Part shown: positions 1 through 64,000 of the stretch, one piece after another
How positions within the stretch are numbered: position 1 is the first letter of the stretch
How the letters are laid out: every line of letters starts with the position of its first letter
NCBI RefSeq assembly: GCF_025602895.1
Contig: NW_026516207.1
Coordinates: 806,001 to 870,000, forward strand
Length of the DNA stretch: 64,000 bases
From: Polychytrium aggregatum
Lineage: Eukaryota; Chytridiomycota; Chytridiomycetes; Polychytriales
Direction of reading: 5' to 3'
The notes under the pieces: model-generated
The model's input: only the letters and a program-made list of their open reading frames with translations
The model's database searches: none
Told to the model about the DNA's origin: nothing
Position numbers and translations under genes: made by a program

Positions 1-3000
1 GACTGCTCCGTTATCGCCGGCATTTGCCCACTCACCTCCGAACTCGACTGCTGCTCAACCCACACCTCCGCCGGTTAGACACAACCGTGACCTTTTACAA
101 CATCGACACCCTCGAGATGATATCCGTCAATGTGATTGCTCCGATCAAGCCCATACTGTCGATCTGTGTCGACAAGTTTATTCAAAGCCCGATGCACTTC
201 ACTGTCGCCAAACGCCGTAGCGCACACTGCCTTCGTCTCGGGGACTCGCTGATGACAGAAAAGGTATCGCTGCGAAGCAGAATCCAGGGCCATGGCAGAG
301 CAGGCCGAGGGAAGCTTGCTGCTGGGCGATGTAACATGTGCGCATATGCTCCCATGCGACCTTGCAGTTGTCGCCGATGGAGAGACAGAGCTGAGGCCCC
401 CCCACTCAGCATGCAGAGCTCCAGTTATTGGCAGACAACGGCAGCGAAAGCACTTTGCTAGTGCACTTCCGTGTGGCACTGACAAGTGTGCCATATGCTC
501 CGTCCCCAACTGCTTTCATAACATCAGGATATCCCCATGTCGGATGGAGCAATTGCGATGGCGCGATACAAAAACCACATATGCGCAGCCGATCAGTCGA
601 GCTACAAGATACTGAATGTCGAGACCAGCCAAGAGTTTCAGCTGTTTCCGTACGACCGGCAGCTCATGAGGCCCATGGTTGTTGCGATTCAGGAGGATGA
701 GTTCCTCCTGGTCATTGGCACACCTCAGCAAACAGGGCTAGGCATGTTCGTCACCGGAAACGGCGATGCCATTCGCGGTGAGTGTCTTGGGCAGTCTCTC
801 AGTTCCTTTGAGTATTTGACCATCGCGAATGCTCTCCTTCTCATTTACTAATCTGCTCGGCGTTCGGCTCGATCAGGAACACTGGAGTGGCCGGCGATGC
901 CGAAATCCGTTGGTAAGAGACTGGCCGTAACTGGTTGCTCCTCGGACGGTACTTTTGCCGAGCCAGCAGTTGCTCCCGGCAGTGTGGTGCGATCATAGTA
1001 TACTCTAACTGTGAGTCGCGGCAACCATCATAGCTTTCCAGTTCCCGTACGTAATTGCCCTCCTCAAGTCCAACGTGATCGAGATTCACAACATCTTCAA
1101 CCAACAGCGTGTGCAGCACATCATGTTCCCACGGAGCATGGAGCTGAAATCCCTGAGCGAGGCCACCTTCAATCTCGAAATCAGCAAAGGCGATCCCAAA
1201 GAAAGCTCGTCGATTCACGTTGTCGCGGCTGGAAAGGACACCATCATTGGACTCAAGATGATGTCGCTCGAGGGCCAGGTGCGAAACATCGAGCTGCTGT
1301 CCTCCCCCCCCTCACCGTCATGGAGTCACTCGTTTCACTACCGCCTGTTACGACTGTATCTGTGGGGAGACTCGACTGCATCAGAGATGAGCAGCGCGTC
1401 GGTAAATGCAACCTGTGCGATTTCGATTGACTAAGTCATGCATCGTGATTGCTGCTTCGTGGGTGTAGATATCCGAACTATTGATACAAAAACAAATCTC
1501 ACGGGCCGTTGCCCTCGGCGAGCAAGTCATCCAGTGGAACCGGCATGACGGATCGGACGCTAAGGTCAGCGCGAAACTGCTGAGACGTTCCCTCACAACC
1601 AAGCGGGACTCACATCATGGACGAACTTGGGATGGAGTTTGCTGCTGGAGTACTCATCCCAGTTTTGCTGTCTGCATTGCTGACCACAGAAACGAAAGCT
1701 TAAAAGCCTCTATGAACGGGGCGGGCTGGTGTACTTCAAAGACACTCTGTTTGACGACGCCATGACCCTGTTCCAGAAGGGAGACCTCGATCCGGCCTAT
1801 CTCATCAGCTTGTTTCCCGAGCTGCAGCCCAGCAAAGCTTACGAGCGGCAAACTTCAAGCGCATCCATCGATAGCGCAGGCGTTGAGCTGGAGGCGCTCT
1901 CATCAATCGAGGAGCTTGGTAGGCGTTCAGTAGTTTTTGGATGCAACCACTGTCGTGGTTTAGCAATCGCCTCCGCGACGCATTGGGGAGGGAACCATTG
2001 TTTTCCTGTGTTGTAAAGAGCTTCAGTCCTCTGCCGGAGTGAATCGTGCATAGCCGGGCTTTGTTGCGCTATATGCATCGCCCTGACGATCCCTGTCGCG
2101 CGGACAGTATCTTACAATCTACAGCACAGCTATCCTGATGCTGAGGAAGACGTCAAGGAGTCATATAGAGCGGTACTGCGAACGTCCGCCAAAGTAAGCA
2201 GATGTGGATGTGGATGTGGATGCATCCGACCTGGACTCATGCGAACACAGAGTTTGCCACATGTATATGTGGCTATAGCAAGCCGCCCCGCTGATGGACA
2301 CCACCTGATTGAGTGTCTTCTCGCTCTAGGAAATGCTGAAGAAGTATCTTGTACACTACCGCGAGCTGCACGGCGGACGAGAGGTGAGTGGCCACATTGT
2401 CCACGACCATTGGAGAAGTCCATGTGATCGACGCGGCGAGCCCCTGGTAACCAAACGCATCCCCCTTGGTCAGGATATCGATTCGTCGATCCTCAAGATC
2501 TACGCAGAGATGGATCGCGACGCCCTCTACGATTTCTTGAACGGCGAGAACGTTTGCGCTCTCGAAGAGTGCGAGCAGTTCCTACTGGAAAGAAAGGTAG
2601 TCATCAGTTGCCTGTGCGCTTCCGCCATCCCGACTTTGATTGTACAATCAACATTGATCGACGCTAACATCCTCGATAATGCCGCTCGGCGCCAATTCGA
2701 ACAATAGCTATTTTACGGAGTCGGCCTTCTCTTCAAATCCCGGCACATCCCGGCTCGGGCTCTGGAAACATGGAAAAAGTGTGTCCGCTTACGATCGCAC
2801 AGTCAGATTTGTTGGATATGAAACATTTCCTGGAGCGATGGCATTCTAACACATGTCCCGCTCATACAAATCTAGGATCTACACAAAGGAGTTTATTGAT
2901 CCGGACGCCAGAGGCGGCTTGGTCGAAATAATGGACTACATCCTCGAGCTCGACGACAAGGAGCTGGCGTGGGAGTACACACAATGGATTCTGAAACAAG

Positions 3001-5036
3001 ACTCGGCCCTGGGTGTTCAGGTAACGTTCACCCCGACAACTCTGGCTCCTGCCATGGCCTTGGCTTCATCCAGCTCCACGAATCAGACCGACTGTACAGC
3101 CAGTTACCCTTAACCCTCGGTCTCTCGACTGTGCCTGCGCTGGCAAGTGCTGGTTTGCAACCCTTGTGGCAAACGGTTAACGTTGTGAAACGCCCACAGA
3201 TATTCACGAGCAAGAAGGCCAAGGTCGCCCAGTTTGAGCCCAGCCAAGTACTTGACCATCTGCGTCCATTCGGTGTCGATGCTGTGCGGGCCTATCTGGA
3301 ACACGCAATCAATATCGAGCGGCGACAGGTGCGCATCGATTTCGACAGTCGATTTGCAGCCGCTGGAGCAGTGCGTGCAGACCAGCCCATCGCGTCTGAT
3401 GCAGTCACCAGACATTCAATTGTAAGTGTGTGGCCATGCCAACTTGATCCGGCCGGCAGCTGACCACATGAGTTTGGGTTGCTTCCCTCCGCATGGCCCC
3501 GATTCGACAGACACCCGCAATCCACACCGAACTGGCAGAGATCTATCTGGACAACACTCTCCTCTATCTTACCGCGGATGCAATTGAGCAGCATAGTATG
3601 TGCCAACGAAGGGCGAGTTGCCCACAAGATTCCCTCGCTCAGTGATCGGTGCTGCTTTGGGGCCATGTTCGCTTTCCAGTGACTGTGAAGCGATGTGGCT
3701 TGGCTCGCTCGTCCAGTCATCAGACGATAACGGGGCACTAATCCAGATTTGCTCTTTAGGAAGTCGATACTGGACGCTCTCGCCGCGCGGGTCATTCCTG
3801 AGCTTCCTGGCCAGCCAAAACGACTCTCTCGCGCGTGCTCGCCACAAGCTGATCTTGTTTCTGACTCAGTCCTCAAGCTACGACGCTCAGCATATCAAGG
3901 ATCGTGTTGAAAAGTCATGCATCGGGCTCTTTGCCGAGCGTGCGGTGTTGCACTCGAAGGTGAGTGGCCAGGGTCGCGCGTGTGTTGTTAAGTCAAGCGG
4001 ATCAGAACATCCCGTACCGGTCTCAGCGGCTCACAGAGTACCTTTTGTGGTTCTCAGCTCGGAGATCACTCGCACGTTCTGTCCCTCCTGGCCCTGGATC
4101 TCCAAGACTTTCACAGCGCCGAGCAATACTGCTCCAGCCAAACGCTCGGAGAACACCCGCAACCGACCCTGTCCGAAACTGAGGGCCGATCCAGTATCGC
4201 CATCACACATGAACTTAACATGACCGATGCGGATCGGATGCGAAGGAAGCTGACCATGATGCTGATCGAGCTGTATCTGCATTCGGAACAGCCGGACTAC
4301 TTTTCAAAGGAAATCCTCCGACTAGTCAACACGCACTGGCCCAGTTTGGACAGCGTCCAGGTGGGAAGCGCTGTTCGAGTGGCTGCATTCGACTGCGATA
4401 CGTAAGAGTGACAGCGTTACTTGCTTTGTCTCGACCTGTGCTGACGAGCCCGCTTGATGGCCACAGATCCTCAGTGTTCTGCCGGGCCATTGGTCACTCG
4501 CTGCGGTGAGCGGGTTTTTGGAGGCGTCGATTCGGAAGAGCCTCAACGACTGTCGTGAGGGACAAGTGATCAAGTCCATCAGCAAGATTGAGAACTACCA
4601 GGTAAAGGGACATGGAGTGGAGAGCGCTTGCCCCGACAGTGTCGACACGTTTGTTCGATGCCTCCGTCACGGAGGACTTCTCGTCTCACACTTCACTTTG
4701 CATCATCCGTTCTGTTCCATTCCCACACCATCCATGTCGCTTCAACTTACCCGCCGCCCCTGCTGCCTTGGTCATGATTTTTCACGGCTCCAGGTGAATC
4801 AGGAGTGGTCCAACTTTCAAAGTGATTCGCATGCAGTTCACATCACCTCCGACCGGCCATGTACCGAGTGCACCCGCCCCTTCAACGAGCCACACTGCAT
4901 ATACTATCCCCCAGTCGACACCGGATCCCAAAGCCCAAACAAGCCGCTCCTGGATGTCGTTCACCTGCAGTGCCGGTCTCGGAAAGAGAGCTCGCCTCCG
5001 TGGAACGAGTGGAAAGGCAAATCTAGAGATGCATAG
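1..5036 (+). CDS. VPS3: Vps3/TGFBRAP1-like CORVET tethering subunit (5' partial)
   Basis: The 3' part of a multi-exon gene whose start lies before the window. CORVET tethers early endosomes through Rab5, and this subunit carries a beta-propeller CNH domain followed by an alpha-solenoid. Visible pieces in order are the end of a CNH domain (VTFYNIDTLEM near 90, AKRRS near 210, EFLLVIGTPQQTGLGMF near 700, FPYVIALL then IEIHNIFNQQRVQ near 1050), the helical stretch LVYFKDTLFDDAMTLFQKGDLD (about 1730-1800), ILKIYAEMDRDALYDFLNGEN (near 2490), ELAWEYTQWILKQD (near 2960), and a C-terminal zinc-binding tail with CTEC near 4870 and a later H..C pair. The order and wording fit TGFBRAP1/Vps3 better than Vps39, for example GLGMF in the propeller and the W-ILK then GVQ step. 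Exons are separated by short GT-AG introns. The last exon runs to a TAG at 5036. Vps39/Vam6 is the main alternative. It converges on the transporter gene that follows. Confidence 0.85.
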
Positions 5037-5340
5037 AGCCATCCAGTGCCGCCAGAATCCTGTCCTTGAAAATCCACCGTCTGAACGTGCGGAGCTTCTA
5101 CAGCGTATCCATTTTTGAAACGAGACACCCTGTTTTGAGCCAGGACCGTTGTTTTTTGCCGGGACCCGAATACACCCGCCCGTGGGACGGCTTCGTCTGA
5201 GCCAGCTCGCCGATCCGGCATCAGCACCTGCCGCAGGTCGCATCAACGTGCGTTATCTGCATGAATGGCTTCACACACTGTATTCCGAGCCTTGCAGTCC
5301 CATCGACGCTTGAGAGCTCGGATCAGCTCGGGATATGCGA
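5037..5340. other. Short intergenic region between convergent genes
   Basis: About 300 bp between the 3' ends of the Vps3-like gene (+) and the nucleoside transporter (-). It should hold both 3' untranslated regions. I see no further gene or distinct repeat. Confidence 0.5.
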
Positions 5341-7627
5341 TCAAGAGAAAAACGGGTTGCAGCCACACAGGAGGCCATGGACCAAAAACGAGCTCGCCGA
5401 GCCGACGGCAAGCCCGGTCGTCAGCGAGAACACCATCATATCGCCGACTTTTTGACGGTAAAAGATCGTGGCGAGGTCGTCGGCGTCATCGTGAACGACA
5501 ATCTCTGCGACGTCGGATTCGTTGGCCGCTTCGCCGTGGGTATACACAGATCCGGAGGGCTCGTTGGATGGTGCGTCAGAGTGCACCCGGATGAGAGTCG
5601 GGGCAACCATCATGAGCAGCGTTGCGAGGGCACCTCCGGAGAGAGCCAGGATAAAGAGGATGATGAGATAGCCGCCGTCGCCGAACAGGAGGGGAAAGAC
5701 ACGAGCCCGCGGCAGTCCCGTCAGAGGATCGATAAACCGGGTGTTGCAGCAAAATATCAGCACCAGGATGAGGATGCGGCTCAAGGCAGTCCACTTGAGG
5801 GCCCGAACCGACCGGATCTGGAAGAGTGCGATCCCGGGCAGAGACTTGCCGATCCAATCCCCGACGGTGAAAACCAGAAAGTGGAGGGCGATGAGTGCAT
5901 CGGGCGATCCTGCCGCATCGGCATGACCAACCGAAACGATCAGCGTCGTAATGGACGGGAACACGGCCAGAGTCAAGACAAACGTCAAGAACAGCGACAG
6001 CACAGGGATACGGATTTGGCGATAAACCAAGAGGTTGGCCTGGCTTCCGGTGGGGTGTAGAGCATCATCATCGGTTTGCAGAGATGCGAGCATCGGAAGG
6101 GACTCGGTGCTGCCCTGGATCGATGGATCAAGCCCGGAAGCCTCGGTCGTCGGCACCGGCATGAAGTGGTGGGCTTGTGCAGACTTGGCGAAGAGTTCAT
6201 AGCCGTAAGCGGCGAGAGATGCTAGGCCAGTGACCACCGCGAAGAGAAAGTATCTCACGATCGGACCCGGCTCCGAGGGCTCGTCAGGACCACGGGACTT
6301 GATAAGCATCATCTGGATAACGGAGAACAGGATTCCCGAGAAACCTGTTGTGAAGCATGGAGCACGAAGCGATCGCAGGTGATGGTCAGCACATCTGGGT
6401 GGCATCATGCCGGCTCGGCTGCTTCAACGGCAACACGAACAAACCAGACTTGACACCGGGAACAGTACCTTGACCCGACACCACGGCCTGGGTGAAAATG
6501 CCCTCGACATTGGCCACGATGGCAAAAACGCTGGACATTAGCGCTGAGGCGACGCCCGAGAGGGCCACCATCGCCAGCGTGATGCCAAAGTAGGTTTGAG
6601 CCGACAGCGACGACGGAACCATCAGCGCAGCCACCAGGAAGAGAGCGGTGTTGAGAGCGCCGCCGCCAAAGATACGCAGATTGATGGCAACCTGGGAAAG
6701 GTAGGGATTGTCGGGCAGATGAGATATCCGAACGTAGAGATTCAGGACGACAAGCGAGTCGCTTGCTAGTTGCACATGAGAGCTCGGCCGGTACCTCAGA
6801 AGTGGTCTTGAGCGAAAGGATCAGTCTGGAAGAAAGGCATAGCAGGTCAACCGGCTGGGAATCAGAGCCAAAGCGAATGAGCTTGAACAAAGATTGCGAG
6901 AATGATGGATAGATACCCTGGCGGACCCACAAGGATAGCAGCGAGTTGATCGAGAGGAGCTGGTTAACTCGGGCTGGTTGAGTGTTCGGCGACGTACTCT
7001 GCCCGGCCTTGCACATCATGATGGGTCGCGGTCAGGTATAGAGAGCTGCTCGACTATCGATCCATGCATACGCACCGAGTGTCCCGAGATTCGCGACCAT
7101 GAACGCCAGCGAGAAATAGGACTGGAAGCTGTTCTCGATCGATGTTCCTGATGTGTCGAGCAGCGGCGTCGTTGCGGAAGTGTCAGATATCATGTCCATG
7201 CCATGTATCTGTTGCCATTTATCTGTTGCCATTTATCTGGTGCCAGAGCACACGACGGTCTAAGCGAGCCAGCGACAGCAGCAGCAGCGCAGATGGGATC
7301 GGTAACAAGCTGCTTACCTTGGAAGCGCTGCATGAAGTACAGGGCAGCGTTGATCCAGGCGTTCCAGCCACTGAGGACCGTGATCGCGAACGACTGTTTA
7401 ACGTTCATGCAGGTTCGGTGCAGCGACATCGTGAGACGGGAAGGATGCAGAGCAAAGGCGGGTAGGATGGCCATCGGGTGTCGGGACAATACCGACCTCA
7501 GACTCACGACTCCAAGCAGGAAGAAGGTAGCCCACATGCGAAAAGCCTGCCACTGCTCTCGAGTTGCAAGCGGTTCGCGGGACGTGCGTTGGAGGGACTC
7601 GCGGGGCTCCTGTGGCTCCGACGGCAT
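5341..7627 (-). CDS. Equilibrative nucleoside transporter (ENT/SLC29 family)
   Basis: A multi-pass membrane protein expected to move nucleosides down their gradient across the plasma or vacuolar membrane. Read on the minus strand, it starts at an ATG at 7627 (MPSEPQEPRESL). The first transmembrane segment FFLLGVVSLS joins GWNAWINAALYF across an intron, the family's LGxGTLLPWN signature region. Then come FQSYFSLAFMVANLGTL, a helix-rich exon with AINLRIFGGGALN, and GIFTQAVVSGQG, which matches the ENT motif before a splice to GILFSVIQMM. After a hydrophilic loop (residues STESLPMLASL nearby) come TLAVFPSITTLIVSVG, VGDWIGKSLPG, LILVLIFCCNTRF, YLIILFILALSGG and a last segment SLTTGLAVGSASSFLV, ending at a TGA at 5341. 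About 11 helices are expected. The exon join between about 6780 and 7060 could not be settled. The gene shares an upstream region with the divergent FPGS gene. Confidence 0.88.
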
Positions 7628-8033
7628 GGTGTTGGGCGGTGAAGGCCGAGATTGATGGCCAGGGTTGATGGCCGAGGCTGATGGCCAGGGTTGATGGAGG
7701 AAAGAGCCTGGCCCGCGCAAGGGCCATGACCCCGCGGCGACATTGGTCGTTCCGGGACCATGTCCGGACGAACGACATTGGCCATGCGCTGCTTCGCCGG
7801 TTGTTATCGACAACGTCGCTCTGTCTCATTCGCAGATGCCGCTGCTCTGCTCCATTGGTGCCCTCGTCGTCTCGCTGTTGCCGACTCGGCCCTCTGATGC
7901 ACATGCCCGCTCCCGGCAACAAAGCCCGCGCCTCACCCCCAAAGATCGGTCCTGCTGCTTGCAAATCGCTTTCCCCCCCGCCTCGCTTATCGCCTCTATC
8001 TCGCCCGCTCTGCTGCTCGCTGCGACCGGCTGA
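7628..8033. promoter_or_regulatory. Divergent intergenic region between ENT and FPGS genes
   Basis: About 400 bp separates the start codons of two divergent genes, so it should hold both promoters. Near 7655-7700 there is a short imperfect direct repeat built on GATGGCCAGGGTTGATGG. The FPGS side is C/T-rich just before the start. No TATA element is evident. Confidence 0.4.
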
Positions 8034-10679
8034 ATGCCTCTGCCGCGCCTTGGCCCGATCCGTTTCTATCGTCTGCCCGTCGCTTCTGCCATCCGCCTGG
8101 CGGTACAACGATCCATGTCCTCGCGATCCTATGCCGTATGTCGACCGCCGCAAGGCCGAGTATTGGGCGGGATCACTCCCTCTCCATGTCCAACTTCGGC
8201 TTGGCCATCTCTAACTCAACGACCGATTGCCTGTGACTCGACGACCTTACCCCTAGGATGCTGTCAACAGGCTTAACAACCTGCAGAGCAATGCCGCCAC
8301 ACTCGAAGCCATCCGCAAGGCCGGCAACTCGCTCAATCTCAGAAACATCCCGGAAATGACCGAGTTTCTGGAACGGATCGGCCACAAGGTCGTTCATCTC
8401 TGGCGTCTCGTGCGGCTAGATCCAGCGGTGTGCGGACTGGAGTCGGCGATCGGATGCCGACCGATGCACTGCGTTCCTGCGCTCCTGCTTCGGCCACACG
8501 CTGATTGCTTCACCTTCCAGTTTGTAACAATGACACCACCGTCTTTGCGGCCGCTGCATTTCGTCACCACTGCAGGTCCCGGAACTCAACAAACTGAATG
8601 TCATCCACATTGCCGGCACGAAGGGAAAGGGCTCCACCTCGGCCTTCTGCGAGTCCATCATGAGAGGAGTGGCTGTTGTCGAGGATGGCAGCGAGAAGCC
8701 TCTCAAGACAGGTGGGATCGCGTGTGGCTACTGGGCCTGCTGTCCTGGCGAGCGGTCTTGCCAGATCCTGAGGACTGAGTGCAAGCTTACTGGCGGTACC
8801 GCCTAGCTTCAAGGCCCAACAGGTTGGCCTCGTCCAGGATACTGACGCAGCGCCTCGTGCCCATGCCCAGGTCTCTATACCTCACCCCACCTGCTTGCCG
8901 TTCGCGAGCGCATCCGAATCAACGGCGTTCCCATATCAGAGGCGCAGTTCACCAAGTACTTTTTCCAAGTCTGGGATGCCCTTGAAGCAACCAAGGCAAG
9001 TCAGCCGTGCCCGTGCCTCGAACCAACTCGTGCACTTCTCGCAGCCTCAGTCGTGCTCTCGGGGTAGCCGATGCAGCACCCGACGGCGCGGCGAGTGCGA
9101 TGGTCTGTCTGTGATGCCATCGCCATCGTCCTGCATACTGATGAGCCACCCGGACAAGCAGGAACAGATCACGCCGGGCTACCCGCAAGTCCCTGTGTAC
9201 TTCCGCTGCCTGACTCTTTTGGCATTCCATGTCTTCCTCTCCGAGGGCGTCGATGTGTGTGTATTGGAGGTGGGAATCGGCGGCAAGTACGACGCTACCA
9301 ACCTGATCGAGAGGCCTGTCGTCTGCGGCATCACCTCCCTGGGCATGGATCACGTCCCGCTCCTCGGAACGACTATCGGCGAGATTGCCTGGAACAAGGC
9401 CGGCATCATCAAGGTAACGACGGGCTTCTGTGCAGGGTACATCGCAAACAGCCGATGTGCCCCCAACGCTTTAATCAGTGCATCGACGGCGGCTCTATTG
9501 ACCTCTGCTTGATCGACCGCCAGCCTGGGGTACCCGTCTACTCGGTCAATCAGCCCAAAGAAGCGCTGGAGACCATCGAGTCGGTCAGCAAGGAAAACAA
9601 CGGCGGCAATCTCGACCCGAAGCTGTGCTCCATTCTCCCGCTGTCCAGCATCGATCGCTTCTCGAAGATCAAGCTTGGACTGGCCGGCGAGCACCAAAAG
9701 ATCAACGCCTCGCTGGCTGTGGCACTCTGCCGACGATGGATCCAGGAAATGCAGGCTTCTGGCCGCATGCAGTTCCCGCTGCCATACCAGCGAGTGAACG
9801 AAGACGACAGCGTCTTTGACGCAGGGCTAGAGCTAGCTCGCTGGCCTGGACGTGCTCAGACATTTGTGTCGGCCAAGGCTCCGGGCGTGCAGTGGTACCT
9901 CGACGGAGCGCACACCAACGAGAGTCTGAGTGTATGCGCCGACTGGTTCAAGCAGATCGCTGGCAGCAATGTCCAGGGTAGCAAGTAAGTGAGAGTTGCC
10001 ATCATCCGGTCTCCGGATAACCGCACTCTGCTCCGCTGGTGTGGGTGTGGGGCGGGCCTCTCGAGCGCCGGGCTGACTGCATAATCTTGGCCAGCCCCCA
10101 CAAGAACATCCTGATCTTCAACTGCACCAACGGACGCGAGGGCCTGAACTTGCTCAAGCCGCTCGCCGAGCTCGTCACCAGCGGCCGGATCCAGTTCTCT
10201 CGGGTCATCTTCTCCACCAATGATGCCTTCAAGCCCGGCTCGAACAGACTGAGTAAGTGCGCGAGACTGGCGCCCTAACGGCGGATATTTGTCGCTGGCG
10301 CACTTTGGCTTTCTGCCCGATTCGATGCGGCTCCTGCCTCGGTTGTATGCGATTCGCACCAGCATTGTCGACTCATATCCATCGTGCCATGCCGTGCCGT
10401 GCTCTCGCAGATGTCGACCAGATCAACAACACCGTGGTTCGAGACGCCGCCCTTGGCGCTCAGAAGAAACTCATCCAGGACTACAAGACTTTGGTGGGCA
10501 GCGATCTCGCAGACGAGAGCAGTCTGACCGTGTCTGCGTCATTCGAGGAGGCAGTCGACCAGGTCCTCGAGTTCCAGCGCACAGCCGCTGCAGCCGACGA
10601 CAGCATCCGGGTTCTGGTTACCGGAAGTCTGCACCTGATTGGCGCTTGTCTGTCGGCGCTGGAGGCCGAGGTGCAGTAG
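8034..10679 (+). CDS. FPGS: Folylpolyglutamate synthase (FPGS/Met7), possible dual-localised
   Basis: Adds gamma-linked glutamates to tetrahydrofolates, retaining folates in cytosol and mitochondria. Exons are 8034-8135, 8257-8388, 8576-8711, 8871-8995, 9162-9413, 9524-9984, 10095-10252 and 10411-10679. They sum to 545 codons including the stop. Key motifs are the ATP loop GTKGKGST, the substrate loop YTSPHL followed by RERIRING, the DVCVLEVGIGGKYDATN box, the GMDHVPLLG segment, the C-domain sequence WYLDGAHTNES, and LVTGSLHLIG at the end. Two in-frame ATGs precede the conserved AVNRLN start. The first (8034), just after an in-frame TGA, gives an Arg-rich, acid-free leader (MPLPRLGPIRFYRLP). 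The second (8115) gives MSSRSYADAVNRLN. This is the same layout as human FPGS, where the two starts make mitochondrial and cytosolic forms. An extra loop of about 13 residues lies between SIMR and LKTG. The intron at 8996 begins GCAAGT, a GC-AG intron. Confidence 0.95.
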
Positions 10680-11724
10680 CAGCAGAGGGAGCGATGTCGT
10701 CTTTCTTCCGCACGAGCGATACTTGCTCCAATATAGTGTTGGGTGAAACGAAAAGGTTCGCCCCAAGCTGTCTGCACGCGATGGATAGCTAGCCCCCGCA
10801 CATCTGCAAAAAGCCCACTCGCCGCTGCTCCCTCCAACCGCTGAGGCATCGAATCCCTTCCACCGCGTAGCCCCGTTTGCATCAACTCATGCTGCCTGTC
10901 GTCTCATCTGTACATCATACGCCGACAACTCGCCCCGCCGCTCACTTTGCTTCGTGTATCGCTCTGCAGCGAGTGCATCCCTGTGTCAGCCAACGCAAAA
11001 CGATGGATTAGGACGGCAGTCGCCACGATGGGAGGAGGTTTGTCGCTAAGCGCACGGTGGTCGGCTCATCCAAAAATTGCTATCGTCAACATGAGTTCCG
11101 AAGTCTAACATATCATAAAACACTCATCGCCGCCTTGGCAAAAGTTATCGGTCGCGAAAGGCTCTCTTGCTTGATGCTTACCTCGCGTGGTCAGGAGGAT
11201 CGTACACATCCATCGCATGCGACATCTTGGGCCAAGCACACGGAGGCAGCGCCGTCCGATTCGAAACAGCTCGCCAAATGCGGCAGTGGCTGGTGTGCGT
11301 ATCAGAGAAACTCCCACGCTCTCCCGAGCCCAAACGATCGGCAACAGCGTCGGCGCGCCTCGAGCAGAGAAATATGTCTTCCTTGGGTGATGTTCCAAAA
11401 CGACGCTATTATCGAGTAATGAAACGACCTTTGAGAAAGACTTTCGTTTGTCTTGGCATGATCTTTTGACGTCCGGCGGCACCCGGGCGCCCCAGACGTA
11501 TCTGCTGGCCCTCGCCGCAAGACGCTTCGAAGCAGCCTTTGCGTCAGAGAACCAAAGGAAGATCGCGCCGCTCGACCAAGATATACCCGCTGGGAACAGC
11601 GTGGCGCAGTGATCAGCACGCCACACACGTGTGTGATCGGCGGCCGATTGGCTGCGTCGCGGGCCAATCGCGTGCGCGAGCCGGTGGCCATTGTGTGTGT
11701 GCTGGTGCAAGCTGTGTGGTTGCG
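10680..11724. other. Intergenic region, no gene recognised
   Basis: About 1 kb after FPGS. Open frames on both strands here are short or overlap each other, and show no family motif. It may contain more decayed element sequence upstream of the Fanzor relic, but I cannot identify coding motifs in it. Confidence 0.35.
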
Positions 11725-12036
11725 GGCGATCCAATAAAAAACGGGACACCCAGGTTTTTGACCATTCATCGAATATTTTGTTACCCAATGTTATCGCGCG
11801 CTGGCCATGACCATTCGCCAGACGGTGTGGAATCGCGACGTCAACGCGGCGCGCAACATGATCACAGTATGCAGGTCGATTGTGGAGATCGGAGAGCGAC
11901 CGGCGGTCTTCACTCGGAGGCTGCCAAAGTGATTTGATTGTATTACTTATGGCTTTGCTTGACGCAAGCACCTCACATACTACATGTTCATGGAAACGGC
12001 TATATTGTCCCGTTTTTTTCTGAATAAAGTGTACAC
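11725..12036 (+). mobile_element. Fanzor (eukaryotic TnpB) C-terminal relic, copy 1
   Basis: A short decayed piece of a Fanzor-type RNA-guided nuclease gene. The frame ending at the TGA at 11930 reads TVWNRDVNAARNM followed by ERPAVFTRRLPK. RDxNAARN is the last RuvC motif of TnpB/Fanzor proteins, and a G-x-RP-x-F tail is usual in eukaryotic copies. Upstream, GDPIKNGT is in a different frame, so at least one frameshift separates the pieces. The segment is repeated with many differences, in the opposite orientation, at 60446-60745. A motif AAAAACGGGACA at about 11736 recurs inverted as TGTCCCGTTTTT at 12006-12017. Most of the nuclease (N-terminus, first RuvC motifs) is absent. The family assignment rests on motif recall, not a search. 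Confidence 0.65.
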
Positions 12037-12232
12037 TCCGCCCGCGATATCGAGATGATCGGGTCGAACGAGCCACTTGGCCTCCAGGCACCATGAATGC
12101 ACTAGGTCATGGAGGACGAATGAATGGATGTGTATTCGGGGCCCAGAGAAGCAACTGCCCTGGCTCAAACAGGGCGCTTCGCTTCGTTTTGGACAAGCCT
12201 TGTATTCGTGACAGCAGCCCGTTCCCACAGTA

Positions 12233-14333
12233 TCAATATGTGATCCCGGCCTCGTGGACAGTGCCGGTGCGGTGGAGGTACGTCTTGGACCTGGTGCAGC
12301 ACAATCCGATGGTGCAGGAGAGACGAGAGTGGAGACAGCCGTCAGTGCATGCCATTACCAACGAGCAATCGTCAGCGAGGATGTAGTATTCCCACGTCCA
12401 CGATCCGGCTGGGTCTCGATCGCACCTGATGAACGGAACAAGGGCCGTGAATGTCATCCGGACTCGCTCCGAGGCCAGACTTCGTTCGACACTTAGACTC
12501 TTGACTGTGTCCTCCTGGGTCGAGGCACTCCATTCTTGCGTGATCTTCATGAATGCATGAATATCCATCATCCACTCCTGGTGTCGCAGGGCCTTGGTGC
12601 TCGTGTCCGCACGAAGCTCTTGCACGGTCTTGAGTTCACTCTCGCTCGCGGGAACGTATGCAAACACATAGTCGTCTTGGCCGTCGAGGTCGGCGGGCAA
12701 GTTGCTCAGCGGAATGTAATCGGCCAGCTCGGCAGCCTTGACAAAGTGGATCTTGGACGCAACGACGGGATCAAGCCATGGCTGGATGATAGTCCAGCAA
12801 CCTGTTGGAGGCTAGCAAGTCAGGTCCGGGTCTGATATCGCCATGTCGGAGTCGTTGTCGCTGGGATCAGGCCCGCAATGGCAGCACAATCGACACCAAG
12901 ATGCAGTGCGCGGGCCCGATGGCACCGCACAGTCATATTCGCACCGTTGAATATCCAGGGGGCATTCACAATCAGCGCCACTCCGAGCGACTCGGGATAG
13001 TAGGCCTCCTGATATTTGAAAAGCAGCCGCGTGTCGTTCAGCAGGACGAGATGGCAGAGTACCGCGGTCAGATTCATGATGCAGAGCCAGAGCAGCGCAG
13101 AGATGTCCAAGAGCCATATCGGCTGCCCGCATCTCGGAGCAGTGCTCGACCAAAGGGATGTGGGACGTACCAGGCAGGAGGTCATGAACTTGGCAAGCTT
13201 GTAGTCCTGCCACACAAACCAACGCCCACGGGTTAGCGTGCTATTCTCGACAGACCCCATGGCGCACGGGATAGCAGCCGAGCCAATTTCGACACGATTC
13301 GATGATAGAAGCAGACGCAGACGCAAGCCTTGTGCCATGCCTGTCGGAAGCGGCCAGCACAGCGACATCGCACCATGTTTCTCAGGCCGAAATCCGTCAT
13401 GTCAAAGACCAGGCAGATCGTCTCGACGGGATACTTGAGCATGTTTCGTCCAGACTCGATTGTCAGCACCACAAACTTCTCCAGTGCGGCGAGGTCGCAG
13501 TCGTCCTTCATATGCAGCCGAGGCCGCACAAACCTGTGAGACGCCGGTCCCCATTGCAAAATCCAGACCAAGATCGCGTCAGGTGTCTTCGGCACTCATG
13601 AATTGCCGTCATGATCTGCGGCCGAGCAGCAGCCAAACGCCGGGTCCATGTCCAGGTCCTGGATGCTCGCGACTTACACGCAAGGTCGATCCTTCATGTC
13701 GTATCCACGGAAATATCCCTTTCCGGCGCTCAGCTCGGTCACGGAAACGAGGCTCTCGCCGCCCTCCATGATCGAGCGCACGCCAAACTCGATCCGCCAG
13801 CGGATGCATTGCATCAGCATGGCGATGGCAGCGTCAACGTCCCACTTGCGGGCACGCAGGAAACGGAGCACCATGGCGTCGGGGTTGTCGTAGGCCACGA
13901 GCAGAAAGAGCTCCTCGAGCAGCGTGGCCTTGGGAACAGGAAACGAGTCGACTTCGTCGGCCTTTCTCGTTGTGCTCTTGGATCGCCCTGAGGTGCCTGA
14001 GCGGGAAGAGTCGTCGTTGCGACGAGACCGGAACACACTCGCTATCAAGCTCTTGGGAGCCTTGGCCTCGGCCGCTTCGAGCTTGGCATCCTCGGCGATC
14101 TCCTGGGTCGAGGTTTCGCTGTTGTGTGCCGAGGCCTTCTCGAGGGCGTCGAAGAGCTGGGCCCACATCTGCCGCAGAGCCTACAAAGCGCCAACCCGCA
14201 GCAGATCCGGCGTTGGTGGACGGGCGCGGGAATGGGCGAATATGGGCCCATGCGATTCATAACCGAGAGCGGATGCACGACAGAGAATGCGGCCGTTACC
14301 TGCTGCTGCTCATCCGAGAGGTTCTCTAATGGC
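12233..14333 (-). CDS. Sec14/CRAL-TRIO lipid-transfer protein, Csr1-like
   Basis: Probable phosphatidylinositol-transfer protein. The minus strand encodes a CRAL-TRIO N region (ENLSDEQQQ at about 14300, spliced to ALRQMWAQLFDAL at 14180; then AMVLRFLRARKWDVDAAIAM), followed by the lipid-binding fold: VRPRLHMKDDCD, the strand ETICLVFDMTDFGLRNM, the segment YYPESLGVALIVNAPWIFNG, then CWTIIQPWLDPVVASKIHF. WIFNGCW...WLDPVVASKI is characteristic of the Csr1/Pdr16 side of the Sec14 family. At the 3' end an intron (12291-12425) joins ALVPFIR to SKTYLHRTGTVHEAG, and the protein stops at 12233. The true first exon is not settled. The frame before ENLSDEQQQ runs into a TAA, so a further upstream exon with the ATG is likely. 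A Ser-rich insert with KADEVDSFPVPKATL lies before the lipid domain. The gene is divergent from PIG-A. Confidence 0.85.
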
Positions 14334-15070
14334 GATGGGATAATACGGCCGCTGTTTTAGTCCATCCGCAGTCCGTGTGCTGTCTCATGACTTGTGGCAA
14401 AGTGCGAGACTCCCGCTGGACGCCAACTCGACCGCAGACATGGCAGCGACAATGACAGGCCGGTGAGAGTGGGATATGCACGGCCGAGATATGCAGTGCC
14501 GAGATATGTACAGCCGAGATATGCTCACCCAAGTGTCCAGGGTCTTTGGCGGTCATGGCGACAGTATCAGTTCAAAGGGAACAGGGAATGGCGGTGCTTC
14601 GGGAATACCAGCAGGACCGGGTTTCAGGGAGCTTAGAAGCAGCACCGAGACACCACAGACGACGCAGGCGACGCAGGCGAAAGCCGCAGGCAGTCCCAGT
14701 TGCGGTTGCGGGATTGCAAAGGCGGGAGAAAGAAAGCGCCCAGGCCGACAATGCTGGGTTCGGGCGGTCGTTTTTGTGCTGTGGGACACAGCCACGGACC
14801 ACCCTTGGGCATCCGTGCCAAGGGATCGCTGCTGCCGAGGCCGGCCATCTGGCTCGCCTACGGATCGCTGCAGCCAGAGAATGTGCCCATGAGTTCGTCC
14901 GGGGGGGGGCAGCTGGCGGACGCACGATGCAGAGCCGGAGAGCGAGGACCCCGCGAAACAGCGGCCCCATGAAGCGAATTGTCTTGCCGAAGGGCACGGC
15001 ACGGCTTTCGTCTGCGATCTGAGCGCCGCTGCAGCTCCCATCTCCCCGCCTTCGACGACGCCATGAGAAT
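14334..15070. promoter_or_regulatory. Divergent intergenic region between Sec14-like and PIG-A genes
   Basis: About 740 bp that should hold the first exon and promoter of the Sec14-like gene (-) and the promoter of PIG-A (+). It contains a small 15-bp tandem repeat (see 14483). Open frames on both strands are GC-driven and overlap each other, so none is called. Confidence 0.35.
14483..14527. repeat. 15-bp direct repeat, three copies
   Basis: Three head-to-tail units built on GCCGAGATATG followed by four variable bases. It lies in the divergent upstream region between the Sec14-like and PIG-A genes, so it could be a cluster of binding sites or a simple slippage product. Confidence 0.7.
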
Positions 15071-17612
15071 ATGGTAGGGATTGCCGGAAACTATCCTCTG
15101 GCTATCGAAGCGCCTCAGATTCATCCGTTGGTCTTGAATGCCGGCGCACAGGACTCACCTCGTCTGCGGCTTCGTCCTGTCCCCAGCATGGTCTGCGATT
15201 TCTTCTACCCAAACATGGGCGGCATCGAGAGCCACCTCTACCTCCTTTCGCTGCAGCTCTTCAAGCGAGGCCATAAGGTGGTCATCGTCACGCATGGCTA
15301 TGGAGGCCGGAAGGGCGTGCGCTACCTCACGACCGGGGTCAAGGTCTATCATGTTCCGCACTGGATTGTGTACGATCAAGTGTCGCTGCCGACTCTGTAT
15401 GCATTCTTCCCCCTGTTCCGACACATTCTTCTCCGGGAGGGCATCGAGATTGTCCACGGGCACCAGGTGCGTTTACCGTTGTCTGCACTCCCTGACTGCC
15501 ATTGAATGTCGCTCGATGAATGAGCAGCGCTCGGCTATCCACAGCATTCGACAATCGACAATCGATCTCTTGCAGTTGACCCTTGCAGTTGACTCCTTGC
15601 AGTTGACTCCTTGCAGTTGACTCCTTGCAGTTGACTCCTTGCAGTTGACTCCTTGCAGTTGACTCCTTGCAGTTGACCCTGATGCTCTTCGCCTTTCCTT
15701 AATTGCTGTTGTGTCCGGCCCCGCTGGGAAATTCTTCCGGATGTCGTGCCTTCCAGGCATTTTCCAGTATGTGCCATGAAGCTATTCTCCATGCCAGGGC
15801 GCTCGGCCTCAAGACATGCTTCACGGACCATTCGCTCTTTGGCTTTGCCGATGCGAGCTCGATCCTGACCAACAAGCTGCTCAAGTTCACGCTCTCAGAT
15901 ATCGATCATGTCATCTGCGTCTCCAATACCAGGTGAGACGCCCCCCCCCCGCCGCAAGCCGCTCGGTGAAGTGTCGAGCCCTTCGAGTCATGAACGAGTC
16001 GGCACACGATCATCACCGAGTCGAAAGAACCAGCACAGGAGCAAGCCCGGACGATCTCTGCTGATAAGATCTATCGCCACTCCTATCTCCGTCCCCGCAC
16101 ACAGCAAAGAAAACACTGTCTTGAGGGCGTCTTTGGATCCCAGCATCGTGAGCGTCATTCCCAATGCCGTTGTGGCAGCCGATTTCACGCCCGATCCATC
16201 CAAACGAGACCCTGGCAAAAGTGAGCCGATCACACCGCCGATGCCTTCTGCCGACATCTGCGGCAGCATGCTTTGCAACTGCTAATTCGGGATCGAGGCG
16301 AAGCACAACCCGACTCATCCGGCCTTGGGACACTTGTCTCTGCCTGTTCTTCGCTTTCTCCTCCACGCAGTCACAATCGTGGTGGCAAGTCGCTTGGTCT
16401 TCCGGAAGGGCACCGATCTCCTCGTGGCCATCATTCCCAGGATATGCAGTCTCTACCCGAGTGTGCAGTTCATCATCGGCGGCGACGGACCGAAACGAGT
16501 CGATCTCGAGCAGATGAGAGAGGAGCACGGACTGCAGGAGCGAGTCCAGGTGCTCGGAAGTATCAGCTATTCTCAAGTTCGCGAGGTCGGCATTTGGATG
16601 TTGCAGCGTCTGCTGGGGATCTCATGTGTCGATCACCCATGTCCTCGATGTACTCTCTGCGTTGAAGACTGATGGTTGCCCCTATGGGATTGCTTGGCAG
16701 GTTCTCGTCCAGGGTGATATTTTTCTCAACACATCGCTGACCGAGGCCTTTTGCATAGCCATCGTCGAGGCTGCATGCTGCGGGTGAGTTGCGGGCAATC
16801 TCGGAGCCGGGCGAGCGATACAACAATAGGCATGCTGTTCGCTCGACCCGGATGCCGGTCCTGGATGCTGCCCCTGGATACTGACAGGCGCTCTGCCACT
16901 CAGCCTGCTGGTAGTCAGCACCAAGGTAGGCGGCATTCCCGAAGTACTGCCTGATGACATGGTGATGCTCTCTGAGCCGACGTACGACGGTAAGGATGAG
17001 CCCAAAGTGCAGACGACTCTTGGATGAGGCAGTGGTTACAGAAGATACAGACCCTGCGGCAGACGAGCTGTTGGTTTGTTGCTGACGCTTCTCTCAGGTC
17101 TCGTCGAGACGGTCGTGCGAGCCATCGACCAGGTCAAACGAGATCCACCAGATCTTCCCTTCCGCAAGCACGAGCGCATTCGGGCCATGTACAGCTGGGC
17201 AGATGTGGCCGAGCGAACCGAGCGGGTCTATGCGGCGGCTCTTGAGCTGCACACACCAGACCTATACGATCGTCTGCTGCTCTTCAATCGCTGCGGTGCG
17301 GTTGCCGGAAAGCTGGCCTGCATGATCATTGCGGTGCACTACTGGATAGGGCTCCTGCTCGAGTATCTGGTTCCGCGCGGCAGCATCGAGCCGGCCCTGG
17401 ATTTCAAGCTCGACAAGTTCCGAAAGGTGAGCCGTAGTCTCACACAGAGATGGCAAAAGAACGAGAGCTGTATTGTTGTCTGCCATCAACTGTCGCGTCT
17501 GGTCTTACACTACGTCTTTGGGTCTCATTTGCGACAGGTATGCACGGAAACGCTAGAAGCAGACGGACGTCTCCGAAAACAGTCCGGCGACCCGATAGAG
17601 AATCAATCCTAG
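15071..17612 (+). CDS. PIGA: GPI N-acetylglucosaminyltransferase catalytic subunit (PIG-A/Gpi3)
   Basis: Catalyses the first step of GPI-anchor synthesis, transferring GlcNAc from UDP-GlcNAc to phosphatidylinositol on the cytosolic face of the ER. Eight exons (15071-15466, 15757-15932, 16105-16220, 16371-16585, 16701-16783, 16904-16989, 17098-17426, 17538-17612) sum to 492 codons including the stop. The GT4 glycosyltransferase body is almost textbook: [82 protein letters not shown], and the E-x7-E box in [19 protein letters not shown], followed by [15 protein letters not shown]-terminal hydrophobic segment ([17 protein letters not shown]) is the membrane anchor. The start is the ATG at 15071, about 38 residues before the conserved MVCDFFYPN. 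Intron 1 carries a 14-bp tandem array. The neighbouring Arp gene converges, with only about 120 bp between the two stop codons. Confidence 0.97.
15569..15678. repeat. 14-bp tandem array in PIG-A intron 1
   Basis: Eight head-to-tail copies of TTGCAGTTGACTCC (first and last units one base shorter), wholly inside the first PIG-A intron (15467-15756). Units are nearly identical, which suggests recent slippage or expansion. Confidence 0.95.
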
Positions 17613-17733
17613 ATGTAGATTTGTCGCTTGTTCAGCGCATCTTCTGGCCCTGGACTATCGCGACAACCATTCCCAAGTGTGGTGTGCTCGCTTGGAGGGA
17701 GAGAAAGCGAGCCTCAACAGGAGCGCAACGGAA

Positions 17734-20446
17734 TTATGCTTTCAGATGTACACATGCTGGTCCCAGTTCGTTGTAATCAACCTGTGTGTGGTGTACGGTG
17801 GTAATCATGCGTGAGTTGAGGGCGAGGAGCCTTCAGTGGCCGTTTGTATGCTCTGCTTGGTGACTCGAACATCGACTGATCGTTCAATAACACTGCTCCT
17901 GGAGCGCCAACCCCCGGCCGCCACGGAGTACTCACCTTGGATACATAGTTCTTGGACTCGGGGAACATGAGCTGGTCCGGACATGCAGAGGAAGCGGTGC
18001 CAGTGAGTTTTGCGAGGACAACTGCTATGTATCTAGCCACCGGCCAATGCCACGATGCCAAACAGAGATGTCCCGATGGTGCAATGTCCAGCGTAGGCAT
18101 TCGAAGCAGGCATCGAATGGGCATCCAACAGGTGCGATACGGCAGCCTGTGCATTCATGACTCAGGAGCCACTTCTGCCTCCGTGAACACACCTTCGCAA
18201 CCAACGAGGCACCGATAAAAGCGGCATCGTGGGGCTGGTCCTTGAAGTTGACAAAGTACTCAGACAGCCTGAGAAACTTGATTTCCTTGGGCTGATACTC
18301 GTTGGCCGTCTCGGACGCAGAAATATAAGGTGCAATCTCGGACTCGAGCCGATCCTTCAGGCCTGAAAGGTGTGTGGTCAGAGGAACAGAAGCGCGAGCG
18401 ACCTCGGCACACCCCAGAGTGTCTGCAGCTGAATTGACTGTGGTCTGGGGGGAGGACGTTGAGGCACTCACCTATCAGGTTTGACGATCCGCCAGTGATC
18501 AGAAGGGACTCCCACAAAGCAAATCGCTTGTCGAGATCATTGATTGCCGAGATGGCAAGCTGGATGCCTTCGCACAGATTAGGGATGGACTTTCCGACGA
18601 GCAGCGGGTCAAAGAGAACGTTTGCACACAAATGGCGGTTGAGGCCAAGGTTGATCTGGGTGCGATGCGGCCAAAAACAAAGTTGTAGGAGACATAGTGA
18701 GCTTCACGGGCTTGATATTGTCGCTGATATCGGCTCGCTGAAGTCACAACGTTCACAGTCGGCATGGTGCTCGAACAGAACAGAGGCTCTGCTGCCGGCG
18801 ACCGCAGTCGTTTTCAGTAGCCTATCACAAACAGTACAGACAACTCACTGTTTTGCCGTCGAATGTGAACGGCTTGCGTTCCGTCTCGGTGTCGACCTTG
18901 GCGATGGTCGCTGGCCGGATATCGCAAAACTTGGACTCTTTGATGGCGCGGGCCAGCTTGAGGTCGGGGGCGTGTCCGTAGTCCTGGGCGACCTGAGGGT
19001 CCTCGCGGAGGAGCGAGAGAAGGTATTGGTCGATATCGGATCCGCCGAGATCGAGGGTGATGGAGGCATGCCGGACCACAACATTGTCGATGACCGGAGT
19101 AATATCTGGACGACCGGAGAGTCGCAGGATTGAAACATTTCGGCGGAGCGGGGACGGTAAGTGGGATGCGGCAATGAGAGCTCGTCGATAAGCCAGTAAT
19201 AACCAGGCAACGCAAATCCGACAGCACGTATCCAACGCCGTATATCAGACAACACATCCGCCATCACATGCTCGCCGGCGGCAACCAGTCGGGTCGGAGT
19301 GGCAGGAGCTGGCGGCCCGTTTCCAAGCATACATAGTTCCGACGCGCCGGTTCTGCACCAGATTGCCATTCGCACCGACCTGTTGTTTCGTGGCCAATGT
19401 CGATAACGAGCCCAGTAGAGAGGTTTGCGCCGTAGAGCGCCATTAGCGGCTGTTCAACAACGAGGATGCCAGGGCAGTTGAGGGACTCGAACATGATTTG
19501 GGCCAGCCGCTCGTGCTCAAACTTGTTCCAGCGCACCGGGAGCGAGAGCACCACCAAGCTCTCGTTCTTTGCCCGGTTAACGGCCAGTTGCCGGATCAAA
19601 ATGTCGTCGCTGTGAAGACGGTTGTGTTGGTCAGAGCGGAGGCCGGGCAGCGATCGAGGATGGTTCGCCCTGGGACACCACCTCAAGACCCACCCGCTGG
19701 TTGAGCGATCAGTACGAAATGCCGATGCTTTTCTGCCAACAATGATGGCCTTACAGCAATGCTTCGAAAGCACCCCAATCGGCGACGAGACCGCCTTGGA
19801 TCGGCCGCACGGCCCTGAGAGCCTCTGGATCCGTGGGCACCGACTGATCGATGGGCGGATCGGACTCGCTGTCGAGGGGCTGGTAGACAGCCTTGACAGT
19901 GTCCGAGACATGCGACGGCGAGTCCATCGATGGATCTTCGGAGGGCGCAGACTCGGTGTGAACCGGGACGTACTTGACGCCAATGCGGGAGTGGATGTGC
20001 TGGAGACCCCAGTCCCAGATCCCGATCGATAAATTCGATGTGTCCGGTGGTGATATGCCCGTGTGTTCATGGAGTCCGAGGTGCATCAATACGGCATTGA
20101 AACGTCGTCGCCACGACGGTGAACAGATACAGTGATCCGACAGGGGGGGATGGCGGTGATCCAGAGCCAGAATGACAAAGGAACATGGTATCAGATGGTG
20201 ATCAGCCCTGTTCATTGGACGATATGGCGCGGGCGGTTTCTCGATGGCTTCATTCATGCACTAACTAAGAGCCATGGCATGTGCCTGTCGAGCGGTCGCT
20301 CCATGGCTGCGAGCAGAGTCAGAAAGCATGGCCGCAGCGCTTACGCAGGGATATTGCTCGAGATAGTCAGCGGTGCCGGCCTTGGACCTCCATGATCCCG
20401 GCTCGACGACGAGGAAGTTTTTCTCCTTTGCGTAAAAGTTCTGCAT
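17734..20446 (-). CDS. Actin-related protein, Arp9-like (chromatin remodeller subunit)
   Basis: An actin-fold protein, most like the fungal Arp9 subunit of SWI/SNF-class remodellers. Exon 1 (20446-20345) encodes MQNFYAKEKNFLVVEPGSW then SKAGTADYLEQYP, the first actin-fold strand. Later exons give IRPIQGG-like text (AVRPIQGGLVADWGAFEALL), LSLPVRWNKFEHERLAQIMFE, VVEQPLMALYGANLSTGLVIDIGHETT (phosphate-2 region), TPVIDNVVVRHASITLDLGG, the helix KLARAIKESKFCDI, LWESLLITGGSSNL (adenosine loop), FIGASLVAK, MFPESKNYVSK, and a last small exon VDYNELGPACVHLKA ending at a TAA (17734-17736). The first phosphate loop of actin (DNGSG) is replaced by EPGSW, as in Arps that do not hydrolyse ATP like actin. 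The N-terminal exon link between 20345 and about 20130 is inferred. Arp7 or Arp8 are less likely alternatives. Confidence 0.82.
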
Positions 20447-22455
20447 CGCCGGCGTGCTGTTGCTTCTGTGTCTGCTGCTGCTGTCCCTGCTGTCTCTGCG
20501 GTTGCGCTGTGCTGCGACTGCTGGCCGGAAGTTGATCGGGCTGGATCGCCTGAGGAAGCGCGAGAGCAGGCCCAGCGCAAGACGGCTGCAGCCCAGAGCG
20601 AGAGCCTTCTCGGTCATGTGCAGGTCACGCCCGCTCTCCCATCGCCGATTCCCACCGCCATGGCCAACACTCCAGCACAACGAGCAGTACCGCCAGGAAC
20701 AGGCCGGCCTGCAGGAGCACCGCAGCGGGCATGCATCGGTGTGCATCCGTTGCTGCCCCGGACAGGCTTGGGCGAGGCCGGCGGTGGCAATCGTGCCAGT
20801 GCAGTGCGTGTTTTGGGAGGGCAGTCTGATTGTTGGTGTCCGTGTACTGAGGGGCCATTCCTGGCCAAGGTGCCGACAGACCGGCCAGCCAGCCGCGACT
20901 CATGAGCGACATGGTCCTGGCGCTGGAGTGCCCCCACAGTCCTACCGGCGATGCGGGCTGTCTCGATGCTGGGCCAACGACGCCGAGGCGACGCTGCCCA
21001 GGGCGGTTGGCGGGCCGGCCAACAGAGCGACGGCCGACTGTGTGCTTTCCCGCGCGACTCAGCCCCCTGGCCCACAAAAGGGCAGCCGCTCCCCGCAACC
21101 AGCGCAGACCACAGGACATCTGATCGCGATCTTGCCAGCGCCGATTCCAGCACCTGCCTCTCCTCATCTCGCCAACCCGCCCAAAGGTATCGCCGTCCAT
21201 CCATCGATCCATCCATCCCTCCATCCATCCATCCATCCATCCATCCATCTATCCATCCACCATGGGGCTCCAGCTCCCCCCTCGTTTCCTTCATGTGTTT
21301 CACGGCTGCCGCTGGCCAGGCAGAACCGCCTGTTTTCTCGTTCGATCCGCGCTGGTGTTGCTGGAAGCTGCCTGAATGTGTCCGCGATCACGTCGAGATG
21401 GAAGCAAGATCACCCCCTGCCGATATCGCCTACCCACCGCCTCGGTCTGACCCACGGCCCCACAGCAGCCATGACCTCGAGAGCCTTGCTGTCCCTCTCC
21501 CCGACCTCTCTCGGATGTGCCCGCTTTGCTCAGCTCCGGGTCATCCTCTGGCCGTCGCTCCACCCCCTACCCACGACCGGCCCTCGCCCCTGCGGATCGG
21601 ACTGACAGCAAGTCCGCCAGGGCAACGATGTCGCTTCGACGCTTGGCCGTCCTTGTGCGAGCGTGCAAGAATGCAGAACGGCACAGCAACCTGGCTGGGC
21701 GAGCGCAAACCAAAAGGAAAGCGGCACGGATGGAGGACAGGACGAGATCTCGGGGAGCCTGGTGTCTGGAGCGATCACATCGCGCGGACATGCAACCCGA
21801 GTCGATCCGCCGGCCATCGTATCAACGGACGATCTTGTCTGTCCCACAGCCAGCGATCCAGCTGGGCTCTTTGGATCGGCTCGGTTCTGTTCGGTTTTGG
21901 CTCGGCTCGGCTGCATCGTTTGCGGTTTTGGCTTGGCTTGCCTTGCCTTGGCTGGCAACTCGGCCATGCGCGTCGCTCCAACGCTGGCTCCCTGCGTCGA
22001 ACTCTGGCTCCCTCCGCTGCTCTGTCCTTTGGTGGCTTGTTCCGGCCAGCGCTCCTGGGCACCGCTGTCGCATGGGCTTGCCCCGCCGACTATCCCGGGG
22101 GAGCAAACACGTCCATTGCTCGTCAATCCCCAGCGGCTGCCGACACCACGGATGTGGCTCGGTGCCCTGTCGTTCGCAAGAACACTCACTGTCGCCACAC
22201 AACACAGTTCTCGGCGACACCGCACCCAGACGCCCCGATCTTCAACGATTTCTCTCCCTTTCTTTCGCCCACCTCTCCTCCTCTCTCCCTTCGAGCTCGA
22301 TCTGTTCCCTGCTGACAAGCTAACGTTGCTGCTGTGCCATTCGGGTCCTGTCATAAATCCCGCGGTTCCTTTGCCCGTTCCTCACCCGAAACGTCTCTTG
22401 GACCTCCAAATGTCGACTCTCCACAGACACCCCGTCTCCTCCACCCTTCTCCAAA
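20447..22455. promoter_or_regulatory. 2-kb divergent intergenic region between Arp9-like gene and SUB2
   Basis: GC-rich and polypyrimidine-rich DNA between two divergent start codons. Open frames of up to about 450 codons occur on both strands, but they overlap each other, are rich in Pro/Ser/Arg/Cys from C/T-rich sequence, and show no family motif. A CCAT microsatellite lies at about 21190-21262. Likely content is promoters and 5' leaders for the two genes. Confidence 0.4.
21190..21262. repeat. (CCAT)n microsatellite
   Basis: About 18 imperfect copies of CCAT (with some CGAT, CCCT and CTAT units), in the intergenic region upstream of SUB2. Confidence 0.95.
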
Positions 22456-24617
22456 ATGGCTGACGCTGAAGAACTCATTGACTACGACGAGGAAGACGAG
22501 ACCACCCAGCAGGAGGTCCACGCTGCTTCGGTCGATGACTCTGTCGCCCAGAAGGAAACCAAGAAGGGCTCCTACGTCGGCATCCACGCCACTGGATTCA
22601 GAGACTTTTTGCTGAAGCCCGAGCTCCTCCGTGCCACGGCCGACTGCGGTTTCGAGCATCCTTCGGAAGGTGCGGCCCCTCAAGCTTGCTTCAAAGTCTA
22701 GAGCCGTCGCCATCGCCGTCGCCACCTCCGCTGCACCCTTCGATACCACCGTCCCGTGACTCATCTCCACCATCCCCCATGACAGTCCAGCAAGAGTGTA
22801 TCCCCCAGGCCATCTTCGGCATGGACGTGCTGTGCCAGGCCAAGTCTGGTATGGGCAAGACGGCCGTCTTTGTCCTTGCGACCATGCAGCAGCTCGAGCC
22901 TGGATCCGGCGCCGAGGGTCCCTCGGTCATTGTCCTCTGCCACACGCGTGAGCTCGCCTACCAGATCCAGGCCGAGTACGCTCGATTCTCCAAGTACCTG
23001 CCGGATGTCAAGACCGTGGTCCTGTACGGCGGCATCTCTGTCAAGCAAAACATCGAGAGCCTCAGAAACGACAAGCCCCAGATTGTCGTCGGCACCCCCG
23101 GCCGTGTCGCCCAGCTCATCCGCGACAAGGAGCTCAAGCTCGGCAACGTTAAGCACTTTGTGCTCGATGAGTGTGACAAGATGCTGGAAGCTCTCGGTAT
23201 GTGTCGGCTTGGCCCAGTGCCGCCGTCTCTCGAGTTTGCCTTCGCCGGAAAGCTGAAGCACTGCACGTTGGCCTGCTTGGCAGTGGTCCTGTTGCTGACT
23301 CTGTTGCTCTTTGCTACCACCACCGCCGCAGACATGCGCAGGGATGTCCAGGACATTTTCCGCTCCACTCCTCATCACAAGCAGGTCATGATGTTCAGTG
23401 CCACTCTGAGCAAGGAGATCCGTCCCATCTGCAAAAAGTTCATGCAAACGGTAAGCACACAGCGGCTTTGAGCGTGTAAGCAGCCCTTTGACCTGCCTCG
23501 ACCGCGCGTGGGGCCTACTTGAACAAGTCGTGCACAGCCACTAACGACCTCTCCTGGCGCTCTGTATCCTCACCTCGGCGACGTCGACGCAGCCCCTCGA
23601 GATCTTCATCGATGACGAGACCAAGCTGACCCTGCACGGTCTGCAACAGCACTATGTCGAGCTTGAGGAGCGACAAAAGAACCGCAAGCTCAGCGATCTG
23701 CTCGACAACCTCGAGTTCAACCAGGTCGTCATCTTTGTCAAGTCGGTGCAGCGCGCCATTGAGCTCGACAAACTCCTGCGCGAGTGCAGCTTCCCCTCCA
23801 TCTGCATCCACTCCCAGATGAAGCAGGACGAGCGGTCAGTAGTCGAGCCACGGCGATTGCAGCGCGGTGGAGGGCAGGTGCCTCACAGGCGCCCCACGGG
23901 ATCATCCGGAGCGAAGAGCGCCATTTGTGCTCATCCGACTTTCTCTGTTGCTTCGTCTGTTCTGCAGAATCAACCGCTACAAGCAGTTCAAGGACTTTAG
24001 CAAGCGCATCATGGTTGCCACCGACATTTTTGGTCGTGGTATCGATATCGAGCGCGTCAACATTGTCATCAACTACGACATGCCTGACAATGCTGATAGC
24101 TACCTGCACCGCGTAAGCCTCGTTTGCTGTGGCTGACGACCCCCCCCCCACCGTGGCGAATAAATGTGATCGCACTGGGTAGTTTGCACTGACTGACTGA
24201 CTGACTGACTGACTGACTGACTGATTGACTGACTGACTGACTAACTGACTGACCGACTCATTTCCGTTTCGCTGCACTGCTGTTTTTGCTTTCCAGGTCG
24301 GCCGTGCTGGTCGTTTCGGTACCAAGGGTCTGGCCATCACCTTTGCCACCAAGGGCAACGACGAGGACCTCAAGATCCTGAATCAGGTCCAGGACCGATT
24401 CGAGGTCAACATCACTCAGCTCCCCGACACCATCGATCCCTCTGTCTATCGTAAGTACCGCAGCGGGGGTGGCCACGATATGCGTCAGCGTCTGCGGCCA
24501 AGTTTGGCAGTGCAATAATGTCTCGTGGGGGTGCACAACGGACATGTCATCTCGCTGACCTGTCCTCATTATTTCTTGTTCTCCCCCACCCATCGGCATC
24601 CCCCAGGCGCCTCGTAA
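22456..24617 (+). CDS. SUB2: Sub2/UAP56 DEAD-box RNA helicase (splicing and mRNA export)
   Basis: Nuclear ATPase used in spliceosome assembly and in TREX-mediated mRNA export. Exons are 22456-22669, 22786-23196, 23332-23450, 23593-23834, 23968-24112, 24297-24450 and an 11-nt last exon 24607-24617. They sum to 432 codons including the stop, close to the usual 428 residues. The start context is CAAAATGGC. Motifs are the Q-motif region [13 protein letters not shown], Walker [18 protein letters not shown], the Walker B box as DECD (typical of this subfamily) in [17 protein letters not shown] in [32 protein letters not shown] and [13 protein letters not shown]. The C-terminus is DPSVYRAS. Intron 5 contains a (GACT)n array. 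Assignment is essentially certain. Confidence 0.98.
24186..24256. repeat. (GACT)n microsatellite in SUB2 intron
   Basis: About 17 copies of a GACT tetranucleotide with a few substitutions, inside the intron 24113-24296 that splits the codons for the DSYLHR/VGRAGRF region. It ends about 40 bases before the 3' splice site. Confidence 0.95.
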
Positions 24618-26628
24618 ACGCATGCGGTCATGCGGATGCGGCCCTGTTGAGCGGCAGTGTGGCGATATTCTTGATTGTGTGCGCCGCCGACTCCAGTTTT
24701 GCAAAAACAAATGATTCTCTTCCCCACCACAACAATCACAACCAGGCGCGTGATGCGGATGGAACAGCCAGAGGGAATTGCCAGAGGGAGAACCCCACAG
24801 CGGACTCGCGTGGAAGAGGAACGCGGATGACCGAGCACGACGAGGGTGCGGTTTCTCTTCGCCAAGGCGGGTGGCCCTCAACGCATGTCGCAGAAGAACG
24901 TGAGCAGGTCGTTGTGGCTGCGACCGACCCCCGGCAAAGGACAGATCAGCACTACGGCACCTGACCCCCCGCCACAACCGCGGTCGCCTGACTGATCGTC
25001 CTTGCGAGAGAGGCTCGCACCAGGGCTCGAGCACGCTGCACAAGCACACCTCCGGCCGACATCGACCTTGCACAGCGCAGGTCATGTTCGCGGAGCAGAC
25101 ACGGACGCGAGCCAGGCGGCGATCGCTGTGCAGCAAGGCAAGGGAGGGCCCCACACGAGGCGGGCAGTCACGGGTGTGGCTGTGGAACCCGGTGACCGCT
25201 GGCTCGGTGGCACGGCGCCGGTGCCGGGTGCGCGCTCTGCGCAGCGCACATGGCGCCACTGTCAGAGCTGTCAGAGCTGCAGCGCGCCCGCGCGTTGGTC
25301 CCACGGCAGCACAGGCCCGCGTCTGTGGGGGGCCCTTGCGCCGGCTGTACGTCCACCGACGTTGCACACGGGGCGCTTCATGGTGGGTGGGTGAGGGTTG
25401 TCTTGGGAGATTGGGGGGGGGGATTGATTTGGGTGTGCTGGACGGCGCTTGCCTCAATCGTCGTATTCATCGCCTGCGATGCTGTTGTCCAATGCGATGA
25501 CAGTCGACTGCGATGCTCTTGCCGACCGACCTCTCGGCCCATACTCGACTTGGGCAGTGTGCGGCATCGCCAAAGCAGCGGAGCCGCACCAGTCGCTCCA
25601 GACCCACCTGTCCTGCTTGGTGACGCCGCGTTCAACGACAGTGCTTGATCCTGTTGCTGCATCCCTTCATCTCGCGTGGTACATCTCTCGGTCGTTGCCG
25701 CTGCACTGTCGCAGCGCCGTCACTGTTGTCGGCTTCGTCTGTTGGCTTTGGGTTTGCGTCTCCGTTTCTTTTTCACCCACGCATCCACCCACCCACGCCA
25801 AATCGGTATTCCCTTAACTAGCCGGCCTCGCTTTTTCCCAGGCGGCGTCTCTCCCCTCAGTCCATCCCTGTTCCCCCTCCCGCCAGCCCTCGGACTGGGC
25901 GCCGCGCTTCTTTGGTTGTCGCCTTTCCGCCCTCTCCAGGCTCCTCTCCCTGGGGTGTCCATCGCCGCAGCGTTGCAAGATACCTCTGCTGCTCCCGTCG
26001 ATCGGCCCTTGGACAGTGCACATTCTCCCGAGGCGATCCCTTTCCCCCCAGCCCCGTCTGCTTGCCGTGACGCTTCTCCTCTTGCCTTGCCTTGGCGTCC
26101 TTGGGCTGCTGCCGTTATCGCTGTCGCCGTTGTCCACTGCCTTCATCGACGGTCCCTGTCGCCGACCGTTGTTTTATCCATCGCCCTCCCTTCGTTTCCC
26201 GATCCCCCGGCTCTGGTAACCCCAGAAACTCGATGCGACGCCGCTCTCTCGCCAGCCTCGACTCGCAACCCAGCCCCAGAGGGAACGCCGCTCTCCGTCA
26301 TTCGGCCCTGCCCATCTCCCAGTCTCCCGTCCCCGTCGCTGCCGACACGAGCGGCCTGCTTGTTGTCCGTTGCCACCGCACGCCTCCCTCGGCTTCCTCG
26401 CTGGATCCTCCCCGATCCAGGCTGCTGTTGCGTCCCTGAACCCGGCGCTTCGTCACCACTGATCCTGTCTTTTCATCGGCTCCTTTGGACCCTCCTCTGC
26501 TCTCGTTTCGACGGCTCCCTCTCTGTCTCTCCACCAACTGATCTTGTCTCACCCGGCCATTTCCTCCCGGCTCCACTCCTCGACTTTCATCGCCTGCGTC
26601 TCTCTTTGCACACATCTGTACCAATTCC
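24618..26628. other. 2-kb intergenic region upstream of the WSC-SH3 gene
   Basis: No gene recognised. The right half (about 25640-26628) is strongly pyrimidine-rich and leaves a 390-codon frame open in one phase. That frame consists of Pro/Ser/Leu/Arg text with no motif and runs through the ATG of the next gene in another phase, so I read it as a C/T-rich promoter and 5' leader. The left half holds mutually overlapping GC-rich frames on both strands. Confidence 0.4.
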
Positions 26629-29578
26629 ATGCCCGGCAGCATTGATTTTACCGCTCGGTACATCGGATGCTACTTCTACCAGTATGACGACCCCACCAGC
26701 GATCCAACAGACGATTCACCGGACGTCCCTGCAAGCACATCCATCCTGGCCCCGACAACTGCTGCGACAGCAACCACATCCACCACAGCCGACCCGCCCG
26801 CTCCGTTCGCCACATCGGCGCCGCTGGACACTCCCCGCGACTGTCTGATTTGGTGCTACAACGGCAAGTCCAACAACTACGCCATCTATGCCTCGGGCGC
26901 TTGCGCTTGCTTCAAAAAGTTCAGCGCCCGGCCCTATTCGCCGTCGGCGAACCTCGACTCGGACTGCCCCTATGAGGGCGACTATCGGTGAGTCAGACCC
27001 TCCCCGTCTATGCCCGGCACCGTCTATTCTCCTCGAGTCCTCTTGATGAGCATCCGGATCTGCCTCGCCGGGTTTCCTGCATCTCCCTCCCTGGTGCCTC
27101 ACTCCGCACCTCCTGCTCTCGCCCTGTCCCACCTTGTTCGCTGACTCACGGCCCATCGACAGGACTGGAGGAACATATAATGCAACTGGCTCTTACTACT
27201 TTTCCCTCTGTAAGTATCCCGGCCCTCCCATTAACGGGCTGCCCATGTCCCTCCTGCCGGTCCCATTCGCGTCGCCAAGGACCCACCTGTACCATTACTG
27301 ACACCTTTCAAACATCTGGCCCACAACGGCTATCCCTGGGGATCTCAACAACACTCTTGGACGCACCAGACGCCGTCCGTGTCAACGGCAACCCCATCAC
27401 AACCACCCAGCCTCCCTTGGTCATGCCCACAACCACAACCAATCTTACGCTCCCGGCTACATCATCAACGCCCGCTGCCACCGCCTTGTCCACCACCACT
27501 AGTTCCACCAGCCCGGTCCCGCTGACATCATCGCCGACGTCCGGAAACGCTCTCAACTCGGCTTCCAGCTCCAGCTTGAGCCAGTTCATCTGGGTCCTGC
27601 TGGCCTCTGTGGGCCTGATCTCCATGGGCGTTGTTCTCATTGTGTGCAGCCTGTGCATTTCGTCCCGGCGGGATCGCCGGGCCGTCTCCAACAATTCCAA
27701 GGGATCACGCGGCCCAAGGGTGGCAAGAGCCTCTTCAAACTCGTCTCTTCGGTCGATTCTGGAGCCGCAGCGCCTGTCGAGCATCAATCCCCAGCGCCGC
27801 GGCCCTGAAGCCCCCGCGCGGGCCACAGTGTCTGGCCGATACGGCTCCATGTCGCACCATGTTTCGCACCATGTTTCGCATCAGACATATCAGTCTCGAC
27901 ATCCAGGCAGCGCCTCCAATCCACCCGGCCCTGCCAAGTCGGCCTCGGCGGAGGCGCTCTGCCAGTGCACCGGCGATCTCCTCTCGGAAACGAACCCTTG
28001 CGCCTCCTGTCGGGAGCAGGTCTTGGCATCTGCCGACCAGCTGGTTCTCAAGGCCGCTCCTCGCCGAGACTCGTTGCAGCAGCATCCCGGCATCGTATTC
28101 GACTACGGCTCGCTGGGTCTGCTGCAGGCAGGACGGGCGCCGTACCAGGAGCATCTGCCTCCGGCCATCTCCAGCGACTCTGCGAGCTCCCTCGACCAAT
28201 TGCCGTTCATTCTCCCCGGCGATGAAATCCTCGTGCATCCGCATCTCTTCCCGGCCTTGGATGCCCATGCGAGCAACCCGGACTCCCGTCCAGGACCCCT
28301 CAACGCCGCCCCGACGATACACAGTGGATCGAGAGATGCCGCGGGTGTCCAGCCCGTTGGCCTGGAACTGCTGGATATGGGCCCAAAGTTCGAGACCGAC
28401 TTCACCGGACTCGCCGCTGCCGCCACAGCCAATACCACTGCAACTACCGCCGCAGCTAGCACTAGCACTAGCACAGCTACGGCCACAGCTACGGCCATAG
28501 CTACGGCCACCGCGGCCATCACCACTGCCCCGCACTTCAGCATCGACGACACTACACAAACCGTCACGGTCCGAATATCACCGCCGCAGTCCCGGAGCGA
28601 AACCGAGTCCAACAAGCAGAGCACATCGTCCGGATCGTCGCAGCCTGCCGGTCCGCCGCCCGGCGCCCCTGTTCTCCAGAACATCTCGACGCCGCTTTTT
28701 CAGGGCGGGTCCGGCAGCAACGGGCAACTCCAGCACCCCGATGCTGGGCTGACGGATACGATCATCCGGGCATTTTCTGCACCCTCGTCGGTGACGGGCG
28801 AGAGCACCATTCCCTCGGCCCCAAGCACCCCTTTCATGACCCCAAGCGTGGGGCACACGTCCACGCCGAGCCTGCCAACTTCACCCTCACCCATCCACCC
28901 GTCGCTGCTGCCCACACCCATGCTCAGCGACGCCAGCCTGACGTCGTCGCCACCAGCGTCGACGAGCGAGTCATTATTGCCGCATCCTGTGTCGTCACCC
29001 ACGAGTGCCTCTCGCTTTCCATCACCGACGCAACCCTCTATGACCTCGACCGCAATGGCACCAAACGCACCTGGATCGATAGCATTGGCCACCCAAACGT
29101 CGACGCAAGCCGATCCTGCCCACTCTCGGCCAGTCTCATCCGAGCCACCGGTGTCTAATTCCCTGGGTGGAGGCTTGGATGTGGCCGATTCCCAGCAGCG
29201 AGTCGTGGTGCTGTTGGGCAAGGTCGTCTATCCGTACTCTGCACGGGCGAGCGACGAGATCGACCTGGCCATCGGCGACCTCGTTGCCATCTACCACCAG
29301 TTTTCGGATGGATATTGCTTTGGTATTAATGGTGAGTTGTTGCCGTCGAGCTGCGCAATACGGTGCACATCGAGTGGGAGTTGTGAAGGGGGGCTGGTCC
29401 TTGGCCAGGCCATGGCGGCACATCGCTCTACATCGCTCTGCATCATGTACACCTTCATCCAAGATCCACAGACTTATCCGCTTCCCCTTCCGTCCTCGAC
29501 CTTGATGCAGAGACGTCGAAAAGATCTGGCATCTTTCCCCTCTCTTTCATCAGCCTCAAGGCCAAAATGTCCCTCTAG
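26629..29578 (+). CDS. WSC-domain membrane protein with cytoplasmic SH3 domain
   Basis: Exons 26629-26987, 27163-27209, 27370-29331 and 29511-29578 sum to 812 codons including the stop. The N-terminal part is a divergent WSC (carbohydrate-binding, Cys-rich) domain: ARYIGCYF, then DCLIWCYNGKSNNYAIYASG, ACACFKKF, SDCPYEGDYRTGGTYNATG and SYYFSLY. A Ser/Thr-rich, probably glycosylated stalk leads to one transmembrane helix, SQFIWVLLASVGLISMGVVL, then a basic stop (SSRRDRR). A long Ser/Pro/Ala-rich cytoplasmic tail includes an Ala/Thr low-complexity run. The C-terminus is an SH3 domain: VVYPYSARASDEIDLAIGDL, then GYCFGINETSKRSGIFPLSF. The start is fixed at 26629: an in-frame TGA lies at 26539 and there is no AG acceptor dinucleotide between it and the ATG. 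So no cleavable signal peptide is seen, and the single helix would have to act as an N-out signal anchor. A role as a cell-wall or osmotic stress sensor, comparable to Wsc plus Sho1, is inference. Confidence 0.85.
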
Positions 29579-31119
29579 ATCCCGCCCGTGTGCGGTTTCC
29601 ACCCCCCTTGTACCTGTCGTTTCCTGATCGCCCTCTCTGATGGCCAAGCCTCCCCCTCCTCCACATACTCGATTCCCTGCGTCTGTGCTGCCTGTTCTGC
29701 CTGCTCTGCCTGCCCTTGCCACTACACTGCCGCCTGCTCATAATACAAATCTACTCGGACAGCGAAGGCGCACTCTCTTTCGAGCCGTGAAACAACCATT
29801 GCTTTCGAAGGGCAGCCCGTCGCGATTACACAATGGCACAGGGTTGTTCTGTGGGCGAGGACGACCGGATAACCCCCGGCCATTGGTCTCTGGTTTGCAT
29901 TGTGGGCGGTCACGCAGTCCAGCGAGGATCGACCGACGGCGAGAGGACACTCATGCATCGCTCGGTTACTTTTGGAGGCCGCGAATGCAGCGTTCTTGGC
30001 GCTCTGCATTCGACAGCTCGATGTACACAACTCTGGCGACACCAGCACCTCAAGTACCAGACAAGACTCGCACTGATTGACCACCGTCACCCCCCCCTGC
30101 ATCCCTGCACTGCCCTTGCCCCTCCGTGCAACGGCAACGGAAAGAAAAAATGCAGCGCATGTGTGACCGACCGGCTGAAGTCGACGCTCTTGTGTCCTCG
30201 GCAGAGATTGGCTGGGATGTGTCTGGTGGGGAGTTTTTTCCGACAAACCCAAACGCGCAGGAAACCGTGGAAAGCAAACAAGCAAGGGACCGAGAGAGAA
30301 GAAGAAGAAAAAAAAAAAGTCACACCAAGCGAAGGGGCCTGGTTGATACAGACCTTGCGCTTCGTCTCACCTCGTGGATGCATCTCCTCTGCGCTGCATT
30401 TGCTCCTCGGGCTCCTGTATTTGCTTGCACTCTTCGTCCGGCCTCTGTCAACAATAGACACCAGCCCATCCGTCGATTGGCCCCCCCCCCACAGAAACCG
30501 ACAGAGAATCCTTCCTTTGCCCTCGCTGTTCTTCGCGTCCAGGCGACAGCCCCAATCCGCCAGCAGGAAAATAACAACAATAATAGTCAAAACCGGGACA
30601 ATCTTTTGCCGCTTCGATCGAGCTCAACAAACCCGCCGCTGTCTTCAGCCCCCGTCATCGTCGCAACTTCCAAGCGTGCACACCCCGTGAGCTCTTGGCT
30701 GGGCACCGCACCCTCCTTTATCCAGGGTCTGCTTCGTCTCGTCTCGTCTCGCTTCGTTTCGTTTCGCTTCGTTTCGTTTCGTTTCGTTTCGTTGTCTCCC
30801 ACGCTGTTTTTGTTTCGGCCAGCAACACTCTCTAGTACCAGGGTAAGTCACCCGCCACAGCCCGGCCCATCCTCATCTGTGCATGGCTCGGTACCAGTCT
30901 TGCAGCCGGTGTCGTCGCTCCCGGACCCTCCTGTTTGTCTGCGCAATCGCCTGCACCCGGATTCCTGCCCATTGGTGCTGTTCCGCCGAGGTGCATTCTG
31001 TCGACGCCGCCTAACGCCGCCTCTCAACGCTTCGTCTCCGTCTCCGTTCCATCCCGTGTAGTTCTCTGCCGCTTCGTGCCCTCTTGCCAAAAGCCTTTCG
31101 CATCCCTCAACCCGCCATC
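29579..31119. other. 1.5-kb intergenic region upstream of the DUF8032-like gene
   Basis: No gene recognised. Contains an A-rich tract near 30300-30318, a C run near 30481, and a GTTTC simple repeat at about 30735-30792. Overlapping frames of up to 311 codons on both strands lack motifs. Presumably the promoter and 5' leader of the gene starting at 31120. Confidence 0.4.
30735..30792. repeat. GTTTC/GTCTC simple repeat
   Basis: A run of five-base units of the type TCGTT/TCGTC, ending about 330 bases before the start codon of the next gene. Confidence 0.9.
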
Positions 31120-33387
31120 ATGGCTGACCTGCGATCAGCGTCGTCCTTGTCGACCTCTCCTGTCGATCCAAAGTGGACCGCCGCAAAGGCCCTGGACTCG
31201 CTGTCGTCCCTCGCTACGTCAGCCTCGCTGCCGACATCCTCTATACCAGCCTCCGCACCCGCCGACCAGCCCGCGGCCACCCTCCTCAGCCCAACACAGT
31301 CCTCGGCCCTCGCCGCACATCAATTGACCATGCTCGCCAACCCATCGGGCTCCAGCCCCAGCTATTCGCCGCTTCCAAAGTCACGGCCTTCCTCCGGCAG
31401 CAACTTCCTGGCCTCACACTCCACGCCATCCTCGGCTGCTATCCTGTCGCAAATCAAGGAGGCTGTCAAGCAAGGGACCTCGGGCTCGGGCACAGGAACA
31501 GGCTCGGTCTCGACCACCCGTTCGGTCCTCTCGTCGTCGCTTTCGCAAAGCCTGCATTCGTCGACGGCATCGCCATTCTCGACCCATCACGGCCACTATT
31601 CCTCCGCGGCCTCGGCAGCCAAGCCAGATCACTCGCTGTCACTCAACTCGTTCTCGGCGCTGGGGGCTCTACTGACCTCGGTCCCCTTGGTGATCGAAAA
31701 TGCCTTGGACTCGCTCTCGGCGGACCAGCTGGATCAGCTCCACTCGCTGGTCGTCAAGGCCCGTGAGAAGCGCAACTCGCGGGCCGTCTCCGAGGCAAGC
31801 TCACATGCCTCGTCGTCGCCGGGCACGTCCAATCCTGCCGATGTCCTCCGCGCATCAGCCGCCTCGTCGCTCGCGGCGACAAGCAAAGCTGCTCCCCTGA
31901 CGCCCAAGCTGCACGGCATTGCCTCGCCCGGCCCAGAGGGATTCGGCCAGGACCGGTTCCAGCGATCGCCGTCGGCATCATCGCTGCGATCCAAACGACC
32001 ACCTGGCTCGCCCGTCATCGGCGGCTCCAAGCCCTCGTCGCCCAATCCTTCGCTGCGGACGCCCACGCGCTCCCGGGAGGCCCTCCTCGACGGCAGCAGC
32101 AGCAACGGTGGTGGTGCCAATGCAGCGGGGGTCTTTCTCGACAAACTGCCGGCGCGGATACCCACGACTGATCTGGAGCACGTCGTCGATCCCACGCCCA
32201 TTCCCAACAACGGCACCAAGACGGCCACGGTGCCGGCCACCATCCCGATCGTCGAGTACAAGGACGGAATCGAGTGGATCACGTTTGTATATACCCACAA
32301 GGGCCTCTCGACCACGTACCACATCCGCACTGACATCGACAACCTCTCGAACGAGGTGCTGACGGAAGAGTTCAAGCTCAACAACTGCGTCTATCCGCGC
32401 GCCTACGTCCCCAAGGAGGCCTATACGGGCAACCGCTACGAATACGAGAACCAAGTCAATGCCATTGGCTGGAAGCTGACCTATCTCAACTACGATGCCC
32501 TCGCCACGAAGCGCGGCCTGATCCAGCGCGCCGTCGATAGCTTCCGCAACCGCTTCCCCGAGCTCCGGTCGCGGCGGGTCGTGCGGCAGGAGAAGCTGGT
32601 CAAGGGCACGCTGCGGAAGCGAAGCGATCGGTCCTCGGGCGTCGACTCGGCCCCAGGCAGTCCCGTGCCAGGCGATAGCGGCGTGCGGAGAGCAGCCATT
32701 GTGGTCAAGCAAGAGCTGCCACGCAAGGGGATCGCCAGGAACGGCCGGGCCTCGGGTGGCCAACAGCTCGACGACAGCCACGACGAGGACGAGACCGACA
32801 TCGAGCCGGACGAACGCAGCTTCAAGCGCATGAAGTCGGGCGAGTTCCTGTCCTTTGAGGTGATTGCGAACGGCGCGCCGACGCAGGTTGAGATCCAGGT
32901 CGACATTGACGACATCAACACCGACGAGCTGGAGTTTGACTTTAAGCGCATCAACGCCGTCTACCCGCGGTCGGTCGATCTCCCCGCGGGCCAGCGCGGG
33001 CCCCGGTACGACTACGAGAATGCCTTGAACGAGCTGGGATGGAAGCTTGCTCTGCGGAATCCGTCCAAGCTGAGCGGCAACAAGGTTGTGCTGCAGAAGG
33101 CGCTGGATGCCTATCGGCTCCAGTTCACCGAGCTCAAGCCCAGGGCCGGGAAGCGTCTGTGCCAGCCCGTCTCCAGCCACCAAGGCTATGCGAGCGAGCA
33201 CTCTGATGGCGCCCACGACTACCAGACGCCCAAGTTGGAGCCCTACAGCGACGGCCACGACCCTCTGTCGGACCGGGAGGACGACCACGATGTGCACGGA
33301 CGAGGCCGCCTGGGGTCGCTCGACGGCTCTGGCTCGGCGGCGCTTCAGCTGCTGCACTTTTCTCACTCTCGGGACCACTCCCGATGA
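31120..33387 (+). CDS. Ser-rich protein with two DUF8032-like domains
   Basis: An intronless frame of 755 codons from the ATG at 31120 (context CATCATGGC). The first 370 residues or so are Ser/Ala/Pro-rich low complexity. Two related domains follow. The first is at about residues 380-482 (YKDGIEWITFVY, YHIRTDIDNLSNEVL, EEFKLNNCVYPRAYVPKE, NRYEYENQVNAIGWKL, KRGLIQRAVDSFRNRF). The second is at about 577-672 (LSFEVIANGAPTQVEIQVDI, FDFKRINAVYPRSVDLPAG, RYDYENALNELGWKLALRNP, VVLQKALDAYRLQF). Between them lie a basic segment and an acidic patch (DEDETDIEPDE). The domain matches what I recall as DUF8032, found in fungal nuclear regulators. The molecular function is unknown to me. The second copy has lost several signature residues, for example the Cys of NNCVYPR. 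A nuclear role is inferred from composition only. Confidence 0.75.
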   Translation: MADLRSASSLSTSPVDPKWTAAKALDSLSSLATSASLPTSSIPASAPADQPAATLLSPTQSSALAAHQLTMLANPSGSSPSYSPLPKSRPSSGSNFLASHSTPSSAAILSQIKEAVKQGTSGSGTGTGSVSTTRSVLSSSLSQSLHSSTASPFSTHHGHYSSAASAAKPDHSLSLNSFSALGALLTSVPLVIENALDSLSADQLDQLHSLVVKAREKRNSRAVSEASSHASSSPGTSNPADVLRASAASSLAATSKAAPLTPKLHGIASPGPEGFGQDRFQRSPSASSLRSKRPPGSPVIGGSKPSSPNPSLRTPTRSREALLDGSSSNGGGANAAGVFLDKLPARIPTTDLEHVVDPTPIPNNGTKTATVPATIPIVEYKDGIEWITFVYTHKGLSTTYHIRTDIDNLSNEVLTEEFKLNNCVYPRAYVPKEAYTGNRYEYENQVNAIGWKLTYLNYDALATKRGLIQRAVDSFRNRFPELRSRRVVRQEKLVKGTLRKRSDRSSGVDSAPGSPVPGDSGVRRAAIVVKQELPRKGIARNGRASGGQQLDDSHDEDETDIEPDERSFKRMKSGEFLSFEVIANGAPTQVEIQVDIDDINTDELEFDFKRINAVYPRSVDLPAGQRGPRYDYENALNELGWKLALRNPSKLSGNKVVLQKALDAYRLQFTELKPRAGKRLCQPVSSHQGYASEHSDGAHDYQTPKLEPYSDGHDPLSDREDDHDVHGRGRLGSLDGSGSAALQLLHFSHSRDHSR

Positions 33388-33567
33388 CCGAGGGGGGACC
33401 CAACCCAGCAGCGCCAGCTGCCGATGACCGACGCAGCTTGATCGACATCCGGGCCGATACCTGCCATCGCCGATGAGTTTGTTACGTGTTTGCTGATTTC
33501 GACGGAAGGGTGTTGTCCGCTGGCACCGCCGATCTGCCCCGCCCCGGTGCTTTCTTGGATTGTTCTT

Positions 33568-33646
33568 GTGGCTCTGCATGAGTACTATTTGTGGCTCTGC
33601 ATGAGTACTGTTTGTGGCTCTGCATGAGTACTGTTTGTGGCTCTGC
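33568..33646. repeat. 23-bp tandem repeat, about 3.4 copies
   Basis: Units of GTGGCTCTGCATGAGTACTG plus TTT (first unit has A for G near the end). Three full copies and a partial fourth lie about 180 bp after the stop codon of the DUF8032-like gene. Confidence 0.95.
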
Positions 33647-34015
33647 CCAAGGTTCGACTTGAATCGACGCTGCCGACTCGCCCTTTCTTCTGCTTCAATC
33701 TGTCGGCACAAGCACGAATTGGTCCCTCGATGCGATTCTTCTCGTCAATGCGTTCATGGACAGACACAATCCCCACCGCCGATGTAGCTGCCCAGTCCAT
33801 GGCGCAATACCAACCACCAAGAGTGGCGACCCGACCCGCCCATGCATCCACGATGACCGGTGCTCCTCCTGTGCACTTCCCCAACAATCTGCATCCCTGG
33901 TCCTCGAACACCGGCGCTCTATCGCTCTATCGCTCGTGTCTGCTGCCGCCTGCCTGTCGAGCCCTATGCTCCCGAATCTGGCCTTGCTCGATTGGTCGCT
34001 TCGTGGTCTGACTGT

Positions 34016-34060
34016 TCTGCTCTGCTCTGCTCTGCTCTGCTCTGCTTTTCTCTGCTCTGT
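34016..34060. repeat. (CTCTG)n simple repeat
   Basis: About eight copies of a five-base TCTGC unit in intergenic DNA. Confidence 0.85.
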
Positions 34061-35354
34061 GGCTCGTGGCCTTTCCCATTTGCTTTGCCCGCCCTCGTTT
34101 GTCTCCCGTTCGCCCCCCCCCTCGACTGCTGCTGCGGTTTATTGCTCAATAAGCACACCTTTCCTGCTGCTTGCGACGGCCTCCTGATCGTCGTACGTGC
34201 TCGGTTGGCGCTGACAGAGCCGACTGGCTTGGCTGCCTGCCGGTCGAGCGCTGTCCACGCCCGGCAGAGCGGTCGCCTGTCCCTCCCCACCTGGCTCGAT
34301 CTCTGCTGTTGTGCCTGGCCCGCATCAGATCAGGCACAACAGCAATGCTGCGTGGCGTCTCCGATGGCGACCTGCAGCACATCATCGAGGGTGCCACCTT
34401 GAAAGGTGCGCCCCGGTCGATGCGAGGGCGGACAGACATCCTGGGTCACCTGCCCCCATGCACGTCGCTCCCGGTGCTCAGCGACTGAGCAGCGCTGGCA
34501 GAAAGAGCCGAGGGGTGGGTCATCCGATGCAGCAGCCCGTGCACAACGGGTGCACAACGACTTGGTCAGCAGCCGCTTGATCCGTATTCCCCGCACAATG
34601 AAGGCCGGAGAGGGGACCGCCCGGCGATCATGGGGATGGCGAAACAGGATGGAATGGGGGGAAAGATGCCGCCGGAGAGCGACGCCAGCGAGGACCGGAA
34701 AGAGGGATAGTCATCACAAGTGCTGGTCTTGGCACTGCGATCGACAACATCGACAACACCGACAACACCGGCGGTGCATATGCGCGATGCCACGGCCGAC
34801 AGAGAGCGCATGTGGATCTCTCTTGGGTCGCTCAGTCGGGCCGCGACACAGCCCGGCAGAACAGCGTGTGGCACTTTCCTGCTCCGATTTGGCGGTGCGG
34901 CGTTCTGCGAAGGGCAGAAAACAAAGGGCCTTGACGAGAGCGGTCTATAAGAACGACAACGGATGTTCTGCCATCGCCGCCGCCCAGAACTCACCGCAGA
35001 GACGACCAGGTAAGCACCCGTCGTCGACGCAGTCGGATATCTCGTCGGCAGTGTCGGATATCTCGTCGGCAGCAATCGATGCCTTGCCGGCAGTGTCAAC
35101 AAACGTGCGGCCACCGGCCCCGCCCCGCCCCGGCTCGGCTCGGTTCCCGCAGAGGTTTTCTGTCCTGGATGGGTCCGATTCGCTTTCGCACTCTTCTCTG
35201 CCCTGATCGCTGCTTCGATCTCCCCTTTGTCCATCCTCGCCAGCTGGGTCTCATCCGCCGACTCTCCGTTGTCCTGTCCTCCGTCTCCACAGAGCGAGTG
35301 CCTTTCCTCGACCCCCTCCAAACAATCCCTGTCCCTCAGACCCTCATCACCGAG

Positions 35355-36951
35355 ATGAAATCGCTGTTCGGTTTTCTGGTCGCCCTCTGCGCTGCCCACG
35401 CTGGCGTGCTCGGGCTGACCCTCAACTACATCACCGTGGTGCGTATGCCCCTCCACTGCTCTCCTGTCCGTCGCTGCATTGACGAGTCCGCCTGATGTTC
35501 TGGGGCCCTCTTCTTACCGTTTCTATCTCCTTCCAGAACTCCTCCTACACTTTCCCATATGCCTCGAGCGTCGACATCACCACCTCGAACCCGTCCATCA
35601 AGACCGTCTTTATGGTCATTCACGGTGAGTGCTCCCCCGAGCTGGGTTGGCTGTGCCGTTGGCCCGTGCTGTGCCTGTGCCGTTGGCCTGGTGCACTGTT
35701 CCACTGCATGGCATTCACTCGATTGCATGGCATTCACTCGATTGCATGGCATTCACTCGATTGCATGGCATTCACTCGATTGCATGGCATTCACTCGATT
35801 GCATGGCATTCACTCGATTGCATGGCATTCACTCGATTGCATGGCATTCACTCGATTGCGTGGTCCCCACCCTGATCCGTACTCCTGGCTCCAACATGCT
35901 CCCATCACCACCTGTCCACATTGATCTCATCCCAAACTTTGATTCTGTCCTACTCGCATCCTTGGTTTCTTCAGGCATCGCCGGCGATGTTCAGACCAGC
36001 TTCGGCAACATGGTCGCTTTGACCTCATACGATTCGTCCATCGCCGTCGTCGCCCCGTACTTTGCTTGTGACAAGTCCATCCCCATCCAGGCCAACACTC
36101 TCATGTGGGATTGCAACGGTTGGCAGGAGGGCGACCCCAGCGCCCAGCTCTCCTCGATCTACTCCTTCAGCATGGCCGATCGCCTGCTGCAGATTGTCCG
36201 ATCCAGCTTCGCCAACCTCGGCCAGGTGTATGTCGTCGGATACTCAGCTGGCGGCCAGTTTGTCCAGCGCTATCTCGGCGGCTCCACCGTTGCGCTCTCG
36301 TCCAAGCTCAACACCAACGTGGGCTTTGTGGTTGGCGCCCCGGGCAGCTTCATGTACCTGGACACCCACCGAGTCAAGTCTGGCATCTCGTTCAAGGCCA
36401 TCTCGAACGAGTGCAATCCCTCGGGCTGCTCCCTCAGCATAAGTAACTTTACCACCAACTACAACCCGAGCCCCTCCTGCCCCGGCTACGACCAGGACAA
36501 GTACGGCTTGAGCGACGTCCAGACCCAGGTGCCCTTCACCTATCTCTCGCAGTTCACTGCCGGCACAATCTCCACCCAATACCAAGGCCAGTCGGTGACC
36601 TATATGGTCGGCAGCATGGACACGGCCGTGGACTCGATCTTGGATACCACCTGCCCCGCCCAGGCCCAGGGCGAGAACCGCCTTCAGCGCTCCTTGGTTT
36701 TCAACCGCTATCTGCAGCTGTACTTCCCACAGGCCTGGTCGGCTCCACAAGTCGTCGTCGGCTGCACCCACGACGAGCTCTGTGTTTTCCGCTCGTCCCA
36801 GTTCGCCGCTGCGACCAAGCTCACCTTCCAGAACCTGCCGTCGTCGAACACAACTCCCACATCCAGATCCATGGGTGTTCCTCGAGCCAGCATTCCGGTC
36901 CTCGGAGCTACAATGCTGGCGCTCGGTACGCTGTCGATGCTGTTGATCTAG
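35355..36951 (+). CDS. Secreted, probably GPI-anchored alpha/beta hydrolase
   Basis: Exons 35355-35438, 35537-35624 and 35975-36951 sum to 383 codons including the stop. Residues 1-20 (MKSLFGFLVALCAAHAGVLG) form a signal peptide. The catalytic fold follows: SIKTVFMVIHG (strand and oxyanion loop), VAVVAPYF-like text (SIAVVAPYFACDK), and the nucleophile elbow VYVVGYSAGGQF, so the Ser of GYSAG is the likely catalytic residue. VTYMVGSMDTAVD and VVGCTHDEL supply candidate Asp and His. The C-terminus is a Ser/Thr linker then a hydrophobic tail with no basic residues after it (SIPVLGATMLALGTLSMLLI), the form of a GPI-attachment signal, which agrees with the PIG-A gene in this genome. The substrate (ester, lipid or cell-wall) cannot be told from sequence. 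Intron 2 is mostly an eight-copy 19-bp repeat. Confidence 0.85.
35705..35861. repeat. 19-bp tandem array in hydrolase intron 2
   Basis: Eight nearly perfect copies of ATTGCATGGCATTCACTCG inside the intron 35625-35974. Because 19 is not a multiple of three, each copy shifts frame, and all three forward frames stay open through the array, which produces spurious long repetitive reading frames. Confidence 0.97.
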
Positions 36952-37949
36952 ACTCGCTGCGCCTTGCTGTCGACACGATCGAGTCCTCGCAGTCGAATAC
37001 GACGCTACCGCCACAGCTCTTTGCAGCCATGCCTCCCCCTTCTCCCTCCCCTTATACAGCCTCGGACCGTACGAGTTCCGAATGAGAGGTCGTGCTCGCT
37101 CCGATCTTGCCCCGCTCTACAGATCCCCCCTTACATTTTTTTGTTGTCCGTCTCTATTCTTTGTCCATGTCTCTCTCTGTCGAAAAAAAGTCGTGCAACA
37201 GATGTAGTCGATGTGCAGGGATGATCCCCTGCCAAAATCGCTTCCCTCCCCAATACACCGTATTGTTGTGAACCAAGAGCGAGAATTGATCCGCGAAGGA
37301 TGGCGGTGTCTCTCGCCTGTGCATGAATGGATGCTACCTCTCATTCCGTCGTCCATTTGCCCGCGCAAGCCCGGAAAGCTCACTGACGATCGCCACTCTC
37401 TCTCGGGAACGAGGGCTCAAGGAAGTCTCGAGATGTATCAAACAAGAACTGCCGATGTCATGCCGTGGGAGCATACTCAAAACATGCCGGCGAATGAGTT
37501 TGATCGGATTTACTCTTGGCCACACTGCGGGCGTACCGCAGCCGAAGGACACTCCCGATAGGAAGGCAGGGTATCCTCCGTTGGCTGGCCGAAGAAGCGC
37601 AATGGGAGGTGGGTCTGGACTACTGGCAAACGCCCTCCCCGCGTCCTTTGGGAGGCTCTGCTCCAAAATCGCTGCTGCGGCGGCAACTTCTGGAAACCTA
37701 CCTGTCGACACGCTGTCTGAACGAACGAGGGTGAGGCGAGCGATGCGAGCGATGCGACGACTGGACAGCATCGCAGCTGCAATGAGCCTGTCTTGGAGAG
37801 CGGCGAACGATGGATCAGACCGCGCCGATCTCAGATAAAAAATGCGGCGACCAGAAACCAGGGTCGATGGCTGATCACCCAAGCCACACAAGCCACGCAA
37901 GCCACACAGGCCACACCGTGGCTGTCTGGTGGCTGTCTCAGAGTCATGG
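36952..37949. other. Intergenic region downstream of hydrolase
   Basis: No gene recognised. A short 9-bp type repeat (CAAGCCACA variants) lies at about 37880-37918. A minus-strand frame of about 300 codons crosses this region but only its first part (38239 to about 38040) has recognisable, Fanzor-like text; the rest is unsupported. Confidence 0.4.
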
Positions 37950-38336
37950 CGTTTCCAAAATGAAATGTGACAGGGTTCCATTACGAGCGTCTGCTGGCTC
38001 CGATGAGCAAGCCGTGCGACTGCTTCCCGTCCTGGTTGGCAATATCTTTGTGGGGTGCATTCACTCGGCCCTCTGGACAGTTCCATGGTGTATCGATATC
38101 GAGATACTCGGCCATCTTGAATTGCCTGGCACTGTGAGCACCCCTGGGATGTGTTGAACTCGTTCACCGAGCACACCGGAGTCTCCGTGGACTGGATGCA
38201 TGTCCCTTCCTTTGCTTCCAGGGGCATTCCCAAAGGCAATCACAATGTCGGTCTCCCATGGCGCCTGGTCAATGGCTCGCTGGCACATCTCGTGGACAGT
38301 GCGACCAAAATCCAGGATGTCCTGTTATTTACTGGC
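37950..38336 (-). pseudogene. Fanzor (eukaryotic TnpB) relic with zinc-ribbon motif
   Basis: Minus-strand fragments of a Fanzor-type nuclease lie directly after the CorA stop codon. From about 38290 one frame reads DIVIAFGNAPGSKGRDMHP, typical of the strand before the second RuvC motif. A different frame then reads CSVNEFNTSQGCSQCQ (about 38180-38133), the combination of the RuvC-II Glu, the TSxxCSxC segment and the first Cys pair of the zinc ribbon. Further on, a third frame gives WNCPEGRVNAPH and SHGLL before an internal stop. The frame changes and the missing N- and C-terminal motifs mark it as a broken copy. It may belong to a different Fanzor lineage from the relics at 11.7 and 60.5 kb, since no shared stretch is obvious. 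Family assignment is by motif recall. Confidence 0.6.
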
Positions 38337-41083
38337 TCAGAAATAGTGGGCGAGTCTCAGCACCACGAGCATGATCACCACAACGGTGCCGCACAGGCCC
38401 CAGAACACAGCCAGACCATTAGGCAGGTGAATCGCTGTGAGTGAGTGAGTGGGTGAGTGAGTGAGTGAGTGAGTGAGTGAGTGAGTGAGTGAGTGAGTGA
38501 GTGAGTGAGTGAGTGAGTGAGTGAGTGAGTGAGTGAGTGAGTGAGTGAGTGGGTGGGTGAATGCGAACCAGACTTGGGAATCATGTCCGCACCTCTGCGC
38601 TGCACAGCACCTTACCATCAAAGTACTCAAAGTTCATTCCAAAGTATCCGCTCAGAAAGCTCAGAGGCAGGAATATCAGCGACACGATCGCGAGGGTTTT
38701 CATAGACTGCCATTTGCAAATGCGGTCGGTCAGCAGCTTGGAAAGGCAGGGTTGGTTGCCTCCAAAGAACGCTGTTCCTTCAGTCGAGCAATGCGTCGAC
38801 TGTCACAGTGCCTCCCTCGACAGTGTCGAACCAGTTCACGCTGTCTGTGCCGATGCCCATATACTCGCCTCGTTTGTTGAGTTTGATATCATGTTGAAGA
38901 TCTGCCATCGACACAGACGCAGTGTAAGCGCTCTGCAGCCGTGTCTCACATATCCACAGTTATCAATTCGTTTACGGGGGGGGGTCGATGTGCTGGGACT
39001 TGATTATGCATCGCAACAGGCTCACAGGGCGTTGGATCCGGTCTTACATAGTTAATGAGCTCCCGGGCATCTTCCTCGATCGTGTCCAGGATCGCAAATA
39101 TTCTCGTCAAGTGATCCTGGACGGCCATGGCCGCAGATAGTCGCGCGAGTTGTTTAGTCGTGGCGGTCAAGCCCTCGATACTCACCCGCTTGCGAGCAAA
39201 TCATTGCTCGCGGACACTGTGGGCTACCTCGACATCGCGCAGATAGATTCTTGTGAGGTTCGTCACCAAGTTGGCTCCAGTCTTGGGATGCTGACTTCCT
39301 GACACATGCCCATGCAAGGACATCGAGTCAAACTCGCGGATCAAGCCATCCACGGCATCGCGGATGGGCAGCAGCATTCGCTTGACCCGAGAGACCTCCT
39401 TGGTCATAAAGTATATGTCTGAATAGCCCACGTTTCCTGTTAGTTTAGAGGGCGAGGCATTTGAATGCCACCGTCGCCGTTCGATGACTGTGCGAGCTCT
39501 GCCGCTCGAGGATATGAAATCGAGAAAGGCAGGTACCCACAGGCCGCTTCCCCTGACCACGAGTGCGCTGTTGTCAAACAGCACCCCCCACGTTATCTCT
39601 CGACGGTTTGATGAGACCCTACCCTTGGTAACCTTTGGATTTGGCTTGACAATGATGATCTGCTCGAGGCCGGCTATATACTCCTGGAAGGCATCGAGGA
39701 CGGGAAAGTAGTGGTCGACGACCGAGTCCAGTACGCTGCAGAGAGCAAACGAAACATCCTCGGACTTGCGCATTGGGATGTTGTGATGCTGTAGTCGATC
39801 AAGGATCGGGGCGGTGAAGTTGATCGGAGGTGACTCGAAGATCGAAATGAACGTGTCTAATCGAAACAGATGACGAGTCAGCGGACATGGTCGATACAGA
39901 GAGCCCCTGTTCTGGATTTACTGGTGTCCGTCTGGCGCCCGCCTGTCTTCCTCACCTTTGAACAAGAAAAAGTTGACTTGCTCAGACAAGACTTTGGGAT
40001 GCCTTGCTCCAGTGGCCTCGCCATTCTGCACAAGTTGTATGGATCTCAATGCCATGTACACGAACGACTCGTAAAACTCTGTCTTGATCCTGTGAGACAT
40101 GCCCATACATGTCGACATAAGCATATTTCCGGAGGAGACCGACTGCTTGCCTGCAGCGCGCATGAAATACTGCGACTGGCGAGATTTTCAATGCAGTCGC
40201 AGTCGCCTCTGCTGAATGCCACAGATACTACCTCTGCGACGAGTGCAAGACATCCTCCACAGCCAGTGGGTGGATATCTGTGTGAGAGAGGATAGATAGT
40301 TATATCGGGGGTGAGATTGGATTGGCTCCTCACTTCCTATCGATGCTCTGTGCGGCTTGTCCGGGCTCGGTACATAGCTGTTGTTGCTACCACCAGGAAC
40401 CCTTACCAAACTGCTGCGTCAGCAGCTTCACTACATGGTAGTTGATTCCACTCACGATAATCCATCGAACCTTTGACCACTCCGGTCTCTGTCAAACATC
40501 CGGATCGTGCAGCTTGTGTTTTAGCCGCTGACTGCTGATGCGGCCGCCCCACAGTGTCGATACTGCAAAACAGCTGGCTCGCTACTTCAAACCACAGCAC
40601 AGCATGCGCATCTCGGACGGGCAAACCTTTCGCTTCAAGAACGTCGCGAACTCGGCGCTGGTACATTCGCGGATGGAGTGCGAGTCTGTCGAGAGGAAAT
40701 GTGGGCATCGCCATCACAAGTCGCACTTTGGACTTGCTTCTCACGAGGACAGAGATCTCGGGAGCAGAGCCTGGTCGCCTCAAGTGTGTCAAATATGAAT
40801 CCTATATGTACTTACCAGGACGAGCGCCGTAGTCGACGATCGTGACCGACACTTCGTCCTACAGTCAGGTTTGCATCGTTGTTATCGATCATTGGTGGTG
40901 GTCAGGGGCTGCTTCCAACGACGGCTTGGAAGCCGCATTCACCACAGATGACGGACCGCTTACACTGAACCGCGACTCGAGATCAGGATTTTCTGCATTG
41001 ACGTCGACTCCTGGCGGTGCGCCGATTCGGTGGGGGCGAGAGCCTGGGTGTGGTGCCGTCACAGCCGCCAATCCGACAAGCAA
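38337..41083 (-). CDS. CorA/Alr-like magnesium transporter
   Basis: A two-helix metal-ion transporter of the CorA superfamily, probably plasma membrane or vacuole, on the minus strand. Visible exon text in order: PPGVDVNAENPDLESRF (about 41010), DEVSVTIVDYGARPG (about 40850), PEWSKVRWIIVSGINYHVV (about 40470), HPLAVEDVLHSSQR (about 40250), EQVNFFLFK, FESPPINFTAPILDRL and SEDVSFALCSVLDSVVDHYF (about 39800), EVSRVKRMLLPIRDAVD (about 39400), TRIYLRDVE, then a 33-nt exon IFNMISNSTNE (38901-38869), SMKTLAIVSLIFLPLSFLSG, the signature YGMN-type loop as YFGMNF, and a final exon with the second helix (GLCGTVVVIMLVVLRLAHYF, stop at 38337). The intron 38707-38868 has a GC donor (GAG/GCGAGT). The last intron is mostly a tetranucleotide array. 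The first exon and ATG were not identified, so the 41083 end is approximate. Confidence 0.88.
38438..38567. repeat. (GTGA)n microsatellite at a CorA splice acceptor
   Basis: Roughly 31 copies of GTGA (CACT units on the minus strand), with a few GTGG units near both ends. It fills most of the last CorA intron (38435-38615) and runs up to the CAG acceptor, so the array itself supplies the sequence directly upstream of the 3' splice site. Confidence 0.97.
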
Positions 41084-42094
41084 AACATCATCAGAAAGTC
41101 AATCCACATTCCCATCACTTGATCATCACCCCGCTCGTCTCTCGACAGTCCATGCCGCGTACCGTGCGTGTTGCGCAACCTGTTGGCGGCGATCACAGTT
41201 CTGATGCCGCTCTGGAATAGCCGGTCTGGGGGTTAAGGATAAAGATGGCGGCAGGTTGCGTCATGAGTATGCCCGTCGTGATCACCAAGGCCGCTCTGGA
41301 TCAGCTCTTGGATCATGGCGGTGGTGTCCTTACGCCTTTTGTGGCTCCGGGGAGTGCCTTCCCGAGAGCCGTGATCGTAACCTGGCTGGAGAATGTGCGA
41401 TCGGTGGATCAGCCAGATCATCGTTGATGCTGTGGCGCCGCCTGTGCACATCCTGCTGTTACGAAAGCACACAGGACCCAATCACCGCCGAAGCCATGCG
41501 CCTGTGTTCCAGCGATCTACCTGGCCAAGAGACGAGGAGGCAGCATCTGGTCTTGATTCTTGTCTGGCACTGGCAATATCGACTCGGTGATCTCCAAGAG
41601 TGCTCCTGGGCGATCCTGCGCTTGGGTGCTGGCTGTCGGTCGGCTCCATGACTGAGGGAAAATAGACCGATTGCAAACAGGAGGGCGCTCTTGGCTGGAA
41701 TCCCTGGCGACTTTTTGTGGGCCCCTGAAGACACACACGCCCATCCATCCGCCCGCCCACACGACCGCCCAGCGATTCAGGTCATCTCCCTGGGTGTCCG
41801 TCTCGTGGGGTCACTCCGTGGGGCTGTGCCGTCCACGGCCCCATTATCTCTGCGACTGCCATTCCATCGATTGAGCATGTCCTGGCTGTTTGTTGCGGCG
41901 CGTGGCTCGCATCGTATCCATCAGCAGCATCCCTGGACACCGAGCCGACCCAAGCACCGGTGACTGGTCTGGAGTCATGTGTGGCGCAGCTATCACGTGG
42001 AGGATGTGCCGTCCCGGTTTTTGGCGCTGTGGCCTGGACAGGCCGAACCGAGGATGCCCGTTGCTCCCGAATCGCCCCGACACAAGTCTACGAC
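41084..42094. promoter_or_regulatory. Intergenic region between divergent CorA and nucleotidase genes
   Basis: About 1 kb. It should hold the missing first exon and promoter of the CorA-like gene and the promoter of nucleotidase copy A. Frames on both strands show no recognisable motif. Confidence 0.35.
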
Positions 42095-44960
42095 ATGAGC
42101 GACGACATTATCCTGCCCCTGCTGCACTTCAACGACGTGGTAGGCCAGTCGAGCGAGCCGGCGCGCTGTGTGGCCCTGGACGTCTCTCCGCGGACATTTG
42201 CTGTGGCATGATTGTCGCCCCGCATCACGCCCGCTCACCCGCAGCGACCTTCGGACATTTTGCTGACTCCTGCGACGCAGTACCATCTGGAGCCCTTCCG
42301 CACCGAGCCTGTCGGCGGGTTCGCAAGGTTCGCCAACACCGCAAAGTCCTGGATCGAGGATCAAAAAACCAAGTTCAACCGGCCCGAGTATCTCTTCACC
42401 TTTGGCGGGGTAGGTCGTGTTGCCTGTGCTCCTTGCGACAATCGCCGGCACCGCCATGATATGATGCATCCTGCCCCTCCCCCGCGCTGCTGACCGGGCT
42501 GTGCTTGCGCATCTGTGGATCAGGATGTCTTCAACCCAAGTGTCGAGTCGAGCATCACCAAGGGCAAGCACATGCTTCCGGCCCTGAACTATCTTGGCAT
42601 CGATGTCTCCTGCTACGGCAACCACGGCAAGTCTGCTCTTTCCGCACCGATGAGGCCATGGGCTGCGAACAGTATTGGAACAAGAGCGCATTGCAGCAAA
42701 ACAGCATGTACTGAACAGCCTCGCACTCTGCCGCCCTGATGCCTGCAGACTTTGACTTTGGCGTCGAGACCCTGATGAACCTCACCGCAGCGACCAACTA
42801 CCCGTGGATCATGTCCAACGTGTGGTCGACGCAGATGAATCGCTTCCTCGCCAACGGGCGAGAGTACGTCGTCCTGGAGCGATACGGCCTCCGCATCGGC
42901 TTCATCGGCTTGGTCGAGCCCGACTGGCTCGAGACCATCACTCACTTGCCCCCGGTCGAGTATCGCGATTTTGTCACGACCGGAAGGGATCTGGCCCGCA
43001 GGCTCAAGCGACCCCTGGGCGACGACGGCGGCGAAGGCGTTGACCTCGTTTTCGCACTGACGCACATGCGCTTCCCAAACGACCAGCGCCTGTCCAACGA
43101 GGTGCCCGAGATTGATCTGATCCTGGGCGGTAAGCTTCTGTGCACTCGTTTGTGCAGGCGCTTGGTTTCCGGCACCAGGATCTCTCCCAGAGCCAGGGTG
43201 TATGCAGCATCGCTGAGAGTTGTCCACTCTGTATATTGCGCCCAGGCCACGATCACGACTTTTTCATCAACAGCGACGGTGTCGTCGAGATCGAAAAGAA
43301 CGTTTACGAGGGCAAAGTGCGGGTCATCAAGACCGGATGCGATTTTCGTGAGCTGTCCCTCAATGAAGTGACTATCCAACCCAAGTCCGACGGAGCGCCT
43401 GCGCGAATTCGTTCGATCAAAGGTCGGTAGGGCATGCTGTCTGCAGCGCATCGATATTTATTTGCGACCTGAGCCAGGGCAGAAAGCCCTGGGCGACCAG
43501 ACGACTAACGGAGAACTGCCTCGACAGTGACCCGCAAGGAAATCGTCGAAAGCCTTCCTGAGGATCCCGAGGCCCTGGAACTTGTCAAGCACTGCCTCGC
43601 GGGAATGGGCCAGAAGCTCCAGCAGGTCATTGGCCGCACCAGGGTCATGCTGGATGCCCGAGGATCCATCTGTCGAACGCGCGAGTCCAACATGGGGAAT
43701 CTAGCCACGGATTTACTGAGGTGAGCTTGCGCCGACCAGCTGGCAGGCTGGTTGGTTGTATTTTCGCAACCAATCTGATATCTGGATCGGGCCGTGTGAT
43801 CACCCGGCGATACGGCTATCGATCCGCTCTGATCGTCATGACTCATGCCGCCTATTGTGTTCCGCTAGAATCACCTATAATTCCGACATTGGCTTGGTTG
43901 TTGGAGGCACGATTCGCTCTGACACAACGTACGGCCCCGGCAACTTGACCATTCGAGATATCATCGATATCTTCCCCTTCGACGATCCGTGTGTGGTCAT
44001 CAGGTAGGTGCGATGGAATCTGGTGCTGTCAATCTGGCTTCGGTACTGGACTGGTTGTTTCCACCTAGAGCCTCTTGGAGTTTCGCGGACGAACGCTCCA
44101 TGCTCGAGAGACCCGCTTTTGACACACGGACGTCTTGGCCGCCAGAATCAAGGGCAGTGATTTGTACGACGCCCTCGAGAATGGTTTCTCGGCTCTCCCC
44201 AAAACCGAGGGCCGTTTCCCGCAAGTCTCTGGCCTCAAGATCCGCTTCGATTCGGTACGCGAGGGTGCGGTCGTGTGTGCTGCATGGCGAGCTCTACAGT
44301 GGTATTACTCACCTTCCCTCCCAATGTGGCTGCCTACCCACAACAGAGACTGCCTCCGTACAAGCGCATCGTAGATGTGCACATTATTCGCTCAGGTCCA
44401 GAAACGTGCCTGCTGGAGAAGCTGGAAATGGACAAGTTCTACACCGTCGCCACCCGCGAGTGAGTAACGGGCGCTCGGTCGGACGTACCGCTGCAGCACA
44501 CTGGATCTTGGGTCAAACGTTATCCAACAAACTTGGCCCCTCTCTCATTCGTTTGGGTTTGATGCTCAGGTATCTCAGCCAAGGCCACGATGGCTTTGAG
44601 AGCTTAACAAAGTCCACTCTGGTTGTCGACTCGGAGAGCGGCATGCTTCTTTCAACCATCTTGAGGCGATTCTTTATCGGCATCAAGGTGGTTAATCGAT
44701 TCCGGGCCATCCGCTCCGAGCAGGAGAAGATATCCAGGGACGCCTTCACCAAGTGGCGGCGTTTGGTGAAGGACAGCTTCCAGAGCAAGGACCATCTGCA
44801 CCACCATAACTTTTCGCAGCACACTGCGGCTCCTGCCCCTCGGCCCCTCTCTGAGAGACCCTATCGCGTCGCAACGCCGCCGTTCGTATTCAGCGAAGAT
44901 GAGTCTGAGTGGGATGTCCCTGAAATCGAGGTAGGATTGAGTTGGCCTTGGTTCGTGTGA
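42095..44960 (+). CDS. 5'-nucleotidase family metallophosphatase, copy A
   Basis: A two-domain enzyme of the UshA/5'-nucleotidase family, expected to release phosphate from nucleotides or other phosphomonoesters. Some plant and fungal relatives are labelled mannosylglucosyl-3-phosphoglycerate phosphatase, so the substrate is open. Exons: 42095-42139, 42281-42409, 42524-42626, 42749-43129, 43246-43422, 43528-43720, 43869-44003, 44146-44254, 44347-44459 and 44570-44960, giving 592 codons with the stop. Metal-ligand motifs are HFNDVYH, GGDVFNPS, GNHDFDFG, LTHM and GGHDHDF. The C-terminal substrate domain has CRTRESNMGN, VVGGTIRSDTTYGPG, DIFPFDDPC and YLSQGHDGF. A basic tail (RRFFIGIKVVNRFR, KWRRLVKD) follows. 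There is no signal peptide, so it is probably cytosolic. Intron 3 uses a GC donor (CACG/GCAAGT). The last exon may instead splice after EIE. A paralogue with identical internal exon lengths lies 775 bp downstream. Confidence 0.93.
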
Positions 44961-45735
44961 TGACTTGGTCAGGGCCTCCGACGTTTTCTCTCGGCCGTCG
45001 TCTGTTGGATCCGGTGCCGGTGCTCGATATGGGCCCTGGCTTGCAACATACATTGCTTCGGCTCTGACATGGAGCTATTTTGTCGCCAGCCTGAGGTCGA
45101 GAACCGAATCGTTGATATTGCTCATGGAAAGGAGCATTAGCTCAGCGCTCGCTCAAGATTTCGGCATCGCCTTTTGGAGCGTCAGTATAGGGCCACGTGC
45201 CAAATAACCACCGACTGTCGCTTCCTCGATTGCTGACTGTGTATCGCGAGACTGTGCTTCCCAAATCCACAACAGGCGGTGCCTGAAACGAAGGAACGCA
45301 TATGCACTGTCCGGTTTCATTTCTTTGGTTCAGTCAATACTGGATGAATACATGGGCACCGCACATTCAGAACACAGAGGCTATCGGCTCCAAAGCACGA
45401 TGGCTGTTTCGATTGGTCGGCGCTGCAGTACTCTTCTAACTGCTTGGAAACTGGGCTTGTGCTGGATTACAGGCGATCCAATAAAAAACGGGACATCCTT
45501 CTCGACCACGATCCGACCGACTTCTCTCGCTTGCAAAAGCATCAGACTGCATCGGTTTGTGGGTCGAGTGCATCCAGCGACGATGTCAATCACACTGCCG
45601 ATGCAAGAGTGCCGCACGACAGCCCCAATCACAACTACCGCCAGGATTAGGATGCTGAACAAGCGACAGGGCCCCGAGCCACTGAGTTCTGCACTCTTTC
45701 TTCTTCTCGGTTGTTGCCTCTGGAGAAACGCAAAG
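44961..45735. other. Spacer between the tandem nucleotidase genes
   Basis: Promoter region of copy B and possible 3' end of copy A. It contains one short sequence shared with the Fanzor relics (see 45475). No gene recognised. Confidence 0.4.
45475..45500 (+). repeat. Fragment shared with Fanzor relic copy 1
   Basis: The sequence GGCGATCCAATAAAAAACGG followed by GACA is identical to 11726-11746 and related to 60724-60745 on the other strand. It lies about 240 bp upstream of nucleotidase copy B. Only this end of the element is recognisable here. Confidence 0.7.
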
Positions 45736-48721
45736 ATGGGATGCGGTGCCAGTCGAACCAGTCCTGCCGACTCTGAGTTTCTGGACCAGCCCACGATCGT
45801 TCTGCCTCTGGTTCACTTCAACGATGTGGTGAGTCATTGAGCTTGGCCAAGGGAGATTGGCGGCTCTGTCCGTCGACCAAATGCGTCCGGGCCGTATGCA
45901 CTCGTTTGCGGATGTTATGTCTTTCACGCTCACGTATTGGCCGTAAAAGTACCATCTCGAGCCCTTCCACAACGAGCCAGTCGGTGGATTCGCGCGATTT
46001 GCCTGCACCGTCAAAACATGGCTTGAGGAGCAGCGAACTCAACACAACCGCAGGCAGCATCTCATCACATTTGGCGGGGTAGGAGCGTGGTCGATACGCA
46101 TGTGCTGGATCGTAGTTGATTCTTGCCAAGATATTGTGGAAGCTGTTCTTGTTCTCACCATATCGCATCTGCGTGAAACCTCGGTATCGGATGCATCGCT
46201 GACGGATTCCTTGGTCGCCGCTCGCCCCACCGCTGCGGTCTCAGGACGTATTTAACCCGAGCGTCGAGTCGAGCGTGACCAAAGGCCGACACATGCTCCC
46301 GGCGATGAACCATCTGGGCATCAACGCAACCTGCTTTGGGAATCATGGTACTCCTGCCGCGTTTCGCACGAGTGCAGAAACCATCAAGAGCGCACGCACG
46401 AGCGCCACTTGCAGGCTTCTGGCCGTCAGTGGATCACCACAGCGATGGCATCCTATCGCTGAGAAGTGCGATCAATGACAAAGATCGAGACACCGTGCAT
46501 CTGACGCATATCGATACCCTGCAGATTTCGATTTTGGCGTCGAGACCCTCATCAATCTCAAGAACTCGACCAACTTCCCGTGGATCATGTCCAATGTGAC
46601 CGACCGGCAGATGCAGCAGCTCCTGGCAAACGGCCAAGAGTACGTCGTGCTGGAGCGGTATGGCCTCCGCATTGGCTTCATTGGTCTGGTTGAGCCTGAC
46701 TGGCTCGAGACGATATCGGGACTGCCTCCTGTGGACTATATGGATTTTGTCGAGGTCGGCCGAGGACTCTCTCGCAAGCTCAAGAAACCCAGGGGCGAAG
46801 AGGGCGGTGAAGGCGTCGATATCATCATCGCCCTGACGCATATGCGAGTACCAAACGACATGCGTCTCGCGAGAGAGGTGCCCGAGATTGACTTGATCCT
46901 TGGAGGTAATTGCCGCAACAGCACACCAGGGCTGTGCTGTCCCATCCAGGGCCGTTGCCACGGAGCTGCTCCAAGGCCACATCGGGGAGAATTCAGAGCA
47001 ATTCTGTGGCTTGGCGTGCCGTATTTACACCGCATTTCTCTCCAAGGACACGATCATGATTTCTTCGCCGGTGGAGACAACGTCAGCCAACCTGAAAAGT
47101 TTGTTCACGAGGGCAATGTGCGCGTAATCAAGTCCAGCTGCGACTTTCGAGATGTAACCCTCAACGAGTTGACTATCCAGCGACGAACGCCAGAGAAGCC
47201 TGCGTACATCTCCCACGTCAAGGGTAATATGGGCTACGCTTGCTTGATTCGCGAGAGGAATGTCGCTCGCTGGCCGGCTGCGTTTGACTTTGGCTGATCG
47301 GCGCCAGACAACTGGCGACGGAGCGCTGGCCCGCCAGCACCGGATCATGGGCTCACCCGAACCAACATCCCTGGCAGTTCTCCATAAGCAAGTCACCAAG
47401 GATCTGCCGGAAGACCCAAAAGCCCTCGAGATCGTCAAGCAAAGCCTGTCAGGTCTTGGCCAGAAGCTCGATCGGGTGGTCGGGCGGACCAAGACAGTGC
47501 TGGATGCCCGCGGATCGGTTTGCCGGACGAGAGAGTCAAACATCGGCAACTTTGTGTCGGATCTGATCAGGTAGGGCAAGGTTCTGTCAGCTGTCCTCTA
47601 ATCCGCTGACACTGAGGCTCGTGATCGCCGCAGGTTTACCTACGACACCGATATCGCCATGATTGTTGGCGGAACCATCCGCTCCGACTCAACATACGGC
47701 CCGGGCGACATCACCATCCGCAACATCATCGACATCTTTCCATTTGACGATCCGTGTGTTGTTCTGGGGTAAGCCACGCATATCGTGTTGGGTGCGCTTT
47801 TGCGTGGACCATCGACTGTGTTGGGTTCTGTAATGGAGACATCTCAATCTCGCTCGTCACCACTGCTTGTCAATAGGATGAAAGGCAGCGATGTCTTGGA
47901 GGCCTTGGAGAACGGCGTCTCCGCAGTGCCAAAGACGGAAGGTCGCTTCCCGCAGATTTCCGGGCTCAAGATTGAGTATGACTCAGTGAGTTCCGGTTGT
48001 CTCTTTTGGATTTGTGGAGACAGGCGACGGCGACTTGCACAGCCTTGACCGTCCACTACCACCTCCGATGCTCATGCATGCCATTCGTCCAGTCAAAGCC
48101 GCCACACCATCGCATCACCAACGTCGATGTTGTCAAGGCCGGCCCCGAGTCGTCCTATCTTGAGAAACTCGATCTTGAGAAAGAGTATACATTCGCAACT
48201 CGTTCGTACGTCCCGAGTGCCACACATTACAGCGTCTGCTCCCGAGGCAATATCAGTCAGAAAGGAACACCCGCATGCCGCTCACATGCTTCTTCTGATT
48301 GCACGGGAATCGCAGATACCTGGCCGATGGACGCGACGGCTTTGACTGCCTGCGAAAGGCTCGGGTGATTGTCGACAAGGAGCAAGGGCTTCTGATCTCA
48401 ACGATCATTCGTCGCTTCTTCATTGGCATTCGAGTCGTCAACCGATTCCGGGTATTTTGCGGCGAAAACAAGGTCCTCGCCCGAGATGCCTTTACCAAAT
48501 GGCGACGGCTGGTGAAGGACAGCTTGAAGAGTAAAGACGGAATCCACCACCACTTGTCGACCCACAGCCTGCACAATCTGCACAAGAAAAAGTCGACCGC
48601 CGCAAAAGAAGCCGAGGGGGTCCTGAGCGAGGATGAGGACGACGAACTTCCGGAGATTGAGGTTGGCGATTGTTGCTCTGGTTCCGGTCACGGACCGACA
48701 GTAGCATCGTCATTTCACTAA
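45736..48721 (+). CDS. 5'-nucleotidase family metallophosphatase, copy B (MGCGAS N-terminus)
   Basis: Tandem paralogue of the gene at 42095, same strand and same fold. Exons: 45736-45828, 45950-46078, 46245-46347, 46525-46905, 47047-47223, 47378-47570, 47634-47768, 47877-47985, 48093-48205 and 48316-48721, 613 codons with the stop. Exons 2-9 have the same lengths as in copy A (129, 103, 381, 177, 193, 135, 109 and 113 nt). Catalytic motifs are intact: HFNDVYH, GGDVFNPS, GNHDFDFG, LTHM, GGHDHDF, CRTRESNIGN, VGGTIRSDSTYGPG and DIFPFDDPC. The N-terminus differs: MGCGASRTSPADSE replaces the short MSDDI of copy A. Gly2 with Cys3 and Ser6 is the form of an N-myristoylation plus palmitoylation signal, so this copy may be membrane-tethered while copy A is soluble. 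The intron equivalent to the GC-AG one in copy A is GT-AG here. Confidence 0.93.
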
Positions 48722-49354
48722 TAATTGCATTCAACCCGCATTTCCTGTTTATATTTGCGGACAGCCGATGGTTGAAAATCGCATTGTGGACTTGGCCGCG
48801 CCTCAGGCTGCATAGGCAGACTCGCGTGAGCAATCCATGCTGCACCAAAAGCCTGGAGCGGGATCCCAAAGCCATGTCGGCAGATATCGTGTGCGATGTC
48901 GACTCTCTGGACCACGTTCGGCCCAAGGAGGCACGGCGAGGCTGTTGCCGACATGTTCGATTGACAACTGAAAGCACCCTATGTTGATGTGATGCGCGAT
49001 CTGCAACGTTCGCACATGAAACAAGCACCCTGTTTCGAGGACACTGATTGCCTTGTCTGGATCCTGAATACACACACCTTCCCAGTCGCACTTTTCAAGA
49101 ATGCACCGAGGAAAGCGGGCGCATGTCGCCTAACAAGTCGGCCGTACACAAGTACCAACCGACAATCCGACATGGGCGCCCATGCCGCGATCATGCGTGC
49201 CCACGCCGTGTTCGGGCTCTGGCCATATTGATAATGCGTTGACACCATAAGATCAACGGTGAAGTTCTCATTGCCACACACGATTGCTGCTCTTTCCTCG
49301 GCCAGGACGGCTTGTTTATTACATACATGGCGGAGCACAAGATGGCTCCGGTAA
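48722..49354. other. Intergenic region between convergent nucleotidase B and cyclase genes
   Basis: About 630 bp between two stop codons. I see no gene, RNA or distinct repeat. Confidence 0.45.
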
Positions 49355-52300
49355 TCATTTGCTTTCACATATGTACACACCGTCCCAGTCCTCCTCAGGG
49401 GGATTCTCGATAAACCGCCGGCACCGATCCATCAGCGTCTTTGACGGCCCATCGTCAGCAATGTCGATGGCCTTCTGGAACTTTGTGATGGCCTTGGCAA
49501 ACTGTCGCGAGCGGTAGAGCTCCAGCCCCTGCTTATAGAGGAGCAATCCGTCCATGAGGTCGTCCGAAAGAAGATCGCCCTTCTTCCCAAGTAGCTCATG
49601 TATAACCACTCTTTGAGACTTTCCCGTGACGATCACCCAATCGACCTCTCTTGTGATGAAATTGTCGTTGGTTTCGGCCTTGGTAAACTCGGTGATCAAT
49701 ATGGTGACGTGGTAGAGCTTGGTGAGGCCCTCTGTCCGCGAAGCCAAGTTTACTGCGTCACCGATGCAGCTGAACTCCATGCGCTTTGTCGAGCCAATGT
49801 TTCCAGAGAGGACCTTTCCCGAATCGGAAGCCAATAGCCGGAGTAAGCGAGCGATTCGTCGTGCGTGGCTGCGATGCATCTGTTGTCACAGTCGCGCCAA
49901 AGCGTCCACCGGAAGGCACTTACCACCCCAGTGTTGACGCCAAGTCCGATGCTGATCGAGCGAAGGCCTTGCATTTCCCTTGTTTGATTGAGGATCTTGA
50001 GACTGTCTTGCATCCGCAAGGCAGCGTTGCATGCGTGTATCGAGTCGTCAGGGCTCACAAAGGGCACACCAAAGACGGCCATGGTAGCGTCGCCTGAGGC
50101 ACAAGCCATGGAGGAGCAAGTCATAAACAAAAGGAAACATCGTCAACGGAGAGGCAACGGAGAGGCAACGGACTTCAAGCATCAGATATGCGTGAGAGCA
50201 ATGAGGACCTACCAATATACTTGTCCAGTATTCCTATTGTGAATGGCATCGCGCGGTTAGCACACACAAAGTCGAGATACAAAGGCATCTGCGAAGATAC
50301 GTACCTTGCTCGGCCAGGATGGCATTGACCTGGTCGCTGAAATGGTGATTCAAAAGTTCGACAACTTCGTGGGGCTCCATCGACTCGGACATTTTGGTGA
50401 ACGAGCGGATGTCGCTGAACACAATGGCCACCTTCTTCCTCGTGCCCCCGAGCTGGCTCCCATCTTCCTCCATCACCTGCTTTGCCAGCGCTGGCGACAT
50501 GTATCTGAAAGCGTTCACACCGCTTTAGCATGGTCTCACGTGAACCGACTCAGGAGCCAAGGACAACCCAGATGATGCCAAGTATTGTTGATCAAACATG
50601 CGTTGCACATTATGGATCGTCTCCTACCTTCCAAGCGTCATTATCGCGCGCTTCTCTGAGGATATGTCTTCAAGAATGAGGACAACGCCGCGCTTCTCGC
50701 CGATAATGGGCATGATCTGATAGTTGATGTATGTCGTGCTCTTGGGCCCTTTGAGCTCATACTCCGAGACATAGACCTGCAGACGTGTTGAGTTGACCTC
50801 AAGGATGTCCTTCAGGAGCGCAGAGTTTTCCTCGGTCATCCACGCGGTGACTGGGTTTTCCATCATCGTGGCTTCATTCAGTCCAAGGGCGTTCATGAAC
50901 CAGTTTCGGTTCATGGTGCGCTGAGCAAGGACAAAGGCAAGATACCAAGTCGCTCAGTGGCCCGCAGACTCCGCTTTTTTTTTTTTTTTTTGCAAACCTG
51001 AAGGGCAAGTACTCTAGTTTCTGCACCGAGCCGCTAGTGGTAATGTGTCAGCAGCTGTCCCCGATACCAACCATGTGCATTGCGTCATTCAGGGTAATGA
51101 CGCAGTTTGTGATACTGCTCAGGATGCCCTGCAGATAGCTCCGCATATCCTCGGTCTTCTTGAACAGATACGACTTTTCGATGGCAACCGCGGCTGAATA
51201 AAGTCAGAGGCAGCAAGACAGAATGTTGGTCGGCAGGTCGCCAGCAGCCGAGAAATCCACCTCTGGATATTGTATGGTGATATATGCAGCAGACTCTGTT
51301 CTCGATCGATACGGAGCAATCCACAATCGTCTGTACCTTGTGCCGAAAACGAGCTTAGAATCTTCTCGTCGTCGAGTCCAAACGGACCACCTCGCCGATT
51401 GATCATCTGCGTCACCCCGATGCATTCACCGCTGATGTTCTTGATCGGCATACACAAGATGTTCTTGGTTACATATCCGGTCTGCCGATCCACTTCGGGG
51501 TTGAACCTACGGATATGAAAGCAGCGCATCGGATAGTGAGCGCCAACGCAGAGACAGCAACAACAGCCAAGCCAAGTCCCCGCAAACCGCCGCTCGTACC
51601 ACAAACCGGGATGCCTACCTTGAGTCCTTGTAGGCATCAGGGATGTTTACCGACTCTGTGACGGCACAGAACTATGCATCAATATGCAAACCATGAAAGC
51701 ACACACAAGCCATGACCTAGCGCAGCTTGGGTCCTCCTACCTCCAGATGTAAACACGTATCCAGCAATTCCCGATCCCATTGGAATACGGATCTCCTGAA
51801 CTGTGTCCGTGTCCTTGCCCTGAATATGAGCGCATAGCTGCTTCTCCTGTGAGTCAAAGAGAAAGAGCGTACACCGATCGGCTACAAGCAGCTCCTTTGC
51901 CGCCTCCATGATCATCTTTATGAGCCGATCCAGCTCGAGGGTTGAACCAAGCGACCGAGTTGTGTCCAAAAGCACACCGACTCGCTTTTGGGCCTTCTTC
52001 ATGGCATCGTAGATCTGGCAGTTGTTGAGGATGATGGCTGCCTGCTTGGCAAGCTCCTGCGACAGAAAGACATCCTCCTGATCAAAGTTGAGCGGATTGC
52101 CGTCCTCGCGGACCTTGTTGACCGCTTGCAGGACACCCTTGACGACGTCGTCCTTGGTCCTGATCGGGATGCTCAGTAGCGAATGTGGTACGACGAGCCC
52201 ATCCTTGGTATCGACGCTGCGTGAAAACTCTGGGTGGCCGAGCACGTCGCGCAGGTTGGTCAGCTCGTTCTTCTGGGCAACGTAGCCCGCGATGCCCTCG

Positions 52301-54555
52301 CTGAGGAGGAAGCGTGTTTCTTTGAGGCCCGATCTGTCGTTGTCGTTGGCAGTGCTTGACTCTCGCAGAACCAGCTCGCCCGTTTCCGGATCTACCAGAA
52401 ACACCATCACCAATTCGGCCTGTAGGATGAAATATGCGTCGTCCAGAATCTCCGACAGTGCATAATCCAAGTCCAGGTCAAGCGACACTGTGGTGCTGAT
52501 GTAGAGAACTCGGTCGATCTTTTCATACAAGTTCAGCAGATGCTGGATGACCTCTGCGCGGCCGGGCATGTCCATTTTCTCGAGCTGCCCTTGAAACGAC
52601 GGCTCGTAGTATTTTGTCAGCAGTCCGTTAATGAGGCTATCACGCCCGTTAGCACCGCTTGAAGTCGCGACGTGCACATCGGCCTCCGCGTCGCTGTCAT
52701 TGTTCAGCGACTGCAGGGACAGCGAGAGATTGGTCACCGGGCCGTGGATACCGAAGGAGCTGCTGCGACGAATCTTCCCAGGTGCCTTACACACGCCGCT
52801 CTGACGTATGTTCTTTCGCCGCACTTCTGCGAGCGCTGCAATCATCGAGCAAGGGGATTAGGGCACAACTTGGACAGAGCAGAGACTGAACAACATCGTA
52901 TCGAGTGCACCAGATCATGGCGTGCGCTTGCCAGGGCTGTGCAGTGCTCGAGTACCTTTTCCGGCTGTGCGGTTGGCGTTGAGCAGCAAATGGACTCCGT
53001 CGTTCTTGATGAGCGTGGTTCCCGCCAGGGCTGTGGGTGTGCAGTCAAGCAAAGCGAGTGAATGTCGAGCAAGGGCGCATTTTCTACCTCGGCCACGAAG
53101 CTCGCGTGTATGACACTGCAACAGATGTACGTACGGTTTGATCGAACGATAGGCTCGAGAAGAAACGTCGCACTGATCTGAAGCGTCGGGCTCTCTGGGA
53201 ATTGCTTCATGAGCATGATGATGATATTGACAGCTCCCTTCTCGTAGAGCATGTTGACGCATGCCTCGTACGTCGCTGCGAGAACAAGTGATTGTACAGC
53301 CACCAGTCAGTCAAATGGCAGAGTTCATCTGACATCAGTACAGAGTCCACGACAGCGAAATCCGTGATTGCCCTGATCAAGCAACGCCACGGCCGATACA
53401 TCAATTGTGCCGGTATCCATCAAGCCAGACATTCAAAGTTCCGGTGCTCGTTCGAAGCGTACCGCTTTCATCCATGAAGGCCAGCAGCGAACTGAGTGTT
53501 GCAACTGCCTTTTCGCAGTTTGTGATCGGGTCCGCCAGGATGTTGAGATGGTTGTCGATGATGATCGAGTCCGAGACCACAAAGAGACTCTGCCTCTCCT
53601 TGATCAATGGCCCGGCTGTTACCGAGCTCTCGTCGTCCTCCGAATCTTCTCTGTTGCCCGAGTTTGCCGAGGCTCCCTTGCGATGAGAACCCTCGGCGTC
53701 CCGAATCATAGCCGTGATGGTCGGGGTCTTCATCTGTGACTTGGAGTTGTTGATCTGGTACTTTGAGTAAAAGCCCGAGTTGTGGGCTCCGACAGGGTAG
53801 GTTTGGATAAGCGGGGTTGGAGACGGCAACGAAGGCACCTTGGGCAGCATGCGTGAGAAATCCAGAACCTGGACCTCGCTCTGGGTAGCGATTGGTACTC
53901 CCATGGGTGGACTCGATCCCTCTCCTTTCTTTGGGGTGATAGCCCGAGAGATGAGCAGGTGGGCGGACTGCGGCGACTCGATTTCGTTCGAGTGATGGTT
54001 GGGCAGGATCTGGGGCTCCCTCGGCGGGAAGGGGAGCTTGCTGTAAGCGGCCCGGGGGCTGCTGGGCCGGTTGAAGTACGACATGGACCAGGCGTTGGAG
54101 CTCTCGTTGATGGTCCTGACCGAGACGGCGCCTGCCCTATCCGGTGACCTGGGAGACTGTGCACTCTTTGGAAATCGTCTCCGGTAGGTGCGGTTCTCCC
54201 GCTCCCTGTTCGCCAGGCTGGCCTTCATCTTGTTGATGGCTCCGCTGGTGCTTGGGGCGACAGAGCCGACATGCACGTATTGACTTGCTGATGGGCTATC
54301 AGGCGAGGGTGGGTCGCCTCCGCAGACACCGCCGTGGATAACAAGACTCGGATTCCGGTAAGCAGACCTTGGGATTGACGGCGCAGTTTGAGCCCGCTGT
54401 ATGCCCAGGGGCGACCTCTCGAGATGCGCCATCATGCTTTCGATGCCCCCGACGTTCCGGGGAATCTTGCGATCTGCACCGTTGCCAGAGTTTTGAGCGG
54501 CATCGGTGTTGTTCTGGGAACCGGCTGTCGGCAAGTCGTTTGTGGGCTCCTCCAT
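49355..54555 (-). CDS. ARM-like/GAF/GAF/PAS class III adenylyl cyclase
   Basis: One long minus-strand gene. The ATG at 54555 (MEEPTNDLPTAGS) opens a Ser/Pro-rich region of about 380 residues. Next are helical repeats resembling Armadillo units (NCEKAVATLSSLLAFM, ACVNMLYEKGAVNIIIMLMK, LIKNDGVHLLLNAN), then two GAF domains (first about 52500-52000 with AELVMVFLVDPETGELVL, EGIAGYVAQ and FDQEDVFLSQELAKQAA; second about 51950-51350 with RCTLFLFDS, GSGIAGYVF and NILCMPIKN), a PAS-type segment (50914-50624, MNRNWFMNALGL, IMPIIGEKRGVVLILED), and the catalytic domain. The catalytic residues are present: FSDIRSFT (first metal Asp), LDKYIGDATMAVFG (Lys for adenine and second Asp), GNIGSTKRMEFSCIGDAVNLASR (Asn and Arg of the transition state). 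The Lys with Ser suits ATP rather than GTP. The tail with YKQGLELYRSRQFAKAI and PPEEDWDGVY resembles bacterial cyclases. Fungal LRR-type Cyr1 architecture is absent. A few exon joins in the ARM region are inferred. Confidence 0.85.
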
Positions 54556-55188
54556 CTCGAAACCAAGGTGTATGTCGACACAGCAGATGTGAAAGTAAGA
54601 GTATGCTGCGGCTATCTGAAGCCCGCAGAGTTGTAAGCGAGCCCGACGACGCAGTCAGGACACAACACCTTCGAGAGGCTGTGGAGAGGTTTATCGATGG
54701 CCGTTGTCCCCTTGTGTACCAGTGATCATATATATGAACTGAGCAGGTGGGAAGGGCCCCCAGTGATGGGTGAGCAGCACACCTCAAGCACACCTGTGCA
54801 CGATATGCGCTGATTGGGGAAGAGCCATTGTCTCGGCCGAGCCATCTTTGATCGCACGGCCTTTGTGAGAACTTGGCGGCACGTTGGTTCTCTCGTCTGT
54901 CTGAACAATCAACTTGGACTCATCGAGTATGTTCGGTTGTATTGTCGTCTTGATTCTTCCCTGTCTGGTGGTTGGCTCTTCGGCAATACTGAACTTTGTG
55001 TGTGGGGGAGAGGGGAGGATTTGCAACAATGAATCTCTATCAATCGCTGCATCGCTGGCAAGAATGATTTGGTCAAGAATACCGGCTATATCCACCAAGC
55101 AGGAGCTGACTCAGTCTGCCAGAGGCAGTTCTGCTGTTCGGGTCAAGGATATGAAGTTCGTCCACAAAATAGGTCCAGAATCAGAGAT
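54556..55188. promoter_or_regulatory. Region upstream of the cyclase gene
   Basis: About 630 bp holding the cyclase promoter and the 3' end of the next minus-strand gene. A minus-strand frame at 54784-55098 has no recognisable motif and is not called. Confidence 0.35.
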
Positions 55189-57560
55189 CTATTGAGAAGA
55201 AAATGCCAGCTCCAGCTCCAAGAGAAGTTCTCCGACGTAGTTGTTGTTGTTGCTGCTGTTGTTGTCTGGGACGCCAGAGAGCAGGAAACCACTGGCGCCT
55301 GCACTGGTGCCGGCTCTCACGCTCAGTTCCAGTTGGCGATGGTACTGGATAACGGTCTGGAACATCTCGTCAAGGTCGTGCGAGGGAACTACCAGTGGGC
55401 CACGGGCACAGGTGGGCACGTAGGCAAGTGGGGTCGGCAGCAGAGATTGCTGGGGAAGAAGCGGACCCTCGGTGGAAATATGGACGCTCCTGGTTTGCAC
55501 ATGCGATGCGATGCCAACCCGACCGTCGCTCCATGAGGCTGTCTCGATCACTTCCTGCATACGCCCCGAGGCGGGGTGGATGACGACCTCATGGATTAGG
55601 GGGCTCGGTACGCAGTGGGAAGTGACTTGTTCGGAGCCCGGATGGTGCATATGAAGTTGTCGATGGCGGTGGTGCTGAAGCTGGTGTGCCGAGAACTGGA
55701 CCCATGCAGGACGGCCGGAGTACTCTGAGTCTGCCGAGATGGTTTCGTCGGGTTGAACGGCCACGGATCCACACCGACCGCTGGATCCTAGTATCTGCTG
55801 GTCCGGCTGCGAACTAGGGTAGTCTGCATCTGGTCCAGGCACTCGGTTTATGGTCAGCGGCGCCATGAGAGGCAGAGCTTGGCCTGAAAGTGCATCCTCG
55901 ACGATGAACGGGGTCGATCCGGAGACAAGATGGACTGAAGGATCAGTGACATCGAGTGTGGGCGATGGGTACAGCGTTGGGGTGCCCGTATCCATCGCCT
56001 GAGGAGTTACCGAGAGCTTGGGTGTGGAGGGCAGACTAAAGGCACCTTTAAAGTTTGCAAAGGCTACTGTCGGGGTCAAATATGCGGCAGACGCTTCCGG
56101 GCTGGGGCTGAAGCTGCTCAGCAGGTCTTCAGGGGTCTCTCTGAGCGGGTTTGGAGTAGCGTTTTGGGCCTGAGTCGGGCTTGACACTGCTTGTCCCGAA
56201 GGCGGGGAAATCGGGGTGTAAATGACCGGCGTGGGCTGATGATACTCTGTCACCAGGGTCGGATGGGTGTGGAGATAGGGGCTGATTTTGAGGGCTGGGT
56301 AGCCGGAGAGGCTATCGCTGATGTTGGAGGATGAGTGAGCCAAGGCCTTGGGCTTGTATCCTGACGAAAGCTCTGTGGAATGCCGAAGAGCATGGCGATA
56401 TTTGTGTCAGCGACGCAAAGGCAAGGGCAGCTCAATGCCTGCCAAACCAGAGCCAGTATAGCCGAGAAACCGGGTCCGATGCATCGTCATTCGATCAGGC
56501 TATCACCCACGAGCTCCGGGTTGACATAGCGACAAGCTAAACCGCTGGCAAGGCGAGACCTGAGGATGCTGATGGGGCCGTTGCGGCGAGTGGTGGCGGA
56601 ATGTGGTGCTGATAGAGCCCGGCAGGGGACCGGCTGCCTCGAGCAAGGATGTGGATGGGTCCTGATAGCAGTCCAGAGCCAGCGGGCGACGGAGCCGGCG
56701 GACTCACACCATGATCTGCGGTATCTCGGAACCACTGGCTCAGCGGCTCGTATTTCCTGGCACACATTTGCATCCACGACCGAAGAGTAGCCGGCGTCGG
56801 CGATTGTAGTTGCGGCATATTCTCTAGCCATCGATGCAGACGGTCGGCGAGATGATCGAGATTCTGGATTTGCTGGAGTCCGTCAAAGTTGGAATGGGAC
56901 CAAGTTTCGAATACCTATGAATTATGCAGATAGGTTTATCAGAGAGCATGTACGAACCAGCACGAGCGCAATACTCATGCCGTGGGCGGAGTGGACTGCA
57001 ACGTGCGGGATGCAGTCAAAACACTCTACCTCAAAGACCGCCCGCTGTGTGGCCTGCAGGGGATGGGTGTCCAGTGAGCCAGAGCGAGTCGAGCGCATCG
57101 CGGAAGTGCCGAGCACCCAGCAGGACGTCGACAGAGCGTGGCGGTGGTATTGGATACGTGAACAGAGACAAATGCACCAGAATCGTCTGGCGGTAACCGT
57201 GTGAAAGGCGCTGGAATCAGCTGTCTTGCACCCGCGTTGATGCTGCAGGTCCGCGGACAGACAAATCGCTGAGTAATGCCTCGTGTGAACGAATCCGTAA
57301 GCGTGTCGAGAGAGCCGATTCTCCGTGGCGAGCGACCAAGGCAAGCAAACGAGGCCGTGCCGACTGAGAGCGCGAGACCAGATGCAGATGGCGACGGAGA
57401 AGCACTTGACAGTCTCGTGTGATGCTGCACTTGATGGTCCTCGTGAGGTGGTCGTGCTTGGAGACCTTGGTGGCGTCTCGATCAGGAAGAAGAGCTCCTC
57501 TGCTTCCCGCCGCTCCCACAGGGACCGCGGGAACGCACTGCCAGAAACGGCGCCCTCGTT
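55189..57560 (-). CDS. Uncharacterised Pro/Ser-rich protein
   Basis: I do not recognise this gene. The last exon on the minus strand (about 56343 to a stop at 55189) encodes some 380 residues rich in Pro, Ser, Thr and Gln, with a His patch (HQLQHHRHRQLHMHH), an Asn run (NNSSNNNNY) and the end GELLLELELAFSSQ. Upstream minus-strand pieces look protein-like and probably belong to it: VFETWSHSNFDGLQQIQNL followed by HLADRLHRWLENMPQLQSP and LRSWMQMCARKYEPLSQWF (about 56910-56710), RSVDVLLGARHFRDALDSLW (about 57130-57070), and SAFPRSLWERREAEELFFLI (about 57540-57480). The exon joins and start are not resolved. The mix of a short helical N-terminal part and a long disordered tail would suit a regulatory or transcription-related protein, but nothing proves that. 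Confidence 0.45.
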
Positions 57561-57930
57561 GCCGCCATGCTAGCTCACCAGCATGATCCCAGTGCCTGCA
57601 TGATCCCACCGGCTGCTCGCTTATCCACTTACTCGCTTGTCTCCTCCCCGTGCCGACCGCATCCGCCGCATCCGCCATATGCGTCCGTCATTTGCATCTG
57701 TCGCTCCTTGCGCATGTCTCTCCTTGTCGCCGCTCATGCGCCGGTCATCCCACCTGACTGCTGCGCAGCGCAGGCGTCGGGCTTTGTCACCACGACCCAC
57801 ATGCCAACCCGCCCCAGACCATCCCCGGCGCCCAACCCGCCCCATGCAAGCGCCTCTCTCTCCCATCTGCCCATCTGCCCATCTGCCCATCTGCCCATCG
57901 GTCTGCTCTATTCTCCTGCTCTCCATCGCC
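57561..57930. promoter_or_regulatory. Divergent intergenic region upstream of AGX1
   Basis: About 370 bp, C-rich, containing a short tandem repeat of CATCTGCC (four to five units, about 57866-57900) some 30 bases before the AGX1 start codon. The repeat would fall in the 5' leader or core promoter. Confidence 0.45.
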
Positions 57931-59872
57931 ATGTCCAACGCAAGCCACAAGCTGTGCATGATCCCAGGTGAGCCCATCCTCCCAGCCTTGTATTCCCCTT
58001 GGCGACTGATCCGCGACTCTCCGCTGAGTCTCTGCCTGGTCAACTAACATGCCATCGACACCGTCTCTCGCTATCGCCGACAGGACCCGTGGAGTGCGAT
58101 GGCGATGTGAGCGCTTGATCGTCCCATCTGCTGTCTGTGAGCATGTACCGCCCTGCTTCTCGGTCCTTCCTCTCAACTGACGCTTCTCGTCGCCGCTGTC
58201 CAGGTCCTCGCCTCGATGGCCACCCAGGCCACTTCACATGTGGCTCCAAACTTTATCGAGTGCTTTGGCGAAACAATTGAACTTCTGCGCCAGGCCTTCT
58301 TTGCCCCCGTAAGCACACCTCGAAGCAGTCACGACCCTTGCGCCTTCTGCCTGTCCCCAGCTCTCCGATCTTGGTATTGCCACTGACGCCCATACAAACT
58401 CTGTCTGGTACCCAGACTGGCCAGCCGTTCGTTGTTGCTGGCTCGGGCACCTTGACTTGGGACATGACTGCTGCCAATCTGGTCGAACCCGGAGACCACG
58501 TCCTCGTCATCGTCAGCGGCATCTTTGGCGACTGGTTCGGCGAGTGGTAAGTAGTCCGATTCTCTGGGCGGGGTAAAGCCCTGTCGACCTCCGCAACCGC
58601 CCGCTACGCTTACTTGTATCCGCAGAGCACTGACGCTCTCATCGCTATCCAGCATCGAAGTGTATGGCGGAAAGGTCACCTTTTTGAAAGCCCCGTTCGG
58701 ATCCAGAGTCTCCGACGACGAACTCCGCGCGGCCCTCGATCGAGCCCCGGTTCCGTACAAGCTTGTGACTCTCACCCACGTTGACACCAGCACAGGCGTC
58801 CTTACCGATGTCGAGGCCTTTGCCAAGATCATCCGAGAAAAGAGTCCCTCGACCCTCATTGCCGTCGACGGCGTCTGCTCCGTCGGTGCCGAAGTGCTGA
58901 AGCAAGAGGAGTGGGGTATGTCTTGAAACCGTAAAACGTGCTACCGGCGACTCGGTGCGCATTGGATTTCTGATCTTGGCTGGGTTTATCGCCCTTATCT
59001 CTCAGGCATCGACGTAGTTCTCACGGCGAGCCAGAAGGCTCTCGGCGTGCCACCGGGTCTCGGCGTATTGGTCGCGAGTCGTCGGGCGATCGTAAGTCAC
59101 CCGAGCCGATGATGGGCAAGAAATGCTGGCGTTCATCGGCTCTGCGTGTTGCTGGTTCTGCACTACCAATGCGCAAGAGCCATCCTTCGTGTACCGGCCG
59201 AGTCTGACTCATCGTCCTTTTGTTTATTGGGTGCTGCCTCTGCTTTCCATGTCTCTGCTAGGACGTGGCCCTTCACCGCAAAGCACCGCCTTCGACCTAC
59301 TTTGCCTCCTTCAAAAAGTGGCTGCCGATCATGCAGAAATATGAGGCCCGACAACCCAGCTACTTTGCGACCCCTCCCGTCCAGCTCATCATGTCGCTCC
59401 ATATCAGCCTCAAGCAACTTCTCAATGCTCCGGGCGGTATGCTGGCGCGCTTTGAGAAGCATGCCGAAGCCTCCAACCGCATCAAGGATCTTGTTGAGAG
59501 CTGGGGCCTCAAGCTCGTCGCCCACAACCGCCAGATCGCTGCCAACACCTTGACTGCCGTGTATCTTCCCGAGGGCGTCACTGTGCCTGCACTGCTCTCC
59601 AAGATGGGCTCACACAATGTCGTTATCGCTGGCGGCTTGCACCCTGAGCATGCCCAGAAGTACTTCCGCATCGGCCACATGAACATCAGCGTTGTCGACG
59701 ATGGCAAGCTGGGCCATCTGAAGTCGACCTTGGAAGCCCTCAAGCAGTCGTTCAAGGTAAGGATGATCCCTTTCGCTGGTGCGGTTGGAGATGGCCGAGT
59801 GCCACCTCTGTGATGTTGATGGAGCTGCTTGAGGCCGCGGCTCACGACGCACAGGTCATGGCCGAATCGTGA
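57931..59872 (+). CDS. AGX1: Alanine-glyoxylate aminotransferase
   Basis: PLP-dependent class V aminotransferase making glycine from glyoxylate and alanine. Exons 57931-57967, 58084-58106 (only 23 nt), 58204-58308, 58416-58546, 58653-58915, 59006-59091, 59262-59756 and an 18-nt last exon 59855-59872 sum to 386 codons with the stop, the usual family length. Motifs: the N-terminal MIPGPVECDGDVL and ATQATSHVAPNFIECF, AGSGTLTWDMTAANLVEPGD (cofactor phosphate side), GIFGDWFGECIEVYGG, HVDTSTGVLTDVE, AVDGVCSVGAEV (PLP Asp), and TASQKALGVPPG, where the Lys of SQK forms the Schiff base. The C-terminal domain has IAANTLTAVYLPEG and GLHPEHAQKYFRIGHM. The end SFKVMAES lacks a PTS1 peroxisomal signal and no mitochondrial leader is seen, so cytosolic location is likely. 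It resembles yeast Agx1 more than human AGT. Confidence 0.96.
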
Positions 59873-60445
59873 GGGGACGATCCCTCAGAATTGAGTCCAC
59901 TGGCTGATGTCTTCCATATACACCATGACCAGGAATGCGGCTATACTCTGCCTCAGTGAACAGAGCGCTCTGGGATCTCAAGAGCATGAACTATAGCTGC
60001 TCTGGATACTTGAATACACATATCCGCAGCCCGCTTTGATCGGACATGGGCCTCGATTTTTTGTATTGCTGCTTGTGCTCTGCCTTGTCCTCCAGTGTGT
60101 CCAAAACGCCATCGATCAGTGTCCATGCATGGTGGATGCCGTTGGCGCATCACAATCCACAATCCTGATCGATAGCAAGCGCGCACACATTGAAACGGGA
60201 CACCTCACGCGGATGGTTACGTGTGGTGATTTGAGTGATGTTAGTCAATCTGGCGGAATGACGTCGATCGACGATCGCGCTGTTGCGATGGACTCGGCCG
60301 ATGGTCTTGGAGGTTTGGACTGACTCCATGATATGATCCGACAGCGGCGATGATTTAACTTGCATGATATGATCCGACTGCGGCGATGATTTAACTCGCA
60401 TGATATGATCCGACAGCGACGTGCTTGCATCTCTGCCTTTCCAAC
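59873..60445. other. Intergenic region with a 36-bp repeat
   Basis: Downstream of AGX1. No gene recognised. It holds the tandem repeat at 60326 and one AAACGGGACACC motif near 60193 that matches the end motif of the Fanzor relics. Confidence 0.4.
60326..60417. repeat. 36-bp tandem repeat, about 2.6 copies
   Basis: Units begin CATGATATGATCCGAC and end GCGATGATTTAACT. Two full units and a partial third differ by only a few bases. It lies just outside the Fanzor relic copy 2. Confidence 0.93.
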
Positions 60446-60745
60446 ACTGTACACTTTACACATGAGCAACGGGACACTGCCCATTCCATGAACATGTAGT
60501 ATGTGATGAGCTTGCGTCAAGCAGAGCCATAGGAAATAGAACAGATCACTTTGGCAGCCTCCGAGTGAAGACCACCGGTCGCTCTCCGGTCTCCACAATT
60601 GACATGCACACTGGACTCGGAGTGCCAGTGGCGAATGGTGCTCTTGGACACACTGGCGAATGGTCATGGTCAGCGCGCGATGTATTGGGTAACAAACCAT
60701 TTGATCAAAAACCAATAACCAAAGTGTCCCGTTTCTTCCAGGAAC
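60446..60745 (-). mobile_element. Fanzor C-terminal relic, copy 2 (inverted relative to copy 1)
   Basis: On the minus strand this aligns along most of its length with 11725-12036. Shared blocks include CTTGACGCAAGC, CACATACTACATGTTCATGG, GGAGAGCGACCGG, CTTCACTCGGAGGCTGCCAA and ATGACCATTCGCCAG. The RDVNAARN region of copy 1 has been replaced here by unrelated sequence with a local CTGGCGAATGG duplication, and the tail frame is disrupted, so this is a more decayed copy. AACGGGACAC at 60468 and GTGTCCCGTTT at 60724 form a short inverted pair like that of copy 1. Similarity extends about 20 bp beyond the left motif (GTACACTTTA), so the inverted pair may not be the true element ends. Confidence 0.65.
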
Positions 60746-61037
60746 GCCTGTGACTAGCGACACCCGGCTTCCATCGTCTCAGCGAATTAATGGTTCATGG
60801 AGCATGTCAGTTATGCATGTATGACGGTGAATTGCAAATCGATGAAAGCGAGCAAGCATCGGAAATGCCGTCTGGAGTCGGAGCCGGTGGATATGCCTCA
60901 CAGGCCGCCGCCTCTCCGTCCAGCACCCCCGGCTCAAACCCCAGAGCGACTTTCCCAGGGCCCAGCGCGCTTTCTCGCTTGCATCTGCTTGCATCTGCTT
61001 GGGCCGGCTCCACGACGCTGCCGACGATTCCGCTCCA

Positions 61038-64000
61038 ATGTCGGCCAGCCGCCTCAATCGCCTCCGCTCATTTGGCCTCAATATCCCCGGCGATCCCGAT
61101 CCCGGCACCTTCAGCGAGGACCCCAGCGACGACAGCATGTCGCCTTTCACCAGCCGACTCAGCATCTCGTCGCTTCGTGACGAGATTCGAGCAGGCCCCT
61201 CTCGCAGCCCGGCGTCAAGACAGAGGCTTGCCACCCAGCCGAATATGGCTTCGCCAAGCATACCAACCCAGTTTGACTATCTGTACGGGTTTGTCGATCT
61301 TATCCCAGTCGGAGATCTTGGCGGCGGGATGGCTTCCGAACTCGACTCCAGCCTCGGGGCGAGAATGGGCTTCGCAGTCAAGGAATCGAGGCGGCTTCAT
61401 TGGCATGCGACTCATCACACAGATCGAGCTGCCCCGGGCAAGGGACGAGCTGCCACGGGCTATTTAAGCTGATGTGATCTCATCTATTCTGCTCTGTTCT
61501 GCTCTGATTTGATCTGATCTGATCTGATCTGGCTGTCGGCCATTTGTGTCATCCGCAACAGCATCCAGTGTATCATCTGCTTTGAAGCGCTTGCCGACCC
61601 GGTGATGTGTCCATCGTGCGGAAAGGCCGGATGTGAAAGCTGCATGCAGGTGAGAGCACATCGCAGATGCTATTATCGCTTATTTTTATTTTCGGGCCAT
61701 GGCTTGCCTCCCGGGCAGGTGGGGAGGGAGGGCATCCAGGACGATGCGACTTTGCAGCGGCAGCTCCCCTCCCTCCCAGGAATCCCCAGAGGCAATCGGA
61801 CAGTGCGGCGGTTTCCGTCCGCCATCGTCAGTATAAGCATGCGCCAGCTATCGATTGTTGCTCATGTGCTCACCATGGTCTCCAGAAATGGCTCCAGCGG
61901 GGCCGCTCGCAGTGTCCGCACTGTCGCAAGGCCCTGACGGCCAGCAGCCTCATCCCGTGTCGATTCATCAGAGACTTTGTGCAGGTACTGCATGCTCCCT
62001 GCAATAGCGACAAGCCGCCAAGCCGATCGCACCGTTCATAACGCTGAGGCATGGGTGACAGAGAGGGCGACGCCGTGGCATGTTTCCTATTAATCCTGAA
62101 CCCGCATGTGCGTCCCCCTTCGCTTGTCTTCCTTCCAGGAGCTGCAAGTGTATGTCGCCAAGAGCCAGGAGCAGAGTGCGGGCACCTGCAGAATCCATTC
62201 CCAGCCCTTCCAATACTACTGCATCGACTGTCTCGACACACTTTGCGCCGACTGCGCCATCTTTGGATCAGGCGTAAGTTCAGTCAAGCGAGAGAGGGGA
62301 GACATTCGCATTCAGTGGAGCAACGGCCTGGTGGTGCCGATAGCTGGTGCCGACAATACGTCGCTCGTCTCGCCATATAGCGACCATGAAGCGACAGTGT
62401 AGAGACAGACGTGCACTCAATCGTGCAGATCAGTATTCTTTTGAGCTCGATGTGCTCAGACCTATCATTAATGCGGTGCATTAATATCGCGCACTGACAT
62501 CGCGCCCTTCACCCTCATAGCATAAGGGCCACCGATTCGAAAAGCTCGAGACTGTCTTTCAGTCGCAGAAGCAGCTCATCGACAACAAGCGGCATGAGCT
62601 CGAGGCCCGACTTGACGGCTTCAGTGAGCTTTTGTCATCAGCTGATGAGAAGGTCGCATCAGTCCATGCCGTAAAGCGCGAGGCAAGTGTACTCGGCCGC
62701 GATATACCGCTCGCTCGATGCCGTCAACTTTGTTGACGACACACACTATCCCGGCCATCTCGGTGAGCTGCTTCGTTTTTCGGGGAGGGGATGTTTATCC
62801 TTCTTCTATCCTGCCACTAGATCCTGGGCCAGTACCAGACAGTGCTGAACGACGCAATAATGAGACTCGAACGGGCCGCGGCTCAGCAAATTGAGATGAT
62901 TTCAGGTACGGCTGGCGGACATGGCTTGGCGCCGGCCCTCTTCAACATTCAGCGTGTCTCTGTCCAGTCCAGCACTGCGGACGCCATTGACTCGATTTGT
63001 CCTTTGTCGGCCAATCTCACGCCGTCCCTCGTTTGATGGCTTCCGACACCAATACTATCGCAGACTACAAGAGAGACGTCCTCTCCGAGTCTGAACTGAT
63101 CAAGACAACGCTGGAGAAGGTGCGGGAGCATGTCGAGCAAACCACCCAGGCCGAGGTGATCATCAACTCGGCCAAAATCATCGAGTTGATGGACAAGGTA
63201 TGGGCGGAGTGGTGCTCCGGCCTGCTCGGATGCTGCTTGAGATCGATACTCTGTTGCGCCGAGGTGGAAGACAGGTTTACCAAGATCTGGCCCATCGTGC
63301 GCATGATGTCTGTCTGAGCGCCGAGTTGGGCACAAAATGAAGTCCGCCATTACGCGAGTCATTATCTAACTCTGCAATCGCTCTGTCTCTGCTTCAGCAA
63401 CACCGAATTCGCCCTGCCGAGTTTCGACCGCTGCATGTGGAATCGCTCCAAAACGAGTTTGTCCCGGACTACATTGGATCCACGTTCCGCATCCACAACT
63501 TCAGTACGGCCCGCGCGTCGTCTGATCCACTCTACTCGCCGCCCTTCTTGGCAGCCGGTCTGCTCTGGCGCCTCAAGGTCTATTGCGGTGGTATGGATCA
63601 CCGCACAACCTGTCCCGACCGCGGCGGCGTGTCTGTCACTTTGACCAGATTGGCTCGTTATGCTTTGGATGCGTGCCGCGATCGGCTTACCACAGCGTGC
63701 AACTGCCTTTCGTCGATATGCGCAGGAAACGGCCAGTCAAGCGGCAACTTCATGTCGGTGTTCATTGAGCTCGTCAAGGGTACTAGCAAAACGGCGACCT
63801 ATCAATATCGTATTGAACTGGCAAGTTTTCCGGACTCCCTCCCGCTGCTGCCACAGACCCAGTCGGTCATGCCCATGCCACTGCAGATACTTTTGGGTGT
63901 CGATTTGTTTCACATTTGATTGCGCTTGATCGCCGCACTCGCGCAGAGGCCCGCTGTACCATTCGCCGACCACCACGCTCGGCCACACAAACGCTTGTTT
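61038..64000 (+). CDS. TRIM37-like RING/B-box/coiled-coil/MATH E3 ubiquitin ligase (3' partial)
   Basis: Starts at the ATG at 61038 (MSASRLNRLRSFGLN) and runs off the window. After a Ser-rich N-terminal exon, a RING finger is split over two exons: CIICFEALADPVMCPSCGKA then GCESCMQ (about 61570-61650), and KWLQRGRSQCPHCRKALT (about 61888-61940), giving the paired Cys ligands CIIC, CPSC, CESC and CPHC. A B-box follows (CRIHSQPFQYYCIDCLDTLC then ADC, about 62190-62260), then a helical coiled-coil region (FEKLETVFQSQKQLIDNK, QYQTVLNDAIMRLERAAA, KRDVLSESELIKTTLEKV, 62520-63200), and a MATH/TRAF domain (GSTFRIHNFSTARASSDPLY then SPPFLAAGLLWRLKVY; SSGNFMSVFIELVKGTS, KTATYQYRIEL). The NFST...DPLYSPP...GLxWRLKVY wording is the TRIM37 MATH signature. 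Animal TRIM37 limits centriolar protein assembly, and centrioles are kept in zoosporic fungi. The target here is unknown. Several exon joins are inferred. Confidence 0.88.
61474..61536. repeat. TCTGC/TCTGA simple repeat in TRIM37-like intron
   Basis: A run of five-base TCTGT/TCTGC/TCTGA units lies shortly before the acceptor that precedes the RING exon. Confidence 0.85.

Follow-up and report, generated by a model that had tools for sequence, protein, structure and literature searches.

The window, a 64,000-bp stretch of the Polychytrium aggregatum genome (contig NW_026516207.1, positions 806,001 to 870,000), carries a 309-bp segment that is a complete non-autonomous transposon, a MITE-like ghost joining about the first 100 and about the last 216 bp of its parent (Table 1). 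The matches to the two parental ends overlap by 7 bases, which is compatible with a deletion at a short microhomology, and the internal junction puts an ATG from the transposase side in frame with the C-terminal tail of a Fanzor nuclease. The forward frame at 11807-11932 reads MTIRQTVWNRDVNAARNMITVCRSIVEIGERPAVFTRRLPK and then a stop, and ends in this tail. Copies of the 309-bp class are bordered by TA-CAGGCAATCC... on the left and by ...GAATAAAGTG-TA on the right, with imperfect inverted repeats. The arms of the window copy (11729-11748 and 12006-12025) are 85% identical, and its left TA has decayed to TG. The segment is short, repeat-bounded, multi-copy and devoid of a transposase, as a MITE should be, and its parent is presumably autonomous since the transposase frame there is open.

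Table 1. Coordinates of the transposon features in the window (el, position in the full-length reference element).
Feature	Position	Strand	Basis or remark
Left flank TTG: conserved T and decayed TA target duplication	11720..11722	+	most other copies read TTA
309-bp non-autonomous (ghost) element without TA flanks	11723..12031	+	30-copy alignment; breakpoints against full element
Imperfect left terminal inverted repeat of about 26 bp	11723..11748	+	
Portion from left end of full element, into transposase 5' coding region	11725..11823	+	el 6-104, 97%
41-codon in-frame fusion ORF: ATG from transposase side and Fanzor C-terminus	11807..11932	+	open in 23/23 distinct copies
Portion from right end of full element: Fanzor C-terminal codons and 3' non-coding segment	11817..12033	+	el 3528-3743, 94.5%
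Candidate guide-RNA (omegaRNA) scaffold	11930..12033	+	position and comparison with SpuFz1
Candidate stem-loop in 3' segment; outer-stem mismatch in window copy	11948..11971	+	partly read by eye
Right terminal inverted repeat	12006..12031	+	
Right TA target duplication	12032..12033	+	
Predicted guide: flanking DNA right of TA	12034..12048	+	analogy with 14-15 nt SpuFz1 guide
Second, older ghost of the same family, 303 bp	60450..60752	-	right junction as in 280/380 classes

The Fanzor tail is 97% identical over 37 residues to a Fanzor1 of the same genome (tblastn E-value 2.9e-17), and the DNA of the element matches the right end of the transposon encoding that Fanzor1 at 94.5% over 217 bp (E-value 3.6e-93). 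These two matches place the derivation of the segment from Fanzor far above chance. Only the last 37 residues remain, with no full nuclease ORF bearing the zinc finger and the three catalytic residues. Because the zinc finger is absent, the segment by itself scored 13.8 bits against the PF07282 profile (E-value 0.069; cut-off 26.3 bits) and is thus undetectable by profile search on its own.

The parent is a 3.74-kb Tc1/mariner-type transposon encoding a DDE_3 transposase and a Fanzor1. Our reference copy (locus L070, el 1-3743) is numbered from the T before the left TA through the right TA. In Pfam, its first ORF matches DDE_3 (PF13358, E-value 1.4e-23) and its second ORF matches PF07282, the Cas12f1-like zinc-ribbon domain (E-value 5.4e-10). 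The Tc1/mariner assignment follows from the terminal inverted repeats, the TA target duplication as read at filled sites and the DDE_3-type transposase. The Fanzor1 (L070 1912-4245) contains, in order, D(PG), NEFNTS, a C4 finger and RD, residues conserved in all three aligned proteins, two of which belong to a diverged family that we named C2. The published Fanzor1 motif, D-X(125,275)-[TS][TS]XX-C4 finger-X(5,50)-RD (PMC3627910), is present as D527, T706-S707, C710/C713/C736/C741 and R747-D748. A DPG signature and an alternative glutamate near the zinc finger have been named as Fanzor signatures (PMC10711439); the former is found as GIDPG at D527, and in our reading E703 within NEFNTS is a candidate for the latter. 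A search of the PDB with the single parent sequence gave no match at an E-value of 0.01, and a three-sequence profile placed SpuFz1 (8gkh) at 0.73, behind two LaTranC chains (0.05 and 0.07).

Among 14 loci fetched at long Fanzor matches, eight have Fanzor frames that run for 778-857 residues from stop to stop and end like the window peptide; three have C2 frames of 918-977 residues. Two further Fanzor families, with PF07282 and OrfB_IS605 matches, were encountered at L032 (1486-2916, minus strand, 477 aa) and L040 (406-1746, plus strand, 447 aa), the latter below the PF01385 cut-off. The L032 frame also shows a weak MerR helix-turn-helix match and, by eye, an apparent serine recombinase start, pointing perhaps to an IS607-type origin, to a fusion or to an intron that went unrecognised. 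The window itself holds a decayed Fanzor gene fragment at 38117-38303 (minus strand), which runs from the RuvC to the zinc-finger region, occupies more than one reading frame and matches the C2 family at a lower E-value than it does the ghost's parent.

The 309-bp form recurs throughout the assembly. At least 41 genome matches were obtained with 40 of 1137 first-look candidates scored: 40 matches at 94-100% over the whole or nearly the whole query, and one partial match at 84%. A 30-base probe spanning the internal junction and allowed up to three mismatches hit 51 places (both loci of the two-locus sites described below being counted), every one with zero or one mismatch, and its reversed control hit none. 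Thirty copies could be aligned from border to border, beyond which the flanks were unrelated save for pairs with common flanks; the terminal repeats and TA duplications bound the other copies as well. Probes for the full element, again with up to three mismatches, gave 433 places for the left end, 256 for the transposase catalytic segment, 254 for the Fanzor RuvC-I segment, 390 for the 3' segment and 312 for the right end; all controls gave zero, and the counts are approximate since the probes are unequally tolerant of variation. At least 150 PF07282 matches were found in the whole assembly, where 150 of 663 first-look candidates were scored and all 150 lay above the curated cut-off. The assembly carries a large Fanzor load.

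Besides the 309-bp form, other internal deletions of the parent exist. Pairing of the first 100 exact ends listed for each side gave 54 pairs, two of 280 bp, three of 309 bp, three of 380-382 bp, four of 1111 bp and 42 of 3174-3787 bp; 46 left and 46 right ends stayed single, partly because the pairing was confined to these ends. As judged from the members read (L079, L078, L067 and L074), the 380 class joins el 1-210 to 3576-3743 (L079); the 280 class consists of el 1-100, about 20 bp that it has in common with the 380 class, and el 3576-3743 (L078); and the 1111 class joins the left portion up to el 666 to 3296-3743 (L067, L074). All four deletion classes examined keep at minimum the last 168 bp.

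Traces of older and rearranged elements were also seen. Right-end remnants of related elements, 73-85% similar, lie at L018 1165-1300, L070 483-580 and L066 6631-6694; the L018 remnant matches just the last 137 bp of the element. The L070 element adjoins one such older remnant, so the invasions look layered. The left flank of the L018 ghost (about 1410-1499) also occurs at 100% beside a long element of a different contig (C13:306658-306747), and its right flank was not found at that locus, as if two elements had recombined. In the window, the 32 bp at 45467-45498 (plus strand) match the element's left end at 94%, and beyond them similarity stops; an inverted-repeat scan of 45300-46600 gave no partner end.

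We then considered what the retained right end might encode. The guide RNA of SpuFz1 comes from the region between the stop codon and the right repeat and runs 14-15 nt into the flank (PMC10432273). For other Fanzor1s, the terminal repeat and the target duplication are predicted parts of the RNA scaffold (PMC10711439). The window element keeps the region that would hold the omegaRNA segment in the coding copies, and by analogy its right end probably encodes a guide RNA. The predicted fold of the 3' segment comprises a terminal hairpin using the right repeat and an upstream stem-loop, and is slightly better than those of shuffled sequences (z -0.95, -1.39 and -1.52). RNAalifold reported a compensated change in 7 of 27 pairs, with an unfavourable net covariation term of +1.57. 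Read by eye, in a pairing register unlike that of RNAalifold, the outer stem of the 11948-11971 hairpin shows a single compensated change, most copies having G-C there and L019 A-U. Covariation support for an RNA from this segment is weak. The C2 family (L068, L069, L073) has a similar right terminal repeat and showed no match to the 3' segment, so that it afforded no covariation test, and the one Rfam match (E-value 0.97) is at chance level and outside the element. Among 23 distinct 309-bp copies, departures from the majority amount to 1.4% of sites in the left portion and, on the right, to 2.2% (Fanzor tail) and 2.0% (3' segment); at 2.1% for the whole right part, this side varies no less than the left.

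The second ghost in the window has diverged in its terminal repeats and is better kept in its Fanzor tail and 3' segment. Compared with a 380-bp copy, this core shows 14 mismatches in 126 positions against 41 in 175 for the remainder (p = 0.0065; p = 0.03 without the poorly aligned right terminal repeat). We set aside a stronger figure for the core (9/126 against 41/175, p = 1.4e-4) that mixed references, the 280-bp form for the core and the 380-bp form for the remainder. The contrast fits either mild constraint on the core or conversion of the interior.

Elements of different length occupy the same TA at near-identical loci. Joined flanks were searched for 28 of the 30 available sites, in sets of 20 and 8 (L070 and L074 were set aside, their flanks being part of other repeats), with 40 of 156 candidates scored for the first set and 23 of 23 for the second. 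Among the candidates scored, a second locus with both flanks was found for 15 sites and none for 13, and no empty site appeared at any of the 28; longer joined flanks compared with the fetched loci and the window likewise gave none. Seven of the 15 two-locus sites carry elements of different lengths and none is empty: 309 against about 3596 bp (L004), about 3726 bp (L005), about 3629 bp (L028), about 1110 bp (L026) and about 279 bp (L011), full length against about 1109 bp (L066), and 3611 against 3764 bp (L071). The other eight are of equal class (L001, L010, L012, L014, L020, L023, L025 and L065, the last with about 3625 and 3629 bp). By sequence comparison the paired loci look like alleles or recent duplicates: seven equal-class pairs of 3.3-kb loci are 98.9-99.9% identical, the unequal pairs share 90-bp flanks on both sides at 99-100%, and at L004 and L011 one 1.5-kb flank each occurs exactly twice, at 100% as rounded. 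Assembly error may also be the source of the length differences. Among the titles and abstract openings listed for the open-access Fanzor, TnpB and IscB literature, none mentions length switching at shared sites, which may have been reported elsewhere; the seven sites with different-length elements at the same TA, the lack of any empty one among the 15, and the private end marks described next are what is new here.

The ends of both elements could be read at five of the seven differing sites, and in three of them one or both ends match with private marks. At L011, the right end is identical to that of its 280-bp partner over 149 columns, closer than to any of 40 other copies, and the left ends are also identical, as are those of 2 of 39 others. 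Each member of this pair holds internal sequence absent from the other, so deletion alone explains neither from the other. At L066, the right end is identical to that of the 1111-bp partner, eight departures from the majority included, and none of 40 others comes as close; the left ends differ at five positions, where 37 of 39 others come closer. L004 and its long partner have in common a left border base unique among the copies, and their right ends differ at three positions, with 17 of 40 others closer. The L005 and L026 pairs were uninformative on end sharing. Same-class pairs have identical element ends in six of seven cases, T-run length aside. The exception is the window copy and its C385 partner, in which 7 of 14 substitutions in 3.3 kb fall inside 90 bp of the element (p = 1.2e-4, for substitutions falling in the element); four more cluster within 6 bp of the flank, so that clustering extends beyond the element. 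The end comparisons suggest that element interiors were replaced by copying from other family members, through gap repair with template switching, and either the transposase or the Fanzor may have made the breaks.

Taken as a whole, the explanation that we favour, with moderate confidence, assigns to the window segment, a MITE-like ghost derived from a two-gene Tc1/mariner-Fanzor1 transposon, a guide-RNA role and Fanzor-driven retention. The ghost keeps both parental ends without either gene, in the same form at dozens of loci. The parental transposase would move it in trans into TA sites, and its right end would act as a guide-RNA gene whose guide is the DNA immediately right of the element. 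The parent-encoded Fanzor, loaded with the ghost RNA, could then cut element-less copies of the site at a TTA motif followed by the guide sequence, and repair templated by a filled copy would restore an element. Template switching during such repair could place elements of different length at one site of near-identical loci. A stronger version, which we put forward as a rather unlikely extension, holds that Fanzor cutting, with guides from coding and ghost copies, keeps reopening and refilling sites, which makes long and short elements interchangeable at the same TA of near-identical loci. If true, the genome of a eukaryote would thereby bear the footprint of RNA-guided retention through gap repair. 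The absence of empty loci is also expected if the insertions predate the split of the two loci.

An appreciable, if lesser, chance must be given to an ordinary MITE, with no guide RNA, whose right end was kept by chance or for a subterminal need of the transposase and whose lengths vary because gaps left by excision are repaired abortively. The terminal repeats, the TA duplications and the number of copies suit any Tc1/mariner MITE, and the weak RNA-structure support and the right part of the young copies, no quieter than the left, sit well with it. Abortive gap repair following transposase excision is known from other DNA transposons and could have operated here. The better-kept right core of the second ghost speaks against it, though interior conversion could give the same pattern, as does the predicted use of the terminal repeat and target duplication as scaffold by known Fanzor1 guide RNAs (PMC10711439). 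Nor would a plain TA inserter be expected to show a base preference on the left side only, though its terminal repeats differ.

T precedes the left TA at 32 of 34 distinct left flanks against a background of 14% (253/1786 in the surrounding DNA; p = 3e-25), and the mirror bias is absent on the right, where A follows TA in 4 of 37 flanks (p = 0.68). In these counts repeats of the same flank were merged (42 to 35 on the left, 46 to 38 on the right), the left entry of L069 and the right entry of L053, from another family, were left out, and a few left ends with indels (L017, L063) were missed by the flank pattern. The supposed left end of L069 was dropped as the reverse complement of that locus's own right end. 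The Fz loci of S. punctatus carry CA as conserved bases on the outer side of the left repeat, in agreement with the CATA motif measured there (PMC10432273). By analogy with it, the one-sided T predicts a TTA target motif. The same T could instead reflect a target preference of a transposase complex with differing terminal repeats, a possibility that we rate on the unlikely side. The left and right repeats are indeed non-identical and all sites compared are filled; the SpuFz1 parallel, in which the measured motif is flank plus TA (PMC10432273), argues for the Fanzor. With no empty site found, the T before TA stays a candidate target base.

We consider it very improbable that the 309-bp class was kept to encode a regulatory peptide of 41 residues, with its start from the transposase side fused to the Fanzor tail. 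Such a role would agree with a frame open in 23 of 23 distinct copies and with 29 synonymous, 34 non-synonymous and no stop changes (expected 25%, 72% and 2%). However, only about 1.5 stops are expected from 63 changes, which makes zero unremarkable, and many changes are common to several copies and hence non-independent; the 280 and 380 classes and the second ghost of the window lack the fusion junction altogether. The substitution counts do not demand selection.

A decayed Fanzor gene left as a fragment by random decay, as the original prediction had it, accounts for the C-terminus and is hardly credible given the junction probe at 51 places (control zero), both element ends common to 30 aligned copies and first 100 bp derived from the transposase end. 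What it had recognised in the sequence was accurate: WNRDVNAARNM, then ERPAVF and a stop, are present within the tail that is 97% identical to the same-genome Fanzor1, and its coordinates, 11725-12036, lie within a few bases of the element (11723-12031). Derivation from a Fanzor gene therefore stands through the tail match. The segment as a gene remnant does not, since it is a whole transposon with terminal repeats, and the first 100 bp or so, from the transposase side of the parent, had been overlooked. Its expectation of Fanzor copies elsewhere in the genome was borne out by the eight long frames among the 14 loci, and L070 holds a full-length parent. The parent matches the PF07282 profile, and the window segment stays below the cut-off.

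The P. aggregatum genome bears on what Fanzors may do for the transposons that carry them. It contains the Fanzor catalytic segment at hundreds of places, possible guide-only copies by the dozen, a predicted TTA motif and two-locus sites switched in length. The idea of retention thereby becomes directly testable in this genome.

The window element belongs to kinds already described, namely Fanzor ghosts and Fanzor1-Mariner elements. The ghost Spu-1 elements of Spizellomyces punctatus comprise 134 reported loci without an ORF, whose right end is like the omegaRNA region (PMC10432273, Saito et al. 2023). Just like these, the elements described here have inverted repeats without a Fanzor ORF, resemble the omegaRNA region of coding copies at their right end, show conserved bases outside the left repeat (CA in Spu, T here) and are present in many copies. 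The Spu ghosts have a conserved region of about 550 nt and a single-ORF parent locus, whereas the short forms in P. aggregatum, of 280-382 or 1111 bp, arose by internal deletion from a parent with a transposase gene as well. Fanzor1-Mariner elements have been described from an oomycete, from a fungus and from viruses, and are represented by SPu-1, PGv-1 and PUl-1 (Bao and Jurka 2013, PMC3627910). Our parent resembles all three in combining a Fanzor1 with terminal repeats and TA duplications, and resembles PGv-1 and PUl-1 in also encoding a Mariner-like transposase. PGv-1 has a third gene, an endonuclease; our comparison of L070 covers its two long ORFs against Pfam. In P. aggregatum the Fanzor catalytic probe finds 254 places in one assembly. 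A functional parallel may be drawn with the TnpB of IS200/IS605, for which gene-drive activity has been reported (PMC11870625): there, as is proposed here, the guide is recorded from the insertion site, and the cutting of copies that lack the element works in its favour. The TnpB system was described on bacterial plasmids with a different transposase, while ours is a eukaryotic transposon with a DDE transposase, whose nuclease activity we infer.
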